Below, in pieces: positions 1-64,000 of a stretch of DNA of 64,000 nucleotides (position 1 is its first letter; every line of letters begins with the position of its first letter). The DNA comes from Clostridia bacterium. GTDB lineage: Bacteria; Bacillota; Clostridia; Christensenellales; Aristaeellaceae. The translations under genes were made by a program, and so were the position numbers. Under the pieces are notes generated by a model. The model saw only the letters and a list, made by a program, of their open reading frames with translations. It was not told the DNA's origin and made no database searches. The stretch is taken from NCBI GenBank assembly GCA_017431005.1, contig JAFRLY010000004.1, positions 1-64,000 of the forward strand. The letters are read 5' to 3'.

Positions 1-621
1 GCCCGGGTTGATGGCTATGATGAACACATGCGGACAACGATTGAAGGAGCGTCTGATTTCTATGCTTATACGGCATCACTGTTGCCGATGAATAGCGGAA
101 AAAGGGTCCTGGATCTTGGCTGCGGAACCGGTCTGGAACTGGAGGAATACTTCCGGCTTAACCCGGACGCAGAGGTCACAGGGATTGATCTGTCTGAGGC
201 GATGCTGAAAGCATTAAAAGAGAAATTTCCGGATCGGAGAATAAACCTGCTTATTGGTTCTTATTTTGATGTCCCGTTCGGAGAGAAAGCATATGATGCA
301 GCTGTCTCTGTGGAATCGCTTCACCATTTTCCGGCAGAACAAAAAGTAATGTTATACAGGAAACTGCATGCCGCGCTGAAAGATAACGGCTGTTTTGTGC
401 TGACAGATTATTTTGCCGAATCTGAGGAGCTGGAAAAAGAATACTTCCAGAACCTGAAACAGCTGAAAAAAGAGCAAGGATTGTCCGAAGACGAGTTTTT
501 CCATTACGATACGCCATTGACAGTAGAGCATGAAACTCAGGCACTGAAGCAGGCGGGCTTTTCAGATGTACAGATCATGAAAAAATGGGGGCATACCTTT
601 ACCTTGCTGGCAAGGTGTTAG
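1..621 (+). CDS. Class I SAM-dependent methyltransferase, 5' end outside window
   Basis: The reading frame is open from the first base and reads ARVDGYDEHM before the first ATG at 28. This fits the usual start of small SAM methyltransferases, so the true start lies upstream of the window. Motif I is VLDLGCGTGLELE, followed by an acidic loop (VTGIDLSEAM) that should bind the SAM ribose, and a motif IV-like region (YDAAVSVESLHHF). The C-terminus (WGHTFTLLARC) looks complete. The substrate cannot be told. The gene stops right where a truncated nuclease frame becomes recognisable, so it may sit at a recombination junction. Whether it belongs to the element that ends at the integrase or is older chromosome is unclear. 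Confidence 0.85.
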   Translation, partial: ARVDGYDEHMRTTIEGASDFYAYTASLLPMNSGKRVLDLGCGTGLELEEYFRLNPDAEVTGIDLSEAMLKALKEKFPDRRINLLIGSYFDVPFGEKAYDAAVSVESLHHFPAEQKVMLYRKLHAALKDNGCFVLTDYFAESEELEKEYFQNLKQLKKEQGLSEDEFFHYDTPLTVEHETQALKQAGFSDVQIMKKWGHTFTLLARC

Positions 622-664
622 CCAGCTGAATTCAGCAGAAGAGTGCCCTTATCAGTATTTCCTG

Positions 665-1402
665 TTGCGAATGGCAGGTGTTACCCCTTTGGAAAATGCT
701 TTTGCTCAGGCCGGAACTTTGGCTCATGAGCTTCTGGCAGAATGGGCCCGGGGTGAGCTGACGATTCCGGACTTGCCACTTCAATGGATTCAGCGTTTTA
801 CAAAGGCAGTGACAGCTGAGTTTCCTCATTATCTGGAAGCAAAGGGCTATTCCATGAAGCTGTTTGATAGTATTCTGGGCTACTTTGAAAAGTTTACCGG
901 ATTCCCGGGGTATGACATTCTGGGCGTTGAGAAAGAATTCCGCAGTTCCATTGCCGGTGAGCACTTTGTCGGCATTATTGATCTGGTTCTTCGTAATAAG
1001 GAAACCGGGAAGCTGATGATAGTTGATCACAAATCCTGCAGTCTCAGTTCCTTCCGGAAAAGCAGGGACGCAATGTATCGCCAGTTGCTCCTCTACTCAA
1101 AATACTGCGCTGATGAATACGGAGAGTTCCCTGAGACACTCCGTTTCAATCTGTTTAAGGAGAACACTTTCGATGAACGTCTCTTCAGCCGTGAAGACTA
1201 CATGGCCGCCAGAATCTGGGCTGAGAACGTCATCAACGAGATGAAGACCAAGGATCTGACAGACTGGTTCCAAACCAACCCAGACTTCTTCAGATGTACA
1301 AACCTGTGCAGTTGCCGAGGCGAATGTGCTTTCGGCAAGCCAGAGAACCATAAGCGAAAGGATGAATATAATGGAACAAAGCAAACTCCAGTTGTCGCTT
1401 AA
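665..1402 (+). pseudogene. PD-(D/E)XK (Cas4/RecB-like) nuclease, N-terminally truncated
   Basis: This phage/ICE-type exonuclease belongs to the PD-(D/E)XK superfamily. Seen: an AHELLAEWARGE helix, a metal-site pair GIIDLVL and LMIVDHKS, the QLLLYSKY helix, and a C-terminal cysteine group (CTNLCSCRGEC) like the Fe-S cysteines of Cas4/AddB relatives. Homology clearly starts before the only possible start codons (TTG 665, ATG 671): the same frame upstream, about 617-664, encodes SQLNSAEECPYQYFLL, the conserved first motif with its first cysteine. That frame is closed by a stop at 578-580 and has no start codon or ribosome site, so the 5' end appears lost. The final residues overlap the next gene. 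It is probably not functional unless expressed by fusion or reinitiation. Confidence 0.7.
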
Positions 1403-1568
1403 TCGCCGGCGGCAAATACATGACCTAATTCTGAGGAAACATGCTTCCGGACTATCTCCTCCGGAAGAAGCTATTCTTGAAAAACTGGAAGCTACAGAGC
1501 TTTCGAACGACCGGGTGCAGTCTGATGACTGCCCCGGATTTTTTATACAAGGAGGTCATCGAACATGA
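1371..1568 (+). CDS. Small hypothetical protein of a mobile element, 65 aa
   Basis: I do not recognise this 65-residue protein. It begins MEQSKLQLSLNRRRQ and is rich in Arg, Lys and Glu, with a helical centre and no membrane segment. ATG 1371 was chosen because an AAAGG site lies about nine bases upstream; ATG 1362 is too close to that site. It starts inside the 3' end of the truncated nuclease and its stop overlaps the next start in an ATGA, so it belongs to the same small-gene operon that leads to the excisionase-like gene. A role in element maintenance or DNA processing is inference from context only. Confidence 0.55.
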   Translation: MEQSKLQLSLNRRRQIHDLILRKHASGLSPPEEAILEKLEATELSNDRVQSDDCPGFFIQGGHRT

Positions 1569-1900
1569 CTGATCTCACTGTCAAAGGACAGGTTACTTCT
1601 ATTTTCCTCGGTTACGACATAGCTATCACTTTCATAGCAGACAACGATAGTCCGGGGAGAATGGTTTATAAGGCTACTCTCTATGGCAAGGATGTAGATA
1701 CTTTAGTAAAAAAACTTGAGGATAGTAGAGAAATTACTGTTTCTGCAAGATCATTCGAGATAGGATCCAATTCACATGGTCCTTATGTTGATCTGCGCGC
1801 ATGTAAGTTTGTTTCAACGGCAAAGATAGAGCAGGTAATCATCAATCCAACAAAATCAGATGCGGTAGAAGATGTGTCTCTTCCGCAAGAAGGAGAATAA
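1565..1900 (+). CDS. Hypothetical element protein, 111 aa, beta-rich
   Basis: A strong AAGGAGGT ribosome site precedes ATG 1565, which overlaps the upstream stop by four bases. The 111-residue product starts MTDLTVKGQVTSIFLGYD and predicts as alternating beta strands (VTSIFL, AITFIA, KATLYG, ITVSARSF, YVDLRACKFV) with a short acidic tail. That layout resembles the small OB-fold-like or single-strand-binding accessory proteins next to Cas4-like nucleases in phages, but I see no diagnostic motif, so the link to DNA binding is inference. No membrane segment or signal peptide is present. Confidence 0.6.
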   Translation: MTDLTVKGQVTSIFLGYDIAITFIADNDSPGRMVYKATLYGKDVDTLVKKLEDSREITVSARSFEIGSNSHGPYVDLRACKFVSTAKIEQVIINPTKSDAVEDVSLPQEGE

Positions 1901-1904
1901 GAAA

Positions 1905-2114
1905 ATGGAAAAAATCATGGATATCATGTCGGTTCAGGAGTTTGCTGAACTGATGACAAAGAATGTGCCTATGGGGCAGAACAAAATCTATGCGATGGTG
2001 AGGGAACCGGGCTTTCCCTCCATAAAGATTGGCAGCCGGTATTATGTGCTTACCGATAAAGTCAACGAATGGCTGGAAAAGAAGGCTGCACAGGAAGAGG
2101 TGAAGCCAGAATGA
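1905..2114 (+). CDS. Excisionase-like helix-turn-helix protein
   Basis: This 69-residue protein has the winged-helix pattern of the Xis/AlpA/HTH_17 group: MSVQEFAELM, then NKIYAMVREPGFPSIKIG and the wing SRYYVLTDKVNEWLEKK. Such proteins bind and bend DNA at attachment sites, or repress element promoters. ATG 1905 is preceded by AGGAG at good distance and lies a few bases after the previous stop. The next gene starts in an ATGA overlap with its stop. Lying about 540 bases before an integrase, on the same strand, it is the natural candidate for directionality factor. An AlpA-like transcription factor is the alternative. Confidence 0.75.
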   Translation: MEKIMDIMSVQEFAELMTKNVPMGQNKIYAMVREPGFPSIKIGSRYYVLTDKVNEWLEKKAAQEEVKPE

Positions 2115-2434
2115 GTACCTATAAACATCCATGGCTGTGCGAACAGGAAACCACTTTTAATCTGGCTCCAGCGAAATCAGGATTCCCGTGTGAGATATAT
2201 ACATGTGTGCCTTCTGAAATCAAGATGGTGAAAAAGTATGCGGCAGAATACCCGGATCAGGTGAAGATAACCAAGGAAGACGACATTGGTATTTTCGCTG
2301 AAGCTCCTAGAAACTGGTTCAACTTCAAGCCACCCCGGAAACGGCATATGACCGAGGAGCAGAAACAGGAGCTCCGTGATCGTCTTGCAGCGCAGAGAGA
2401 AAAACGCTCAAATAAGCCTCAGATCTCTGATTAA
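2111..2434 (+). CDS. Hypothetical mobile-element protein, 107 aa
   Basis: Start 2111 overlaps the excisionase stop by four bases (ATGA). The protein begins MSTYKHPWLCEQETTFN and ends in a basic, helical tail (RKRHMTEEQKQELRDRL) of a kind common in small proteins of Firmicute integrative elements. No catalytic motif or membrane segment is visible. It is the last gene before the hairpin at about 2591, so it probably ends the small-gene operon. Function unknown. Confidence 0.6.
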   Translation: MSTYKHPWLCEQETTFNLAPAKSGFPCEIYTCVPSEIKMVKKYAAEYPDQVKITKEDDIGIFAEAPRNWFNFKPPRKRHMTEEQKQELRDRLAAQREKRSNKPQISD

Positions 2435-2590
2435 TAACTGGGAAAGTGACAGCTCTGTCGATTCAGATGAGCAACAGTGCAGTTCAGAATTGAAGCCGAG
2501 AAAAGCCAGTAGATAACAAAAAAAGAACACAGTTTTTCTTTGGCAAGTGAAAGCAAACATATCGGATTCTCAAACAACATACTTAACCAA

Positions 2591-2624
2591 GATCCCGGAG
2601 TTTCATGCTCCGGGATTCTTGTTT
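2591..2624 (+). terminator. Rho-independent terminator before the integrase gene
   Basis: A nine-base perfect stem (ATCCCGGAG at 2592-2600 with its complement at 2608-2616) around a seven-base loop is followed by TCTTGTTT. It closes the small-gene operon. The bases 2435-2590 before it hold no gene I can support. Confidence 0.75.
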
Positions 2625-2649
2625 GACAATAATAGAAAGGTTATTATTT

Positions 2650-3792
2650 ATGGATAAGCAACAATTACTATTGTACCTTGACAAATTTATAGATGAAGCA
2701 GCCCAAGAAGAAAGGAATATTATTCCTATGGGCAAAGAACGCAGGCGTGTTATTATCGGCTACAATGATGATAACACCCCGATTTACAAGATTCTGCAGG
2801 CTAATACTCAGGATGAAATGAACAATAAAATCGTAAAAGCCTATATTGAAAGCGGCAGGATAAAAGAACTACTTCCCAATCAACCACTCACTGAATCAGT
2901 TCAGTCTGAAATTCCCCTGCTCAAAAGCTATGCGGATGAATGGATAAAGCGCAAGCGTAAACTCAAAGATACAACCAGGGTCAACTATTTGAAGTATCTT
3001 AACGAATACATACTCCCTGTCCTTGGTGATAAACCGCTTGACAAAATAACGGTCTCAGATGTGCAGGATATGCTGGATCAATTTAAGCACCTGTCTTTCA
3101 AGACTCTCAAGGATGCTAAAGGGATTCTTTCACAGATCTTCAAATACGCCATCAGTGATGAGCTTATAAAAAAGAATCCATGCCTAAGCGTGGATATAGA
3201 GATCCCTTCTGATAAAAAGAGTGAACGAACAGCTTTATCTGTTGACGAGTATAAAGATATTATCGCCAACCTGCACCTGCTGAATGATTCAGATCGGCGG
3301 TTCCTAGGGCTCTGCATGTACACTGCAATGCGGCGTGGAGAAGCTCTAGGTGTCCGTTGGGATGATATTGATGGCAGTATTTTGCACATCAGGAGAAATG
3401 TGACTCATCCTCAGCAAAACACTCCTGTTATCACTACACCAAAGACTTCAGCTGGTATCCGCGATATTCCCATCGTTGAACCTCTTGCAGAAATCCTGTC
3501 CCCTATTCAGAAGTCAGGATATATCGTAGGAGGCGGAGATAAACCGTTGAGTTTGTCTGCTTATCGAGCCATGTGGGAACGGATCAACAAAACCATTGAC
3601 ATGCATGGTGCCACACCGCATGTCTTACGCCATAGCTACCTCACTTATGCTGTGGGTGAGACAAACGATTACAAAACCGTTCAGGGTATCTCTGGCCATG
3701 CTGATCTAAACACGCTTTTGAATACTTATGCACATTCACAGGCAAACAAGGTGGTTGAATTGGCGAACAATGTGACCAAAATTCTGGCATAA
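2650..3792 (+). CDS. Tyrosine recombinase / phage-type integrase
   Basis: This 380-residue integrase carries an N-terminal DNA-binding region, a SAM-like core-binding domain around residues 95-175, and a catalytic domain. Visible catalytic residues: Arg in AMRRGEALGVRW (near 227), HVLRHSY (His 324, Arg 327), the GHADLNT histidine (near 349) and the nucleophile Tyr in LLNTYAH (near 360). Start 2650 was chosen for the GAAAGG site nine bases upstream; an earlier in-frame ATG at 2605 sits inside the terminator hairpin. All catalytic positions are intact. It points toward tRNA-Ala, whose 3' end lies about 140 bases downstream, the usual arrangement for an element integrated in a tRNA 3' end. Confidence 0.95.
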   Translation: MDKQQLLLYLDKFIDEAAQEERNIIPMGKERRRVIIGYNDDNTPIYKILQANTQDEMNNKIVKAYIESGRIKELLPNQPLTESVQSEIPLLKSYADEWIKRKRKLKDTTRVNYLKYLNEYILPVLGDKPLDKITVSDVQDMLDQFKHLSFKTLKDAKGILSQIFKYAISDELIKKNPCLSVDIEIPSDKKSERTALSVDEYKDIIANLHLLNDSDRRFLGLCMYTAMRRGEALGVRWDDIDGSILHIRRNVTHPQQNTPVITTPKTSAGIRDIPIVEPLAEILSPIQKSGYIVGGGDKPLSLSAYRAMWERINKTIDMHGATPHVLRHSYLTYAVGETNDYKTVQGISGHADLNTLLNTYAHSQANKVVELANNVTKILA

Positions 3793-3890
3793 AATGTGCA
3801 ATTTTTGTGCGTGCCTCCAGCCCTTATAAATCAACGTGTTGAGGGCATTTTTTGAAGGCGGTTTTGTGCAGAAAAAACCTACTCTCAGGG

Positions 3891-3932
3891 AAAACGAAAG
3901 CCCGGAAGCCTTGATTCTCTTGGCTTCCGGGC
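3891..3932 (-). terminator. Terminator of tRNA-Ala
   Basis: A perfect 11-base inverted repeat (3900-3910 with 3922-3932) around an 11-base loop lies directly after the tRNA 3' end. On the minus strand it is followed by CTTTCGTTTT, so it terminates tRNA transcription. Confidence 0.8.
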
Positions 3933-3935
3933 CAG

Positions 3936-4008
3936 TGGAGCATAGCGGATTCGAACCGCTGACCCCCACACTGCCAGTGTGGTGCGCTACCAGCTGCGCT
4001 AATGCCCC
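3936..4008 (-). tRNA. tRNA-Ala (anticodon GGC)
   Basis: Read on the minus strand, the 73-base sequence folds as a tRNA. The acceptor arm GGGGCAT pairs with ATGCTCC, the D arm contains AGCTGGTA, the anticodon stem CCACA pairs with TGTGG around the loop CTGGCAG (anticodon GGC, alanine), and the T arm contains GGTTCGAATCC. The discriminator base is A and CCA is not encoded. The integrase gene ends about 140 bases beyond its 3' end, so this tRNA is the likely attachment locus. Confidence 0.96.
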
Positions 4009-4020
4009 TCAACGGACGAA

Positions 4021-4049
4021 AGAATATCACATTTTGCCGGGTTTGTAAA
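4021..4049 (-). promoter_or_regulatory. Promoter of tRNA-Ala
   Basis: On the minus strand, TTTACA (4044-4049) and TATTCT (4021-4026) are spaced by exactly 17 bases, ending 12 bases before the tRNA 5' end. Confidence 0.75.
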
Positions 4050-4105
4050 GTCTTTTCTTTTCGAAATTTTCGATTTCCCTGATGCAAATCCGAAACAGGC
4101 ACGGC

Positions 4106-4134
4106 TTTCCGAAATATCCGCATCATGGTATACT
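4106..4134 (+). promoter_or_regulatory. Possible promoter of the Memo-AMMECR1 gene
   Basis: A good -10 hexamer (TATACT, 4129-4134) lies 17 bases after a weak -35 (TTTCCG), about 50 bases before the start codon. The -35 match is poor. Confidence 0.4.
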
Positions 4135-4187
4135 TTGAACGGTAAGCAGGAAATAACAGAACAGGGACCGGCAAAGGAGGGAACCGC

Positions 4188-5573
4188 ATGCCGATCGTTG
4201 CCGCATATATGGTGCCGCATCCGCCGATGATTATTCCGCAGGTCGGACGGGGCAGTGAAAAACAGGTGCAGAAAACCATTGACGCCTACCGGGCTGTGGC
4301 GGCGGAAATCGCCGCGCTGCGTCCGGAAACGATTATCGTAACCAGCCCGCATGCCGTGCTGTACGCAGATTATTTTCACATTTCCCCCGGAGACCGCGCC
4401 GACGGTAATTTCGGTCGTTTCAGCGCTCCCGAGGTTCAGTTCCGCAAGGAGTATGACAAAGAGCTGGTGCGTGTGCTGTGCAGTCTGGCAAAGGAGAAGG
4501 ATTTCCCGGCCGGCACGCTGGGTGAGCGTGACCGGCACCTGGATCACGGGACAATGGTGCCGCTTTACTTTGTGGACCGGGAATATACGGATTACAGGCT
4601 CGTACGCATCGGACTGTCCGGTCTGCCGCTGTCTGACCACTATGCCTTCGGGCAGATGATTTCCCGGGCGGTGGAGCAAACCGGAAGGCGGGTGGTACTG
4701 ATCGCCAGCGGAGACCTTTCCCACAAGCTGCAGGAATACGGACCCTACGGATTTGCAAAGGAAGGGCCTGAATATGACGCGCGCATCATGGACGCTGCCG
4801 GGCGGGCGGCGTTCGGGGAAATGCTGGAATTTGAGGAAAGCTTTTGCGACAGGGCCGCGGAATGCGGTCACCGGTCGTTTGTCATCATGGCCGGAGCGCT
4901 GGACGGACTGGATGTAACGGCAAAGGTATATTCCCATGAGGATGTCACCGGTGTCGGGTACGGGATCTGCTCCTTCCGTCCGCTCTCAGAAAATCCGGAA
5001 CGCAGGTTCCTGGAAAAGTACAGGACCGCCCAGGCGGAACGCCTGCAGAAGCGGCGGGAAAACGAGGATCCATATGTGCGCCTGGCCCGGGAAACAGTGG
5101 AAAGCTGGGTGCTGGAGCGGAAAACACCGGACGTGCCTGAATGGGCGCCTGCAGAAATGAAGCAGAACCGGGCAGGTGTGTTTGTATCGATCCACGAGGA
5201 CGGGCGGCTGCGTGGATGCATCGGAACCTTCCTCCCCACACGGGAAAGCATTGCGCGGGAGATTATCAGCAACGCGGTCAGTGCTTCCGCCCGCGACCCG
5301 CGGTTTGATCCGATCCGGCCGGATGAGCTGGACCGGCTGGAAATCAATGTGGACGTGTTGTCGGCGCCGGAAAGGATCAGCGGTCCGGAAGAGCTGAACG
5401 TGAAGAAATACGGCGTGATTGTGAGCAGCGGCTCAAGACGCGGCCTGCTGCTGCCGGACCTGGACGGTGTGGACACGGTGGATGAGCAGATTGACATTGC
5501 CCGGCGGAAGGGCGGTATCCGGGAAAATGACAGGATCACACTGGAGCGGTTTGAGGTGGTCCGGCACGTATGA
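4188..5573 (+). CDS. AmmeMemoRadiSam system: Memo-like dioxygenase fold fused to AMMECR1
   Basis: Two domains are visible. Residues 1-270 match the Memo / class III extradiol-dioxygenase-like fold (MVPHPPMIIPQVGRGSE near the start, TSPHAVLY, HLDHGTMVPLYF, VLIASGDLSHKL, CGHRSFVIMAG), with histidines where the related dioxygenases bind metal. Residues about 295-461 are AMMECR1 (RAGVFVSIHEDGRLRGCIGT, SASARDPRFDPI, INVDVLS). The partner radical SAM gene follows directly, its start region overlapping this stop. Fused Memo-AMMECR1 proteins with a radical SAM neighbour are a known conserved set, whose reaction I cannot state from sequence. AAAGGAGGGAACCGC before ATG 4188 supports the start. Cytoplasmic. 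Confidence 0.92.
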   Translation: MPIVAAYMVPHPPMIIPQVGRGSEKQVQKTIDAYRAVAAEIAALRPETIIVTSPHAVLYADYFHISPGDRADGNFGRFSAPEVQFRKEYDKELVRVLCSLAKEKDFPAGTLGERDRHLDHGTMVPLYFVDREYTDYRLVRIGLSGLPLSDHYAFGQMISRAVEQTGRRVVLIASGDLSHKLQEYGPYGFAKEGPEYDARIMDAAGRAAFGEMLEFEESFCDRAAECGHRSFVIMAGALDGLDVTAKVYSHEDVTGVGYGICSFRPLSENPERRFLEKYRTAQAERLQKRRENEDPYVRLARETVESWVLERKTPDVPEWAPAEMKQNRAGVFVSIHEDGRLRGCIGTFLPTRESIAREIISNAVSASARDPRFDPIRPDELDRLEINVDVLSAPERISGPEELNVKKYGVIVSSGSRRGLLLPDLDGVDTVDEQIDIARRKGGIRENDRITLERFEVVRHV

Positions 5574-5587
5574 CCGGCGGAGGGATT

Positions 5588-6445
5588 ATGGCACGATGCG
5601 ATGTATGCTTCCGGCACTGTGAGCTGAAGGACGGGCAGACAGGCGCCTGCGGCGCGCGGGCAGCCGTGGGCGGAGAAATCAGGCCGTTGTATTACGGACG
5701 GATTTCGGCACTGGCGCTCGACCCGATTGAAAAAAAACCGCTGGCCCGGTTTCATCCCGGCAGCCGGATTCTGTCCGTGGGCGGGCTGGGCTGCAGCCTG
5801 CGCTGCCCGTTCTGCCAGAACCATGAGATCGCGCAGCGGGAACGCGGGGTTTTCCCGGCGGAAACGCGCGAGCTTTCCCCGGCAGCGCTGGCGGAGATGG
5901 CGGATGAATGCCGGGAGCTGGGGAACATCGGCGTGGCTTTCACATACAATGAGCCGCTGGTATGCTGGGAATACGTACTGGACACAGCGCGGCTGGTACG
6001 TGAAAAGAACCTGGTGAACGTCATGGTCACCAACGGCTGTGCGGAATCCGGAATTCTGGAACAGCTTTCCCCGTATATCGACGCGATGAACATCGACCTG
6101 AAAGGATTTACGGACCGGTATTATACAGATGTGCTCGGCGGAGACCGCCGGATGGTAATGGATTTCATCCGGGAAGCCATCAAGCATTGCCACGTGGAGC
6201 TGACGACCCTGGTGATTCCCGGAGAGAACGACAGTGAGGAAGAAATGCGGGAGCTGAGCCGCTGGGTCGCAGGCCTGAAGGACGTATACGGCGGGAAACC
6301 CGGACGGGAGATCCCGCTGCATATTTCCCGGTTCTTTCCCCGGTACCGCATGACGGACCGAAAGCCGACGGATGTGCGGAAAATTCACTCTCTGGTGAAG
6401 GTCGCAGGGGAAGCTCTCCGGTACGTATATCCGGGGAACTGCTGA
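5588..6445 (+). CDS. amrS: AmmeMemoRadiSam system radical SAM enzyme
   Basis: The protein begins with a cysteine knuckle (MARCDVCFRHC, then GACGAR) and contains the radical SAM cluster motif CSLRCPFCQN (Cx3Cx2C, near residue 75), followed by a TIM-barrel with TYNEPLVCWEY and MVTNGC. Size (285 residues) and order fit AmrS-type enzymes related to pyruvate formate-lyase activases. ATG 5588 has GGCGGAGGG just upstream and is preferred over the ATG at 5570 that overlaps the upstream stop. Co-transcription with the Memo-AMMECR1 gene implies a shared pathway, probably a modification of a small molecule or protein. The substrate is unknown. Confidence 0.9.
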   Translation: MARCDVCFRHCELKDGQTGACGARAAVGGEIRPLYYGRISALALDPIEKKPLARFHPGSRILSVGGLGCSLRCPFCQNHEIAQRERGVFPAETRELSPAALAEMADECRELGNIGVAFTYNEPLVCWEYVLDTARLVREKNLVNVMVTNGCAESGILEQLSPYIDAMNIDLKGFTDRYYTDVLGGDRRMVMDFIREAIKHCHVELTTLVIPGENDSEEEMRELSRWVAGLKDVYGGKPGREIPLHISRFFPRYRMTDRKPTDVRKIHSLVKVAGEALRYVYPGNC

Positions 6446-6477
6446 AACAAAACAACCGCAGAAGGGAGATATCCTCC

Positions 6478-7848
6478 ATGCCTGCTGATCACAGTAAAAC
6501 CGCTCTTTTTGAAACCGTGCCCGTTCCCAAGGCGCTGCTGACCATGGCCGTACCGACCATTCTGAGTCAGCTGATCACCCTGGTCTACAACGTGGCGGAC
6601 ACCTGGTTTATCGGACGGGCGAACAATCCCTATATGGTCGCCGCCTCTTCCCTGGTTCTTACCGTTTTTCTGATGGCCGGCGCCCTGGCAAATCTTTTCG
6701 GCGTCGGCGGCGGCAGCCTGATGGTCCGCCTGCTGGGGCGGCGGGATGAGGAGGAGGCGCGGAAAACCGCCTCCCGGACCGTCGCGGATGCCGCCTTCGC
6801 CGCAGTCATATTTTCCATGCTGTGCCTGATTTTTATGGATCCGCTGCTCCGGCTGCTTGGCGCCAGCGACCAGACAATCGGGTACGCCCGCCAGTACCTG
6901 ACCTTCGTTGTGGTGATCGGCGGTACGGCAAATGTGCTGTGCGGTGTGCTGTCCTTCCTGCTGCGGAATGCCGGTTACGCCCGGGAAGCCGCCTTCGGTC
7001 TGGGCTTCGGCGGCGTGCTGAACATCGCTCTGGATCCGCTGTTTATGTTTCTGATTCTTCCGGACGGATACCAGGTCATGGGCGCCGGGATTGCCACCAT
7101 GCTGTCCAACTTTGTTTCCCTCTCCTACTTCCTCCTGGTTTACCGCCGGATACGGTCCGTTTCCGTGCTGGAATTTCCGCGCAGGCTTGAAAAGCTCCGC
7201 CCGGAATCCAGACGCAGTATGCTGGCAATCGGCGTCCCCGCGGCCCTCAGCGTTTTCCTCTTTGATCTGACCGGCATTGTCACCAACCGCCTGGCCGCCT
7301 CCCACGGTGATCTGGAGCTGGCGGCCCTGGCTATTGTAACCAAGGTGGAAAGATTCCCTCTGAACATCGGCATCGGGATCTGCCTTGGCATGATTCCGCT
7401 CATCGGCTACAATTACGCCTCCGGCAATCTGAAACGCATGAGCGCCTTTTTTGACGCGGCACGGATCGCCGGCCTGGCAGTGGCCGCCGTCAGCGTCGTG
7501 CTGTATTATCTCTTCGCGCCCCGGTTGATCAGCGCTTTCATCGCCAACGCTGAAACCGTGCGTCTGGGCACCGCCTTCATGCGGGCCCGCTGCTTCGCCA
7601 CTCCCTTCATGTTTCTTTCCTTCAACATGGTCAATTTCATGCAGGCAGTCAACCGGGGAGCGGAGTCCTTCTGGCTCCCGGTCATCCGGCAGATTGCCCT
7701 TAATATACCGATCCTGATTTTGCTCAACGCGCTGATGGGCATGGCCGGTATCGTCTGGACCCAGCTTACGGCCGATGTCCTGAATGTAATCATTTCCTAT
7801 CTGGTCTATGCCCGCGTCATACGTCAGATCAGGCAGCCGGCCGGATGA
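6478..7848 (+). CDS. MATE family multidrug/solute efflux transporter
   Basis: The 456-residue membrane protein shows twelve hydrophobic segments in two related halves. Typical MATE features are PTILSQLITLVYNVADTWFIG in helix 1 and GVGGGSLMVRLLGRRDEEEA after helix 2, with matching elements in the second half (GIGICLGMIPLIGYNYASG). It would export cationic drugs or metabolites in exchange for Na+ or H+. An AGGGAG site precedes ATG 6478, 32 bases after the radical SAM gene. Its stop overlaps the alcohol dehydrogenase start (ATGA), suggesting a common transcript. Substrate cannot be predicted. A second, distinct MATE gene lies at 51.5-52.8 kb. Confidence 0.93.
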   Translation: MPADHSKTALFETVPVPKALLTMAVPTILSQLITLVYNVADTWFIGRANNPYMVAASSLVLTVFLMAGALANLFGVGGGSLMVRLLGRRDEEEARKTASRTVADAAFAAVIFSMLCLIFMDPLLRLLGASDQTIGYARQYLTFVVVIGGTANVLCGVLSFLLRNAGYAREAAFGLGFGGVLNIALDPLFMFLILPDGYQVMGAGIATMLSNFVSLSYFLLVYRRIRSVSVLEFPRRLEKLRPESRRSMLAIGVPAALSVFLFDLTGIVTNRLAASHGDLELAALAIVTKVERFPLNIGIGICLGMIPLIGYNYASGNLKRMSAFFDAARIAGLAVAAVSVVLYYLFAPRLISAFIANAETVRLGTAFMRARCFATPFMFLSFNMVNFMQAVNRGAESFWLPVIRQIALNIPILILLNALMGMAGIVWTQLTADVLNVIISYLVYARVIRQIRQPAG

Positions 7849-8909
7849 AAAAATCTGAAGCAGAGGACACTGAGATGAAAAGCAATTATTTTCTCGGAAA
7901 CGGTCAGTTTCAGCTTCGGGAGGAAGCAATGCCGGTGCCCGGCGACCGGGACGTGCTCGTCCGCGTAGCCGCCTGCGGTATCTGCGGAACGGACGTGCAT
8001 ATCTTCCATGGCGATCAGGGCTCCGCGGAGGTGACTCCCCCTGTCGTTCTCGGGCATGAATTTGCCGGAACCGTTGAGGCGGTGGGCAGGGATGTCCGGA
8101 GTCTCCGGCCGGGCGATCATGTGACCGTGGACCCGAATATCTACTGCGGCGCCTGCCCTTACTGCAGGAAAGGAAAAAAACAGCTGTGCACCAGCCTGTT
8201 TGCGATCGGCGTCAACCGGAACGGCGGCTTTTCGGAATACTGCGCCGTTCCCGCAGAACAGTGCTTTCTGCTGGATCCGGCAATCCCGCTTCGCTTCGGC
8301 GCCATGACGGAGCCGCTGGCCTGCTGCATTCACGGTATCGACCGCGCGGGCATCCGGCCGGGAGATACCGTGCTGATCATCGGCTGCGGCGCCATCGGCC
8401 TGATGATGCTGCAGCTGGCCAGGCTGCAGGGAGCATCCGGAATCATCGTCAGCGAGCCCGTTGCCATGCGGCGGGAGATCGCGCTGAAGCTGGGCGCGGA
8501 CGCGGCAATAGATCCCGTTCATGAATCCGTCGCGGATGCTGTCCGTAAAGGCTTCGGCGGGCTGGAGCCGGATGTCGTCATCGAGTGCGTGGGCAATACC
8601 GTCGCCGTCAGGCAGGCCTTCGAGGCAGCCGGAAGAGGATCGACCCTTCTGCTCTTCAGCGTTCCTGTCCCCGGCACCGCCCATCCGCTGTCCCTCATGG
8701 ATGTTTATAAAAAGGAGCTGACCGTGACGGGCTCCATGATCAATCCGGATACTCACGCCCGGGCGGCTGCGCTGATCAATGCCGGCAGAATCCGGTTTGA
8801 TGAAATCATTACGCACACCTATCCCCTGGAGCAGCTGCAGGATGCGCTTCTCATGCAGATGAATGACGCGTCCATCAAGGTCATCGTAGAGCCCGGAGCA
8901 GCAGAATAA
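7845..8909 (+). CDS. Zinc-dependent medium-chain alcohol/polyol dehydrogenase
   Basis: This 354-residue enzyme has both MDR zinc sites: the catalytic site CGICGTDVHIFHG with GHEFAGTVEAVG, and the structural four-cysteine lobe (CGACPYCRKGKKQLC). The nucleotide-binding fold shows VLIIGCGAIGLMMLQLA, then an acidic/variable VSEPVAMRRE. The closest general match is the sorbitol / L-threonine dehydrogenase group, acting on a polyol or amino alcohol with NAD(P). The start at 7845 overlaps the MATE stop; ATG 7875 (MKSNYFLG) is a reasonable alternative because homology begins about there. Substrate not assignable. Confidence 0.9.
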   Translation: MKKSEAEDTEMKSNYFLGNGQFQLREEAMPVPGDRDVLVRVAACGICGTDVHIFHGDQGSAEVTPPVVLGHEFAGTVEAVGRDVRSLRPGDHVTVDPNIYCGACPYCRKGKKQLCTSLFAIGVNRNGGFSEYCAVPAEQCFLLDPAIPLRFGAMTEPLACCIHGIDRAGIRPGDTVLIIGCGAIGLMMLQLARLQGASGIIVSEPVAMRREIALKLGADAAIDPVHESVADAVRKGFGGLEPDVVIECVGNTVAVRQAFEAAGRGSTLLLFSVPVPGTAHPLSLMDVYKKELTVTGSMINPDTHARAAALINAGRIRFDEIITHTYPLEQLQDALLMQMNDASIKVIVEPGAAE

Positions 8910-8978
8910 ACCGCAGCAGCATGATTGCCGGGTTTTTGAAGCAAATACCGGCATCAATCAATACAAGGAGTGAAGAAC

Positions 8979-10478
8979 ATGACCCTGGAACAAGCCATTG
9001 AGAAACTGCAGCAGGTGGAAAAGGCAGGATACGCTCTGCAGCACGCACGGAGCGTCCTGTATGTTGACGGGGAAACCGTCGCGCCGAAACAATCCTGGAA
9101 AGCCAGAGGCGAGACCATCGGATACCTCAGCCAGCTTACTTATCAGCAGACAGTCAGCGGGGAAACCGGCGAAGCCCTGGCCGTAATTCTCAGCAGTCAG
9201 GAAAATGTCGATGAAAAGACCCGCCGCCAGGCGGAACTGATGAAGGAATCCTGTGACGTCATGCACGTGCTGCCGCTGGAGGAATATGTCGCCTATTCCC
9301 AGCTGCTGAACGAGGCCAGCGCCGTATGGCATGAAGCCAAAATAAAAAGCGATTTCGCGGCCTTTGCGCCGTATCTGGAAAGGATCATCACGGCCCGCCG
9401 CCGCTTCGCCGCGCTGCGGAATCCGGACGCGCCGGCCTACGACGTGCTGCTGGATCTCTACGAGAAAGGGGCATGCATGGCGGAGCTGGATCCCTTCTTC
9501 CGGATTATCCGGGAGGAGCTGTCTCCCCTGATCGCCGAGGTCTCCGCTCATCCCCTGCCCCGGCCGGCCTTTATGGACAGGACCTATCCCACCGCGCAGC
9601 AGCGGATGTTCTCCGAGCGGATCATGGCCCTGCAGGGGCTGGATCCGGAGCGCTGTTCCATCGGCGAAACGGAGCATCCCTTCACAGGCGGTCCCAACAA
9701 ATGGGACGTGCGCATCACCACCCACTATCATGAGGATGATGTAACCGCCAGCATGTACAGCGTCATCCATGAAGGCGGCCACGCGCTCTACGAGCTGGGC
9801 GTCGCGGATGATCTGCAGTACACATCTCTTGCAGGCGGCTGCACCATGGGCATTCATGAAAGCCAGAGCCGGTTTTACGAGAACATCATCGGCCGGAGCC
9901 GGGCCTTCTGCACGCCGCTGCTGAAAATCATGCGGGAGGTCTTCCCGGAGCAGACAAAGGATCTGACAGAAACAGACCTATACACCGCCATCAACCTGTC
10001 CGCGCCTTCCCTGATCCGCACGCAGGCGGACGAGCTGACCTATCCGCTGCACGTCATGATCCGCTACGAACTGGAAAAAGCCCTGATCAGGGGCGACCTG
10101 ACCGTGGCAGAGCTGCCGGCCTCCTGGAATGAGGCCTACCGGAAATATCTGGGTGTGACCGTACCTGATGACCGCCGGGGCGTCCTGCAGGACAGCCACT
10201 GGTCCACCGGCTACCTGGGCTATTTCCCCAGCTATACACTGGGCAGCGCCTACGGAGTGCAGATGCTGGCGCAGATGCAGCAGTCCTTCGACGTATGGGC
10301 GGCCGTTTCAGCGGGCAATTTGCGTCCCGTGACCGAATGGCTGGGGCAGCGGATTCATCAGTACGGGAAGCTGAAAAGGCCGAAGGAGCTGCTGCTGAAC
10401 GCCATGGGCGGTCCGCTGGATCCCCGGGCTTATACCGGATATCTGAAAAAGAAATACACCGAGCTGTATCAACTCTGA
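8979..10478 (+). CDS. Carboxypeptidase M32 (thermostable carboxypeptidase 1 family)
   Basis: This 499-residue zinc metallopeptidase removes C-terminal residues from peptides in the cytoplasm. The M32 signature is present: VIHEGGHALYELG (HExxH, near residue 263) with the third ligand expected in the following ESQSRFYENIIGRS helix, plus the family motif DVRITTHYHEDD and the conserved C-terminal region SYTLGSAYGVQ. Length is normal for M32. AAGGAG (8965-8970) is eight bases from ATG 8979; a GTG at 8970 overlaps that site and is not a likely start. A strong hairpin follows the stop and separates it from convergent genes. Confidence 0.95.
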   Translation: MTLEQAIEKLQQVEKAGYALQHARSVLYVDGETVAPKQSWKARGETIGYLSQLTYQQTVSGETGEALAVILSSQENVDEKTRRQAELMKESCDVMHVLPLEEYVAYSQLLNEASAVWHEAKIKSDFAAFAPYLERIITARRRFAALRNPDAPAYDVLLDLYEKGACMAELDPFFRIIREELSPLIAEVSAHPLPRPAFMDRTYPTAQQRMFSERIMALQGLDPERCSIGETEHPFTGGPNKWDVRITTHYHEDDVTASMYSVIHEGGHALYELGVADDLQYTSLAGGCTMGIHESQSRFYENIIGRSRAFCTPLLKIMREVFPEQTKDLTETDLYTAINLSAPSLIRTQADELTYPLHVMIRYELEKALIRGDLTVAELPASWNEAYRKYLGVTVPDDRRGVLQDSHWSTGYLGYFPSYTLGSAYGVQMLAQMQQSFDVWAAVSAGNLRPVTEWLGQRIHQYGKLKRPKELLLNAMGGPLDPRAYTGYLKKKYTELYQL

Positions 10479-10489
10479 CGGGTTCTTCC

Positions 10490-10527
10490 AAAAACAGCGC
10501 GCCCGGAAGCACAGGCTTCCGGGCGCG
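10490..10527. terminator. Bidirectional terminator between convergent genes
   Basis: A perfect 12-base stem (10499-10510 with 10515-10526) closes on the loop ACAG. The minus strand follows with a run of T (TGTTTTTGG), the plus strand with GGTTTGCGTTTGG, so it is stronger for the minus-strand gene. Confidence 0.8.
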
Positions 10528-10544
10528 GTTTGCGTTTGGTTGTC

Positions 10545-11180
10545 TTACAGCAGCGAAGCGATATCCGTGTTCTCGCCCTTCAGCAGCACCTTGGCGCCCT
10601 GGGCGGCCTCAGAGGAATCCGCGTGAGCCAGCAGCCATTTGTTGGAGGCCCAGAGAATCTCATCCTCTTCGTTCTTCACAGTGATTTCCGGCTTGTCCAG
10701 GTTGGTGCCCTTCGGCAGCACAACGATGGTCTTGAAGCCGGCATCCTTCGCGGCGTTGCAGGGAGCATAATGCAGCGTGGTGGCATAAACCTCCACCAGC
10801 ACGCCGGCCGGAACGCAGAAGGCCGCGACCTTGGCGGTATCCAGCACGCCGTTCTCCAGCTCCTCGCGTTTGGCCAGCAGCAGGATGAAATCCTTCACGC
10901 CCACGTTCAGCTCGCTGTCCCGGTGATACTCCAGGCAGTTCAGCTTCGTGTTGTGGCCGTTGCACCAGCCGATCTGGATCGGCATGCCGCCGTAAGCGTT
11001 GTTCCGCAGTTCCTTTTCAATCGGAAGCGCCATGAGCTCGGGCTGTTCCGCCACATACGCCACGCCTTCCGGCAGGGGGGTCACCTTGTCCAGGGTTTCC
11101 AGGAGTTCCTTCACGTCATAGCCGGTCAGGATCTGGCCGTAGTTCTGGAAGGACGGGTCGGTAACAGGTAAGATTTTCAT
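10545..11180 (-). CDS. DUF4867 family protein
   Basis: This 211-residue protein matches what I know of the DUF4867 family of Clostridia: YGGMPIQIGWCNGHNTKLNC, EYHRDSELNVGVKDFILLLA, FCVPAGVLVEVYATTLHYAP, and the C-terminal KWLLAHADS and LLKGEN. The histidine-rich, beta-rich pattern with a PAG turn suggests a cupin-like fold acting on a sugar or small molecule, but that is inference and no reaction is established. ATG 11180 follows GAGGAGGTACCCGC at good spacing. It stands alone between a terminator and tgt; no sugar genes flank it here. Confidence 0.85.
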   Translation of the reverse strand: MKILPVTDPSFQNYGQILTGYDVKELLETLDKVTPLPEGVAYVAEQPELMALPIEKELRNNAYGGMPIQIGWCNGHNTKLNCLEYHRDSELNVGVKDFILLLAKREELENGVLDTAKVAAFCVPAGVLVEVYATTLHYAPCNAAKDAGFKTIVVLPKGTNLDKPEITVKNEEDEILWASNKWLLAHADSSEAAQGAKVLLKGENTDIASLL

Positions 11181-11248
11181 GCGGGTACCTCCTCTGTTCA
11201 ATAAAAAATATTTCCATTTCAAACGGCGTCCCGCGGACGCCGGCGGGG

Positions 11249-13237
<1,989 letters not shown>

Positions 13238-13245
<8 letters not shown>

Positions 13246-14101
13246 GCTGCCACCTCCCGCTGGCGCCGCAGGGCAGCACGCCTCCCGTGGTCACAGGCAG
13301 GCACAGCTCCTGACTGTCCACCGCTCCGCCGAACCTGGACACCACGCATTTCCCGATCATGTTGCTCAGCACGCTGGCCTGGAAGCCGGTCGTGTAGCTG
13401 TTGATCAGGAAAAACAGCGGTTGTTCCGAAAGCACCTGCGAGCAGGTCTCCACCAGGTTATACAGCTCGTTTTCCAGCTTCCAGACTTCGCCGGAAGGCC
13501 CCCGTCCGTAGCTGGGAGGATCCATCAGAATCCCGTCATAGGTGTTGCCGCGCCGGATTTCCCGCTGCACGAAGCGCAGCGCATCCTCCACAATCCAGCG
13601 GCAGCGGTCCTCCGGAATCCGGGAAAGCTCCCGGTTTTCCTTCGCCCAGAGCACCATGCCCTTGGCCGCGTCGACATGGGTCACATGCGCGCCTGCGGCT
13701 GCGCAGGCCAGCGTCGCTCCGCCGGTATAGCCGAACAGGTTCAGCACCCGGACCGTACGTCCCTCTTCCCCCCGAATCAGGTCGCTCATCCAGTCCCAGT
13801 TGGCCGCCTGCTCGGGGAAAAGACCGGTATGCTTGAAGCCCGTCGGCCGGACATAAAAGCTCAGATCCCGGTACCGGACAGTCCACCGGTCCGGCAGGCG
13901 GGTCAGGAATTCCCATTCACCGCCGCCCTTCTCGCTGCGGTGATAATGCGCCTGAGCCTTCCGCCACAGGCGCTCATCCCCCATCGGCCAGATGGTCTGA
14001 GGATCCGGCCGCCGGAGAATCACGTCTCCCCAGCGCTCCAGCTTTTCCCCCTCGCCGGTATCCAGCACTTCATAGTCCGTCCAGGTATCCGTTAAAAACA
14101 T
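13238..14101 (-). CDS. Class I rRNA large-subunit methyltransferase-like protein (RlmI-type SAM fold)
   Basis: This 287-residue SAM-dependent methyltransferase contains VRVLNLFGYTGGATLACAAAGA (motif I) and HVTHVDAAKGMVLWAKEN (motif II), with ILMDPPSYGRGP as the DPPxY motif typical of the RlmI/RlmK type. The family methylates cytosine or guanine in 23S rRNA. The N-terminal PUA domain of RlmI is missing; instead there is a short beta region (WGDVILRRPDPQTIW). Start 14101 follows a GGAGAAAGAGC site. It overlaps the next gene and sits among RNA-modification genes. The target is not known. Confidence 0.85.
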
Positions 14102-14114
14102 GCTCTTTCTCCGA

Positions 14115-15440
14115 TCACAGGTCTTCAAAAGCAGGCAGCACGTCCTGATGCAGCCGGATCAGCGCCCGAACCACATCCATACAGTAAAGCCTGTCCAGGC
14201 CGTCCAGCGCGGGATCGGTCTCGACATACTGCCGCAGAGCTTCCATATCTCCCCGGGCTGCCCGGGCCGCCAGGCGGTTGGCATCGTCAATCATTACCAT
14301 GACATCCGCCAGGGCGGGAGGCAGAACCGCAGGCTCAGGGCAATCGACGCCCCTGTCCAGCCGCAGCCGGGTTTCCACCACGGCGCTTTCCGGCAGCTGC
14401 GGCAGCAGCCCGGCATTCCGCCGGATTACCGCAGGCTCCTCCGCCGTTTCCTTCCGCAGCAGCGCCAGCGCCAGGCGCGTCGGCCGGATCGGCGGCGCCT
14501 TGGAAAGCAGCAGCAGCTGGGCCATGGCGCCTTCCCGGTCGGAGGCGCCCTTCTGCCCCACGGTATTCATATACAGGATCCGTTCCTTCCGCCGTTCCAC
14601 GGACTCCCCGAATTCAGGATTCTCCTCCGGAATAAAGTCCGGCTGCGCCGGCAGATACTCCGCGTGATCCGTCACATCCCCCAGCGGAACAGCGTCCCAC
14701 CAGTCCAGCCAGCGGCGGCTCAGATCTCCCATTTCACCGTTCCGGACCGCCTTCTTCAGCTTCGGCAGCAGATCCAGACCATTATCCTCCAGCTTCAGCA
14801 GGAACGCGAAGCCTGGAAGCCCGGCCTCCTGCCAGACGGTGTTTTCCGGCGCGATCCGCATCCGTTTCAGGATCGTATCCAGGCCGTTCGCGCCCTTCAG
14901 CGGCGTCCGCCCCAGCCCGAAGCACCGGTATCCCCGGTCCAGGAACATGGCGGTCGTTCTTGCCGCAGGCTGCCCGAGATTGATCACCAGCGCGTCCGGA
15001 CAGGCTTTGTCCATGGCGTCGCAGAGGCGGAACACCTCCGTTCCCGCCCGCAGTGCGTGCAGCAGGCCGCCCAGTCCGCCGTTCACCCGGGCCTGATCCG
15101 TCAGGCCGGGATCCTCCCCGCCTTCCTCCGCGTCCTCCCGGCCGCTGGATAGTGCAGACCGGTCCATGGCGAAGCGGCTGGCCGGCTGCAGGTCGCCGGC
15201 ATAGATCACGGCATCCGCGTTCCGGAGCACTGTATCCCGGTCCGTATCCGTCCGCAGGCTGCCGCCCAGTCCCGCCTGGCGGAACACGGCGTCACCATAG
15301 CCCTGCAGCACGGCGCCCATGGCCGGATTTTTCTCCTCCAGGGCAATCTCCGCGTCCCGGGCCTTCCCCGCGAAAAGCAGGTCTGTTAAAAGGGTGGGCA
15401 GGAGCGTTGGTATGTCCTGCCCAATGAGTGCGATTTTCAT
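14115..15440 (-). CDS. Divergent GH4-like NAD-binding protein, probably not a standard glycosidase
   Basis: The 441-residue protein starts with a Rossmann strand (MKIALIGQDIPTLLPTLLTDLL) in the pattern of family 4 glycosidases, which oxidise a sugar with NAD and a divalent metal. DAVIYAGDLQPASRF and DALVINLGQPAARTTAMFLD align with GH4 blocks, as does the long helical C-terminal half. The GH4 metal-site residues are altered: the usual Asn-Pro after the INY strand reads GQPAA, and the Cys-His pair reads CFGLGRTPLKG. The start is one base from the ileS stop, so it is translationally coupled to IleRS. I infer a GH4 fold with lost or changed chemistry. Confidence 0.6.
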   Translation of the reverse strand: MKIALIGQDIPTLLPTLLTDLLFAGKARDAEIALEEKNPAMGAVLQGYGDAVFRQAGLGGSLRTDTDRDTVLRNADAVIYAGDLQPASRFAMDRSALSSGREDAEEGGEDPGLTDQARVNGGLGGLLHALRAGTEVFRLCDAMDKACPDALVINLGQPAARTTAMFLDRGYRCFGLGRTPLKGANGLDTILKRMRIAPENTVWQEAGLPGFAFLLKLEDNGLDLLPKLKKAVRNGEMGDLSRRWLDWWDAVPLGDVTDHAEYLPAQPDFIPEENPEFGESVERRKERILYMNTVGQKGASDREGAMAQLLLLSKAPPIRPTRLALALLRKETAEEPAVIRRNAGLLPQLPESAVVETRLRLDRGVDCPEPAVLPPALADVMVMIDDANRLAARAARGDMEALRQYVETDPALDGLDRLYCMDVVRALIRLHQDVLPAFEDL

Positions 15441-15441
15441 A

Positions 15442-18400
15442 TTATGCTTTACGGATTGCCAGGGTCGCCTGTTTGCCGTTGATATCCCATGCCTTTTCAA
15501 TCCAGCCTTCCGCAGGCGCTTCCGCCTTCAGGCTCACGGCCAGGGTCGCCTTCTGAATCATCTCCCGGTTGGCCTCCAGCGCTTCGGACAGCTCCGCGTC
15601 ACCCTGCCAGCAGGCCTCGATCCGGTCGGTCACCTCAAAGTCGGCTTCCTTCCGCATGGTCTGCAGCTTGGAGATCACCTCGCGGGCATAGCCCTCGCTG
15701 ATCAGCTCCGGCGTCAGGTTCGTATCCAGCACAACGGTGACACCCTTGTCCTCCGTTGCGGTGAAGCCGGGCTTCTGGGTGGGCTCTGTCAGCACGTCGC
15801 CGGCCGCCAGAACCACCTCGGTCCCGTCCAGCGTGAAGCTGACTGTCTCGCCGCGGTTGAAGGCATCCACCACATCATTGCCGTCCAGCTCCGTCAGGTG
15901 CTGGCCGATCTTCCCCAGCAGCTTGCCGTACTTCGGTCCCAGCGTCCGCATCTGCGGCTTCAGCTTATAGGTGGTGAAGGCCCGGGCGTCCTCCGTGAAG
16001 ATCACCTCGCGGACGTTCAGCTCATCCTCGCACAGCGCCTGATAGGCCGCGTCAAAGGCTGCGCCCTTCACGTACAGCTTTTCGAGAGGCTGGCGCACCT
16101 TCAGGTTCGCGGCGTTCCGGCAGGCGCGGCCCAGCTGGATCACCTCCAGCAGGGCATCCATCTGGCGCTCCATCTCCGGGTCCACCCGTGCGCTGTCGCT
16201 GACCGGGAAGTCGCACAGATGTACGCTTTCCACCGCGCCGGGCACGTTGTTGACGACCAGGTTCTGATAGATTTCCTCCGCCAGGAAGGGGATAAACGGC
16301 GCGCTCAGCTTGCTGACGGTCACCAGCACGTGATACAGCGTGGCAAAGGCCGCTTCCTTGTCGCCGGCCATGCCCTTGCCCCAGAACCGCTCGCGGCCCC
16401 GGCGCACATACCAGTTGCTCAGATCGTCCACAAATGCCGCCAGGGCAGTGGCGCTTTCCGTGACCCTGTAATGGCTCAGGTCATCGTCCATCCGGGCGAT
16501 CAGGGTATTCAGGCGGCTCAGGATCCATTTGTCCATCAGCGTCAGCTCCGCCTTTTCCAGGGGATGAGCCAGCGGGTCAAAGCCGTCGATCTGGGCATAC
16601 ATCGCAAAGAAGGCGTAGGTGTTCTGCAGTGTGGCCAGGAACTTGCGCTGTCCCTCGCGGACCGCTTCCTCGGAGAAGCGGGACGGCAGCCACGGCGCGG
16701 AGGTCGTATAGAAATACCAGCGCAGCGCGTCCGCGCCGAACTTGTCCAGCATCTGGAAGGGATCCACCACGTTGCCCAGGTGCTTGCTCATCTTCCGGCC
16801 TTCAGCGTCCTGCACGTGGCCCAGCACGATGCAGTTTTCAAAGGGCGCCCGGTCGAACAGCAGGGTGGAAATGGCCTCCAGGGTGTAGAACCAGCCGCGC
16901 GTCTGGTCGATGGCTTCGGAAATGAAGTTGGCCGGGAAGTTGGACTCGAACTCTTCCTTGTGCTCGAAGGGATAATGCCACTGGGCAAAGGGCATGGAGC
17001 CGGAGTCGTACCAGCAGTCGATAACCTCCTTCACCCGGTGCATCTCTTCCCCGCATTCGGGGCAGCGGATGGTCACAGCGTCAATGAAGGGGCGGTGCAG
17101 CTCGATATCCGGGCCGGGATCCTGGATCGCCATTTCCCGCAGCTCGGCAATGGAGCCGATGACGTGCAGATGGCCCTGAGCGCATTTCCACACCGGCAGG
17201 GGCGTGCCCCAATAGCGTTCGCGGCTCAGGCCCCAGTCGATGACGTTCTCCAGGAAGTTGCCCATCCGGCCTTCCTTGATGTTGTCCGGCATCCAGTTGA
17301 TGGTCCGGTTGTTGCGCACCAGATTGTCCCGCAGGGCGGTCATCCGGATGAACCATGTCGGCCGGGCATAATAGAGCAGGGGCGTGTCGCAGCGCCAGCA
17401 GAACGGATAATCATGGGCAAAGGGAACTGCCGCAAACAGCAGGCCGCGTTCCTTCAGATCCTTCAGGATCAGGGGGTCCGCGTCCTTGACAAAGGTGCCG
17501 GCCCAGGCGGTGCCTTCCACAAAGCGGCCCTGGGTATCCACCAGGTTGACGAAGGGCAGGCCGTTCTCCCGGCATACCCGGTTGTCGTCCTCGCCGTAGG
17601 CAGGCGCGATATGCACGATACCGGAGCCGTCCTCCATGGTGACATAGTCGTCGCTGACCACGAACCAGGCCTTTTTGTCCGGCTCCTGGAACCGGTACAG
17701 GGGTTCATATTCCATGCCCCGCAGGTCGTTGCCCGGGAACTCTTCCTCAATCGTGATTTCCTGGCCCTCGAACACCTTTTCCGCCAGGGCCTTCGCCATG
17801 ATGTATTTCCCGTCCGGCGCCGTCAGGCGGCAGTAGGTATCCCGGGGATTGACGCACAGCGCCAGGTTGCTCGGCAGGGTCCAGGGTGTGGTCGTCCAGG
17901 CCAGCAGATATGTGTTTTCCTCCCCCTTGACGCGGAAGCGGACAAACGCGGAGGTTTCCTTCACGTTCTTGTAGCCCTGAGCCACCTCGTGGCTGGACAG
18001 GGCAGTTCCGCAGCGGGGGCAGTAAGGCACGATCTTGTGTCCCTGATAAAGCAGGCCCTTCTCGTGGATCTGCTTCAGGCTCCACCATTCGGACTCAATA
18101 TAGCTGTTCTCATAGGTGATATAGGGATGCTCCATATCCACCCAATAGCCCACCTGCTCGGACATTTTTTCCCACTCATGCAGGTATTTCCAGACGCTCT
18201 TTTTGCATTCCCCGATGAAGGGCTCAATGCCGTACTGCTCAATCTGGGGCTTGCCGTCCAGGCCCAGGGATTTCTCCACCTCCAGCTCAACCGGCAGACC
18301 GTGAGTGTCCCAGCCGGCCTTCCGCAGCACGCTCTTGCCCTTCATGGTCCAGAACCGGGGAATCAGATCCTTGATAACCCGGGTCTCGATATGGCCGATA

Positions 18401-18564
18401 TGGGGCTTGCCGTTCGCGGTGGGCGGTCCGTCAAAGAAGGTAAACTGCTCGTTCCCGTCCCGGTGATGGAAGGACTTCCGGATGATGTCCTTCTCCTTCC
18501 ACAGATCGGCCACCTGCCGCTCCCGGTCCACAAAATTCATGTCTGTCGCTACTTTATGATACAT
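15442..18564 (-). CDS. ileS: Isoleucyl-tRNA synthetase, type 2
   Basis: The 1040-residue class I synthetase charges tRNA-Ile. The HIGH signature is TANGKPHIGH (near residue 47) and the KMSKS loop is KMSKHLGN. The N-terminus (MNFVDRERQVADLWKEKDI) and the KMSKH variant place it in the eukaryote-like type 2 IleRS group, which is known for low mupirocin sensitivity. An editing (CP1) domain is present (WTTTPWTLPSNLAL), and a long C-terminal anticodon-binding part. GGAGG nine bases upstream of ATG 18564 supports the start. Only 47 bases separate it from deoC, so there is no room for a T-box leader. Confidence 0.97.
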   Translation of the reverse strand: MYHKVATDMNFVDRERQVADLWKEKDIIRKSFHHRDGNEQFTFFDGPPTANGKPHIGHIETRVIKDLIPRFWTMKGKSVLRKAGWDTHGLPVELEVEKSLGLDGKPQIEQYGIEPFIGECKKSVWKYLHEWEKMSEQVGYWVDMEHPYITYENSYIESEWWSLKQIHEKGLLYQGHKIVPYCPRCGTALSSHEVAQGYKNVKETSAFVRFRVKGEENTYLLAWTTTPWTLPSNLALCVNPRDTYCRLTAPDGKYIMAKALAEKVFEGQEITIEEEFPGNDLRGMEYEPLYRFQEPDKKAWFVVSDDYVTMEDGSGIVHIAPAYGEDDNRVCRENGLPFVNLVDTQGRFVEGTAWAGTFVKDADPLILKDLKERGLLFAAVPFAHDYPFCWRCDTPLLYYARPTWFIRMTALRDNLVRNNRTINWMPDNIKEGRMGNFLENVIDWGLSRERYWGTPLPVWKCAQGHLHVIGSIAELREMAIQDPGPDIELHRPFIDAVTIRCPECGEEMHRVKEVIDCWYDSGSMPFAQWHYPFEHKEEFESNFPANFISEAIDQTRGWFYTLEAISTLLFDRAPFENCIVLGHVQDAEGRKMSKHLGNVVDPFQMLDKFGADALRWYFYTTSAPWLPSRFSEEAVREGQRKFLATLQNTYAFFAMYAQIDGFDPLAHPLEKAELTLMDKWILSRLNTLIARMDDDLSHYRVTESATALAAFVDDLSNWYVRRGRERFWGKGMAGDKEAAFATLYHVLVTVSKLSAPFIPFLAEEIYQNLVVNNVPGAVESVHLCDFPVSDSARVDPEMERQMDALLEVIQLGRACRNAANLKVRQPLEKLYVKGAAFDAAYQALCEDELNVREVIFTEDARAFTTYKLKPQMRTLGPKYGKLLGKIGQHLTELDGNDVVDAFNRGETVSFTLDGTEVVLAAGDVLTEPTQKPGFTATEDKGVTVVLDTNLTPELISEGYAREVISKLQTMRKEADFEVTDRIEACWQGDAELSEALEANREMIQKATLAVSLKAEAPAEGWIEKAWDINGKQATLAIRKA

Positions 18565-18611
18565 CCTGTTTATCCTCCGAACTCTCTGTCTGCCCTTCCC
18601 GGGCAGGTCGA

Positions 18612-19343
18612 TCAGTATCCGCCGGCCATTTCCTTCAGGTCGGCCGCTTCCTTCAGGGTCCCCTCCGCCCAGCGTTTTTCCGCCTCGGCCATGATTTTCT
18701 CCGTGGCGCTGACGCCGCAGCGGCTCGCTCCGACAGCCCGGGCGCTCAGGACGGTGTCCAGATCCCGGATGCCGCCGGAGCCCTTAATTCGGACCTTGTC
18801 GGACACATTGGCCCGCATCAGCTTCAGATCCTCAATTTTACACCCGGCTGAGCCGTAACCCGTGCTGGTCTTGACGAAATCCGCCCCGGCCCGCTCACTG
18901 ATGTGACAGGCCAGAATCTTTTCCTCATCCGTCAGGTAGCAGGTTTCCAGAATCACCTTCAGGATCGCTCCGGCTGCGTGAGCCGTATCCGCCAGCTGGC
19001 GGATTTCGCTTTCCACGTAATCCGCGTCCCCGTGCTTCAGCTTGCCGATGTTCAGCACCATGTCCAGCTCCTGGCAGCCCTGCTGCAGCGCGAGCTGCGC
19101 CTCCGCCACCTTGATGGCGGTTTCATGAGCGCCGTGGGGGAAACCGATCACGGTACAGACCTTGACCGGACTGCCCGCCAGCATTTCAGCCAGGATCGGC
19201 ACGTCGCACGGACGGGCGCAGACACTGGCCGTGCCGTATTTCAGAGCCACTTCACAACCGTGGCGGATATCCTCCTCTGTCAGGTAGGGCTGCAGGGTGG
19301 AATGATCCAGCATTCCGGCGATATCTTTCGGGGTCAGGGACAT
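18612..19343 (-). CDS. deoC: Deoxyribose-phosphate aldolase
   Basis: DeoC cleaves 2-deoxyribose-5-phosphate to glyceraldehyde-3-phosphate and acetaldehyde in deoxynucleoside catabolism. The Schiff-base lysine lies in FVKTSTGYGSAG, the second lysine in VRIKGSGGIRD, and the acidic residue in QGCQELDMVLNIG. Length (243) is typical. GGAGGAACGATC precedes ATG 19343. Upstream lies a pair of nested palindromes at 19356-19374 that overlap the Shine-Dalgarno edge and may be an operator. It is the first gene of the minus-strand run that includes ileS. Confidence 0.96.
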   Translation of the reverse strand: MSLTPKDIAGMLDHSTLQPYLTEEDIRHGCEVALKYGTASVCARPCDVPILAEMLAGSPVKVCTVIGFPHGAHETAIKVAEAQLALQQGCQELDMVLNIGKLKHGDADYVESEIRQLADTAHAAGAILKVILETCYLTDEEKILACHISERAGADFVKTSTGYGSAGCKIEDLKLMRANVSDKVRIKGSGGIRDLDTVLSARAVGASRCGVSATEKIMAEAEKRWAEGTLKEAADLKEMAGGY

Positions 19344-19355
19344 GATCGTTCCTCC

Positions 19356-19374
19356 TTATCGCGATAAAATCGCG
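19356..19374 (-). promoter_or_regulatory. Nested palindromes in front of deoC, possible operator
   Basis: TTATCGCGATAA (19356-19367) is a perfect palindrome, and CGCGAT-AAA-ATCGCG (19360-19374) is an overlapping perfect inverted repeat. They sit directly upstream of the deoC ribosome site. A repressor site is a reasonable inference; no matching regulator gene is nearby. Confidence 0.4.
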
Positions 19375-19435
19375 CAATATACTAAATTGTTATATTTCGA
19401 TATGAATTTCCGTTTTCCTTTTTTTGCGCCATTTC

Positions 19436-19464
19436 TTTTCAGCGAAGGAAAAATGTGGTAAAGT
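19436..19464 (+). promoter_or_regulatory. Possible ftsY promoter
   Basis: TTTTCA (19436-19441) and TAAAGT (19459-19464) are separated by 17 bases, 29 bases before the ftsY start codon. Both hexamers are imperfect. Confidence 0.4.
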
Positions 19465-19493
19465 GAATGTATCGTATCGGGGGAGGAAAGATC

Positions 19494-20408
19494 ATGAGCG
19501 AAACGAAGAAAAAGGGCCTGTTTGCCCGTCTCCGGGAAGGTCTGAGCAAGACCCGGGGGAACATGACAGAAAAAGTCGACGACATGGTGCGGGAAAACCG
19601 TAAAATAGATGATGATTTCTATGAGGAGCTGGAGGATATCCTGCTGATGGCGGACTGCGGGCTGAAGGCCACCACCGTCATTACGGACGAGCTCCGCAAC
19701 CGGGTGCAGGCCGGCAGGGTGAAGGATGCCGGGGAAGCACGGGAGATACTCAAGCAGATCATGACCGAGCAGATGGATATTCCGCGCCCGCCGCTGAAGT
19801 GGCCCATGGTCATGCTGCTGGTCGGCGTCAACGGCGTGGGAAAAACCACCACCATCGGCAAGCTGGCCCTGCGCTTCCAGTCCATCGGCCGCAAGGTTAT
19901 GCTCTGCGCCGGCGATACCTTCCGGGCCGCCGCCGCGGAGCAGCTGACCGTCTGGGCGGACCGGGCCCGGGTACCGATCGTCAGGCACGCCGAAGGCGCG
20001 GATCCCGCCGCCGTGGTGTTTGACGCCATCCAGTCCGCCAAATCGCAGCAGGCGGACCTGCTGATTGTTGACACTGCCGGCCGGCTGCATAACAAAAAGA
20101 ACCTGATGGACGAGCTCAGCAAGATGCGCCGGGTCATCGACCGGGAATATCCTGAGGCGGATACCCGCTGCATCCTTGTGCTGGACGCCACCACCGGCCA
20201 GAATGGCCTTATGCAGGCCAGAGCCTTCAAGGAAGTGGCGGAAATCAACGGCATCATCCTGACCAAGCTGGACGGCACCGCCAAGGGCGGCATCGCCCTG
20301 GCCATCCGGCAGGAGCTGGATGTCCCGGTCTGGTATGTGGGCGTCGGTGAAGGGATTGATGACCTGCAGCCCTTTGACGCAAAGGACTTCGTCAGCGCCC
20401 TGTTCTGA
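19494..20408 (+). CDS. ftsY: Signal recognition particle receptor FtsY
   Basis: FtsY docks the SRP-ribosome complex at the membrane. This 304-residue form has a short basic N-terminal segment followed directly by the NG domains. GTPase motifs: GVNGVGKTTTIGKLA (G1, near residue 109), DTAGRLHNKKNLM (G3) and TKLDGTAKGG (G4), with CAGDTFRAAAAEQL between. The long acidic A domain of enterobacteria is absent, as is normal in Firmicutes. GGGGGAGGAAAG lies just before ATG 19494. A terminator follows, so it is probably monocistronic. No ffh or scRNA gene lies nearby. Confidence 0.97.
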   Translation: MSETKKKGLFARLREGLSKTRGNMTEKVDDMVRENRKIDDDFYEELEDILLMADCGLKATTVITDELRNRVQAGRVKDAGEAREILKQIMTEQMDIPRPPLKWPMVMLLVGVNGVGKTTTIGKLALRFQSIGRKVMLCAGDTFRAAAAEQLTVWADRARVPIVRHAEGADPAAVVFDAIQSAKSQQADLLIVDTAGRLHNKKNLMDELSKMRRVIDREYPEADTRCILVLDATTGQNGLMQARAFKEVAEINGIILTKLDGTAKGGIALAIRQELDVPVWYVGVGEGIDDLQPFDAKDFVSALF

Positions 20409-20439
20409 TCCGCCGTCCGGACACTTTATCGGTTTAGCA

Positions 20440-20467
20440 GCCGGGCATTCTTCGCCCGGCTTTTTTC
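20440..20467 (+). terminator. Terminator after ftsY
   Basis: GCCGGGC (20440-20446) pairs with GCCCGGC (20454-20460) over a seven-base loop and is followed by TTTTTTC. Confidence 0.88.
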
Positions 20468-20496
20468 GGAATCTCCCGCGGAAGGAGCGTATTTTC

Positions 20497-21063
20497 ATGC
20501 AGCTGAATGAAATCACCGTCGGGCCTGTCGGAACCCGGTGCTACATTATCCGGGGGGAGAACAGCCCGGAATGCGTTGTTATCGATCCCGGCGACGAGGC
20601 CTCCCGGATCCGGACGCAGACGGAAGGGAAAAAAATCTCCGCCATTCTGCTGACGCACGGCCATTTTGACCATATCGGCGCGGTCCGGGAGCTGATGAGC
20701 CCGGATACCCGGCTGTTCATTCATGCGCTGGACGCGCCGATGCTGGCCGATCCCCGGCTGAATGCCGGCATGATGCTGCTGGGAGCCTCCGTGACCGCTC
20801 CCGCCCCCACGGATTTCGTGAAGGAGGGTGACATCCTGCAGCTGGCCGGTCTGGAAATCCGGGTGCTGCACACGCCGGGGCATACGCCAGGCTGCGTCTG
20901 CTATCTGACGGAGGGGCATCTGTTTACCGGAGACACCCTGTTCGAGCACGGCTGGGGCCGCACCGACCTGCCGGGCGGAGACCAGCATGCCCTGTTCGCT
21001 TCCATCCGGCGGCTGATGCCTCTGGCGCAGGGTCTGGCCGTTCATCCCGGACACCATGCCTGA
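20497..21063 (+). CDS. MBL-fold metallohydrolase (glyoxalase II-like)
   Basis: This 188-residue protein has the metallo-beta-lactamase motif THGHFDHIGA (HxHxDH), a second ligand in LHTPGHTPGCVCYL, FTGDTLFEHGWGRTDL with the bridging Asp, and a terminal VHPGHH histidine. The order and size match small glyoxalase-II-like hydrolases that open thioesters such as S-lactoyl-thiols. The real substrate is uncertain, because many family members are misannotated glyoxalases. GAAGGAGCG upstream supports ATG 20497. It is followed closely by hemZ. Confidence 0.92.
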   Translation: MQLNEITVGPVGTRCYIIRGENSPECVVIDPGDEASRIRTQTEGKKISAILLTHGHFDHIGAVRELMSPDTRLFIHALDAPMLADPRLNAGMMLLGASVTAPAPTDFVKEGDILQLAGLEIRVLHTPGHTPGCVCYLTEGHLFTGDTLFEHGWGRTDLPGGDQHALFASIRRLMPLAQGLAVHPGHHA

Positions 21064-21089
21064 ATCTTCTGAAAGGAGCCTGCCATGCC

Positions 21090-22562
21090 ATGACGTCCCT
21101 GGAAACCTATCTGAGCACGATTCAGCCGGAGCTCATGGTCATGAGCCGGCTTTTCGGCTATCCCGACACCGTCTGGGACGCCCCCGGCCGCTTTCACTTC
21201 ACCGCGGAGGAAAGGGACGGGGATTACGTCATCACCTTTACGGACGGACAGACCTCCCTGTCGCGCTCCGCTCCTGTTCCCCGGGAAGCGGATACCCGGC
21301 TGGAGACGCTGCATCAGAAGCGGGCCGCCCGGCGACTGTGCAAGCAGACGCTTTATGATCTTTGCCGCCAGATCACCGGCATCCATCCGCCCTGGGGCAG
21401 CATGACCGGCGTCCGGCCGACGCATCTGATGCTTGAGGCATTGGGCGCCGGGCTTGCGCCTGAGGAAGCCGTAGTGCAGCTGATGAACCGGTTTGACGTG
21501 ACCCGCCCGAAGGCGGAGCTGCTGGCGGAGGTCGCCGCGGTGCAGCGGCTGCTGCCGCCGCCCGGAGACCGATGGATGGACGTCTATATCGGTATCCCGT
21601 TCTGCACAACCCGGTGCAGCTACTGCTCCTTCTCCTCCGGGGAAATCGGAAACGGCGCCCTGGTGCCGCCCTATATGGAAGCCCTGGCGCGGGAAATCCG
21701 GGCCTGTGCGGAGTTGCTGCCCGCCGCGGGCAAACAGCTGCGCGCTGTCTATGTGGGAGGCGGAACGCCCACCGCCCTGCCGGAGGATGCCTTTAAGCAG
21801 CTGCTTTCCCTGATGCTGACATATTTCCCCGGCGCCGCGGAATATACCGTGGAGGCGGGCAGGCCGGATACCCTGACCCGGCGGAAGCTGCAGCTGATCC
21901 GGGAAGCCGGCGTCTCCCGCATCTCCATCAATCCCCAGACCATGAATGACCGGACCCTGCAGATTATCGGCCGGGCCCATACGGCGCAGCAGGTCCGGGA
22001 GGCCTACGCGCTGGCCCGGGAAGAGGGTATCGGCCATATCAATATGGACGTGATCGCCGGCCTGCCGGGAGAAAGCCTGGCGGATTTTGCTCATACCATG
22101 GCGGAGGCGGTGGCGCTGCATCCCGAAAGCCTGACCGTCCATACCCTGGCAATCAAACGATCCTCCCGTATGAGTCTCGAGAACACGCCCCTGCCTGACG
22201 GCCCGGAAACCGCCCGCATGGTGGACCTCGGGCGGGAAACCGCGCGGAAGCTCGGTATGCGGCCCTACTACCTCTACCGGCAGAAATACATGGCCGGCGA
22301 CCAGGAAAACACCGGCTACGCCCTCCCCGGCCACGCCTGCCTGTATAACGTCGACATCATGGAGGAAACCTCGCATATCCTGGCCCTCGGCACCGGGGGA
22401 ATCTCCAAGCGGATCTGGCCGGAGGAGGGACACATCACCCGGGCGCCCAACGTCAGCAATATTGAGGAGTATATCCGCCGGACGGACGAGATGATCCGCC
22501 GCAAGCAGGATCTTTTCCTGGCACCCGCGGATGCTCCGGAAGGAGCGGACGCACATGATTAA
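21090..22562 (+). CDS. hemZ: HemZ-type coproporphyrinogen III oxidase-like radical SAM protein
   Basis: The 490-residue protein is a HemN relative of the HemZ group. It has an N-terminal region of about 165 residues unique to HemZ (GSMTGVRPTHLMLEAL, QLMNRFDVTRPKAELL), then the radical SAM core with IPFCTTRCSYCSFSS (Cx3Cx2C), AVYVGGGTPTALPEDA, NPQTMNDRTLQIIGRAH and NMDVIAGLPGES. HemZ is linked to anaerobic coproporphyrinogen dehydrogenation, but in heme-poor anaerobes it may have another role. No other heme genes are in the window. The start of the next gene overlaps its end by eight bases. Confidence 0.92.
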   Translation: MTSLETYLSTIQPELMVMSRLFGYPDTVWDAPGRFHFTAEERDGDYVITFTDGQTSLSRSAPVPREADTRLETLHQKRAARRLCKQTLYDLCRQITGIHPPWGSMTGVRPTHLMLEALGAGLAPEEAVVQLMNRFDVTRPKAELLAEVAAVQRLLPPPGDRWMDVYIGIPFCTTRCSYCSFSSGEIGNGALVPPYMEALAREIRACAELLPAAGKQLRAVYVGGGTPTALPEDAFKQLLSLMLTYFPGAAEYTVEAGRPDTLTRRKLQLIREAGVSRISINPQTMNDRTLQIIGRAHTAQQVREAYALAREEGIGHINMDVIAGLPGESLADFAHTMAEAVALHPESLTVHTLAIKRSSRMSLENTPLPDGPETARMVDLGRETARKLGMRPYYLYRQKYMAGDQENTGYALPGHACLYNVDIMEETSHILALGTGGISKRIWPEEGHITRAPNVSNIEEYIRRTDEMIRRKQDLFLAPADAPEGADAHD

Positions 22563-24090
22563 GGTTCTGACCGTGGACGGCATGCGGAAAAGTGACGCCG
22601 CCTGCATCGCCGCCGGCACTCCCGGCACGCTGCTGATGGAGCGGGCCGGGCAGGGGATCTTCCGGGCGCTGCCCCTCTGGCACGGGCCCGTGGGCATTCT
22701 CTGCGGCAAGGGAAACAACGCCGGGGACGGCTATGTGCTGGCTGCGCTGCTGCGGGAAGCAGGCGTGCCCTGTGACCTTTTGCTGCAGGCGGATGCCTTC
22801 ACTCCGGACGGGGGCTTCTGGTTCCGGCGCTGCCGGGAACTCGGCATTCCCGTCCGGTACTGGGACAGCATCACGGATCTGTCCTTCTGGCCCACCCTCG
22901 CGGACTGTATCTTCGGCACCGGCTTCCGGGGAGAGCTCTCCGGGGAGCCGGAGCGGATCGTCGACCTGATCAACCGGAGCGGATCCTTCGTCGTCAGCGC
23001 GGATATCAACAGCGGCCTGAACGGCGATAACGGGCTGGCAAAGAAGGCTGTGCGCAGCGATCTGACGGTTTCCGTCGGATACTTCCAGCCGGGGCATTTT
23101 CTGAATCAGGCCCGGGACTGGATGGTGAAGGCCGTCAACTGCGACATCGGCATCCCTCTGGCAGAGCGGCCGGTCTGTGTGCCGGAGGCGGCCGACCTGG
23201 CGCCCCTGTTCCCGCCTCGTCCGCATTTCAGCAACAAGGGTACCTACGGAACCCTGGCCCTGATCGGCGGGTCCCTCCCCTTTTCCGGTGCGATCCGCCT
23301 GGCTGCCATAGCAAACGTTGCGATGCGCTCCGGCGCCGGCATCGTCCGGGTCGCCGTCCCCGCTTCCCTCTGCCCGGTCGTGGCGCCGGCCGTCCTGGAA
23401 AGCACGCTCTTTCCCCTTAGTGAGAAGGATGGATATCTGCGCTTTGACCCGGAGGAATTCCGTTCCCTGCTGGGTTCCGCCCGGGCCGCCGCTTTCGGTA
23501 TGGGCGTCACCCATACGGAAGAGACGGAAAAGGCGCTCCGCTGGCTGCTGCAAAATTTCACCGGCACCCTGATCCTGGACGCTGACGGGCTCAACGCCCT
23601 GGCAGCATCCGGCGTCTCCCTGCTGAACGATGCCGCCGGACCGGTCATCCTGACACCCCATCCCGGCGAGTTTGCCCGCCTGACCGGGCATACCGTTCCG
23701 GAGGTGCTGGCACAGCCGATCCCGCTGGCAGAGGCTTTCGCCGCAGAGCATCATGTGATTCTGCTGCTGAAGGGCTCCGCCACCGTCGTGACCGACGGCA
23801 GGCAGACCCTGATTGTGGACCGGGGCGCTCCCGGCATGGCCTCCGCGGGCAGCGGCGACGTGCTCAGCGGCGTCCTGGCTGCCCTCTGCTCGGCGGGCGT
23901 GCCTAAGGATTGCAAAGCGGACCCCACGTTTTCCCCGCTGCTGCTTCTGACCGCGGCCGGCGCCTGGATCAACGGACGTGCCGGAGAGCTGGCGCAGGAC
24001 AGGCAGGGAGATATCTCCATGATCGCTTCAGACACGGTGGACATGCTGCCCCGGGCATTTCAGGAGCTGCGGTCCGCCTCGCGGGCATAA
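22555..24090 (+). CDS. nnr: Bifunctional NAD(P)H-hydrate epimerase / dehydratase
   Basis: This repair enzyme restores damaged NAD(P)H hydrates. The N-terminal YjeF_N half (residues 1-210) carries GKGNNAGDGYVLAALLRE and the epimerase region VVSADINSGLNGDNG. The C-terminal ADP/ATP-dependent dehydratase half has GTLALIGGSLPFSGAIRLA, LDADGLNALA, TPHPGEFARLTG and GMASAGSGDVLSGVLAAL. Length (511) is typical of the fused protein. GGAAGGAGCGG upstream of ATG 22555 supports the start inside the hemZ end. A strong two-way hairpin follows. Confidence 0.95.
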   Translation: MIKVLTVDGMRKSDAACIAAGTPGTLLMERAGQGIFRALPLWHGPVGILCGKGNNAGDGYVLAALLREAGVPCDLLLQADAFTPDGGFWFRRCRELGIPVRYWDSITDLSFWPTLADCIFGTGFRGELSGEPERIVDLINRSGSFVVSADINSGLNGDNGLAKKAVRSDLTVSVGYFQPGHFLNQARDWMVKAVNCDIGIPLAERPVCVPEAADLAPLFPPRPHFSNKGTYGTLALIGGSLPFSGAIRLAAIANVAMRSGAGIVRVAVPASLCPVVAPAVLESTLFPLSEKDGYLRFDPEEFRSLLGSARAAAFGMGVTHTEETEKALRWLLQNFTGTLILDADGLNALAASGVSLLNDAAGPVILTPHPGEFARLTGHTVPEVLAQPIPLAEAFAAEHHVILLLKGSATVVTDGRQTLIVDRGAPGMASAGSGDVLSGVLAALCSAGVPKDCKADPTFSPLLLLTAAGAWINGRAGELAQDRQGDISMIASDTVDMLPRAFQELRSASRA

Positions 24091-24100
24091 AAAAGCACAA

Positions 24101-24132
24101 AAAATCAGCTGTCCTTCCGGGCAGCTGATTTT
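24101..24132. terminator. Bidirectional terminator
   Basis: AAATCAGCTG (24102-24111) pairs with CAGCTGATTT (24122-24131). T-rich sequence follows on both strands, serving nnr and the convergent secreted-protein gene. Confidence 0.85.
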
Positions 24133-24147
24133 TGTTTGTATGGATGA

Positions 24148-25461
24148 TTACGGAGCAGTCGCACCGGTCATGGAGGTCAGCAATGCGCTCACCTCTTCCG
24201 GCATCAGCTGAATCGCGTTGGCCAGCAGAGCGGACAGACCGTTTGTCTGAATATCGCTGAGCAGCGCCTGGAATTCCTCGCCGTTGGGATTGCTCTGCAG
24301 CGTCATCAGGGAAATAACCTTCTTGCCTTCCGGATCCAGCGCTGCAGTCACTTCGCCGCCCGGGGTGAAGCTCAGGCTGATGGTCGCCACAGGCGCGCCG
24401 TTCATGGAGATGGCAAGACTGCCTGCCAAGCCGTTTTCCGTTAACCCGCCGGAGAAGCTGATGCCCACATTCATTCCGCCGTTGTTCACTTGCAGCGCCA
24501 GATCCAGGGTCATGGCCGCCATGTCAACGGTCAGGTCAAGCTTCAGCTGGGACAGAGCGTCCACCCGCAGAATCAGCTTGTTGCTCAGCATACCGGCATG
24601 CAGGGTCATGGACTGCTCATCCTTTGTCATCACCGCGCTGAGAAGCGCGTCGCCGTTCTCGTTGGAGTAGAGCCCGGTTTCCAGCGCCGGGATTTCCTCA
24701 TCGTTGGAATTGGCGATATTCTCCAGGGCTTCATCCAGCCCGGACACCTGAACGTTCAGCTGGCTGAGAAGCGGCGCAACCGCTTCCTCGGAAAGGATGC
24801 CCTTGATCATGGTCAGCACAGCCGTGACCAGCTCCTTGGCCGTGATGTTGATGGGAATCATGCTGGTAAACTGCACGCCCTCATAGGAGAAGTCCGTCGC
24901 CGTCGGCTCGCCGATCTTGCTCTGAATAATCCCGGCAAACTCCTGAACGTGCGGCATCACCGCCGCGGCGATCGCGTCCATGTCCAGGCCTTCCAGGCCG
25001 TTCGTGACCTGCTCCGTCATCTGCTGGAGCATTTCCGCAGGAATGGAAAGCACGGAATTCGGGAACAGATCGCTGCCGATGCTGATCCCGTCCTCTCCGG
25101 TTTTCACCAGCATCGTCATCACAGGCCCGCCCTTCAGCAGCAGCTGTGACTGCGCATCCGTTCCGGCCACTACGGTTTTCACGCCGATATTGTTGATGAT
25201 CGCGACAATCTTAGCCCCCAGATCATCTCCCAGACCGGCGGAGGACAGCAGCTGCGTTATCATCTGCTCATCCACGGAAAGACCCATCTCACAGGTAAAC
25301 GCCAGGCCGTCTGCCGTGGGAAGAACCGCAGCGGGTTCCACCGCGGAAGCAGCCTCACCGCCGGGATTGGAAGCATTGGTCGTCGCCGCCATGGCCGGGA
25401 AAACCGTCAGGCAGGATACAAGCATCGCCACGGTCAGAAGCAGGGAAAGCCATTTCTTCAT
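24148..25461 (-). CDS. Secreted protein of unknown function, 437 aa
   Basis: A clear signal peptide (MKKWLSLLLTVAMLVSCLTV, cleavage after AMA) is followed by a soluble acidic protein. There is no sortase motif, membrane anchor or catalytic signature that I recognise. The body alternates amphipathic helices and beta strands (MTLDLALQVNNGGMNVGISF, GAPVATISLSFTPGGEV), reminiscent of beta-rich secreted lipoprotein-like scaffolds of Clostridia. A cysteine at residue 17 lies within the signal region, but the surrounding LVSCLT would place lipidation inside the hydrophobic core, so signal peptidase I processing is more likely. It stands alone with its own promoter and terminator. Function unknown. 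Confidence 0.75.
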   Translation of the reverse strand: MKKWLSLLLTVAMLVSCLTVFPAMAATTNASNPGGEAASAVEPAAVLPTADGLAFTCEMGLSVDEQMITQLLSSAGLGDDLGAKIVAIINNIGVKTVVAGTDAQSQLLLKGGPVMTMLVKTGEDGISIGSDLFPNSVLSIPAEMLQQMTEQVTNGLEGLDMDAIAAAVMPHVQEFAGIIQSKIGEPTATDFSYEGVQFTSMIPINITAKELVTAVLTMIKGILSEEAVAPLLSQLNVQVSGLDEALENIANSNDEEIPALETGLYSNENGDALLSAVMTKDEQSMTLHAGMLSNKLILRVDALSQLKLDLTVDMAAMTLDLALQVNNGGMNVGISFSGGLTENGLAGSLAISMNGAPVATISLSFTPGGEVTAALDPEGKKVISLMTLQSNPNGEEFQALLSDIQTNGLSALLANAIQLMPEEVSALLTSMTGATAP

Positions 25462-25542
25462 TTTACAGTTTCCTCCTCATTTTGGAAAATATTCGCGTTC
25501 AGGCATAAGCTCTGAAACTTTCCTGATTCATCAATCTGTCTT

Positions 25543-25571
25543 ATTATAGCGGATTCCGCCCGGATTGAGAA
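25543..25571 (-). promoter_or_regulatory. Promoter of the secreted-protein gene
   Basis: On the minus strand, TTCTCA (25566-25571) and a perfect TATAAT (25543-25548) are 17 bases apart, about 80 bases before the start codon. Confidence 0.65.
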
Positions 25572-25612
25572 GTCTTCTTTCCATAATGAACAAAAAAAGA
25601 CCGGACAACCGC

Positions 25613-25641
25613 TTGAAACAAGCCGGCAAGTCGGGTACACT
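25613..25641 (+). promoter_or_regulatory. Promoter of the amidohydrolase / MsrA-SGNH genes
   Basis: TTGAAA (25613-25618) and TACACT (25636-25641) are spaced by 17 bases, 41 bases before the amidohydrolase start. Confidence 0.65.
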
Positions 25642-25682
25642 GGCATCACAGAAAACACGGCATACAGAAAGGATGACCCGGC

Positions 25683-27284
25683 ATGAGACAGCTGCTCAAA
25701 GGCGCAAAAATCTACGACGGCACCGGTTCCGACCCGTATATCGGGGATATTCTGATTGAAGGCGATGAAATCGCCATGATTGCCCCCGAAATCAGCCTGC
25801 CGGCGGACAGCGTAATCAATCTGGCGGGGAAATCCGTTTCCTCCGGTTTTATTGACGGCCACTCCCATAACGACTGGTTCGCCATCAAAAAAGATCCGCT
25901 CCCCTACTTCTGGCCCTTTATCCGTCAGGGGATCACCACCTTTGTGACCGGCAACTGCGGCATTTCCGTCGTTGGCTTCGAGCCCGGGTGCGGCTGGATG
26001 GAGCATATGGGCGGCGGTCTCTTCGGCTTTGAGAACACCGTGGGCTGCTACGGAACCGCTAAGGAATATTTCAACGCCATGGACCGCCGGATGCCCTGCA
26101 ACATGGCGCTGCTTGCCGGTCACTGCACCGCCCGGGCCGCTGTGGGCGGGACTGAAAACCGGAAGCTGACCCCTGAGGAAGAGGAAAAGATGCTGGCCAT
26201 TCTCGAAAAAGCCCTGCAGCAGGGCGCCGCCGGCATTTCCCTGGGCATGATGTACAATCCCGGGCTGTACGCGGATGTGGAGGAGCTGAAAAAGGTCGCC
26301 GCCCTGTGCGTCCGGTACAACAAGCCCCTGACCGTGCATCCCCGGGCCGAATCCAAGGTTTCCATGGCCTATCCCCAGCTGCTGGGCAGGTCCCACCTCC
26401 TGCGGGCGGTGGACGAACTGGTGGAGATCGCCAAGGGCACGAATCTGAAGCTGCATTACTCCCATGCCATCTTTGTCGGCCGGAATTCCTTCAGGGATAA
26501 GGAAGAGCTGATGCGGATCTTTGATCAGCTCCGGGCGGAAGGCGTGGACGTCATGTTTGATATCTACAATGAATGCCTGGGCGTTTCGGTTATCACAGTG
26601 ATTCTGCCGGCCTGGTATCAGGGGATGTCCGAAGCGGAAAGGAAGAAGCCGCTGAACCGCCTGAAGCTGGCCGTGCTGGTGAAGGCCTCCAGCCTGCTGC
26701 TGGGCTTCGGGTTCAGGGATATCCAGATCGCCTATATCGGCCCGGGATACGAAAAGTACGAGGGCAAAACCGTCCACGAAATCGCCGTGGAGGAAGGAAC
26801 CAGCGACCTGAAGGCCTATCTGAAGCTCTGCGATCTCAGCCGGTTCGTCGGCCGCGTCAATATGGGGCCTTATTCCACTCCGGAAATCATCTCCGAGTTC
26901 GAGCACAACGAGCACTGCCTGTATATGACGGACGCGTGGGTGGAGGAGCACGGCATCCAGAATCCGGCGATCTATGACTGCTATCCCAAGTTCCTGCGGG
27001 ATTCCCTGCGGGGCACCGGTGATACTCTGCCGAATACCATCCGCCGCATGACCGGCGCCATCGCGGACCGCTTCATGCTGCAGAAGCGCGGTTACCTGAA
27101 GGAAGGGTACTTCGCGGATCTGACCGTCTTTGACGAGGAGGCGCTGAAAAACGGCGTCCCGGATCAGGAAAAGCCCTTCGGCATTGAAAAGGTCTTCATC
27201 AACGGACAGCTGGTGCTCAGTGACAGCCAGCTGGATGAGGCGGCCCTGAAGCAGACCGGGCGTACGCTTCCCGTTTTCAACTGA
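25683..27284 (+). CDS. Amidohydrolase, N-acyl-D-amino-acid deacylase family
   Basis: The 533-residue protein belongs to the D-aminoacylase branch of the amidohydrolase superfamily. The metal motif is FIDGHSHNDWFAIK (HxH near residue 63), followed by VTGNCGISVVGFEPG, LAGHCTARAAVGG, MMYNPGLYADVEELK, LHYSHAIFVG and the C-terminal ADLTVFDEEAL typical of the group. These enzymes deacylate N-acyl-D-amino acids or open cyclic amides in the cytoplasm. No signal peptide is seen. It is followed after 31 bases by the MsrA-SGNH fusion, probably on the same transcript. The substrate is unknown. Confidence 0.9.
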   Translation: MRQLLKGAKIYDGTGSDPYIGDILIEGDEIAMIAPEISLPADSVINLAGKSVSSGFIDGHSHNDWFAIKKDPLPYFWPFIRQGITTFVTGNCGISVVGFEPGCGWMEHMGGGLFGFENTVGCYGTAKEYFNAMDRRMPCNMALLAGHCTARAAVGGTENRKLTPEEEEKMLAILEKALQQGAAGISLGMMYNPGLYADVEELKKVAALCVRYNKPLTVHPRAESKVSMAYPQLLGRSHLLRAVDELVEIAKGTNLKLHYSHAIFVGRNSFRDKEELMRIFDQLRAEGVDVMFDIYNECLGVSVITVILPAWYQGMSEAERKKPLNRLKLAVLVKASSLLLGFGFRDIQIAYIGPGYEKYEGKTVHEIAVEEGTSDLKAYLKLCDLSRFVGRVNMGPYSTPEIISEFEHNEHCLYMTDAWVEEHGIQNPAIYDCYPKFLRDSLRGTGDTLPNTIRRMTGAIADRFMLQKRGYLKEGYFADLTVFDEEALKNGVPDQEKPFGIEKVFINGQLVLSDSQLDEAALKQTGRTLPVFN

Positions 27285-27315
27285 GCGATTCAACCGTGAA
27301 AGGACGTGATCTTGC

Positions 27316-28563
27316 GTGAAAACTATTTATCTGGCAGGCGGCTGTTTCTGGGGCACGCAGAAATTTTTTGACCAGTTCGAAGGCGTATCCGAAACGGAAA
27401 CCGGCTACGCCAACGGACCGGACCGGGCGCCCAGCTATCAGGAGGTATGCCGGAACAGCGGCCATGCGGAAACTGTACGGATTGTTTATGATGAATCCCG
27501 GATTTCCCTGACGGAGCTGCTGAAATACTACTTCATGGTCATCGACCCCCTGTCCGTCAACCGGCAGGGCCATGACACCGGCATCCAGTACCGGACCGGC
27601 ATCTACTACACCGATCCCTCCCAGCTGCCGGAAATCGAGGCGGTTTACCGGGCGGAGGAGGAAAAAGCCGGGGCGAAGCTGGCCGTGGAGCTGCTCCCGC
27701 TGCAGAATTTCTTCCCGGCTGAGGAATACCACCAGAAATACCTGGATAAGAACCCCGGCGGCTACTGCCATATTCCCGGCAGCTATCTGCATCTGAAGCA
27801 GGCAGAAAAGCCCCGCCTCCGCTGGTGCGCCATCGGGGATTCCTTTACCTATCTGAACGATCACCTGGATGAAACGGGGCACCGGGTCACCCGGGGCTAC
27901 CTGGACCGGATTCATGATCAGCTTTCCGGCCTTGTCCTGCGGAATATCGGCATCAACGGCTCCACCTTCCGGGACTGGATTGACCAGGAGATTCCGGAGG
28001 CGGATCTGTACACCGTGCTGCTGGGGACCAACGACTGGCATCAGGGATATCCCCTGGGCACGGAAGCGTCCTTCCGCGGCCGGCAGGCGGGAACGATCCT
28101 CGGTCATCTCGGAATCCTGCTGGATCATATCCGGGCGGCAAACCCGAAGGCGATGATCCTCGCCGGCAACCCGGTGGAACGGGCGGATTTCGTCTATCTT
28201 TTCGACCCGGAAAACAACGCCCCCGGCAGCTACGCGCCGGAGCACGGCCAGCGGCTTTCGGACGTGGCCTCCGCCATCCTGGCCTGCTGCGCCCTGGAAG
28301 GCGTTCCCACCGTCAACTGCCACGACTTGTCCGGCTTCACCCAGGATCGGCTGATCCGCTTCAAGCGCGTCACCCGGGAAAACGGCACGGAGGACCTGCC
28401 CTATCCGGATTACATCGGCATTCCCTTCACTCCCGGCCGGGATGTCTATCCCTATCCTCCCGAAGCAGCAGCCCTGACTTACGACGGACTGCACCCCACC
28501 GATGAGGGCTGTCAGATTCTGGCGGATCTCTTCGCGGCGGAAATCCGGAAGCTGATCGGGTGA
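27316..28563 (+). CDS. Fusion of methionine sulfoxide reductase MsrA with an SGNH/GDSL hydrolase
   Basis: The single 415-residue frame contains two complete enzymes. Residues 1-160 are MsrA: AGGCFWGTQKFFD with catalytic Cys10, ETGYANG, NSGHAETVRIVYD, QGHDTGIQYRTGIYY and a C-terminal GGYCHIPGSY. From about residue 168 an SGNH hydrolase follows: CAIGDSFTYLND with Ser176, the NGST oxyanion glycine region, LLGTNDWHQG with Asn239, and YDGLHPTDEG with Asp390 and His393. All catalytic residues are kept in both parts. GTG 27316 is the start, with AAAGGA upstream. No signal peptide is seen, so it is cytoplasmic. MsrA reduces oxidised methionine; the hydrolase would act on an ester or acyl group. This pairing is unusual. 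Confidence 0.9.
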   Translation: MKTIYLAGGCFWGTQKFFDQFEGVSETETGYANGPDRAPSYQEVCRNSGHAETVRIVYDESRISLTELLKYYFMVIDPLSVNRQGHDTGIQYRTGIYYTDPSQLPEIEAVYRAEEEKAGAKLAVELLPLQNFFPAEEYHQKYLDKNPGGYCHIPGSYLHLKQAEKPRLRWCAIGDSFTYLNDHLDETGHRVTRGYLDRIHDQLSGLVLRNIGINGSTFRDWIDQEIPEADLYTVLLGTNDWHQGYPLGTEASFRGRQAGTILGHLGILLDHIRAANPKAMILAGNPVERADFVYLFDPENNAPGSYAPEHGQRLSDVASAILACCALEGVPTVNCHDLSGFTQDRLIRFKRVTRENGTEDLPYPDYIGIPFTPGRDVYPYPPEAAALTYDGLHPTDEGCQILADLFAAEIRKLIG

Positions 28564-28627
28564 AAAACTTATCCGGTCTCATTTTCCCGGCTTCATTCCA
28601 CGGTTGTTTTATTCTTCGGTCAGATAA

Positions 28628-28657
28628 AGGCAGGCACTTTTCTGTGCCTGCCTGTTT
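28628..28657. terminator. Terminator between the fusion gene and the transporter operon
   Basis: AGGCAGGCAC (28628-28637) pairs perfectly with GTGCCTGCCT (28644-28653) over a six-base loop, followed by GTTT. The minus strand continues CTTTATCTG. It can serve both flanking genes. Confidence 0.75.
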
Positions 28658-28716
28658 ACATCGACGGTTTACACGGAAACTGCCGTCCTGAATGGAAACC
28701 GATCATGTTTCCTGCC

Positions 28717-30354
28717 TTATTTCACGATTTCCTTGTTCAGGTAGTTTTCATAGACCCGGGAATAGATTTCAATGGCTTTTTCGATGCCCATCCTGTCGAT
28801 GGTATTGAACAGCTCATCAATTGCGGCCTCGTCCTTGTTGCCGATGACAACGGACAGGAAAGTTTCGGCAATGGACGTGTTGACGTCATTCATGATCATG
28901 GTATAGGTTTCAGCATCCTCACCGGTCAGCAGGATGTTGGGTATGATCAGATCCTTGTCCGCACTGTAGTTGTATTCCAGCTCACGCTGTCCGTCTTCAT
29001 GAGAGCAGTCCACGGTCATCCATGCTTCCAGGTCCATGATCTTGGGGAACTCACCGCGGGTGGGAATGCAGTACTGCATGACGGTGTCGGAGGAAAGGCC
29101 GCCTTCGTTGTTCAGCACGACTTCCTTCCATACCTTGTTTCCGTCGGCGTCATAATCGAAGGATACACCTTCCACGCCCCAGGAGATCAGAGTGGTGCCT
29201 TCCTCGGAATACATGTAATTGAACAGCTCCAGGATCTTGTCCACCTTGCCTTCCTTCACAGCAGCGGAGGTAATGGCATTCCCTTCGGCGGCGGCAGCCC
29301 AGTTCTTCAGGTTAACGGCCTGGGTATAGCGCTTTGCATCCGCGCCTTCTGCATACACATAGGGGAAACGGGGCAGGGGCTCCAGCTTCACAGCGCTGCT
29401 GTCTGCGTAGGAAGCAACGGTATCCTTCAGCAGGGTGTAATAGCCGGGGAAGCGGTTGGTGTTGGTGTGCCAGAAGCCCTGGATATCAGAGGTGACCTGC
29501 GAGTTGATCTCCGTCTGGGTGTTGGAAGTGAAGGAGGGATCGATCAGGCCCTCAGCATACCACTGGCGCATGGTCATGGCGAAATCGCGGAAGTTTTTCC
29601 CGTCATTGATTTCCGTCCAGTAGGTTACTTTGCCGGTTTCAGGATCCAGCTGAGGATAGTTGTAGATCAGTCCCCAGGCAGAACCCAGTTCCTTGATCAG
29701 ATTCAGGGTAACGCGGTCAGACATGGGGATTTCATCATTGGGATCGCCGTTGCCATTGGCATCCTGCTCCTTAAAGGCAACCAGCGCGTCATGCAGCTCG
29801 TCAATGGTCTTGGGTACTTCCAGGTTCAGACGGTCCAGCCAGTCCTTGCGGATGGCATAACCGGAATAAGCATTGCGGGCGGTGGATTCCTCAACGTGGC
29901 AGAAGGCGGCGATGGAACCGTCTGTCAGAACCAGCGCACGGTTGATGTACTCATTGTTTGCGATCAGGTTATAGTAGTTGGGCACCTTTTCCTGAAGCTC
30001 GGACATGGGAAAGGACTGAACCAGACCATCCTCTATGGCAGCCTCGATTCCGCCGGAATAGTTGGACCAGTTCCAGGAAATGATATCCGGATAGTCACCG
30101 CCGGAGATGTTCAGATTGACGACGTTGTCATAGTTGTCGGTGGAGTTGACGGAAATAAACTCGAATTTCACGTTGAGGCGGGCTTCGAGCTCCTTGACCC
30201 AAAGCGCATCATACCAGTGGTCCAGCCCTGAAACATCCCAGGCCTGATGCAGCCAGGTAATGGTGGTGGGTTCATCGGCCGCAGCCGCGGGAGCGATGAC
30301 CAGCACGCTTGCCAGCAGAGCGAGCGCGCAGATGAGAGACAGAAGCTTCTTCAT
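28717..30354 (-). CDS. Extracellular solute-binding protein of a carbohydrate ABC importer
   Basis: The 545-residue protein starts with a signal peptide (MKKLLSLICALALLASVLVI, cleavage near APAAA-ADE) and then TTITWLHQAWDVSGLD, the usual start of family 1 sugar-binding proteins of the LplA type. No lipobox cysteine follows the hydrophobic core, which is unusual for a Gram-positive binding protein that needs anchoring. It is the last gene of a three-gene operon with two permeases, driven from about 32.35 kb. Regulation by the adjacent LacI protein and linkage to GH95 suggest that the cargo is a fucosylated oligosaccharide (inference). No ATPase gene is present; a shared MsmX-type ATPase is likely. 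Confidence 0.88.
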   Translation of the reverse strand: MKKLLSLICALALLASVLVIAPAAAADEPTTITWLHQAWDVSGLDHWYDALWVKELEARLNVKFEFISVNSTDNYDNVVNLNISGGDYPDIISWNWSNYSGGIEAAIEDGLVQSFPMSELQEKVPNYYNLIANNEYINRALVLTDGSIAAFCHVEESTARNAYSGYAIRKDWLDRLNLEVPKTIDELHDALVAFKEQDANGNGDPNDEIPMSDRVTLNLIKELGSAWGLIYNYPQLDPETGKVTYWTEINDGKNFRDFAMTMRQWYAEGLIDPSFTSNTQTEINSQVTSDIQGFWHTNTNRFPGYYTLLKDTVASYADSSAVKLEPLPRFPYVYAEGADAKRYTQAVNLKNWAAAAEGNAITSAAVKEGKVDKILELFNYMYSEEGTTLISWGVEGVSFDYDADGNKVWKEVVLNNEGGLSSDTVMQYCIPTRGEFPKIMDLEAWMTVDCSHEDGQRELEYNYSADKDLIIPNILLTGEDAETYTMIMNDVNTSIAETFLSVVIGNKDEAAIDELFNTIDRMGIEKAIEIYSRVYENYLNKEIVK

Positions 30355-30436
30355 TAAGGATAACCTCCTTTTTTTATTTGCTCACGGTTTATCGGCCGTG
30401 CAGCGATCAATTCAGTTACCGGCGCTGTATCCGCTG

Positions 30437-31351
30437 TTACCCTTTTACTGCGCCGATCATGACACCTTTGGTGAAAAACCGCTGAATAAAGGGATACACG
30501 CACAGAATCGGTACGGTGGAAACAACAATGACGACGTACTTCAGCAGCATATTGTTCAGTTCAGTCTGCAGGTCCTGTCCTCCGGTAACTTCAACAGCTT
30601 CACCCTGAATCAGAAGCGCGCGCAGCACCATCTGCAGCGGCATCAGCTTTTCATTGCGGATGTACAGAAGGGCGGAGGACCAGGCGTTCCAGTGGCCGAC
30701 GGCGTAGAACAGCGCTACAGTCGCAACGGAAGGAATGATCAGAGGCACGCAGATCGTAAAGAGCACCCGCAGATCACCCGCTCCGTCAATTCTGGCGGAT
30801 TCCTCCAAGGAATCCGGAATGCCGTAGAAGGCGGTGCGCAGGATGATGCAGTTATAGGTGCTGATCAGTCCGGGAATGATCATGGCCCAGACCGTGTCAT
30901 ACAGCCCGACGGCCTTTACAACCAGATAGGTCGGGATCATCCCTCCGGAGAAGTACATGGTGAATACGGCCAGGCCCGTGATCAGCTTATGCCACAGAAG
31001 ATCCCTCCGGGACAGGACAAACGCGAACAGGATGGAAAAAAACATGTTCAGGCCAGTGCCCACGATGACAACGAAGAATGTGACCAGATAGGAGCCCCAG
31101 AGCCGTTTGTAGTTCAGCACTTTTTCATAGCCGCCCAGGGAAAAATTCAGCGGGAAAAGCAGGATGCCCTTATGGCGCATCAGCATGGACGGATCCGAGA
31201 AGGAACAGCACAGCACATACCACAGCGGATATATCATCAGAAGGCACAGAAGACCAAGGCCGATGACGTTGAAAGTATCAAACACATGGCTTCCCAGGGA
31301 AATCCTGCCATAGTTCCACTGGTCGGAAGCGCATTTGCGCGGCTTCATCAT
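30437..31351 (-). CDS. Carbohydrate ABC transporter permease, MalG/LplC type
   Basis: This 304-residue inner permease has six predicted membrane segments and the CUT1 EAA loop (DSLEESARIDGAGDLRVLFT), which contacts the ATPase. The N-terminal region ends in a conserved hydrophobic entry (FNVIGLGLLCLLMIYPLWYV). GAGGAGGGAAGAA before the tandem ATGATG supports ATG 31351 rather than the upstream GTG. It follows the first permease after only a few bases and precedes the binding-protein gene by about 80 bases. It would form a heterodimeric channel with that neighbour. Confidence 0.92.
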   Translation of the reverse strand: MMKPRKCASDQWNYGRISLGSHVFDTFNVIGLGLLCLLMIYPLWYVLCCSFSDPSMLMRHKGILLFPLNFSLGGYEKVLNYKRLWGSYLVTFFVVIVGTGLNMFFSILFAFVLSRRDLLWHKLITGLAVFTMYFSGGMIPTYLVVKAVGLYDTVWAMIIPGLISTYNCIILRTAFYGIPDSLEESARIDGAGDLRVLFTICVPLIIPSVATVALFYAVGHWNAWSSALLYIRNEKLMPLQMVLRALLIQGEAVEVTGGQDLQTELNNMLLKYVVIVVSTVPILCVYPFIQRFFTKGVMIGAVKG

Positions 31352-31362
31352 TTCTTCCCTCC

Positions 31363-32325
31363 TCACCAAAGCGATATATCGGATGCTCTGCGGCTGATGG
31401 CATTGAAGATCACCAGCAGCAGGATGTTGACCGCGTTGTTGAACAGGTCCACAGCAGCAGAATAACTGTAGTTGCCGCCCAACATGCCGTAACGGTAAAC
31501 AAAGGAGGAAAACACATCGGCACGCTCCAGCACGGCATCGTTGTACAGCAGGATGATTTTTTCATAGCCGATGGACATCATGGAACCGACCTTCATCAGA
31601 AGCAGGAGGATGATGGTAGGCAGGATACCGGGGACGGTTACGTGCAGAATGCGCTGAAAGCGGTTGCAGCCGTCGATGGCGGCGGCGTCAAAGAGCTCTA
31701 CATTGATGGCGGACAGGGCGGCCAGATACACAATCGTGTTGTAACCCAGGTTCTGCCATACATCGGAAAAAACATAGATCCAGGGAAAGTACTCCGGAAT
31801 GTTGCTGAACGCGACGGGGCTTTTGCCGAGGAGACCGAGAATCTGGTTGAACAGGCCGTTATAGGAGAGAAGGTTCAGCACGATACCGCAGGCAACCACC
31901 AGAGAAACGAAATGCGGCATATAGGTTACGGTCTGCACAACACGTTTATAGGCGGAGCTGCGGACCTCGTTGAGCAGCAGCGCCAGGAGGATCGGAAGCG
32001 ATGAGCCGATGATCAGGCTCAGCAGATTGATTGTCAGGGTATTCCGCAGAAGGCGGGGAAAATAGTAACTGGAGAAAAACTGCTCAAACCATTTGAAGCC
32101 TACCCAGCTGCTGCCCCACAGGCCTCGCGCCGGGCGGTAGTTTTTAAAGGCAATCGCCAGGCCGCCCATCGGCGCATAACGGAAAATGAAGTAATACGAC
32201 AGACAAAGCAGGGCAATCAGGTAAATGACCCAATTCTTGCGGAAATCCGTGGCAGCCCTCTGCCGAAAGGATTTCCTGGGTAGAATGACGGCTGAAGGCA
32301 TCCGTCCGGCTACCTGCTTTTTCAT
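31363..32325 (-). CDS. Carbohydrate ABC transporter permease, MalF/LplB type
   Basis: This 320-residue protein is the partner permease. Six membrane helices are visible, with the EAA-like loop in NVELFDAAAIDGCNRFQRIL and the LplB-type N-terminus (YLIALLCLSYYFIFRYAPMG, GLAIAFKNYRP). GGAGGCACGCGT before ATG 32325 fits the start. It is the first gene of the operon. The leader contains a LacI-type operator (32386-32397) and a second half-site near 32358, so transcription should be controlled by the adjacent LacI regulator. Confidence 0.93.
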   Translation of the reverse strand: MKKQVAGRMPSAVILPRKSFRQRAATDFRKNWVIYLIALLCLSYYFIFRYAPMGGLAIAFKNYRPARGLWGSSWVGFKWFEQFFSSYYFPRLLRNTLTINLLSLIIGSSLPILLALLLNEVRSSAYKRVVQTVTYMPHFVSLVVACGIVLNLLSYNGLFNQILGLLGKSPVAFSNIPEYFPWIYVFSDVWQNLGYNTIVYLAALSAINVELFDAAAIDGCNRFQRILHVTVPGILPTIILLLLMKVGSMMSIGYEKIILLYNDAVLERADVFSSFVYRYGMLGGNYSYSAAVDLFNNAVNILLLVIFNAISRRASDISLW

Positions 32326-32353
32326 ACGCGTGCCTCCGTGAACGTAAAAAAGT

Positions 32354-32397
32354 ATATCGTTTCGTATTATTTGCAACTTATTAACCGTAACGTTTCG
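32354..32397 (-). promoter_or_regulatory. LacI-type operator region of the transporter operon
   Basis: CGTAACGTTTCG at 32386-32397 matches the 12-bp palindrome in front of GH95 at 11 of 12 positions. A half-site CGTTTCG lies at 32358-32364, next to a -10-like TATACT (minus strand). Both are in the leader of the first permease gene, about 60 and 30 bases before its start codon. I could not place a matching -35 with confidence. Confidence 0.7.
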
Positions 32398-32491
32398 CTT
32401 TTAAAATATCATAAACCCCGTCCGTTGTCAACAGCATTTGGTAAAGAACGGCGTATTTTGCCTCTTTTTTTAAAACTGACCTGAAAGCAGT

Positions 32492-32522
32492 AAAAAAAAG
32501 GCGCTCCGGAAAGCGGAACGCC
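32492..32522 (-). terminator. Terminator of the lacI-type gene
   Basis: On the minus strand, GGCGTTCCG pairs with CGGAGCGCC (one G-T pair) around a short loop (32500-32522) and is followed by eight T. It lies 20 bases after the regulator stop. Confidence 0.8.
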
Positions 32523-32541
32523 TACAGATGAAAGAACGGGT

Positions 32542-33573
32542 TCAGACGCGCTTAATGGAATTTCCGACGAAGAGCGTGGCAGGCAGAGTCCTTACCTGGG
32601 GAAGCGGAACACCGCCGCCGGTGCTGACCCGAAGCTGCTCGGACATAATCCGGGCGGCTGCGCTGCCGATCTGGGCAGTAGGCTGCAGCATGGAATACAG
32701 CTTCACGCCGTGCCCGTTTTCAGTTCCGACACCGTCAAACCCGACAACAGAAACATCGTCCGGTACGCGAAATCCTTCCGCTTCCAAGGCTTCCATGACG
32801 CGGGATGTCAGCCCGGAGGTGGCAGCAAACACAGCGGTAGGCCTGCACTGACGCAGCTTTTCCCGGATCAGCTCTTGAGAGGTGCGTTCTCTGGCTCCCC
32901 CCAAAAATACGATGCGGTCGCTGTCAACAGGGCAGCCGCGCTCGTGGAGCGCATCCACAAAGCCTTCAGCGCGGCGGCGGCCTGTATAGTTCGTTTCGCC
33001 ATGGAAAAAGCCCACAATGTTGCGATGTCCCGCATTGAGCAACTCATCAGCAGCAGTGCGGGCAGCGCCTACGTTATCAATGATCACAGAGCTCACACGG
33101 TCAGCCAGCTCAGGAATCTGCTTGTCGATCAGCGTAACAGGTATGCCCAGCTCAAGCGGCCTTTGCAGATGTACACCGTCCTCATTCTGGGGCAGGTTGA
33201 TAATACCGTCAACACCTTTTTGCAGCAGAAAATCCACTGCTTCCAGTTCTGTCCGGCGGCGGATGTCATCATCGCCCGGTACCGCGCAATAAAGCGCTGT
33301 GCCGTAGCCATCGGCTCGAAGCTCCAGCTGAATCTGCTGAATGATTTCCATAATAAAGCCGTTGGTCAGGGCGGGCATCAGCAAGCCCACATAGCCGGTG
33401 TGGCGGGTTTTCAGGTTCCGGGCAGTTTCGTTCACCTTGAAATCAAGGGCCTGAATGGCTTCCTCGATCGCCTCCCGGTTTTTCGGAAGCACATTTCCGC
33501 CGTTGATATATTTGGATATTGTGGCCAGCCCAAGCCCTGTGCGGCGGGCAATATCCTTGATTGTTGCGGCCAT
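32542..33573 (-). CDS. LacI family transcriptional regulator of the fucoside locus
   Basis: The 343-residue protein starts with the LacI helix-turn-helix (TIKDIARRTGLGLATISKYI, residues 4-23) and the hinge region KVNETARNLKTRHTGYVGLL. A periplasmic-binding-protein-like effector domain follows, with DGIINLPQ, VTLIDK, VVGFDGVG and the dimer tail. It is divergent from the GH95 gene; both promoters fit in the 135 bases between them, and a perfect 12-bp palindrome overlaps the expected GH95 start point. A near copy precedes the transporter operon. It most likely represses both until a fucoside or its breakdown product binds. Confidence 0.93.
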   Translation of the reverse strand: MAATIKDIARRTGLGLATISKYINGGNVLPKNREAIEEAIQALDFKVNETARNLKTRHTGYVGLLMPALTNGFIMEIIQQIQLELRADGYGTALYCAVPGDDDIRRRTELEAVDFLLQKGVDGIINLPQNEDGVHLQRPLELGIPVTLIDKQIPELADRVSSVIIDNVGAARTAADELLNAGHRNIVGFFHGETNYTGRRRAEGFVDALHERGCPVDSDRIVFLGGARERTSQELIREKLRQCRPTAVFAATSGLTSRVMEALEAEGFRVPDDVSVVGFDGVGTENGHGVKLYSMLQPTAQIGSAAARIMSEQLRVSTGGGVPLPQVRTLPATLFVGNSIKRV

Positions 33574-33606
33574 GCAGCACGCCTCCGTTGTTCAGAAGTT
33601 GTGATT

Positions 33607-33635
33607 ATTATGTCATATTTATGTGAAGCCGTCAA
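33607..33635 (-). promoter_or_regulatory. Promoter of the LacI-type regulator
   Basis: Minus strand: TTGACG (33630-33635), 17 bases, CATAAT (33607-33612). Its -35 abuts the -35 of the divergent GH95 promoter. Confidence 0.75.
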
Positions 33636-33636
33636 C

Positions 33637-33665
33637 TTGACACGAAAAAAAATGTGTGATACGCT
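33637..33665 (+). promoter_or_regulatory. Promoter of the GH95 gene
   Basis: A perfect -35 TTGACA (33637-33642) and TACGCT (33660-33665) are spaced by 17 bases. The -10 is weak, as expected for a regulated promoter. Confidence 0.65.
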
Positions 33666-33675
33666 GTTTTGTAGA

Positions 33676-33687
33676 CGAAACGTTTCG
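33676..33687 (+). promoter_or_regulatory. LacI-family operator of GH95
   Basis: CGAAACGTTTCG is a perfect 12-bp palindrome beginning 10 bases after the GH95 -10 box, hence over or just past the start of transcription, 20 bases before the start codon. It matches the LacI-family operator pattern with central CG. A near-identical copy lies at 32386-32397. Confidence 0.85.
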
Positions 33688-33707
33688 ACTTGTGGAGGAA
33701 CGTAAAT

Positions 33708-35966
33708 ATGAGAAGGCTGCATTATCATCAACCTGCTGCCTGCTGGAACGAGGCATTGCCATTAGGCAACGGACGTTTAGGCGCGATGGTTTTCGGCGGA
33801 GCGGCGCTGGACAGGCTTCAGATCAACGAGGATTCCGTATGGTCCGGTGGCTTTGAGAACCGCGTAAATCCGAGTGCCGGGGAAAAAATGCCGCTGCTGC
33901 GGGAACTGATCGCCCAGGGCCGGATCCGTGAGGCCGAGCAGCTTGCCCTGCGTGCTTTTACGGCTACAGGGGACAATGAACGGCATTATGAACCGCTTGC
34001 CGACGTCCTGCTGATGTTCCCGGAGAACGGCCCTGGCTTCAATCTACACAACGTCCGGAACCTGGCCGGCCAGGATATGAGGAAATGCACCCCGCCGGAA
34101 ACAGAGGCTTATGTCCGCAGCCTGGAGCTGGACACCGGGCTGCATCGGGTGAGCTACCGGCTGCATGGCAGGGACTTTTCCCGGGAGTGTTTCGTTTCAG
34201 CGCCGGATCAGGTGATGTGTGTAAGAGCTTCCGGAAATACTTTTGATGTGCTTCTGCGGCGGGGGATGCAGGTGGGCAGGCTCGCAGCGGCGGACGCGCG
34301 GACGGTGGTACTCAGCGGTGTAACAGCGAACAGAGGTATCAGCTATGCATGCGCGGTGCGCGTCATCCGGGGAGAAGCTGAGAAAATCGGCGCGACACTG
34401 TGCTGCCGCGGAGATAACGATCTGCTGATTGCCGGAGCCACAAGCTTCCGCTTCGCGGATCCGGTACAGGCAGCGCTGGATCTACTGGACGCTGCCGAAA
34501 AAAAAGGATATGACTTGCTGAAGCAGCGGCATCTGGCGGATTTTACGCCCATCATGGCCCGATGCGAGCTGCAGCTCGAGGAAGATGCTGCACTGGATGC
34601 GCTGCCGACGGACGAGCGGCTGCGGCACACGGTGGAAGGGGAGAATGATCCGGGGCTGATCAACACCTATTTCCAGTACAGCCGATACCTGCTCGTCTGC
34701 TCCAGCCGTCCCGGATCGCTGCCTGCTAACCTGCAGGGCATATGGAATCAGGAGTTTGAACCGCCCTGGGGCAGCAAATACACCATCAACATCAACACGC
34801 AGATGAACTACTGGCCGGCGGAAATCTGCAACCTTTCGGAAATGCATCTTCCTCTGTTTGAACATCTGAGGCGCATGCTTCCCCACGGCCGGGACGTGGC
34901 CCGTGAAATGTACGGAGCATCCGGATGGGTGGCGCATCACAACACAGATATCTGGGGCGACTGTGCACCGCAGGACAGCTATATCGCTTCAACCGTATGG
35001 CAGATGGGCGCCGCATGGCTGTGCCTGCATATATCCGAACATTACGAATATACCGGCGACCGGGCGTTTCTGCGTGAATACTATCCGATCATGAAGGAAG
35101 CCGCAGTGTTTTTTCTGGACACAATGACAGAAGACAGGGACGGCTGGCTTAGTGTGTCGCCTTCCTGCTCCCCGGAAAACACATACATTATGCCCGGAGG
35201 CGAACGGGGCTGCCTGTGCAGCGACGCGGCAATGGATACGCAGATCCTCAGAGAGCTTTTCAGCGCGGTTGTGCGCTGCGGCAGGGAACTGGGAGAGGAT
35301 ACTGCGGTCTTTGAAGCGGTGCTGCCCAGGCTTCGTCCCCTGAAGATTTCACCGCGCGGCACACTGATGGAATGGGGGCAGGACTACATGGAGGCCGAAA
35401 TCGGTCATCGTCATATTTCCCATCTGTTTGCGCTTCATCCTGGGAAGCAGATCATATGCGGTCAGCCAGAGCTCTTTGCAGCAGCGAACGCTACACTGGA
35501 GCGCCGGCTCAGCCACGGCGGCGGCCATACAGGCTGGAGCCGGGCGTGGATCATTAATTTTTACGCGCGTCTGCTGGACGGTGAAAAATGTTGGGAAAAT
35601 ATCATAGAGCTTCTGAAAAAATCCACGCTCCCCAACCTTCTGGATAATCATCCGCCGTTCCAGATCGACGGTAATTTCGGCGCCGCCGCCGGCATCGCGC
35701 AAATGCTCCTCCAAAGCCATGAAGGCGTGCTGCGCCTGCTGCCTGCGCTGCCGGAATGCTGGTGCGCCGGCACCGTGCGGGGGCTCAGAGCGAGAGGCGC
35801 TTATGAGGTGGATCTGCGGTGGGATCAGGGACGCCTGACAGAAGCAATGATTACAGCCGGAAGTGACGGTGTGCTGACGCTGGCCGACGGCCGGAGCATT
35901 GCGCACAGATCCGGTGACCGTATCCGTGTAACAGCCGAAAGGCTGATAATTGCAGGTAAACAATAA
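33708..35966 (+). CDS. Glycoside hydrolase family 95 (alpha-L-fucosidase)
   Basis: The 752-residue protein opens with the GH95 signature ACWNEALPLGNGRLGAMVFG and LQINEDSVWSGG. Further family blocks are NLQGIWNQEFEPPWGSKYTI, NTQMNYWPAEICNLSEMHLP, NTDIWGDCAPQDSY, the proline/serine block SVSPSCSPENTY, GGGHTGWSRAWIINFYARL and FQIDGNFGAAAGIAQMLLQS. GH95 inverts alpha-1,2-L-fucosyl linkages through an (alpha/alpha)6 barrel. There is no signal peptide, so the substrate must be imported, which fits the adjacent ABC importer. Start 33708 follows TGGAGGAACG. Some GH95 members act on L-galactosides, so fucose is the likely but unproven sugar. Confidence 0.94.
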   Translation: MRRLHYHQPAACWNEALPLGNGRLGAMVFGGAALDRLQINEDSVWSGGFENRVNPSAGEKMPLLRELIAQGRIREAEQLALRAFTATGDNERHYEPLADVLLMFPENGPGFNLHNVRNLAGQDMRKCTPPETEAYVRSLELDTGLHRVSYRLHGRDFSRECFVSAPDQVMCVRASGNTFDVLLRRGMQVGRLAAADARTVVLSGVTANRGISYACAVRVIRGEAEKIGATLCCRGDNDLLIAGATSFRFADPVQAALDLLDAAEKKGYDLLKQRHLADFTPIMARCELQLEEDAALDALPTDERLRHTVEGENDPGLINTYFQYSRYLLVCSSRPGSLPANLQGIWNQEFEPPWGSKYTININTQMNYWPAEICNLSEMHLPLFEHLRRMLPHGRDVAREMYGASGWVAHHNTDIWGDCAPQDSYIASTVWQMGAAWLCLHISEHYEYTGDRAFLREYYPIMKEAAVFFLDTMTEDRDGWLSVSPSCSPENTYIMPGGERGCLCSDAAMDTQILRELFSAVVRCGRELGEDTAVFEAVLPRLRPLKISPRGTLMEWGQDYMEAEIGHRHISHLFALHPGKQIICGQPELFAAANATLERRLSHGGGHTGWSRAWIINFYARLLDGEKCWENIIELLKKSTLPNLLDNHPPFQIDGNFGAAAGIAQMLLQSHEGVLRLLPALPECWCAGTVRGLRARGAYEVDLRWDQGRLTEAMITAGSDGVLTLADGRSIAHRSGDRIRVTAERLIIAGKQ

Positions 35967-36083
35967 CAAAAACGTGAATGAAAGGAACCGTTCCTCAGTT
36001 TTCAGATATACAGCAGCAAGTGGCGAACTTTTCGATGCGTCTTGAGACGCTGCAAGCATTAACGCCTTAAAGGCGTGGTGCAT

Positions 36084-36114
36084 ACCACCGGCTTATCCGG
36101 TGGTTTTGATTTTC
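36084..36114 (+). terminator. Hairpin after GH95, terminator-like
   Basis: ACCACCGG (36084-36091) pairs with CCGGTGGT (36097-36104) and is followed by TTTGATTTTC. A second small hairpin (ACGCCTT with AAGGCGT, 36062-36075) lies just before it. Such twin hairpins also occur at ends of IS200/IS605-like elements, but no transposase is present here. Confidence 0.6.
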
Positions 36115-36122
36115 TGCATTCG

Positions 36123-36674
36123 TCACTTTATGCGGACGTATTGGCTTCCGTCCCGTCTGAAAATTCCTTCGCTGATCATGTCCCGGCGAATCGTGCAGTA
36201 ATCCTCGTGGATGGGGAAAATGATTTCATTCACTTCCTTTTCCTCGTAAACCTTTCCGATTTCGAACAGTGCCGCAATCTGCTCATAGCAGATGAGCTTC
36301 TTCTTGCGCTGTACGGGGATGGAGCGAAGCCTGCCATATTCAAAGAAAGCGCTGATCACCTTCCGGCGGTATGCTTCCTCTCTTTTCTGCTGCTCGTCAG
36401 CCTGCTCCGGTTCCGAAACCGCAATCTCATACAGGGTTTTGTCCAGGGCTTTCCGGTTCAGGGAATAGACGGTATAGTACTGCTCCTTGCGGGAGAGGAT
36501 GAGACCCGCCTCCTCCAGCTTCTTCATATGGAAGGAAACCGTGGACGGGGTCAGATCCAGTCGCTCCGCAAGCAGCTCCGTATACATATCCCCCTGGTTC
36601 AGGGACTGCACGATCCGCAGGCGGGACATATCCGAAAGACACTTAAAGAGCTTCATCGCGTCTTCCTGCGTCAT
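36123..36674 (-). CDS. ArsR-type winged-helix regulator with C-terminal DUF2087 domain
   Basis: Residues 1-75 form an ArsR-like winged helix (MKLFKCLSDMSRLRIVQSLN, then TPSTVSFHMKKLEEAGLI and the wing SRKEQYYTVYSLN). From about residue 100 a DUF2087 domain follows (SIPVQRKKKLICYEQIAALF, EKEVNEIIFPIHEDYCTIRR). No metal-binding cysteine pair of classic ArsR sensors is seen, so it probably senses something else. Its start overlaps the stop of the 112-residue gene upstream (ATGA). An 18-bp palindrome lies at the expected transcription start of this two-gene operon, which points to autoregulation. Confidence 0.9.
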   Translation of the reverse strand: MTQEDAMKLFKCLSDMSRLRIVQSLNQGDMYTELLAERLDLTPSTVSFHMKKLEEAGLILSRKEQYYTVYSLNRKALDKTLYEIAVSEPEQADEQQKREEAYRRKVISAFFEYGRLRSIPVQRKKKLICYEQIAALFEIGKVYEEKEVNEIIFPIHEDYCTIRRDMISEGIFRRDGSQYVRIK

Positions 36675-37009
36675 GCTTCGGACACCTCCTCAAAATGCGC
36701 GATAACATCCTCCAGCGCGGAGAGCTTGATCTCCTCCACAGCCATCCCTTTGGCATTGTCGTGCTGCTTCGCTTTTTCAAGCGCCGCGCCCCATTCCGCA
36801 CGGAATTTTTCCAGCATGGCCTTCACAGCGCCGGTCCCGGCGCCGGGCCTTTTCATCAATGTCTGACTCACCGTTTTGCAGACTTCATAGATATTGGTGC
36901 GCACCTTCATAAAATTGGCGTCGTCACCACGTCCGTCTGCCCGCAGTTCTTCGGTTTTTGCTCTGCCTTCCTCTATTTTGCTGTCCATATACTGCATAAA
37001 CTTTTCCAT
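36671..37009 (-). CDS. Hypothetical helical protein co-operonic with the ArsR regulator, 112 aa
   Basis: I do not recognise this 112-residue protein. It is almost entirely helical and charged (MEKFMQYMDSKIEEGRAKTE, LEDVIAHFEEVSEA), with no membrane segment, cysteine or catalytic motif. It is the first gene of the operon, with a consensus promoter and an 18-bp palindrome upstream, and its stop overlaps the regulator start. AGGAGGAAAACAGG precedes ATG 37009. Coupling to the regulator suggests that it is either the regulated product or a modulator of the DUF2087 protein; this is inference. Confidence 0.75.
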   Translation of the reverse strand: MEKFMQYMDSKIEEGRAKTEELRADGRGDDANFMKVRTNIYEVCKTVSQTLMKRPGAGTGAVKAMLEKFRAEWGAALEKAKQHDNAKGMAVEEIKLSALEDVIAHFEEVSEA

Positions 37010-37034
37010 CCTGTTTTCCTCCTTGTCGCATCTG

Positions 37035-37052
37035 ATTCGATGATCATCGAAT
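37035..37052 (-). promoter_or_regulatory. 18-bp palindromic operator of the ArsR operon
   Basis: ATTCGATGATCATCGAAT is a perfect 18-bp palindrome placed directly downstream of the -10 box, over the expected start of transcription. It fits ArsR-family sites and implies self-control by the winged-helix regulator encoded by the operon. Confidence 0.8.
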
Positions 37053-37054
37053 TA

Positions 37055-37083
37055 ATAATAGCAGGGCCGGATAAGGATGTCAA
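37055..37083 (-). promoter_or_regulatory. Promoter of the ArsR operon
   Basis: Minus strand: a perfect TTGACA (37078-37083), 17 bases, TATTAT (37055-37060). Confidence 0.85.
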
Positions 37084-37153
37084 TATTTATTTCGATATTC
37101 ATCAATGTAAATTTGCCTGCGGTTCAGGCAGGGATGAATGATTCACAAACAGT

Positions 37154-37183
37154 CAAAAAAATGGCAGGGCAATCATGCCCTGC
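37154..37183 (-). terminator. Terminator at the end of the accessory array
   Basis: GCAGGGC (37164-37170) pairs with GCCCTGC (37177-37183). On the minus strand it is followed by a run of seven T. It lies just after the second in-frame stop (TAA 37195-37197) downstream of the GNAT gene. Confidence 0.8.
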
Positions 37184-37287
37184 GCTTAACAGCCTTACTC
37201 TGTCATCAGAACGAGTTCACTCTCATCGTCGTTGAAATCCGGAAACTGATCGGCTGACGGATCTGCATCAGAAGGATGGTTCCGGAT

Positions 37288-37785
37288 TCAGCCTTTTACA
37301 TATCTGATTTCCCGCTTATTCCATCGCCTGAAAATCTTCTCTTTTCCGTCGGAACGGTAATTATTCTTTTCATAAAACTGCCTGCCCGGTCTGTTATCTT
37401 CCAGAACCCAGATGACAAATTCCGGGCAGCCTTTTTCTATGCCTTTCTGCTCAAAGAACCGCAGCATTCCGGTGCCGATGCCCATCCTCATATAATCAGG
37501 ATCAACATAAAGATAGTGAAGCTCAAAGGCGCCTTGTTTATCGTCATCTTCACACCTGCCGATACCCATCATTCCCCGGATGATCCCCGTGTCAGAATCC
37601 TCATCCACGTACACTTCAAACCGTTTTTCCGAGATCCATTTCCGGTGAACCGGCATGCGGTTCTCAACGGACAGGTCTTTATACAGATATTCGTCCGGAA
37701 CAATATTTTTGTAAGCATATCGGCTGCTGATCACATCGATCTCGGCAATCCTGACCGAATCATTTACTGTTGCCTCACGAATCAT
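37288..37785 (-). CDS. GNAT family acetyltransferase, with a possible lost C-terminal tail
   Basis: This 165-residue GNAT protein has the acetyl-CoA loop (YVDPDYMRMGIGTGMLRFFE) and a C-terminal FVIWVLEDNRPGRQFYEKNN block. It would transfer an acetyl group to an amine, perhaps a small molecule or protein. ATG 37785 follows GGGGTGAAGGAAAG. The frame stays open after the TGA stop for 30 more codons and ends in an acidic stretch (FPDFNDDESELVLMTE) at a TAA directly before the terminator. Either the gene was shortened by a nonsense mutation, or the tail belongs to an earlier gene. Substrate unknown. Confidence 0.85.
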   Translation of the reverse strand: MIREATVNDSVRIAEIDVISSRYAYKNIVPDEYLYKDLSVENRMPVHRKWISEKRFEVYVDEDSDTGIIRGMMGIGRCEDDDKQGAFELHYLYVDPDYMRMGIGTGMLRFFEQKGIEKGCPEFVIWVLEDNRPGRQFYEKNNYRSDGKEKIFRRWNKREIRYVKG

Positions 37786-37856
37786 CTTTCCTTCACCCCC
37801 CAACGTCAAGCAATGAATCAATCAGACTGCCTGTAACTCAGCTTTCGATTTTTGAA

Positions 37857-38273
37857 TTAAGGATTTTGCAGCACTTCCGGCGGTTTCACCATCACTCTGC
37901 CATCCGCGGCTTCAAACCCGAATCTCCTGTACAGATCATGTGCATCTCTTGTAACCAGAATGCCGCGAAGCTTTGTATACTCCGGAGAGGTTACAATATG
38001 AGAAACCAGGGCAGTTCCCAACCCCTGATGCTGATACTCAGGATCAATAATCACATCACACAGATAGTAGGAAGTCGCATAATCGCTGATGACTCTTGCG
38101 AATCCGATAAGCTTTTCCGGATCATCCATGTATATGCCATAGCAGGATGAATGGCGCACGGATTTCTCTATTGTGTCCATTGAGCGTTTATCTGCCCAGT
38201 ATGTCGCTTTCAGAAGGCGTGCAATATCCCTTGTGTCAAGCTTGTCTGACCCTTCAACAATTCTGTAATTCAT
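37857..38273 (-). CDS. GNAT family acetyltransferase
   Basis: This 138-residue protein reads as a compact GNAT. Beta strands carry GFARVISDYATSYYLCDVII, then the acetyl-CoA motif DPEYQHQGLGTALVSHIV and LVTRDAHDLYRRFGFE at the C-terminus. The family with this layout (tyrosine-rich strand 4, LYRRFGF ending) includes many uncharacterised acetyltransferases. AAAGGAAAAG lies upstream of ATG 38273. It is one of six acetyltransferase domains in the 36-48 kb array and is not close in sequence to its neighbours. Target unknown. Confidence 0.88.
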   Translation of the reverse strand: MNYRIVEGSDKLDTRDIARLLKATYWADKRSMDTIEKSVRHSSCYGIYMDDPEKLIGFARVISDYATSYYLCDVIIDPEYQHQGLGTALVSHIVTSPEYTKLRGILVTRDAHDLYRRFGFEAADGRVMVKPPEVLQNP

Positions 38274-38373
38274 CTTTATGATCTTTTCCTTTCATGGCTA
38301 TGAATATCATTGATTGTCATCCAAACCAGCTGCATAGCTGAAAGTTTTTGAATTCGGAAGATTGTCTTCCGTC

Positions 38374-38405
38374 CTGCCGTTCCGCCATTAACCGGAACGG
38401 CAGGA
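38374..38405 (-). terminator. Hairpin after the MccF-like gene
   Basis: A perfect 12-base stem (38374-38385 with 38394-38405) and eight-base loop lies ten bases beyond the stop. No T run follows on the minus strand, so termination would be weak; a smaller hairpin GGAAGA-CAA-TCTTCC follows. Confidence 0.5.
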
Positions 38406-38414
38406 TCTTGTCGC

Positions 38415-39443
38415 TTATTCAACAAAACGGATGACCTGGTTTTCCGCATCCACAACCGCATGAACTCCGAAAGGCATAATGCAGCGCGGCATCGCATGTC
38501 CGATATTCAGATTAAAGACGATCGGGAGATCCGGCCTGTTGATCACGTCAACCAGCAGCTGTTTATACTCTTCCGCGTATGTCTCATCCATGGGTTTCCC
38601 GGCAAGCACACCGCTGACGGCGCTGAACACGCCGGTCCCCTTCAGATATTCCAGCGCCTGTCGGTATTGTTCAGGTGCCGGCTTTTCCTCACTGGATTCC
38701 AGCAGCAGTATGCGTCCTTTCCAGTCCTCCGCGTCCGGGAACAGATGATACTTCCGGCACAAAACCGGCATATCTGCATACCGGTCACCGTTGAAAAAGT
38801 CATACAGGGAATCAATGCATCCACCCAGAATCTTTCCTGAAAACACAGGCGCTCCCTGCAGCAATTCAAATCCCCGGTCCGGAAGGGCAGGAAGCTGTTT
38901 GCCGATCTGATCGGGTGTGAAGATTTCCCTTTCTTTATACCAGACGCTGCTTGGCCTGATCTCACGGATTGTACCGGTGGCAATCAGCTCCTCAAAATAC
39001 TGCCGGGTATATGAGTGCATCCGGGGTCCCAGTTCGCAGATATCCGAGAGGAACGCCTGCCCATAGAAAGTTTTCAGTCCGACCTTGTGAAGCATCAGGT
39101 GATTGATCGTGGTGTCGGAGAAACCAAGGAATACTTTGTCTGTGACCGCATCAGCCAATTCATTGTGATCAAAAAGATACGGCAGCAGCCGATACGTGTC
39201 ATCCCCGCCTATGGCGCACAGGATCATGTCAATTTCCGGATCCCGGAATGCTGACAGAAGATCTTCCGCCCGTTTTTCCGGATGCGCCTTGACATATTCA
39301 AGCCCCAGGTCCGCATGCGGCATAAACCTCACATTCAGGCCATATTCCTTAAGCCTGCGAAGTCCGATCTCCACCTCAAACTGTACAGACGGCTCCCCGA
39401 TGATTCCGCTTGAAAGGCTGACAATCGCAACGTTTCTGATCAT
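38415..39443 (-). CDS. S66 family peptidase, LD-carboxypeptidase / MccF-like
   Basis: The 342-residue protein has the S66 serine peptidase layout: ILCAIGGDDTYRLLPYL, the nucleophile region VFLGFSDTTINHLM, the Glu block ILLLESSEEKPAPEQYRQAL and the His block NLNIGHAMPRCIMPFG. S66 contains LD-carboxypeptidases for murein recycling and MccF enzymes that cleave microcin C-type aminoacyl nucleotides and give immunity. The insertion and LESSEE pattern look closer to the MccF branch, and the surrounding resistance-like genes support a detoxifying role, but I cannot prove this. It is cytoplasmic. ATG 39443 follows TGGAGAAA. Confidence 0.88.
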   Translation of the reverse strand: MIRNVAIVSLSSGIIGEPSVQFEVEIGLRRLKEYGLNVRFMPHADLGLEYVKAHPEKRAEDLLSAFRDPEIDMILCAIGGDDTYRLLPYLFDHNELADAVTDKVFLGFSDTTINHLMLHKVGLKTFYGQAFLSDICELGPRMHSYTRQYFEELIATGTIREIRPSSVWYKEREIFTPDQIGKQLPALPDRGFELLQGAPVFSGKILGGCIDSLYDFFNGDRYADMPVLCRKYHLFPDAEDWKGRILLLESSEEKPAPEQYRQALEYLKGTGVFSAVSGVLAGKPMDETYAEEYKQLLVDVINRPDLPIVFNLNIGHAMPRCIMPFGVHAVVDAENQVIRFVE

Positions 39444-39503
39444 ATTTTTCTCCATTCTTCCGGTTATCGCGATGCCTGGATCATTCACTTCTGGTTTTCT
39501 GAA

Positions 39504-40538
39504 TCACTCAGGATTGCTCAATCGGTTTTTTCCATGCCCCATGCAATCTCTGAAGTTTATTGGTGAAGTCAGCGCATCTTCGGTTTCATCAAGGGATTTT
39601 CTGATCGCTCCGGGATCATTTCCCGCTTCCTTAAGCATCTTCACCTTAGTGTACCACAGCGGTTTCAGACAGCGATAGAGCATCAGTGCAGTATCCTTCT
39701 CGATATCCGAAAACCAGTAATAATCCGCAGCAATCCTCAGCGCCTCACAGATTCCGGAGGCTCCGTTGTTTTCCCGCATAAGGTAGTTCAGGAAGACATC
39801 TCTGCCGCAGAGATTAAAATCATATACCCCGACAAATTTTCCTTCATCATCCATCAGGATATTTGAAGCGTTGAGATCCGCCTGAAATACAGAGGTCGGG
39901 AGCTGATGATAGACCTTTTCAAGCTCTGCTCTGTTTTCCGACCAGAGCCGCCAGATCCTCCCGACCTGCTCACCGAACTCATCGGGCAGGGCCTCCGCAT
40001 ATTCCTTCCAGGCCAGGGCATTTTCCAGAACCTCATCTGTTTTGTCGCTGGGACAGAATGTTTCGAACAGGCAGTAAGCCGAAGGATACTTTGTATAATC
40101 AAGATGCAGCGCGGCAATCCTTGACGTCATCTGCCAGATGTCCCGTTTGTAGCTGTTATAAAGCGCGTCGTTCTGCCCGAAGTTATCTGAAAATCTGTCC
40201 TCGACAGGCCGGAACGGCGCATATTCCTCTGCGTATGTCACACATCTGTGCCCGCAATAATCAACGACCGGGAAACCGCCGGATCTGTCCCGGAGGATTC
40301 GCGGACAGTAATAACCGAGTTTGCGATACTCCTCCACCGTCCTTTGCCATACAGCAATCTTCTCCGAAAATGTAAAATCATTATCGGCAAGCTTCAACAC
40401 ATATTTGTTTCCCCGATCCGTTTCGACAACAAAAGTTGCTCTGAAATCCTCGTCTCCCCGGCTGGTATCGATCTTACGGGACAATACCGGAATTTCATTA
40501 AAGAAACGCGAAAAAACTGTTTTGACCGCCTCATCCAT
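39504..40538 (-). CDS. Aminoglycoside phosphotransferase-family kinase (APH-like)
   Basis: The 344-residue protein has a protein-kinase-like APH fold. An N-terminal beta lobe with YVLKLADNDF (ATP-binding Lys) is followed by the catalytic loop VFQADLNASNILMD and the metal site GVYDFNLCGRD. In the catalytic loop the usual His of HxDxxxxN is Gln (QADLNASN), while the catalytic Asp and the Asn remain. It may phosphorylate an aminoglycoside, a nucleoside or a sugar; homoserine-kinase-like members look alike. Start 40538 has GAGGAAAAGCG upstream. It is preceded by a 24-codon coding-like remnant (40573-40644). Confidence 0.85.
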   Translation of the reverse strand: MDEAVKTVFSRFFNEIPVLSRKIDTSRGDEDFRATFVVETDRGNKYVLKLADNDFTFSEKIAVWQRTVEEYRKLGYYCPRILRDRSGGFPVVDYCGHRCVTYAEEYAPFRPVEDRFSDNFGQNDALYNSYKRDIWQMTSRIAALHLDYTKYPSAYCLFETFCPSDKTDEVLENALAWKEYAEALPDEFGEQVGRIWRLWSENRAELEKVYHQLPTSVFQADLNASNILMDDEGKFVGVYDFNLCGRDVFLNYLMRENNGASGICEALRIAADYYWFSDIEKDTALMLYRCLKPLWYTKVKMLKEAGNDPGAIRKSLDETEDALTSPINFRDCMGHGKNRLSNPE

Positions 40539-40644
40539 CCGCTTTTCCTCATAAATAGCAGTTTGCTGCTCAGGCAATCTGAAAGTTGGAAAACTCTACA
40601 TCCGGAAGACTGTTCTCCAGGCGTTGCTGACCAACCGTAAAATA

Positions 40645-41748
40645 TCATGAAAGTCTGTAAATCTCGAGACCGTTCTCTTCACCGGACCATACAAAACCGT
40701 GCCTGACAGCGATATGTTTTGTTATCTCCTGCCCCGGATCGCATTCAATCACGAGTGACTTTCCTTCGTTTCGGGCTCTGGCTATCATCTGTTTCGTCAA
40801 TGCAGACGCATATCCTTTTCCCCATTGGTCAGGAGTCAAAACCCAGCCGATTTCCATACTGTCCTCATCATAAGTATGGTAAATAACATACCCGATAAAA
40901 GCGCCGTCCTGATCAACTGCATAAACAGGAGGAGCATCCGACAGGGCTGCCTGCAGGAATGAACGTGTCTGTTCTGTTGAGTATGGAGGCTCCAGAAACA
41001 GCATAACGTCCGGATCTGACAGCAGGGCATGTAACGGTTCCAAATCCCGTTCATTCATTTTCCGAATCGTCAGCTCCATATTCTGATCCGGTTCAGCACG
41101 CCCGAAAGGACAGACAGCCAGGCACAGCCCGCACGCACTCTTCCGGCCCAGTTTGGAGATAAACGCGCTCCTCATCCGATTGCATTTCTGATAATCAATG
41201 ATTTCGGATCTGTCCTTTTCAATTGTCCATTGCTGGTTTTTCAGCGCTTTGCAGGGACAGATATCGATACATTTTGTACAGTTCTCCGGGCACCTGCCGA
41301 CTGTGACCGGCTGCCCATAAGTAAATCTTTCATCAATCAGAAGAGCGGATAATCTGACCCTGGGACCATACCTTTCGGTAATAATGACATCATTCTTTCC
41401 GAACCATCCGATTCCGGCGTGCGCCGCGGCCGTTTTAAAGGAGAACAGGGCCCGGAGCTCTTTTTCATTCTCCTGCGCAACCGGAGGGATCCAGTATTTC
41501 GCCTGATGCTTTTGCAGAATCTGTTCGATTTCAGCAACAACGGTCTCCAGCCGGCTTCTCGCGGTTTGAATTCCCTGTTCGAATCTTTCTTCCGTATAGT
41601 CGTCAGCGGTCAGCTGTTCGCCGTAGGGAACAGCAAACACCAGCGCCGAATGATAGTCTTCCCCGTACGGGCAGTAGGATATATCCGTGAATCCGTAGAT
41701 GATATCCGGGTGCTCAGAAAAAACCTTCCGGATCTCTTTTTCCAGCAT
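40645..41748 (-). CDS. Fusion of a QueG-like 4Fe-4S reductase domain with a GNAT acetyltransferase
   Basis: Residues 1-222 form an epoxyqueuosine-reductase-like Fe-S protein: AGIGWFGKNDVIITERYGPR, then CPENCTKCIDICPCKAL and CGLCLAVCPFGR give two 4Fe-4S cluster sites. From Met224 a full GNAT domain follows (MELTIRKMNERDLEPLHALL, IGWVLTPDQWGKGYASALTK, GFVWSGEENGLEIYRLS). The inner Met could have been the start of a separate gene, so a lost stop codon is a simple origin. The frame also continues for 24 codons after the TGA. It overlaps the asparaginase stop by one base. Function of the pair is unknown. Confidence 0.88.
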   Translation of the reverse strand: MLEKEIRKVFSEHPDIIYGFTDISYCPYGEDYHSALVFAVPYGEQLTADDYTEERFEQGIQTARSRLETVVAEIEQILQKHQAKYWIPPVAQENEKELRALFSFKTAAAHAGIGWFGKNDVIITERYGPRVRLSALLIDERFTYGQPVTVGRCPENCTKCIDICPCKALKNQQWTIEKDRSEIIDYQKCNRMRSAFISKLGRKSACGLCLAVCPFGRAEPDQNMELTIRKMNERDLEPLHALLSDPDVMLFLEPPYSTEQTRSFLQAALSDAPPVYAVDQDGAFIGYVIYHTYDEDSMEIGWVLTPDQWGKGYASALTKQMIARARNEGKSLVIECDPGQEITKHIAVRHGFVWSGEENGLEIYRLS

Positions 41749-42800
41749 CAGGGCATCCCTCCCGATCGATCAGCCGTTCTCATGCTCTGAACGGATATCT
41801 CCCCGCGGAGACTCCGTTCCATTCGCTGCATGATTCCCTCCCGGGTCAGGTCGCGGCTGAACAGATAATAGAGTTTCGCGACAGCCGCTTCCGTAGTGAT
41901 ATCATATCCGCTGACCGCACCGGCGCTTTTCAGCGCGGCAGAAGTCTCATACGCACCAAGGGTTACCGTCCCGTGGTGGCATTGGGAGCAAACTATGATT
42001 ACGGTGCCGTTTTCGCAGGCTCTCCGGATCATCGGCAGCAGGGCGTCTGCGGATCCCGGGATATTGCCTGCGCCAAATGTTTCAATCACGATTCCCTTCA
42101 GCTTTTCCGTCATGATTCCGTCAAACAGCTCAAACTGGATTCCCGGGAACACTTTGATCACGCCGATCGGGATGTTTTTCAGGGTCTGCAGCGAGAATGT
42201 ACCTTCGCAGGGCGGAAGCAGTGCGGCTGTGTTGTATCGGATCTCAATACCGGCCTCTGCCAGAGGCGGATAGTTCGGTGAATCGAATGCAATCAGGTCA
42301 TCTGCGGAATACTTCACGGCACGGTTTCCCCGCAGCAGTTTCCCGCCAAAATAGAGGCAGACCTCATGCACCCTGTCATCCGCCGCTACCATCAGGGCCG
42401 TAATCAGGTTGTCCCGGGCATCGTTCCGGAGCTCGCAGAGCGGGATCTGTGAACCGGTCAGGATCACCGGCTTCCGGTTATTCCGGAGCGTGAACGACAG
42501 GACAGAGGACGTATACGCCATGGTATCCGTTCCGTGCAGAATGACAAAACCGTCATATGCGTCATAATGATCTGAGATCATCCTGCCGATCATATTCCAT
42601 TCCTTCACGGTCATGTTGGAAGAATCCAGCAGCGGATCCATATCGATGATATCCCATCCGGGCATGCTTTCAGCTTTCAGCTCCGGAATCGCATCCAGCA
42701 GCTGATGGAACGCTTCCTTCTGCGGAGCGTATCCCCGTTCAGTCTGTATCATGCCGATGGTTCCGCCGGTATACAGAATCAGTATCCTTTTCCGGGACAT
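41748..42800 (-). CDS. ansA: Type I L-asparaginase
   Basis: Asparaginase releases ammonia from asparagine to give aspartate. Seen: the nucleophile motif ILYTGGTIGMIQTERGYAP, the second catalytic motif FVILHGTDTMAYTSSVLSF, NLITALMVAADDRVHEVC, the type I IVIETFGAGNIPG and SQCHHGTVTLGAYETS. There is no signal peptide, so it is the cytoplasmic type I enzyme. ATG 42800 is preferred because GGAGGG lies six bases upstream; ATG 42806 touches it. Downstream coupling to the QueG-GNAT fusion is by a one-base stop/start overlap (TGATG). Confidence 0.94.
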   Translation of the reverse strand: MSRKRILILYTGGTIGMIQTERGYAPQKEAFHQLLDAIPELKAESMPGWDIIDMDPLLDSSNMTVKEWNMIGRMISDHYDAYDGFVILHGTDTMAYTSSVLSFTLRNNRKPVILTGSQIPLCELRNDARDNLITALMVAADDRVHEVCLYFGGKLLRGNRAVKYSADDLIAFDSPNYPPLAEAGIEIRYNTAALLPPCEGTFSLQTLKNIPIGVIKVFPGIQFELFDGIMTEKLKGIVIETFGAGNIPGSADALLPMIRRACENGTVIIVCSQCHHGTVTLGAYETSAALKSAGAVSGYDITTEAAVAKLYYLFSRDLTREGIMQRMERSLRGEISVQSMRTADRSGGMP

Positions 42801-42897
42801 GTTCATCCCTCCCGCGCATTGTTTCCTTCCATTCAGACCGCATCGTTCACATCCATCGTGAGCTCCTGCCGGGGTAAGCTTCCGGGATTTCCGGGGG

Positions 42898-43323
42898 TCA
42901 GATTTCCTTCATGCCGATTGCTTTGGCGGCTGCCCGCATGGGGGCGTTTGTCCGCTCTGTTGTCAGGACGGCAGTTTTTCCGTCGCTGAGGATCCTGAAG
43001 GCCATTTCCGAGATAAGCGCCTTACAGAAGCCCTTGTTCCGCTGCTCTGGAATGGTAGCGACACCGCCTATTTCTGTTTCGCCTTCGTGAAACGAAAATG
43101 GTATTGTGAAACAGACAATTTCATTGCCGTTCATTACAGCCAGCGGAGCCCCAACCGTCTGATCAAGCTTGTCAGGATTGATCGGCACATCGGTAAACCG
43201 GGCATAGAATTTCTGAATAGCAGCCAGATCCTTGTGCCAATCCAGATCACGAACAGTATAATTGGTACGATACAGCAAATCCTTAATGGAATCAAGGCGG
43301 TAATAAACGAAGGGATTACTCAT
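42898..43323 (-). CDS. GNAT family acetyltransferase
   Basis: This 141-residue protein has a GNAT core: FTIPFSFHEGETEIGGVATI, the acetyl-CoA loop PEQRNKGFCKALISEMAFRI and the ending MRAAAKAIGMKEI. It is shorter at the N-terminus than usual GNATs (VYYRLDSIKDLLYRTN leads straight into the fold), but the acetyl-CoA loop is intact. Directly upstream lies the duplicated 54-bp segment (43370-43423). It is part of the accessory array and its substrate is unknown. Confidence 0.82.
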   Translation of the reverse strand: MSNPFVYYRLDSIKDLLYRTNYTVRDLDWHKDLAAIQKFYARFTDVPINPDKLDQTVGAPLAVMNGNEIVCFTIPFSFHEGETEIGGVATIPEQRNKGFCKALISEMAFRILSDGKTAVLTTERTNAPMRAAAKAIGMKEI

Positions 43324-43369
43324 TCCGGATATCGATGACCTCCCTGAAAATCAAAGCTCAAGGTTGAAA

Positions 43370-43423
43370 ATTCAACGCCTGGACGTTCTGCTGATCCGTC
43401 GTTTGTTTCGGGATTCTCATAAA
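43370..43423. repeat. 54-bp duplicated GNAT 3'-end segment, copy 1
   Basis: Aligned by eye without gaps, this segment matches 47549-47602 at 48 of 54 positions. In copy 2 it encodes the end of an intact GNAT gene (MRIPKQAAD then stop). Here the same frame reads MRIPKQTTDQQNVQALNFQP and belongs to no gene; the nucleotidyltransferase stop codon lies within it in another frame. A perfect 14-bp palindrome (43363-43376) sits at its edge. Confidence 0.85.
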
Positions 43424-44232
43424 CCGGTGCCTTTCATCTGAGATGCAGCCCCGCAGGGATCAGCAAGATGCATTTCCCTTTCCAGCACATCCGCGTATTG
43501 CTGAACAACCGGCCCCAGTTCCTTCAGCCATTGCTTTACATCGCTCCGGTTTTTATAAGCCAGGGGATTCTGCCGGATCCAGAGGGTTTTCCTCAGCGGC
43601 TCTTCATTCTCAAACAGATGCTCTGACAGCGCCCAGTTCCCTGCCTGCGTTTTCGAGATTACATCGCTGTACCTTAACGTATAGATGCATCTGGCAATAT
43701 CCAGCAGCCATCCGCAGGAATATAGCTTTTCATCTGTCTCAACCGCGAACCGGCAGATCGTTTCATAATGCTGTCTGACAGCCTCCCGCAGATCCATAAC
43801 GGAAGGTTCCGCAAAAATGCTTCTGTCATTCTCGCCGCGGACGGACTTCCCATATTTTGCAAGCTCATATAATGAAAAGACATTCTGCTTCCAGCGATCG
43901 GTGATCCTTTCGCCGGAGGTTCCCCAGTATACCAGCTTTGAGAACGTACCTGCCAAATACTCATTTGCATCCGCAATGACGCCCTCAAAAGAACGGTAAT
44001 ACGGATTGTCCGGTTCGGTTTCCAGCATGATCTGCCGCAGTCCGACCAGCTGTTGTGCCTGCTCTTCAGTGATCCGGCCGCCGGTCAGAACCAGCAGGTC
44101 TATATCACTCCAGCCCAGCCTGAAGTCATCCAGAGCAACGCTTCCGTAAAGCCATATGCTGTGAATATTCTGATCCAGCATGGCGGACAGACGATCTGCC
44201 ATTTTCTCAATGGATTGATTCAGATTCAACAT
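43417..44232 (-). CDS. Aminoglycoside nucleotidyltransferase-like protein (ANT/aadA type)
   Basis: The 271-residue protein begins with a nucleotidyltransferase core, IWLYGSVALDDFRLGWSDID, which holds the GS...DxD metal and nucleotide motif, followed by an acidic DLLVL and a helical C-terminal domain (LREAVRQHYETICRF, DIARCIYTLRYSDVISKTQA). The pattern matches ANT(9)/ANT(3'')-type adenylyltransferases, which inactivate spectinomycin or streptomycin, but sequence alone cannot show resistance. The last Leu codon and the stop lie in the duplicated GNAT fragment, so the original C-terminus may have been replaced. Confidence 0.85.
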   Translation of the reverse strand: MLNLNQSIEKMADRLSAMLDQNIHSIWLYGSVALDDFRLGWSDIDLLVLTGGRITEEQAQQLVGLRQIMLETEPDNPYYRSFEGVIADANEYLAGTFSKLVYWGTSGERITDRWKQNVFSLYELAKYGKSVRGENDRSIFAEPSVMDLREAVRQHYETICRFAVETDEKLYSCGWLLDIARCIYTLRYSDVISKTQAGNWALSEHLFENEEPLRKTLWIRQNPLAYKNRSDVKQWLKELGPVVQQYADVLEREMHLADPCGAASQMKGTGL

Positions 44233-44289
44233 AATCAGGCTCCCTGCTTTCGTCTGTTATGCTTTTACGGATGAGTTCTGCCGGGCGTC

Positions 44290-44334
44290 TTCCGGAGCAG
44301 TTCATTTTTTCCTGAATATTCGCGTGCTCCGGAA
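44290..44334. repeat. Inverted repeat between adenosine deaminase and nucleotidyltransferase genes
   Basis: TTCCGGAGCA (44290-44299) has a perfect complement at 44325-44334, with a 25-base centre. There is no T run in terminator position. Its role is unknown; it may be a recombination relic. Confidence 0.5.
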
Positions 44335-44378
44335 TGTCATGTCCGGCTCATCCGGATAGATATTTTCCCTTTAGTTTA

Positions 44379-45317
44379 TCATACAGATTTCAATCCATTT
44401 TTCCGAATATCGTCCAGTTCCTCCGCATCCAGGCACCCGCTTTGATAAAGACGAAGATATTCCTTAGATACAGCCGAATCAAAAATCAGCACATCATCAG
44501 AATTTATCGTGACATCAATGCCGCTGCGATAAAGGCTTGCAACAGGATGAGCTTTCAGGTCTCTGACTCTTCCAAGGAGATAGTTGCTTGTTGGTGTAAT
44601 ATTCAGGCGGATGTGATTATCCGTCAGGAAACGGATCACGGAAGGATCGTCCGCAGCTGCAATTCCGTGCTGTACTTCATCCAGTTCAAGGCACTCTACC
44701 GCATGGCGTACATCGTCCGCAGTTCCCCATTCGCCAACATGAGCCTTCAGCCTGAGACCTTCTGACTTAGCGCGCCGATATATAGGTTTGAAATTGTCTA
44801 TCGGCTGTGCCAATTCATCCCCATACAAATCAATTGAATAAAATGCTTTACATCCCCAGAAATAAGATAAGCAGTCTTCTAAATATGCTATATTGCAATG
44901 TCGGGACAGCCCGATCTGAAGCCGCAGTTCAATCTCGGGAGCCACTTCTCGATGAGCAGTTTCAAACACCGCAACAAGTTCTTCAATGTTTCCGTGGAAA
45001 AACTCTCCCAGGCCCCATACATCCTCACCGATCTCCAGTATAGCAACGCCGTCCTCTCGCGCTTGTGAAAAAGCTGCCCGCATAAGCATCCTGCGTCCGT
45101 CGGCAGTGTTGGAACAATCCGACAGATTTTGGGAAACCCAGGCATGCATTTCATTCATGGAATGAATTGGGGTTTTGATCGGCTGAATATCCTTTCCGGC
45201 ATGCTCACGCAGAAACTGTCTGCTTCCGCCCAATACAAAATGATTGTGCAGATCTGCCTTGGGACATCTGCGAATGGCTTCAAGGTTTCCTTGTATCAAG
45301 GCATCTGTAAATTCCAT
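44379..45317 (-). CDS. Adenosine deaminase-like metal hydrolase
   Basis: The 312-residue protein shows the adenosine/AMP deaminase barrel: zinc HxH in CPKADLHNHFVLGGSRQF, the catalytic His-Glu in LKAHVGEWGTADDVRHAVEC, VQHGIAAADDPSVI, LNITPTSNYLLG and the aspartate pair VTINSDDVLIF. The substrate-loop sequence differs from classical adenosine deaminases, so related adenine, methylthioadenosine or guanine-type deaminases are possible. It ends soon after the last conserved block (NGLKSV), slightly short of the family's typical C-terminal helix. GGAGGAGCTTCG precedes ATG 45317. Confidence 0.85.
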   Translation of the reverse strand: MEFTDALIQGNLEAIRRCPKADLHNHFVLGGSRQFLREHAGKDIQPIKTPIHSMNEMHAWVSQNLSDCSNTADGRRMLMRAAFSQAREDGVAILEIGEDVWGLGEFFHGNIEELVAVFETAHREVAPEIELRLQIGLSRHCNIAYLEDCLSYFWGCKAFYSIDLYGDELAQPIDNFKPIYRRAKSEGLRLKAHVGEWGTADDVRHAVECLELDEVQHGIAAADDPSVIRFLTDNHIRLNITPTSNYLLGRVRDLKAHPVASLYRSGIDVTINSDDVLIFDSAVSKEYLRLYQSGCLDAEELDDIRKNGLKSV

Positions 45318-45378
45318 CGAAGCTCCTCCGGTATACAAATCCCGATTTGCCGCTCAGTAAACGCCTTGGTCTTACCGG

Positions 45379-45831
45379 TCACTCACCCGTTGGAACGTCT
45401 TCGTTCAGGCTCTTGTTGCGATAGTTCAGATTCGTTCTCAGGGAATAGCCCTGCTGTTCCCAAAAAGCATTGGCAACCTCATTGTCCTTGAACACAAGGC
45501 CGAATATCTTCTGGATTCCTTCTCTTTTCAGCGCATCCTCAGCCAGGGCAACAAGATGAGCAGCAATACCCATCCGGCGGTAATCCGGATGTACACATAA
45601 ATGATGGATTATGCCCCGGCGCCCGTCATGTCCTGTCAGGATGATACCGATGACTCTGTCATCGCTTACCGCAGCAAGGCAGGTGTTCGGATTCCGCCTC
45701 AGATATCTTTCTATTCCTTCGCGGGAATCATCGACCGGGTTCAGGGCACGGCGGCTCTGTTCGGTGCTGTTCCATAATGCATAAATGGAGTCATAGTCTT
45801 CTATTGTGACAGGTCTGACAATGTATTCCAT
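45379..45831 (-). CDS. GNAT family acetyltransferase (RimI-like)
   Basis: This 150-residue protein is a standard short GNAT: YIVRPVTIEDYDSIYALWNS, IIHHLCVHPDYRRMGIAAHL with the acetyl-CoA-binding R-x-x-G-x-A loop, and KDNEVANAFWEQQGYSLRTN at the end. It resembles the RimI/YpeA group of single-domain acetyltransferases that act on free amino groups, but the target cannot be named. Its start at 45831 is the first ATG in good context. It belongs to the minus-strand accessory array. Confidence 0.9.
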   Translation of the reverse strand: MEYIVRPVTIEDYDSIYALWNSTEQSRRALNPVDDSREGIERYLRRNPNTCLAAVSDDRVIGIILTGHDGRRGIIHHLCVHPDYRRMGIAAHLVALAEDALKREGIQKIFGLVFKDNEVANAFWEQQGYSLRTNLNYRNKSLNEDVPTGE

Positions 45832-45892
45832 GCATGTCTCCTTGCTCAGTTGTATTTTCCCATCCGATAAATATGATCATACAGGTATGATA

Positions 45893-46537
45893 TCACGATA
45901 TGCCGAATATCTTTTCAGCCAGCAGTACTGTTTCTTCCTGACTCCGATCCTCATCCCTGAAAATAACCTCAAACCCGGAATGCAGAAGTTCATCATAGCT
46001 TTCCTTTGAGCATATCCGCGTGAGGATTTCCCGGTAATTGTCCAGCGCAGCCTGGGGATCCGGTTCCTCCAGCATGAGCCGGTAAAGGAACTGTTTTTCA
46101 GGATCAGGGCGATCAAAGAATCGATGTATCCCGGTTTCGGGATCAGCCAGCATAACAAGGACATGCTGTTTGTCTGAAATCCTGTGAAGCGTCTCAATAC
46201 AGATATTGGTATCCACAAAGATCTTCTTTCCCTGCGCTTCCGGTTTTTCCAGAAGTTCTTCAATCATCTGCAGCTCGACAATTTCACATTCTTTCTTTGT
46301 GTTTTCCAGCCAGGTGACATATTCGTCCGGCGTACGCCGGATAAATTCATGCCAGTCCTGAAGATCGCGGGTATATGTCAGGCCCGGAAATTCCCTGCTG
46401 TCAAGCTCAGGTAATTTCGCATCGTGATAATTCTCTTCCAGCGCGATGCCCTGATGTTTTTTTGCCAGATTCTTTACGATCGTGGACTTGCCCGCGTAGG
46501 AAGTCCCAATCACAAAATATACATTGCTCAGATCCAT
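45893..46537 (-). CDS. P-loop nucleoside/shikimate-kinase-like ATPase
   Basis: The 214-residue protein begins YFVIGTSYAGKSTIVKNLAK, a Walker A motif at the N-terminus. IFVDTNICIETLHRIS lies in the middle as a possible Walker B region, and a lid-like RFFDRPDPEKQFLYRLM follows. This matches uncharacterised cytidylate/shikimate-kinase-like phosphotransferases often annotated as AAA or nucleotide kinases. ATG 46537 follows GGAGAAAACAC. It may phosphorylate a small molecule or antibiotic, like neighbouring resistance-type genes, but this is inference. Confidence 0.75.
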   Translation of the reverse strand: MDLSNVYFVIGTSYAGKSTIVKNLAKKHQGIALEENYHDAKLPELDSREFPGLTYTRDLQDWHEFIRRTPDEYVTWLENTKKECEIVELQMIEELLEKPEAQGKKIFVDTNICIETLHRISDKQHVLVMLADPETGIHRFFDRPDPEKQFLYRLMLEEPDPQAALDNYREILTRICSKESYDELLHSGFEVIFRDEDRSQEETVLLAEKIFGIS

Positions 46538-46616
46538 GTGTTTTCTCCCCGGCATTCCATTTATCTGAGGATCATATCAGAATATCCGTTTTTCTGATTA
46601 TGAACCCGTTATCCTG

Positions 46617-47456
46617 TTATTCCTGGTGCATCGGTTCAAGAATAATCGCTTCGTCAGGTTTTTCACCAGCCTCACTGTATTCCGGAACAAGAGACAGTCC
46701 GCTAAGATCCTCCATAAAGGGGAACATAACCGAGAAAGTCACGTCATCTGCAAGTGCTTCCGATGCGCCAAACAGATCGTAAGAAACAAGCTCGCCGTTC
46801 TGATACAGATTCCAGCAGGAAATCACATCTGTACCGGTTTCTTCCTTTCCTTCCTGCCAGGCAAGCCAGCTTGCAGCCTGTTCCGGTGAAGTCAGAATGA
46901 CAATGCCCTTAATATCCACTTTCCCTATATATAAAATCACACGTGCCTGATAGGCCGTAACTGATGAATTCCCCTGCAGAAAATGATCATATTCATGATG
47001 CTTCAGGGTAAAGTTCAGCGTCCTGTTTTCTTTGTTTTCCGGAGTACTGTATACGAGGCAGAAGGTCTGGCTGTCTGCAGGCTCATCTTCCGGAACAATA
47101 CACTCTTTCCATCCGATGATTGATCCGTCCTCCTGCTGCACACTGCCGCCCGCTATGATATCCGCATAGGAGCCGTCTTCCATTTCAAGGCCATCCTGTT
47201 CAAAGATTTGTCCGCTTGCTTTATAGGAAATATAAACGCGGTTTCCCTCATAGTAGGCCTGGCTGACTTCAACAGTGACAGAATCTTCGTTCTTGGATAC
47301 TGAAACCGTATCCGCGACATCGTCCAGCACCGGAAGCCGGTCATCAGCGTATTCCGTCTCATTCATCTCACTGAAAAGACCGGATGCGGCAGCTGCAGAA
47401 GCAGTAAAAAGCAGCAGAGCAGCAGCCAGAAACAGGACCATTGTTTTTTTGAACAT
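46617..47456 (-). CDS. Secreted protein, possibly related to DUF4179-type extracellular domains
   Basis: A signal peptide (MFKKTMVLFLAAALLLFTAS, cleavage near AAAASG) leads to a beta-rich extracellular domain: SVTVEVSQAYYEGNRVYISY, LNFTLKHHEYDHFLQGN, ARVILYIGKVDIKGIVILTS. The strand pattern with YEGNRVYISY resembles the extracellular DUF4179/DUF5643 domains of Firmicute anti-sigma proteins, but no cytoplasmic sigma-binding part is present. ATG 47456 follows GGGAGAATATATT. No sigma factor gene is adjacent. The function is not known. Confidence 0.65.
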   Translation of the reverse strand: MFKKTMVLFLAAALLLFTASAAAASGLFSEMNETEYADDRLPVLDDVADTVSVSKNEDSVTVEVSQAYYEGNRVYISYKASGQIFEQDGLEMEDGSYADIIAGGSVQQEDGSIIGWKECIVPEDEPADSQTFCLVYSTPENKENRTLNFTLKHHEYDHFLQGNSSVTAYQARVILYIGKVDIKGIVILTSPEQAASWLAWQEGKEETGTDVISCWNLYQNGELVSYDLFGASEALADDVTFSVMFPFMEDLSGLSLVPEYSEAGEKPDEAIILEPMHQE

Positions 47457-47548
47457 AATATATTCTCCCTTCAATCCATGTACCTGAATTACCTTTGGTA
47501 TACTGATATAACGATGGAGACCTGATAATCTGTTCCACTAAATGAGAG

Positions 47549-47602
47549 ATTCAACGCCTGGACGGTCTGCTAATCAGCGGCTTGTTTCGGGATTCTCATA
47601 AA
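47549..47602. repeat. 54-bp duplicated GNAT 3'-end segment, copy 2
   Basis: This copy includes the end of the intact GNAT gene (from TTTATGAGAATCCCG through its TAG stop) plus about 20 downstream bases ending GGCGTTGAAT on the minus strand. It matches 43370-43423 at 48 of 54 positions by eye. Confidence 0.85.
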
Positions 47603-48082
47603 ATAGTGGTCCTCATCTTCACCTGCTGTCCAGGCGCCGTTTTTCAGCATGACCTTTTGTGACGCAGTGTTATCCTTATTGACGCGCAGATAAACTTCCT
47701 CCTCCGGAATGATGTTCCGCGCGATTTCCAGCGTCATCTTCAGACCCGCGGTTCCATACCCCCTGCCGCGCATATCCTTCCGGATGCTGTAGCCGATGTG
47801 TCCTGCACCGTTACGCAATGTATCCGTCAGATAGTGCCGGATCCGGAACTCGCCGACCAGGCATTCTCCGTCCCAGAGATAAAAATACGTTTCAGGGACA
47901 AACCAGTCCGGCATATCGACAGGATGCTCATAGGATATCATCTCCGGCAGAATCCTGGTGAGATATTCGTCAAAGGTCACGCCATGATACTGATTCGTCA
48001 ATCCGTTTTCATCCGCAGGCAGTGCCGTTGTATATTCCCATTGGGCATAAGCATCCTTCGTGTTGATTTTACGCAGCTCCAT
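47570..48082 (-). CDS. GNAT family acetyltransferase (RimJ/RimL-like)
   Basis: This 170-residue protein begins MELRKINTKDAYAQWEYTTA and carries FRIRHYLTDTLRNGAGHIGY, the acetyl-CoA loop SIRKDMRGRGYGTAGLKMTL and VYLRVNKDNTASQKVMLKNG at the end. It is the RimJ/RimL-like GNAT subtype. A second, broken copy of its 3' end lies at 43370-43423. ATGAGG precedes ATG 48082. It is the first gene of the accessory array, after the two-way terminator of the GH2 gene. Confidence 0.9.
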   Translation of the reverse strand: MELRKINTKDAYAQWEYTTALPADENGLTNQYHGVTFDEYLTRILPEMISYEHPVDMPDWFVPETYFYLWDGECLVGEFRIRHYLTDTLRNGAGHIGYSIRKDMRGRGYGTAGLKMTLEIARNIIPEEEVYLRVNKDNTASQKVMLKNGAWTAGEDEDHYFMRIPKQAAD

Positions 48083-48173
48083 ATATACCTCATCAGATTC
48101 CGGGTGTGCTGGTCATCAGACCCAGTCTTCAGGTCATCCGACAGAAGGATCCGGTCCCTTCTGCATCAGCGAA

Positions 48174-48208
48174 GCAAAAAGGCACTTCCATGCCAAGTGC
48201 CTTTTTGC
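48174..48208. terminator. Bidirectional terminator after GH2
   Basis: A perfect 14-base stem (48174-48187 with 48195-48208) with the loop CCATGCC carries five A at its 5' side and five T at its 3' side, so it works on both strands. It ends the GH2-kinase operon. Confidence 0.9.
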
Positions 48209-48226
48209 TGATCTCTTCCATATTTT

Positions 48227-49897
48227 TCAATGATCCTGCCTTTGGCCCCGGAAGAGCTCCTTCACCATCCCGAATGCCAGCTTCGGACGGCGGTATTCAT
48301 CCACAACGCCCTTGTTGTTGACCGTTTTGGGTCGGCGGGCAAACCAGGACTCATCCACCCGCACATCGGCGAACTGCCACAGGAAGAGGCCGCTCACGTC
48401 CGGAGAGGACAGCACGCCCTGAATCTGATCCTTCAGGATCCGGCACTGCCGCTCCTCCGACCATTTGGCCCCGCCCAGCGGGTCGTGATATCCGTAAACC
48501 GCGCCGGCTCCGATTTCGCTGACAATTACCGGCTTATCCGCTCCGCCGTTTTCGCTGATCTCCTTCAGCTTTTTATCCAGAGCCGTTCTGACATCCGTAT
48601 CGTGATACCACTGCGGATAAAGGTTCACGCTGACCACGTCCATATCTCCGTAAACCCGGCCGCCCGGACGTTCCAGCAGCGCCGCCGTCACCGGACGGCT
48701 GCCGTCCAGGCTCCGCAGCAGGCTGAGGCTCTCCCGGTAGCAGGCCGCACCGTATTCCGTGTCATCCGCGCACTCGTTCAGGCAGCCCCAGATGAAGATG
48801 CAGGGGTGGTTAAAGTGCTGCTCCACCATCTCCTCAGTGCACTGCCGCAGCTGGGGCATGAACCGCGGATTCCGCATGCCTTCCTCACCGATGCCCCGGG
48901 CATGGGATTCCTCCCACACCAGCATGCCTGTTTCATCGCAGAGATCCAGGAACCGGGGATCATTCGGATAATGGCAGGTGCGTACGCAGTTGGCGCCCAT
49001 TTCCCGCATCAGCTGCAGATCCTGCAGCATGGCCTCCGGCGGTACCGCCAGGCCGAACCCGCCGAACTCCTCATGCCGGTTGAAGCCCTTCAGCCGGAGC
49101 GGTTCTCCGTTCAGCAGGATTTCCTTTCCATCCACCCGGATTTCCCGAAAGCCGATCCGGTCGGTCAGATCGTCCTCGGGAATCCCGTCCAGGCACAGCA
49201 CTGCCCGGGCAGCATACAGCTTCGGCGTTTCCGGCGTCCAGGGCTGAACATCGCCGCAGGCCACAGTCAGTTTTACGGCCGTGGTCCGGTTCCCGGGCAG
49301 CTCAGTCTCCGCTGAAACCTCCCGGCCCGCCAGAGACAGGGAAACGGCCCCCCGCAGGTTCTCCGCGGTCAGGTTGTGCACCCGGATTTCCGCCTCCGCG
49401 TTCCACCCGTTCTCTGTTCTGACGGGAACAATACGGCACCCGGTGATATAGGCGCTGCCCAGCTCCTCCAGCACCACAGGCCGGTTGATGCCGCCGTATG
49501 AATAATAGTCGTTCGGAATATGCAGCGCGGAATCCGGCCCGAAGCGGTTGTCTGTTTCAATCCGCAGGGTATGCTCCCCCTCCGGCACGTCCAGCGCCAG
49601 GCCTTCAAAGCCGGTATAGGCGCCGTAATGCTCCGCCAGCAGTGCGTCGTCCAGATAGACGGCCGCCTGAAAGCTGACGCCGCCCAGCCATACCCGCAGG
49701 TTGCCGCCGCAGGTGATTTTCTGCTCATAGATGCCCCGGCCCCGGTAGTTCCGGAGCGCGGGATGGGATTCCCACACGCCGGGCACGATCACTTTCTCCG
49801 GTCTTGCCAGCCCTCCGGCATCCGGTGCCGTCAGCGTCCAGACCGGTTCACATTCCCGGCTTCTGCGTATGCTGTGGGTCTGAAACAGTCTTTCCAT
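48227..49897 (-). CDS. Glycoside hydrolase family 2, beta-glucuronidase-like
   Basis: The 556-residue protein has an N-terminal jelly roll (WLGGVSFQAAVYLDD), an immunoglobulin-like middle and a (beta/alpha)8 barrel. GH2 blocks: LRLKGFNRHEEFGGFGLA, GANCVRTCHYPNDPRFLDL, the acid/base IFIWGCLNECADDTEYG and the nucleophile region VIVSEIGAGAVYGYHD. VNNKGVVDEYRRPKLAF aligns with the asparagine-x-lysine site that grips the carboxylate in bacterial beta-glucuronidases, so beta-glucuronides are the best guess. No signal peptide: it is intracellular. It is co-transcribed with the kinase-like gene, and uxaC lies 5 kb away. Confidence 0.9.
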   Translation of the reverse strand: MERLFQTHSIRRSRECEPVWTLTAPDAGGLARPEKVIVPGVWESHPALRNYRGRGIYEQKITCGGNLRVWLGGVSFQAAVYLDDALLAEHYGAYTGFEGLALDVPEGEHTLRIETDNRFGPDSALHIPNDYYSYGGINRPVVLEELGSAYITGCRIVPVRTENGWNAEAEIRVHNLTAENLRGAVSLSLAGREVSAETELPGNRTTAVKLTVACGDVQPWTPETPKLYAARAVLCLDGIPEDDLTDRIGFREIRVDGKEILLNGEPLRLKGFNRHEEFGGFGLAVPPEAMLQDLQLMREMGANCVRTCHYPNDPRFLDLCDETGMLVWEESHARGIGEEGMRNPRFMPQLRQCTEEMVEQHFNHPCIFIWGCLNECADDTEYGAACYRESLSLLRSLDGSRPVTAALLERPGGRVYGDMDVVSVNLYPQWYHDTDVRTALDKKLKEISENGGADKPVIVSEIGAGAVYGYHDPLGGAKWSEERQCRILKDQIQGVLSSPDVSGLFLWQFADVRVDESWFARRPKTVNNKGVVDEYRRPKLAFGMVKELFRGQRQDH

Positions 49898-49931
49898 ATT
49901 GCCTTCCTTCCGTTTTATCTCCTTCTGTTCC

Positions 49932-51023
49932 TTACTTCCCTGCCAGTTTCAGCAGGATCTGCTCCATCCGCGCCATATTCCGTTCCATCTCCAGCGCCAG
50001 GGCAAACTGCGCCCTGGCCCGGTCCAGGTTCTGATCAGGCCGGTGGATTTTGAAATACACATCGCCGTTCAGATGGTCCGCCAGGAAGCGGATACCGTTC
50101 TCAAAGGTCATCATCCAGGCGCCTTTTGCCAGAGAAAGGATTTCCGGTTTCTCAAGTACCGGACCCAGCTCCCGCAGATAGCCCCGTGCAAAGGCCTGCA
50201 TCTTATCCAGGTCCAGCCAGACCTTGCTCAGGTCCCGCTCATCCTCCGCCGCCGTGCTCGCGCCGACCCGGATCGCGTCCCCGAAATCGTACGCCAGCAG
50301 GCCCGGCATGACGGTATCCAGATCCACCACGCAGACGGCCTTTCCGGTATGCCGGTCAATGAGAATATTATTCACCTTTGTATCGTTGTGGGTCACACGC
50401 AGCGGCAGGATGCCATGCCGGTACTGATCCAGCAGCGCCGATGTTTCCGGACCTCTTTCCCGCGCAAAGCGCAGCTCTTCCTCCACCGTATCCAGCTTAC
50501 CGGCCGCGTTCCGCCGTGCCGCGTCCTCCAGCTGCTCCATCCGGTGAGGCGTGTCATGAAAGCCGGCAATGGTCTCGTACAGCGTATCCGCCGGATAATC
50601 CAGCAGCCGCTGGCTGAAAAGCCCGAACACGCGGCCGCATTCCTCCAGCATTTCCGGTGAATCCGGCAGATCCGGGCTCATGGTGTCCGGCACAAAGAGG
50701 AAGCTCCGCCAGACACTTCCCTCCTCATCCGTCACAAACAAGGCGCCGTTCCTGGCCGGGATCAGCAGCATGGTTTCCCGCCGGGGATCCCCGCCCTCTT
50801 CCGTGATTTTCCGGCGCAGGAAATCTGTCACATGCCGGATGTTCTCCATCACCTCAGCGGGCTTCACGAACACATAGCCGTTAATCCGCTGCAGGATGTA
50901 CCGGTCCTCCGTCCCCTCCGCCGTAACCAGGAAGGTATCGTTAATATGGCCGTTTCCGAAGGGCGTCACGGTTTTTGCTCCTTCCGGATAGGCAAACGCG
51001 TTTACCATTGCGTCAAGATTCAT
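49932..51023 (-). CDS. APH-family sugar kinase, N-acetylhexosamine 1-kinase-like
   Basis: The 363-residue protein has the kinase fold of NahK: TPFGNGHINDTFLVTAEG and YILQRINGYVFVKPAEVMEN near the start, the catalytic loop RVTHNDTKVNNILIDRHTG and the metal site VCVVDLDTVMPGLLAYDFGD. NahK phosphorylates N-acetylhexosamines at C1 in human-milk and mucin glycan use. It lies upstream of the GH2 gene under a consensus promoter with TATAAT, in the same operon. ATG 51023 follows AGGAAGC. Whether the substrate is GlcNAc/GalNAc or another sugar is not certain. Confidence 0.88.
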   Translation of the reverse strand: MNLDAMVNAFAYPEGAKTVTPFGNGHINDTFLVTAEGTEDRYILQRINGYVFVKPAEVMENIRHVTDFLRRKITEEGGDPRRETMLLIPARNGALFVTDEEGSVWRSFLFVPDTMSPDLPDSPEMLEECGRVFGLFSQRLLDYPADTLYETIAGFHDTPHRMEQLEDAARRNAAGKLDTVEEELRFARERGPETSALLDQYRHGILPLRVTHNDTKVNNILIDRHTGKAVCVVDLDTVMPGLLAYDFGDAIRVGASTAAEDERDLSKVWLDLDKMQAFARGYLRELGPVLEKPEILSLAKGAWMMTFENGIRFLADHLNGDVYFKIHRPDQNLDRARAQFALALEMERNMARMEQILLKLAGK

Positions 51024-51107
51024 GCCCCGTTCAGCTTCCTTTCTCCGGACGGTTTTCCGGAGAAGCCCCGTCCGTGATGGTTTGTATTGTCTTTTCCGGT
51101 TCGGTCC

Positions 51108-51136
51108 ATTATACCGGGGAGGCACGGGATTGTAAA
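51108..51136 (-). promoter_or_regulatory. Promoter of the kinase-GH2 operon
   Basis: Minus strand: TTTACA (51131-51136), 17 bases, perfect TATAAT (51108-51113). A second TTTACA (51141-51146) lies ten bases further upstream as part of a short direct repeat (TTGTAAAG), a possible activator or operator element. Confidence 0.8.
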
Positions 51137-51236
51137 GATTTGTAAAGTTTTATCCGTATTTTCGCTTCCGGCAGCTGCCATCCCTCCCGGAAGGCCGTAT
51201 CAAAGTATGAGAGTTGACGGAAAGGAGGAAGCAACG

Positions 51237-51437
51237 ATGGAAAAGAAGCTCAGTCAGCTGTTCGATTATCAGAGGTTCGCCGGAAATGCCGCCCTGCAGG
51301 AAGTCATCGACTCCGTACACGAGCGCTACAGCAGCAGTGTCAGAAGACTGGATCCGGAAAGCCTGTTTCAGGTTTCAGCCGCCGGCACCCCCGAAAACTG
51401 CCGGGTGAACAATAAGAACGGATTTCTGGATCTTTAA
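51237..51437 (+). CDS. Small protein paralogous to the sigma-linked 66-aa protein
   Basis: This 66-residue protein is a clear paralogue of the one at 53926: both start MExKLxxLFD, have VIDSVHxRYS in the middle and a VxAAGxP turn, and are exactly 66 residues long. It has two predicted helices, no cysteine motif and no membrane segment. AAAGGAGGAAGCAACG precedes ATG 51237. Unlike the second copy it is not coupled to a sigma factor, but stands alone between the kinase promoter and a terminator. The function is unknown. Confidence 0.8.
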   Translation: MEKKLSQLFDYQRFAGNAALQEVIDSVHERYSSSVRRLDPESLFQVSAAGTPENCRVNNKNGFLDL

Positions 51438-51463
51438 TCCCGGGAATCTCCGGTAAACGAACA

Positions 51464-51491
51464 GAGCTGCCCTCACAGGGCGGCCTTTTTT
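51464..51491 (+). terminator. Terminator of the small gene, overlapping the MATE 3' end
   Basis: GCTGCCCT (51466-51473) pairs with AGGGCGGC (51477-51484, one G-T) around a three-base loop and is followed by six T. The hairpin overlaps the last codons of the convergent MATE gene. Confidence 0.8.
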
Positions 51492-52828
51492 GCTGTGTTC
51501 CGGAATACAGGCAGCTTCCGGAATTCAATCAGATATACCAGAGAGCTCAGGCTCCAGGTGAAAGGATATATCCAGTAAATCAGCCGGATATCATGCAACG
51601 CCTGTCCCAGCGTCAGAAGCACCAGTACCCGGACAGCGCACCAGCAAGCCAGCATGACCAGCATCGGAGTCATGGGCTTGCCCAGCCCGCGCATAACCGC
51701 ACTCGCCGTGTGGGAGAAACCGCACAGACAGTAGAAGAAGGCGCAGACGGTCGTCCGTCCGGACCCGAAACGCACAATTGCCGGATCCGCGTTGAACAGA
51801 GCGATCAGGTTCGGTGCAAGGAACCAGGCCGCCGCCCCGAAGGCCAGCAGCAGGCCGCCAGTACAGGCCAGGCCGAATCGGGCGCCTTCACGCACGCGGT
51901 CCGTTCTGCCTGCCCCCATGTTCTGGGATACAAAGGTGGTCAGCGCCATCGAGAAAGCTGTCACCGGGAGGAACATAAAGCCCTCCACCTTCATGCTCGC
52001 GCCGATGCCGGCCATGGCTTCCCGGCCGAAGCTGTTGATGTAGGACTGAATCAGCATGTTGGACAGATCGATGACGCAGCCCTGTATTGCCGTAGGGAAA
52101 CCGTAACGGACAATGTATTTCAGGTTTCCGGCATCAATCCGGATCAGTTTCGGTTCCACGCGGATGGACTCCCGGGTGCGCAGCAGCTTCCGGCCAACCA
52201 GTACCAGGCTGAGCACTTCCGACAGTACAGTAGCCAGCGCAGCGCCTTCCACGTCCATATGAAAAAGCGTGATGAAAACAATATCCAGAACAATATTGGT
52301 CAGGGAACTGATCACCAGGCATTTCAGCGGATACCGGCTTTCCCCGGAAGCCTGCAGGATGCTGACAGACATGTTGTACATGATCAGGGCAAAGGAGCCG
52401 CCAAAATAAACCTGCAGATACGTGCAGGCACGCGGAAGCACGCTTTCCGGCGTTCCCATCAGCCGGAGAATCGGCGGCGTGACCCATACGCCGATCACTG
52501 TCAGCAGCACGCTGAACAGGAGACCAAGCGCGGTCGCCGTATGTACAGCTTTCCGGGTTCCCTCATCGTCGCCGGCTCCGATATGCCGGGCCACGATGAT
52601 TCCGGCCCCGGTAGCGAAGCCGGCCACGAAGCCCACCATCAGATAGGTATAGGAAGAAGTGGAGGTGACGGCCGCCAGCGCGTCTGTGTCCAGATAATTA
52701 CCCACAATCAGGGCGTCCACCGTATTATAGAGCTGCTGAAAAAAATAACCGGCCAGAATCGGCAGCGCGAACCCAAGCATCTTCCCCCGGATGCTTCCCT
52801 CGGTCATCAGATTGCCGTTCGCCGTCAT
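51473..52828 (-). CDS. MATE family efflux transporter (second copy)
   Basis: The 451-residue protein has twelve hydrophobic segments, with FALPILAGYFFQQLYNTVDA and IVGNYLDTDALAAVTSTSSY in the first half and the matching IQGCVIDLSNMLIQSYINSF start of the second half. This is the NorM/DinF-like MATE pattern, in a different subgroup from the gene at 6.5-7.8 kb. ATG 52828 (MTANGNLM) is chosen because GGAGG lies eight bases upstream and a promoter lies at 52864-52892; the in-frame ATG at 52873 would start upstream of the transcript. Substrate not predictable. Confidence 0.92.
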   Translation of the reverse strand: MTANGNLMTEGSIRGKMLGFALPILAGYFFQQLYNTVDALIVGNYLDTDALAAVTSTSSYTYLMVGFVAGFATGAGIIVARHIGAGDDEGTRKAVHTATALGLLFSVLLTVIGVWVTPPILRLMGTPESVLPRACTYLQVYFGGSFALIMYNMSVSILQASGESRYPLKCLVISSLTNIVLDIVFITLFHMDVEGAALATVLSEVLSLVLVGRKLLRTRESIRVEPKLIRIDAGNLKYIVRYGFPTAIQGCVIDLSNMLIQSYINSFGREAMAGIGASMKVEGFMFLPVTAFSMALTTFVSQNMGAGRTDRVREGARFGLACTGGLLLAFGAAAWFLAPNLIALFNADPAIVRFGSGRTTVCAFFYCLCGFSHTASAVMRGLGKPMTPMLVMLACWCAVRVLVLLTLGQALHDIRLIYWIYPFTWSLSSLVYLIEFRKLPVFRNTAKKAAL

Positions 52829-52863
52829 ATTCCAGGCCTCCGGTTCCATGTTTTTCGGGGCGT

Positions 52864-52892
52864 ATTGTACCATGGCCGTCTGAAAAGAACAA
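52864..52892 (-). promoter_or_regulatory. Promoter of the second MATE gene
   Basis: Minus strand: TTGTTC (52887-52892), 17 bases, TACAAT (52864-52869). The -10 lies about 35 bases before the chosen start codon and inside the alternative longer reading frame. Confidence 0.7.
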
Positions 52893-52967
52893 GAGCCGCG
52901 GCTGCTTGATTCCCGGCTGTCTCAGGTATAAAATGGACTGCAGAAAAGCCGATGGGAGGAACAGAAA

Positions 52968-53627
52968 ATGAAAGGCCCCGTCATCACCCCGGATCAGATC
53001 AAACCGATGCTTGAAACCCCGTTCCTGCGGGTTGCCGATATCCAGTACGCGGAAGGCAGGCACTACTATACCGCCACCCGGCGTCCGGTCGGCGAGCTGA
53101 CCGCCGTCAGGCCGGAGACAGAATTCCTTCGGATGGCGCCGGACGCTGCCACCTGCATTGTCATCCTGCGCACGCCGGACTGCGAACCCCGGCTGCTGCT
53201 GACGCGGGAATACCGCTATCCGGCCGGCCGTTTCCTGCTGTCCCCGCCGGCCGGACTGATCGATCCCGCCGATCTGGAAGAGGAACAGCCGGCGCTGAGC
53301 ACAGCCCTGCGCGAAATCCAGGAGGAAACCGGGATTTCCGCCCGGCCTGTCCGGCTGGAGCTGGTCAGTCCCCTGCTTTTCTCCACCCCCGGCATAACCG
53401 ATGAAAGCAATGCGCTGGTCCTGGCGGTCTATGATCTGCCGGATCTTTCACAGCTGAGCCAGAAGGGAGCTGTCGGGACTGAATGCTTTGACGGCTTCCG
53501 CCTGCTGACCCGCCCGGAGGCCGCGGAGGTGCTGCGCAGGGGCCGGGACGAGGAGGGACATTTCTTCTCCGTCTATACCTGGGCCGCCCTGACCTGGTTT
53601 GTTTCCGGGCTCTGGGAAAGCGCCTGA
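52968..53627 (+). CDS. NUDIX hydrolase (ADP-ribose pyrophosphatase-like)
   Basis: The 219-residue protein has a Nudix box with an extended first part: PAGLIDPADLEEEQPALSTA then LREIQEETGI, in which the REIQEE helix holds the metal ligands. The preceding LLLTREYRYPAGRFLLSPPA is typical of ADP-ribose/ADP-sugar pyrophosphatases. It would hydrolyse nucleoside diphosphate derivatives in the cytoplasm. GGGAGGAACAGAAA precedes ATG 52968. It is divergent from the MATE gene; a terminator lies about 170 bases beyond its stop. Confidence 0.9.
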   Translation: MKGPVITPDQIKPMLETPFLRVADIQYAEGRHYYTATRRPVGELTAVRPETEFLRMAPDAATCIVILRTPDCEPRLLLTREYRYPAGRFLLSPPAGLIDPADLEEEQPALSTALREIQEETGISARPVRLELVSPLLFSTPGITDESNALVLAVYDLPDLSQLSQKGAVGTECFDGFRLLTRPEAAEVLRRGRDEEGHFFSVYTWAALTWFVSGLWESA

Positions 53628-53800
53628 CGCGCTCCGTCCCGGCAGTATATTCCCACTTTTCTCCCACTGTTTGATATGAATATTTCCGCATTTGTTTTCT
53701 GTTTCCCACTATAAATGCCATTTTATGTAAAAATGTTTCCCTGCATGGGACATTCCTCCACATTCGCGGCCTTTTTCAGGCCCGGTCATCCTGTTTCCCA

Positions 53801-53826
53801 CGCCGGATATGTCCGGCGCAGTTTTT
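53801..53826 (+). terminator. Terminator after the NUDIX gene
   Basis: CGCCGGA (53801-53807) pairs with TCCGGCG (53812-53818) over TATG, followed by CAGTTTTTA. The 170 bases between the NUDIX stop and this hairpin hold no gene; they contain several TTCCCAC copies. Confidence 0.75.
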
Positions 53827-53828
53827 AC

Positions 53829-53857
53829 TGGACTTTTGCAGGCAATAATGAGATAAT
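53829..53857 (+). promoter_or_regulatory. Promoter of the small protein-sigma factor operon
   Basis: TGGACT (53829-53834) and GATAAT (53852-53857) are spaced by 17 bases, about 70 bases before the first start codon. The match is moderate; an ECF-type self-controlled promoter could not be excluded. Confidence 0.5.
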
Positions 53858-53925
53858 AAACTGGCTATAAACCCGGTATGATTCTCCCCCGGTAAGGGTT
53901 TCCGCGGGAAAGAGAGGAAAATTAT

Positions 53926-54126
53926 ATGGAAAGCAAACTGAAAAAGCTGTTTGATTTTCAGAAATTTGAGGACAACGCTGATCTCCGGCAGGTTATCGAT
54001 TCCGTTCACGCGCGCTACAGCGGCAATGTCACAAAGCTGTCCCTGGATGATCTGGAATGGGTGAATGCCGCGGGAGATCCCGACATGGGCATGATGAATA
54101 AGGATGCGGAGAAGAAACGGCCATGA
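53926..54126 (+). CDS. Small protein coupled to an ECF sigma factor
   Basis: This 66-residue protein (MESKLKKLFDFQKFEDNADL, later LSLDDLEWVNAAGDPDMGM) is a paralogue of the protein at 51237. The stop overlaps the sigma-factor start in an ATGA, so the two are translationally coupled. The pattern LSxDDLExVxAAG resembles leader-peptide segments of ribosomal peptides, but no modification enzyme or exporter lies nearby, and the body looks like a folded helical protein. A soluble sigma-factor partner is the simplest inference. AGAGGAAAATTAT precedes ATG 53926. Confidence 0.8.
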   Translation: MESKLKKLFDFQKFEDNADLRQVIDSVHARYSGNVTKLSLDDLEWVNAAGDPDMGMMNKDAEKKRP

Positions 54127-54608
54127 CCTCATACAGTGCAGAACAGATCTATGAGCTATACCAGCCCAAGGTGATAAGCTATATCCGCGCCAGGGTGCAC
54201 GGACAGGCCAACGCGGAGGACCTCTGCTCCGACGTATTCGAGAAGGTTTTCCGCAAGCTTCCGGACTACGATCCGTCCAAGGCCGCCATAGGCACCTGGG
54301 TCTTTACCATTACGCGCAACACCGTCATAGACTACTTCCGCCGTTCCAGGCCTGCCGAGGAGCTGGATGAAAACCTGTCGGATGATTCGGAAGTGGATGA
54401 GAACCTCCTGAGCAACGAATCCCTCAGCGAGCTGGCTTCTGCTCTCCGGTCCCTTCCGCAGCAGCTGATGGATATTATTGTGCTGCGCTACTATGACGGA
54501 AAGCCGCTGACTGAGATTGCCGAAATGATGGGGCTCAGCTACGGTGCCGTCAAGCTGCGCCACCAGAACGCCCTGATGCTCCTGCGGGAGAAGCTGCACG
54601 ACGACTGA
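54123..54608 (+). CDS. ECF-type RNA polymerase sigma factor
   Basis: The 161-residue protein has sigma region 2 (IYELYQPKVISYIRARVHGQ, LCSDVFEKVFRKLPDYDPSK, GTWVFTITRNTVIDYFRRSR) and region 4 (LPQQLMDIIVLRYYDGKPLT, EIAEMMGLSYGAVKLRHQNA), without regions 1.1 or 3, as in ECF sigma factors. It starts in an ATGA overlap with the 66-residue protein. No classic membrane anti-sigma gene with a ZAS motif follows; the next gene is a DUF1622 membrane protein. The regulon is unknown. Confidence 0.92.
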   Translation: MTSYSAEQIYELYQPKVISYIRARVHGQANAEDLCSDVFEKVFRKLPDYDPSKAAIGTWVFTITRNTVIDYFRRSRPAEELDENLSDDSEVDENLLSNESLSELASALRSLPQQLMDIIVLRYYDGKPLTEIAEMMGLSYGAVKLRHQNALMLLREKLHDD

Positions 54609-54625
54609 GAACATGGAGGAAACAC

Positions 54626-54952
54626 ATGATATTCGGAGCAATCAAAGGTGTTTTTGACCAGGTTGTGAATTACGGCATACTGGTGCTTGAAATCGTCGGC
54701 GCCCTGGTGATTCTTTACTTTTCGGGCAAAACCATCTGGTATATGTTCCACCGGGAGCATTCGCGCAGCCATGCCGCCATGACCACGGGCATCACCACCG
54801 CCCTGAACCTGCTGCTGGGCAGCGAGGTGCTGAAAACCATCATCGCTCCGGGCTGGACGGATATCGGCATGACGTGTGCCATTCTGGTCATGCGCGCCGG
54901 TGTCACCTTCCTGCTGGTCTGGGAAAGCAAGCACGAAACACATGCGGACTGA
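54626..54952 (+). CDS. DUF1622 family membrane protein
   Basis: This 108-residue protein has three hydrophobic segments (VNYGILVLEIVGALVILYFS, a middle helix TALNLLLGSEVLKTIIA and ILVMRAGVTFLLVWES) that fit the DUF1622 family of small membrane proteins. ATG 54626 follows ATGGAGGAAACAC and lies 17 bases after the sigma gene, so it is probably on the same transcript. It could sense or transmit a membrane signal for the sigma factor, but this is inference; the family has no firm function. Confidence 0.85.
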   Translation: MIFGAIKGVFDQVVNYGILVLEIVGALVILYFSGKTIWYMFHREHSRSHAAMTTGITTALNLLLGSEVLKTIIAPGWTDIGMTCAILVMRAGVTFLLVWESKHETHAD

Positions 54953-55036
54953 CAGACCGTTTTTTCATGATACCCTTTTGCCGGCTGCCGGCAGTTTCTG
55001 CCGGATCAAGTGAAATAAAGAAAGGATGACCTTGCC

Positions 55037-56455
55037 ATGAAAGCCTTTTTGGACCAGAATTTTCTGCTGAACACTGAAGCCGCCCGCGTCCTGTATCACG
55101 AAGCGGCGAAGGAATGCCCGATTATTGACTATCACTGCCATCTGAGCCCGAAGGAAATCTGGGAGGACATCCGTTATGACAACATTACCCAGGTCTGGCT
55201 GGGCGGAGATCACTATAAATGGCGGCTGATGCGTTCCGCCGGCGTGCCGGAGAAATATATCACCGGCGATGCCAGCGAACATGAGAAATTCCTGAAATTC
55301 GCCGAGGTGCTGAGCAAGGCCATCGGCAATCCCATTTATCACTGGAGCCATCTGGAGCTCCGCCGCTTCTTCGGCTATGAAGGCGTTCTGAACAAGGACA
55401 CCGCCGAGGAGGTCTGGAAGCTGACGGAAGAAAAGCTGCACAGCGAGGGCTTCAGCAGCCGCGGCCTGATCATGATGAGCAACGTGGATACCATCTGCAC
55501 CACCGACGATCCGGTGGACAGCCTGGAATACCATGAAAAGCTGGATGCCGACAAATCCTTCCCTGTCACCGTGCTGCCCGCCTGGCGGCCTGACAAGGCC
55601 ATGAACCTGGAGAAGGAAACCTGGCCGGATTATCTGGCGCAGCTGTCCGCGGTATCCGGCGTGAAGGTGGATTCCTTCGCTGCCCTGAAGAAGGCCCTGC
55701 ATGTGCGGCTGGATTTCTTTGCCGCCCATCACTGCAGCCTCAGCGACCATGCCCTGAACTATGTGATGTACGCGCCGGCCACCGAAGAGCAGATGGAAGC
55801 GATTTTCGCCGCCCGTCTGGCCGGAAAGCTCCCCTCCGCCGAAGAGGAAGCCGCCTTCAAGTTCGCCTTTATGAACGCCATGGCGGAAGAATACCACACC
55901 CGCAACTGGGTGATGCAGCTCCACTACGGCTGCCGCCGCGACAACAACCTGCCCATGTTCCGCAAGCTGGGCCCCGACACCGGGTTTGACTGTGTGGACA
56001 ATTCCGCTCCCTCCGCTCAGACCGCCGCGTTCCTCGGCTGCCTGCAGGACAAGGGCATCCTGCCCAAGACCATTCTGTATTCGCTGAACACCAACGATAA
56101 CGCCGCCATCGACACGATTCTCGGCTGTTTCCAGAGCGATGAGGCCGTCGGTAAGATCCAGCACGGCTCCGCCTGGTGGTTCAATGATCACTTCCAGGGC
56201 ATGACCGAACAGCTGACCTCCCTGGGCAACCTGGGATACCTGGCCGGCTTCGTCGGCATGCTGACGGACAGCCGCTCCTTCCTCAGCTATCCCCGGCATG
56301 AGTATTTCCGCCGCATCCTGTGCCGTCTCTTCGGCCAGTGGGTGGAGGAAGGCTTCTATCCCGAGGATCTGGAAACCCTGAAGGGCGTCGTGCGGGATAT
56401 CTGCTACAACAACGCCAGGAACTACTTCGCCTTCGCCAAAAAGGAAGGCGTCTGA
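55037..56455 (+). CDS. uxaC: Glucuronate isomerase
   Basis: UxaC converts D-glucuronate to fructuronate (and galacturonate to tagaturonate), the first step of hexuronate breakdown. The 472-residue protein has the expected FLLNTEAARVLYHEAAKECP start, the metal HxH in IIDYHCHLSPKEIWED, ITGDASEHEKFLKFAEVLSK, TTDDPVDSLEYHEKLDADK and LHYGCRRDNNLPMFRKLGPD. Length is standard. AAAGGATGACC lies upstream of ATG 55037. No uxuA/uxuB/uxaB neighbours are in the window. The GH2 beta-glucuronidase-like enzyme 5 kb away could supply its substrate. Confidence 0.97.
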   Translation: MKAFLDQNFLLNTEAARVLYHEAAKECPIIDYHCHLSPKEIWEDIRYDNITQVWLGGDHYKWRLMRSAGVPEKYITGDASEHEKFLKFAEVLSKAIGNPIYHWSHLELRRFFGYEGVLNKDTAEEVWKLTEEKLHSEGFSSRGLIMMSNVDTICTTDDPVDSLEYHEKLDADKSFPVTVLPAWRPDKAMNLEKETWPDYLAQLSAVSGVKVDSFAALKKALHVRLDFFAAHHCSLSDHALNYVMYAPATEEQMEAIFAARLAGKLPSAEEEAAFKFAFMNAMAEEYHTRNWVMQLHYGCRRDNNLPMFRKLGPDTGFDCVDNSAPSAQTAAFLGCLQDKGILPKTILYSLNTNDNAAIDTILGCFQSDEAVGKIQHGSAWWFNDHFQGMTEQLTSLGNLGYLAGFVGMLTDSRSFLSYPRHEYFRRILCRLFGQWVEEGFYPEDLETLKGVVRDICYNNARNYFAFAKKEGV

Positions 56456-56471
56456 TTCCCAATGTACACTG

Positions 56472-56498
56472 CAGCGTCAGGAGCAATTCCTGGCGCTG
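56472..56498 (+). terminator. Possible terminator after uxaC
   Basis: CAGCGTCAGGA (56472-56482) pairs with TCCTGGCGCTG (56488-56498) with one G-T pair. A weak T-rich stretch (TTATCCTTT) follows, so termination may be partial. Confidence 0.5.
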
Positions 56499-56526
56499 TT
56501 ATCCTTTCACACAGGAGTAAGCATGT

Positions 56527-58242
56527 ATGAAGCAGTCAAAGCTGAGCATTCTTTTCCCGAATCAGGATCAGGTGGTCTATCAGCAGCTCCCGGCTGAAAC
56601 CTGGCATGACCTCGGATTCGACGCCCTGGTCGAGAAGGTCGCAAAACAGCCGCAGGAAATCCCCCTGCTTGAGCGCGTCATGACCAGCATGACGGCGGAT
56701 CCGGCCGTCGCCCGTTTCAGGGCGGACGTGTTTGAGGACCTTCACCGGTATCCGGACATCCGGAACCGGCTGATGGAGCTGCTGGACCACGTCAAGATGT
56801 TCTATGACTACGGCGTGGTCAACCGCCATGCGGGTGACGAGGCCGGCATCTGGGATCTGATGCACAGGCTGGAGGAATACCATGACTATATCCTGACCGT
56901 GGAAGCGATCCGCGCCTGCCTTTCCGGCAAGGAGCTGGTTTCCGAGGGACTGATCCGCCTCCGGGAAACCATCAGCGAGATATATGACAGCAACGGCTTT
57001 GCCGCGCTGCGGAAGGATGTGGAGGAGATGCGCACCACCGCCTCCGCCGTCCGCAGCGTCACCGTGGGCATCAATGTCAACGACCGTTTTGAGGCCGTCA
57101 ACATGGGCCTGGTGGCCGTCAACGGGAAGCCCTTCACGAAGTCCGGCCTGCTGAAGCATTTCATCACTGCCGTTACGCCGGGGGATGAGATCGTTCCGGA
57201 GGCGGAATGGAGCGGTACGCTTTCCTTCTCTCCGGCTGTTCCGCCTGCCGGAATTGCCGCCGGCATGGAAAGCCTGAGCAAAACCTCCATGATCATGCGC
57301 AATCCGCTGATCGGACTTTCCCTGGCAGGCATTCCCCGGGAGGACGGTTCCGCAGAGGTTCCTCGGCAGTTTGACGCCGCAGCTTCCCAGCTGCTTTCCC
57401 GGCTGGTGCGCCGCCTGAAGGAAACGCTGGGACGGTACCTTAACATCAGCGTGAGGGATATTTCCGACCTGATCCCCGAGCTCCTGTTCTACGTGCGCTG
57501 GGCGGAATACCTGGAAGCTCTGGAAGCCGCCGGCTGGCGCTTCTGCAAACCGCAGGTCCGGGAAGCCTCCTCAGGCTCCGCAGGCATGGAGGCTGCCGGC
57601 TTCTACAACCTGAAGCTGATCGGCTCCATTCCCCCGGATCAGGCAGTTCCCAATGATCTGTCCTTCGACACGGAGAAGCGGATCTACATCCTGACCGGCG
57701 CCAACCGCGGCGGAAAGACCACCGTGACCCAGGCCGTGGGACAGCTTTTCCTGCTGGCCCAGTGTGGGCTGTCCGTGCCCGCTGTATCCTTTGCATACGA
57801 CCCGGTGGACCTGGTTCTGACCCATTTCCCCGCGGATGAGGACCAGACCATGGATCTCGGCCGGCTCGGAGAGGAATGCCGCCGTTTCCGTGAGCTCTAT
57901 CTCCGGAGCACGGACAAAAGTCTGCTGCTGCTGAATGAGACCTTCTCCACCACGTCATTCGAGGAAGGCTACTATATCGCCGTGGATGCCATCCGCGCCA
58001 TTCTGCAGTCCGGCACCCGGACGATTTACAATACGCATATGCACAAGCTGGCCTATGAGCTGGACAGCGCCGTCAATGATCCATCCCTGCCGGGCAAGGC
58101 CGTTTCCCTGGTTGCGGAAACCCATGACGGTCATTCCTCCTTCCGGGTCCGCATCGCGCCGCCTGAAGGCAAGTCCTTTGCCCGGGGCATCGCGGAACAG
58201 TACGGTGTAACCTACGAAAACCTGATCGGGGCTCACGGATAA
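56527..58242 (+). CDS. MutS-like ABC-type ATPase, not a full mismatch-repair MutS
   Basis: The 571-residue protein has the MutS core (coiled lever and clamp region, residues about 60-380) and ATPase: YILTGANRGGKTTVTQAVGQ (Walker A near residue 392), ADEDQTMDLGRLGEECRRF (signature) and LLLLNETFSTTSFEEGYYIA (Walker B with Asn in place of the usual Asp, followed by the catalytic Glu), then YNTHMHKLAYEL. The mismatch-binding domain I and the Smr domain of MutS2 are absent. Such MutS-related ATPases in Clostridia lack a defined role. It lies close behind uxaC with an AGGAG site. Confidence 0.87.
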   Translation: MKQSKLSILFPNQDQVVYQQLPAETWHDLGFDALVEKVAKQPQEIPLLERVMTSMTADPAVARFRADVFEDLHRYPDIRNRLMELLDHVKMFYDYGVVNRHAGDEAGIWDLMHRLEEYHDYILTVEAIRACLSGKELVSEGLIRLRETISEIYDSNGFAALRKDVEEMRTTASAVRSVTVGINVNDRFEAVNMGLVAVNGKPFTKSGLLKHFITAVTPGDEIVPEAEWSGTLSFSPAVPPAGIAAGMESLSKTSMIMRNPLIGLSLAGIPREDGSAEVPRQFDAAASQLLSRLVRRLKETLGRYLNISVRDISDLIPELLFYVRWAEYLEALEAAGWRFCKPQVREASSGSAGMEAAGFYNLKLIGSIPPDQAVPNDLSFDTEKRIYILTGANRGGKTTVTQAVGQLFLLAQCGLSVPAVSFAYDPVDLVLTHFPADEDQTMDLGRLGEECRRFRELYLRSTDKSLLLLNETFSTTSFEEGYYIAVDAIRAILQSGTRTIYNTHMHKLAYELDSAVNDPSLPGKAVSLVAETHDGHSSFRVRIAPPEGKSFARGIAEQYGVTYENLIGAHG

Positions 58243-58327
58243 ACCGTCCCCCCAGTTGACGGCAGTGTTATAATGAAGTCTGCCCGCGTTCCTCCGGGAA
58301 AATGCAGTCAGCGGGCAGCAATGAGGC

Positions 58328-58609
58328 ATGACGATGAATGAAACCCCCTCCGCGGAGCAGGCCGCTGATTTTGATCCCTTCAGTATGGAGCAGGCCTACA
58401 AAACCTACCAGGATAATATCCGGAAGGCTGATCAGCTGATTTATGACATCACAAAAGGCGCCAGAGGAGATGTGCCGGAACGGGAGCTGTTGCTGATGGC
58501 AGTGGAAGCCATCGCCCGGATGACAGACAACACCGCGCTGCTTTCAGTCATTACCCAGGCGCTGGAGGCCCGGGGAACCGAAGGTGAAAAAAAGGAGGCG
58601 GAGGAATGA
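58328..58609 (+). CDS. Hypothetical helical protein, 93 aa
   Basis: I do not recognise this acidic, helical protein (FDPFSMEQAYKTYQDNIRKA, ERELLLMAVEAIARMTDNTA). It has no signal peptide or membrane segment. The start may be ATG 58328 or 58334. Its stop overlaps the start of the secreted hydrolase candidate (ATGA), so both are translated from one message. A role as cytoplasmic partner or regulator of that protein is inference. Confidence 0.7.
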   Translation: MTMNETPSAEQAADFDPFSMEQAYKTYQDNIRKADQLIYDITKGARGDVPERELLLMAVEAIARMTDNTALLSVITQALEARGTEGEKKEAEE

Positions 58610-59436
58610 GGAGCATACGATCCGGAGCCGCCGTTTTCCTGTGCCTGCTGCTCCTTCTTCCGGTCTTGCTTCCGTCCGGAGCCTCCGCCGAGGAGGATGA
58701 TCTGATCGAGGAATTTGTGGATCTGGACGACGAAGGGAACGAGATGCCGGCAGAGGCTGTCATTCCGCCGGAGGCGGAGTCCGACGCCGCTTCCGCCCGT
58801 GCGAAGGAAGCCTTTATTGAGGATATCATCACACTCGGAGAAAAGCTGTACGTTCAGGCCAACGGCAAGCTGCAGCGGGCGCATTATTCAGGCGATATCT
58901 ATGTCTGCAAGAATTTTACAGTCTATCTGTTCCGGCAGAACCGGGACAAATACCGGCTGGCAGACTGGCCTGATGTCCAGCTGAAAATTCCCAACAATCT
59001 TCCCGCAAAAAAATGCAAACCGTATTCCTACGGCTACTGCTGGGAGGATATTCCGCCGGAGGAGGGAAACCCTTTCTATATTGCCGGCCAGTTCCTGTAC
59101 GACACCGGCCTCTCAAAGGAGGAAAACCGGGAAAAGGCCCTGGACTTCATGCGCGGCGTGCAGCGCGGCGACTATTTCCAGATGACCGCGAAATATTCCC
59201 ACGGCACCGGCGCCCACAGCGCCATCATGATTTCCGATTACGACCCAGAAACCGATTCCGTACACTGGATGGACAGCAACATGGCAGGTAAAAAAATAGA
59301 CGGTATCCGCTACGGCAAGGTGCAGTTTGACGCGGTGGAAACCATCGGATGGTGGGTGGACGCTTTCTGCCAGAAAACCCGCGGCGCCACCCTGTACCGG
59401 CTTCGGGACGATCTGATTTTTGCCGGAAACCCATAA
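58606..59436 (+). CDS. Secreted protein with a possible CHAP/NlpC-like cysteine-hydrolase fold
   Basis: A signal peptide (MRSIRSGAAVFLCLLLLLPV, cleavage after ASA) is followed by an acidic linker to about residue 65 and one globular domain. YSGDIYVCKNFTVYLFRQ would place a nucleophilic Cys at a helix start, TGAHSAIMISDYD a histidine at a strand start and VHWMDSNM an acidic/Asn third residue, the Cys-His-Asn order of CHAP and NlpC/P60 peptidases. The overall match is weak, so the fold is an inference. AAAAAGGAGGCGGAGGA precedes ATG 58606. It may cut peptidoglycan peptides outside the cell. Confidence 0.6.
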   Translation: MRSIRSGAAVFLCLLLLLPVLLPSGASAEEDDLIEEFVDLDDEGNEMPAEAVIPPEAESDAASARAKEAFIEDIITLGEKLYVQANGKLQRAHYSGDIYVCKNFTVYLFRQNRDKYRLADWPDVQLKIPNNLPAKKCKPYSYGYCWEDIPPEEGNPFYIAGQFLYDTGLSKEENREKALDFMRGVQRGDYFQMTAKYSHGTGAHSAIMISDYDPETDSVHWMDSNMAGKKIDGIRYGKVQFDAVETIGWWVDAFCQKTRGATLYRLRDDLIFAGNP

Positions 59437-59457
59437 AAAAAGCGGGCCTCTGCCCGC
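59437..59457 (-). terminator. Terminator (minus strand) of the HAD gene
   Basis: GCGGGC (59442-59447) pairs with GCCCGC (59452-59457); the minus strand continues with seven T. It backs up the hairpin at 59471-59507. Confidence 0.7.
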
Positions 59458-59470
59458 GTCCGGAAAGCAG

Positions 59471-59507
59471 AAAAATCAGCATGCGATGAAGGCATGCTGA
59501 TTTTTTT
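59471..59507 (+). terminator. Terminator after the secreted hydrolase gene
   Basis: A 14-base stem (59471-59484 with 59492-59505) is followed by a T run on the plus strand, and T is also rich on the minus side. It separates the convergent genes. Confidence 0.85.
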
Positions 59508-60333
59508 ATGACAGATAAGGAATCATTTCGCTCAGCCGCGTAAATACCAGATCCGGTTTGACATCCGAGGCCGCCAGATCCGCCAGCGTTGCCTCGCCGC
59601 TCAGCACCAGGATCCCCTTCATGCCGTGACGGACACCGGTGGCCACATCCGTATAAAGCCGGTCCCCCACCATGGCCATCTCTTCCCGCCGCAGACCGGT
59701 GCGCAGCAGCGCTTCCTCCACGATGCCCCCGTACGGCTTGCCGATGATCGTGTCCGGTCTTCTGCCGGTGCTGGCTTCAATCAGGGCGATGAAGGAGCCC
59801 ACATCCGGAATAAAACCTGTTTCCGTCGGGCAGTTCAGGTCCGGATGCGTGGCGATATACGGCGCGCCTGCCCGCACCAGATCACAGAAGGCGCACAGCC
59901 GGTCATAGGCCAGTCCGGTATCAAAAGCCAGCAGCGCGTAATCCGCTTCCTCCGCCGTTTCCGCCAGGAGCAGCCCCATGCCGCTCAGCTCCTGCCGCAG
60001 TGCTTCCGTGCCAAGCAGGAAAGCCTTCCTGTCCGGATAATGCTTCAGGCAGTAATGCACCGCCGCATGGCCCGAGGAAATCACGTCCCGGTACTTCTCC
60101 GGGACGCCCATCCGCTGCAGCTTGTCCGCATAAACCCGGGCGGATTTGGAGGAGTTATTGGTCAGGAACCGGGCGGTTCTCCCGGTGCGCTCCAGCGCCT
60201 CCAGAAAATCCAGGGAGCCGTCAATCAGATTGTCCCCCAGGTAGAAGGTACCGTCCATGTCCAGCAGAAAGCAGCGGACATCCGCAAGCTTCTCCCGTAT
60301 GTTTTCCCGATATTCCGCAGGAATCTCCGTCAT
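59506..60333 (-). CDS. HAD-IIA family hydrolase (NagD/phosphoglycolate-phosphatase-like)
   Basis: The 275-residue HAD phosphatase has motif I RCFLLDMDGTFYLGDNLIDG, the class IIA cap with FLTNNSSKSARVYADKLQRM (motif II), and EMAMVGDRLYTDVATGVRHG (motif IV). ATG 60333 follows GGGAGGTTGCT. It lies 11 bases behind the glycerol-1-phosphate dehydrogenase stop, so the two are co-transcribed; dephosphorylation of a glycerol phosphate is a reasonable inference. NagD-type enzymes have broad specificity, so the true substrate needs testing. Confidence 0.92.
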   Translation of the reverse strand: MTEIPAEYRENIREKLADVRCFLLDMDGTFYLGDNLIDGSLDFLEALERTGRTARFLTNNSSKSARVYADKLQRMGVPEKYRDVISSGHAAVHYCLKHYPDRKAFLLGTEALRQELSGMGLLLAETAEEADYALLAFDTGLAYDRLCAFCDLVRAGAPYIATHPDLNCPTETGFIPDVGSFIALIEASTGRRPDTIIGKPYGGIVEEALLRTGLRREEMAMVGDRLYTDVATGVRHGMKGILVLSGEATLADLAASDVKPDLVFTRLSEMIPYLS

Positions 60334-60344
60334 AGCAACCTCCC

Positions 60345-61709
60345 TCAGGGGCAGGGCAGCCTGTCCGCCGTTTCCTCCAGCAGGCCCAGATCCCACAGCA
60401 GGCTGCTGGTCAGATATTTATCCCGGATCTCCCGGCTTCCCAGCAGCGCGTCCAGCGTGTCCTTGCGGGTGATGCCCAGATCCGCCGGTGTCAGCGGCAT
60501 GCCGCAGCGTTTCATCAGGGCGTACACTGTCTCCCTGGCGGGCAGCTCCTCACGGATGATCTGCCGGATTTCCGGCCAGTGGGCTTCTATACAGTCCAGA
60601 TGCGCCTTCTGGGTTTCGGGAAGGTTCTTTCCGACCTTCCGCTCAATCTCCAGCACAGAAGGTGTGATCGGTCCGAAAATATCCTTCATCCGGGCTTCCC
60701 AGGCTTCCTGGGAGAAATCTGCCATTGCCTTTTCCGCCCGTTTCCGGTCCACCGTTTCCATATTCAGCATGTTCTCATAAATCCACAGGGTCAGCAGCGT
60801 ACCGACACCCACCTGGATTCCGTGAAGATCCGAGGGCACGCCCCGCTGCAGTGCCTGCATCTCCCACAGATGGCTGAAATAATGCTCCAGCCCGCTGGCC
60901 GGCCGGCTGATTTCCGCGAAGGCCATGGAAATCCCGCTGATCACCAGTCCCTCCAGAACCGCCTTCAGCGCTTCCGGTTCCCGGCGCATCAGGCCGTCCG
61001 CCTGATCCACAATCCGCTTCAGGCATGCGCGCACCATGCCGGCAATCTCCTCACAATAGGGATCCCCGTGCACAATATGGCTGATCCGCCATTCGCAGAC
61101 GGATACATACTTGGCCAGCATATCTCCCAGACCTGCCTGCAGCATGATATCCGGCGCAGTGGCCAGGATATCGGTGTCCGCCAGGATCGCTTCCGGGCAG
61201 GCATTGTACAGGCTGACCTTCAGATGATTCTGAATCATGGATGCGGAGTTGGAGCAGTATCCGTCCATGGACGGTGCAGTGCACACCACCATGCTGGGCA
61301 GCCTGCAGGCATGGGCCATCACCTTGCAGCAGTCATTGATCACGCCGCTGCCGATGGCCACAACCACGTCACAGGAGGGATCCAGCGCCATCGTCAGCGC
61401 GCCGACCGCCCGCTCATCTGGTTCCATCTTTCCGTCGGTTTCCGGGAACACAAACTCGGACCAGGGGATTCCCGCCTCCCGCAGGGTTTCCCGCACGCGG
61501 TTCCCGGCCGCCTTTTCTGTGTTGGCATCCATGACCAGCATCGGTTTACGGCGGCCTCTGGCCTCCAGGGCTTCCGGCAGCTTCTTAACCGCACCGGCTC
61601 CCGCCTGAAAATACCGCAGCCCGCAGCGGTGGATCTTTCCGCAGGAGCAGCGGATTCCTTCCTCCCGGGTCAGTTCCGACAGGCTCATTTCCGACAGATG
61701 CTTCTCCAT
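60345..61709 (-). CDS. egsA: sn-Glycerol-1-phosphate dehydrogenase (AraM/EgsA family)
   Basis: The 454-residue protein matches AraM/EgsA enzymes that reduce dihydroxyacetone phosphate to sn-glycerol-1-phosphate. The conserved N-terminal CSCGKIHRC is followed by VVVAIGSGVINDCCKVMAHA (nucleotide-binding turn), VVCTAPSMDGYCSNSASMI and the metal ligands in GLGDMLAKYVSVCEWRISH, with EHYFSHLWEM for the second His. In Bacillus, G1P feeds an archaeal-type lipid-like compound. ATG 61709 is preferred because GGGAGGC lies about seven bases upstream. Co-transcribed with the HAD phosphatase. Confidence 0.92.
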   Translation of the reverse strand: MEKHLSEMSLSELTREEGIRCSCGKIHRCGLRYFQAGAGAVKKLPEALEARGRRKPMLVMDANTEKAAGNRVRETLREAGIPWSEFVFPETDGKMEPDERAVGALTMALDPSCDVVVAIGSGVINDCCKVMAHACRLPSMVVCTAPSMDGYCSNSASMIQNHLKVSLYNACPEAILADTDILATAPDIMLQAGLGDMLAKYVSVCEWRISHIVHGDPYCEEIAGMVRACLKRIVDQADGLMRREPEALKAVLEGLVISGISMAFAEISRPASGLEHYFSHLWEMQALQRGVPSDLHGIQVGVGTLLTLWIYENMLNMETVDRKRAEKAMADFSQEAWEARMKDIFGPITPSVLEIERKVGKNLPETQKAHLDCIEAHWPEIRQIIREELPARETVYALMKRCGMPLTPADLGITRKDTLDALLGSREIRDKYLTSSLLWDLGLLEETADRLPCP

Positions 61710-61723
61710 GGTCATGCCTCCCG

Positions 61724-63040
61724 TTATTCCTTTGTTTCGTCTTCAGATGCCTGCTTCCCGGCTTCCGGCGTCTGTTCCCCGTCAGCCTCAGCCGCGGCGG
61801 GTTCCTCTTCAGGGGCTTTGCTGATCTGCACGCGGGTCACCCGGAAACCGTCCATCTCCGTTACCTGGAAACGCCAGCCGCCGACATCGAAGCTGTCGTT
61901 CAGCTCCGGCACCTTTTCCAGCATTTCGCTGACCCAGCCGCCGACCGTGTCCGTTTCGTAATTGTTGGGGAGCTCATATTTCTCGAGCATTTCCTCCAGC
62001 TGCATGCCGCCGTCCACGATGACAGTGCCATCCTCCTGCTCCACGACTTCCTCCTCCACCTCGTCGTGTTCATCGTAGATCTCGCCCACCAGTTCCTCCA
62101 GCACGTCCTCCATGGTGACAATGCCTTCCGTCCCGCCGTACTCATCCAGCAGAATGACCTGATGGGTCTTGGAGGTGCGGAACAGCTTCATCAGGTTGCT
62201 GATGGACAGGCTGGCCGGAGCGAACACCGGCTCCTTCATGATCTCGGTAATGGAGCTGACGCCTTCATGCGTCATTTTATAAAAGTCCTTTTCGTTCAGC
62301 GTCCCGACAATATGGTCCAGATCCTCGTGATATACAGGAATCCGGCTGTACCAGGTGGCCCGGAACAGATCCGCGGCCTCCTCCAGGGTGGCGGTATCCT
62401 CAATGGCGGTCACGTCCACCCGGGGCGTCATGATATCCTCGGCATTCTGATCGCTGAACTCGATGGCAGAACGGATCAGTTCGCCTTCGTCCTCCTCGAT
62501 GTCCCCTTCCGTCTGGGCTTCATCGATCATGGTCATCAGTTCATTTTCGATCTGGTTTTCCTCCGGATCCGGCTTCACTATCCTGCTCAGCAGCCGCCGG
62601 TAAAGGGAAAACAGGAGATCCAGCGGATGCAGCAGCACCACCAGCGTCCGCATCAGCGGACTGACTGACATGGCGAACCGCTCCGGCTGCTGCTTGGCCA
62701 GGGTTTTCGGCCCCACCTCGCCGAGGAACAGCACCAGAACCGTCATCACGGCAGACGCCACCGTCGTGGCCAGATCCTCCCGGCCGGGAAGAATCCGTGT
62801 CGTAAACAGCAGCGTGGCGATCGCCGTACCCGCTATATTCACAATGTTGTTGCCGATCAGCACCGTGGTCAGCAGAGAATCGTATTTATCCAGCAGATCA
62901 ATCGCGATCTGCGCACGTTCCTTTCGGCTTCCTTCCACTGTTTTCAGTTTTACCTTGTTGGAAGCGGAGAAAGCCGTTTCTGTAGCGGAAAACAACGCCG
63001 AGAGCGCAATACATACGATCAGGGCAAGCCATAGGCCCAT
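61724..63040 (-). CDS. CNNM/CorC-type membrane protein (DUF21, CBS pair, transporter-associated domain)
   Basis: The 438-residue protein starts with a DUF21 membrane domain of about four helices (LWLALIVCIALSALFSATET, VASAVMTVLVLFLGEVGPKT), then a CBS pair (DIMTPRVDVTAIEDTATLEE, THQVILLDEYGGTEGIVTME) and a CorC/HlyC C-terminal domain (WRFQVTEMDGFRVTRVQIS). A Pro/Glu-rich tail follows. Family members are linked to magnesium efflux or membrane integrity and are often called hemolysins. ATG 63040 is chosen because the DUF21 helix starts right there, with AAAGGA upstream; ATG 63067 is possible. A terminator lies just before it. Confidence 0.9.
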   Translation of the reverse strand: MGLWLALIVCIALSALFSATETAFSASNKVKLKTVEGSRKERAQIAIDLLDKYDSLLTTVLIGNNIVNIAGTAIATLLFTTRILPGREDLATTVASAVMTVLVLFLGEVGPKTLAKQQPERFAMSVSPLMRTLVVLLHPLDLLFSLYRRLLSRIVKPDPEENQIENELMTMIDEAQTEGDIEEDEGELIRSAIEFSDQNAEDIMTPRVDVTAIEDTATLEEAADLFRATWYSRIPVYHEDLDHIVGTLNEKDFYKMTHEGVSSITEIMKEPVFAPASLSISNLMKLFRTSKTHQVILLDEYGGTEGIVTMEDVLEELVGEIYDEHDEVEEEVVEQEDGTVIVDGGMQLEEMLEKYELPNNYETDTVGGWVSEMLEKVPELNDSFDVGGWRFQVTEMDGFRVTRVQISKAPEEEPAAAEADGEQTPEAGKQASEDETKE

Positions 63041-63080
63041 GAAATGATTCAATCCTTTCTGTTTCATCCCGAAAAATACC

Positions 63081-63107
63081 AAAAAACCGTTCCGCATGCG
63101 GAACGGT
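63081..63107 (-). terminator. Terminator of the pyrophosphatase gene
   Basis: ACCGTTCCGCATGCGGAACGGT (63086-63107) is a perfect palindromic hairpin; the minus strand continues with six T. It ends the pyrophosphatase gene upstream of the CorC-like gene. Confidence 0.85.
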
Positions 63108-63163
63108 GAGATTATACCATGTAAATCCTTGATTTGCAACAGATCCCGGCGTTCCGGCGCGTA

Positions 63164-64000
63164 TCAGCCCCACAGCAGTGCCAGTCCCGGCACAATCTGT
63201 TTCTTCCGGGACATGATACCCGGCAGGAACGCGTGATCCTCCTCCAGCCGGGGCGGGTTGAACGCCTGCCGGATGACTTCCCGGTCACCCAGGAAGAGCA
63301 GCTCGGTGCCTTCACGGAGCACGTCCGTGATCATCAGCAGCACCATATCATATTCCTTATCCTTCCGGAGCTTCTGCATTTCCGCCAGGAACTCCTCCCG
63401 CCGCTTCAGCAGGCTCCGGGAGTCCATCGTGGTGATCTGGGAGATGCCCAGCCGGTGATCCGCGATATGGAATTCCTTGAAGTCGGTTTTGATCAGCGCC
63501 GCCGCGGATTTGCCGTTCACATTGGAGGAGAAAACCTCCTGCCCCAGGGTATCCAGATCCAGGCCAGCGATCCTGGCCAGCCGCTCCGCCATGCGGCGGT
63601 CCCGCTGGGTCGTTGTCGGGGACTTGAACATCACCGTGTCGCTGATAATGGCCGCGGCCATCAGCCCCGCCAGCTTTTCCCCGGGCATCAGTCCATGCTC
63701 CTGGAACAGGGTTCCGATGATCGTGTTCGTGGAGCCCACGGGCTCATTGCGCATGAAAACCGGATAACCGGTCTGCACATCCGCCAGGCGGTGATGGTCG
63801 ATAATGCCCACCAGCTCCGCCTGCTCCAGGCCGGGAACGGACTGCCCGATTTCGTTATGATCCACCAGCACAATCCGCTTGCGCCTGGGCTGAATCAGAT
63901 GATAGCGGCTGAGTGTGCCGATCACCTTATCATCCGCATCCAGCACGGGATAGCTGCGGTACCGGCTCTGCAGCACCGCCTCCCGCACGTCATCCAGATA
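63164..64000 (-). CDS. Manganese-dependent inorganic pyrophosphatase-like DHH protein, 5' end outside window
   Basis: The frame is open to the last base (YLDD then VREAVLQS), so the 5' part is cut by the window. The visible part begins in a CBS domain (SYPVLDADDKVIGTLSRYHL), then VLVDHNEIGQSVPGLEQAEL and VGIIDHHRLADVQTGYPVF, the DHH/DHHA2 signature of family II pyrophosphatases, and FSSNVNGKSAAALIKTDFKEF with the C-terminal SRKKQIVPGLALLW. CBS-containing forms of this enzyme are regulated by adenine nucleotides. The internal GTG at 63988 should not be taken as the start. Confidence 0.92.
   Translation of the reverse strand, partial: YLDDVREAVLQSRYRSYPVLDADDKVIGTLSRYHLIQPRRKRIVLVDHNEIGQSVPGLEQAELVGIIDHHRLADVQTGYPVFMRNEPVGSTNTIIGTLFQEHGLMPGEKLAGLMAAAIISDTVMFKSPTTTQRDRRMAERLARIAGLDLDTLGQEVFSSNVNGKSAAALIKTDFKEFHIADHRLGISQITTMDSRSLLKRREEFLAEMQKLRKDKEYDMVLLMITDVLREGTELLFLGDREVIRQAFNPPRLEEDHAFLPGIMSRKKQIVPGLALLWG

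Follow-up and report, generated by a model that had tools for sequence, protein, structure and literature searches.

A single open reading frame in a gut-type Clostridia genome joins a methionine sulfoxide reductase A (MsrA) to an SGNH hydrolase. It raises the question of whether the two enzymes serve a common pathway or share a polypeptide by accident. The frame lies in the window, by which we mean the whole analysed stretch of 64,000 nucleotides (contig JAFRLY010000004.1, positions 1 to 64,000). Our analysis favours, with a probability of about 0.7, a genuine lineage-specific in-frame fusion without an obligate partnership between MsrA and the hydrolase, the two domains being independent and having separate substrates. 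The joining of the two genes was probably an accident that is tolerated, and not the mark of a new pathway.

The fusion frame and its surroundings

The frame occupies positions 27316–28563 of the plus strand and encodes 415 residues from a GTG start to a TGA stop codon (28561–28563) without an internal stop. A Shine–Dalgarno-like AAAGGA (27300–27305, plus strand) can be read from the sequence 10 nt upstream of the start. The MsrA domain (residues 1–162, 27316–27801) is complete up to the natural C-terminus of its relatives. It is followed by a short linker (residues 163–166, 27802–27813), which contains no stop codon and no ATG, GTG or TTG, and by the SGNH hydrolase domain (residues 167–415, 27814–28560), recognised from Pfam and PDB sequence matches, all on the plus strand. 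The in-frame ATG, GTG or TTG codons nearest to the hydrolase start are codon 124, within MsrA, and codon 234, within the hydrolase. With no such codon close to its start, the hydrolase would be made solely as a part of the fusion and can hardly be made apart from it, barring a rare start codon.

An amidohydrolase-family gene (25683–27284, plus strand; best match PRK09061 with 94.8 bits, below the model cut-off of 340) lies upstream on the same strand with a gap of 31 nt, so the two are probably co-transcribed. The frame begins straight on the MsrA core, which, on reading of the sequence rather than by a predictor, fits the absence of a signal peptide; a cytoplasmic location of the fusion protein is plausible. 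On the 3′ side, a possible sugar-use locus adjoins the esterase (28717–35966). It comprises a solute-binding-protein-like frame (no Pfam match at 0.001), two permeases and a LacI-type regulator (judged by eye) on the opposite strand, followed by a GH95 glycoside hydrolase (PF22124, 1.2e-166) on the plus strand.

Condition of the two halves

The MsrA half matches the Pfam family PMSR (PF01625) over residues 3–152 (1.1e-56; 191.7 bits against a cut-off of 23.7), covering profile positions 1–153 of 153, and its PDB sequence match to 3bqh spans residues 2–154. The catalytic Cys10 (codon 27343–27345, plus strand) is found within GCFWG. Cys151 lies within NPGGYCHI, aligned with NPNGYCHI of 3bqh, and we take it to be the likely resolving cysteine. 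In an alignment of 22 rows (the window and 21 same-genus loci), none of the 82 positions near-invariant in at least 95% of the other rows is altered in the window protein. The fusion's MsrA is the one MsrA match in its genome, where, the assembly being 85% complete, absence of another is no proof; one separate MsrB is present.

The hydrolase half matches Lipase_GDSL_2 (PF13472) over residues 172–400 (6e-17), nearly the whole model, and 4q7q over residues 167–412. SGNH blocks I, II, III and V are present as GDS (174–176), GINGS (212–216), GTND (237–240) and DGLH (390–393), and the half is of SGNH fold. Ser176 (27841–27843), Asn239 (28030–28032), Asp390 (28483–28485) and His393 (28492–28494), all on the plus strand, are located in GDS, GTND and, for the last two, DGLH, and are invariant across 38 rows. 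After seven divergent rows (L128, L130–L135) were removed, 54 rows gave 61 near-invariant positions by the same 95% threshold, with none altered in the window protein. Neither half appears decayed. The first-pass annotation had described a complete MsrA and a complete SGNH hydrolase in one frame, with Cys10, Ser176, Asn239, Asp390 and His393 intact; the single frame carries both Pfam domains, and a script check finds every residue at its given number. The structure model is of low quality over the MsrA half, MsrA rows being absent from its alignment, and the domain arrangement is not readable from it. A search for a second hydrolase copy in this 85%-complete assembly found nothing beyond a single faint match (E 0.1).

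Carbohydrate esterase family 3 and Axe2-type acetyl esterases (2vpt, 5b5s, 3w7v) share about 17–24% identity with the hydrolase, a likeness of fold. From this fold and from some carbohydrate-enzyme neighbours of its relatives, we infer an acetyl-esterase-like enzyme. The 4q7q protein, a 'possible lipase' of the GDSL family from Chitinophaga pinensis, is stand-alone, unlike the fusion. Related Chitinophaga genes open with a hydrophobic signal-like stretch; the records consulted state no function.

Distribution of the pair and reality of the joint

With the full-length protein as query, the fusion is found in the window's genome only, and in none of the 44 others among 45 same-genus genomes. A strong hydrolase match occurs in 8 of the 45. 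Six relatives (G001, G002, G008, G014, G018 and G022) hold both the hydrolase and msrA, at separate places; neither the recurrence of the pair nor the adjacency of the genes in relatives, on which a Rosetta-stone link would rest, is seen. Among the matches listed for 396 genomes of the order, there is no second place with both halves in one open frame, and plasmid records contain no place covering 80% of the fusion protein. In the 20 relative stretches compared, the window's neighbour genes turn up almost nowhere near msrA or the hydrolase gene, so that synteny gives no hold on a chimeric join. Three places (L048, L053 and, in G162, L164) showed an apparent extension past the msrA end, which crosses a stop codon and aligns poorly; the hydrolase half alone as query gives nothing credible there. 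The G162 match, which ran into the hydrolase half, is an extension by chance. Two side observations concern doubled matches. In G068, about 1.3 kb separates an msrA from a degraded msrA-like copy interrupted by several stops (G068:C9:125181-125666 and 127001-127504). In G062, identical-scoring matches for both queries on C2 and C9 point to a stretch that is duplicated or was assembled twice.

A singleton in a fragmented genome of 63 contigs might have been created by an assembler that joined two unrelated pieces. The search for the junction in independent sequence covered viral contigs and gave 0 matches. Across the junction the tetranucleotide correlation is 0.9455, about the same as the lowest value among ten other splits of the window (0.946–0.984); third-position GC is alike in MsrA (0.74), the hydrolase (0.78) and three neighbouring genes (0.78–0.81); together, these two measures neither support nor exclude a chimera. 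However, the reading frame is kept across the joint, which coincides with the natural C-terminal end of MsrA and with the natural beginning of the hydrolase, and this fit to both domain limits is our main argument that the joint is real. Furthermore, two other assemblies carry analogous joints to other partners, and no further copy of either gene is found elsewhere in the genome. We hold an assembly artefact to be unlikely.

Whether relatives share the fusion had been set out in the first-pass annotation as a check. None carries the pair in the genomes searched and the parts are separate. This makes a functional link less likely without turning the frame itself into an artefact. In a functional partnership, the hydrolase and MsrA would share a molecule or a stress pathway, and the fusion would channel or co-localise them. 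The two intact, undecayed active sites speak for such a partnership. Against it stand the absence of the pair elsewhere in our searches, the separate places in six relatives and the mixed partners and neighbours of the hydrolase, namely glycoside hydrolases, DnaJ, GDPD, a transporter and a regulator. A partnership seems to us improbable.

Other fusions of the same hydrolase

A scan built on an eight-row alignment places the hydrolase in a small, patchy subfamily of 62 loci in the genome collection; it uses two short peptide patterns and misses divergent members. Most of these loci are from Clostridia, many with gut sources, and a few are from Bacteroidota, whose copies open with a hydrophobic stretch. 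At E 1e-30 or better, the family of G805 has the hydrolase in 7 of 397, of which three were already known, and a class sample has it in 1 of 391, the window's own genome.

Two further members are fused at the N-terminus. L078 (same contig as G027) carries a NUDIX domain, as determined by Pfam on L059, and L121 a RelA_SpoT domain of the RelA/SpoT-type alarmone synthetases. Both resemble the MsrA fusion in hydrolase subfamily and in the boundary of the joint, and differ from it in the N-terminal enzyme. Relatives of the NUDIX part (at least 56% identity) are separate genes with frames of 143–189 residues in seven other same-genus genomes, including the window's own. By family, the NUDIX and alarmone synthetase partners are presumably cytoplasmic house-keeping or stress enzymes, and they allow a loose stress theme to be argued in favour of a partnership.

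Three different partner proteins already argue for separate events. In a tree of 61 rows, the window's hydrolase groups with the free-standing L079 (97/89) and L078 with the free-standing L080 (87/19, weak), while L121 stands alone on a long branch. The fusion state requires three changes on this tree, each a separate gain. The AU test rejects a single clade of all three fusions (p 4e-6) as well as a clade of the window and L078 (p 0.0017).

Several candidate fusions were rejected. In L054/L098 (G215), L009/L095 (G058) and L092, an ATG of its own opens the hydrolase at the customary position, and what is read upstream of it appears to be an empty frame; the L092 part has no Pfam match. Two divergent Erysipelotrichaceae members bear a long C-terminal extension, which is DUF3737 (PF12541, 2.5e-103) in L134 (3980–5599); the frame of L135 has the same length. 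Of the remaining loci, L136 and L137 are partial, L113 has no called start, and 55 were measured as free-standing.

Neighbours of the free-standing genes

In 25 of the 55 free-standing loci, a same-strand frame of at least 110 residues ends at most 70 nt before the hydrolase or overlaps it. Nineteen of these frames were scanned with Pfam. Five others (L077, L081, L098, L102 and L108) resemble scanned ones by sequence, and the 120-residue frame upstream of L092 is the sixth outside the scanned set. Matches in 17 of the 19 give 17 different architectures: BD-FAE esterase, GH35, DHOdh, lactonase, MFS, ADP-ribosylglycohydrolase, ABC ATPase, DnaJ, GDPD, M14 peptidase, DUF6773, GH43, alpha-amylase, response regulator, GH88, GH106 and tricorn/S41. 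The two frames without a match (upstream of L088 and L129) may be empty. The mix has carbohydrate enzymes, yet on these annotations appears to form no single pathway.

The gap to the hydrolase in the Pfam-matched cases is −8 to 59 nt, so that fusion through loss of a stop and a start would be an easy step. Tight gene spacing is common in bacteria, according to the accessible part of PMC10666635; spacing alone is therefore unremarkable, and it is the variety of the neighbours that is remarkable.

These data bear on the idea that the hydrolase is a promiscuous C-terminal module, its gene moving again and again to places behind other genes and being retained as a rider because it gains expression from fusion or tight coupling. 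It would be a stronger form of the accidental fusion and is compatible with it. Three independent N-terminal fusions with three partners, 17 upstream architectures among 17 Pfam-matched close neighbours and the patchy distribution are in line with it. On the other hand, most members are free-standing, and a loose pattern finds a Shine–Dalgarno-like site in 44 of the 55; close spacing is also common in bacteria. We regard such a module as a tentative and rather unlikely idea. In a more specific version, the rider is a small SGNH esterase subfamily of gut Clostridia whose gene moves behind unrelated enzymes of the cytoplasm (MsrA, NUDIX, alarmone synthetase), with selection favouring its repeated capture in translational fusions; this is in our view unlikely.

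Comparison with known MsrA fusions

Fusions of MsrA with MsrB, thioredoxin or glutaredoxin are well described in the accessible parts of PMC6211008 and PMC8000184. The MsrA of Streptococcus 3e0m, Treponema 5fa9, Helicobacter 7e43 and Neisseria PilB 3bqe (MsrA–MsrB and Trx–MsrA–MsrB) is 48–54% identical to that of the window and likewise joined to another enzyme domain. In those proteins MsrA is joined to a second Msr or to a reductant, and the pathway that links the two is evident, as far as the same portions of those two papers go; the partner in the window is an unrelated esterase. Our literature search found no description of an MsrA–SGNH, NUDIX–SGNH or alarmone-synthetase–SGNH protein, most subscription journals and domain-architecture databases being outside its scope. 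The accessible text of PMC3281104 describes no such fusion, and that of PMC9487903, on SGNH families, has nothing on MsrA.

Proposed origin and meaning of the fusion

The accidental in-frame fusion that we favour could have arisen as follows. An SGNH esterase gene of patchy occurrence, normally free-standing with its own start, would have come to sit directly behind msrA. The stop codon of msrA and the start codon of the hydrolase would then have been lost, to give one protein of 415 residues. Its MsrA domain would reduce methionine-S-sulfoxide via Cys10, likely resolved by Cys151. The hydrolase would remove a short acyl group, most likely acetyl from carbohydrate, through the usual acyl-enzyme route, with Ser176, Asp390 and His393 as catalytic residues and Asn239 at the oxyanion. 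The two domains would act side by side on separate substrates, the hydrolase being made at the level of MsrA; both probably work independently. Of the two interpretations offered by the first-pass annotation, a tolerated accident gains from the absence of the pair elsewhere and from the other fusion partners of the hydrolase, whereas a joint acylated, oxidised substrate has no support, no recurring pairing of MsrA and SGNH having turned up.

Several points weigh against this explanation. The pair comes from one assembly, 85% complete and in 63 contigs, and could be strain-local. Moreover, three fusions in about 65 members could mean selection instead of accident. As a weak comparator, one (L011) of 21 same-genus msrA loci (L010–L030) has no start of its own and forms a fusion with another sequence. 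Fifteen GDPD places have open frames of 240–333 residues against a query of 239, a set too small for a fusion rate; the longest, the sole one inspected, has no evident partner. The L011 frame itself (G003, 1273–1980) has a lipoprotein-like leader (LSGC) and about 40 residues resembling a rhodanese start by eye, and then enters a full MsrA without its own start. Pfam finds MsrA only (78–227), and the product is possibly an exported MsrA.

Promiscuous domains mislead functional inference from gene fusions, as the accessible part of PMC4921024 points out, and this warning applies to MsrA–SGNH. Seen in isolation, the fusion might invite the mistaken conclusion that methionine repair and acyl hydrolysis are linked. 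In the comparison it is the hydrolase that proves promiscuous, and the pair is thus unfit for assigning function. If the rider idea were true, the hydrolase would perhaps de-acylate proteins or metabolites in the stress responses served by its partners. With its three independent captures at one boundary, this subfamily offers a compact natural case in which to follow how a gene turns into a fused domain.
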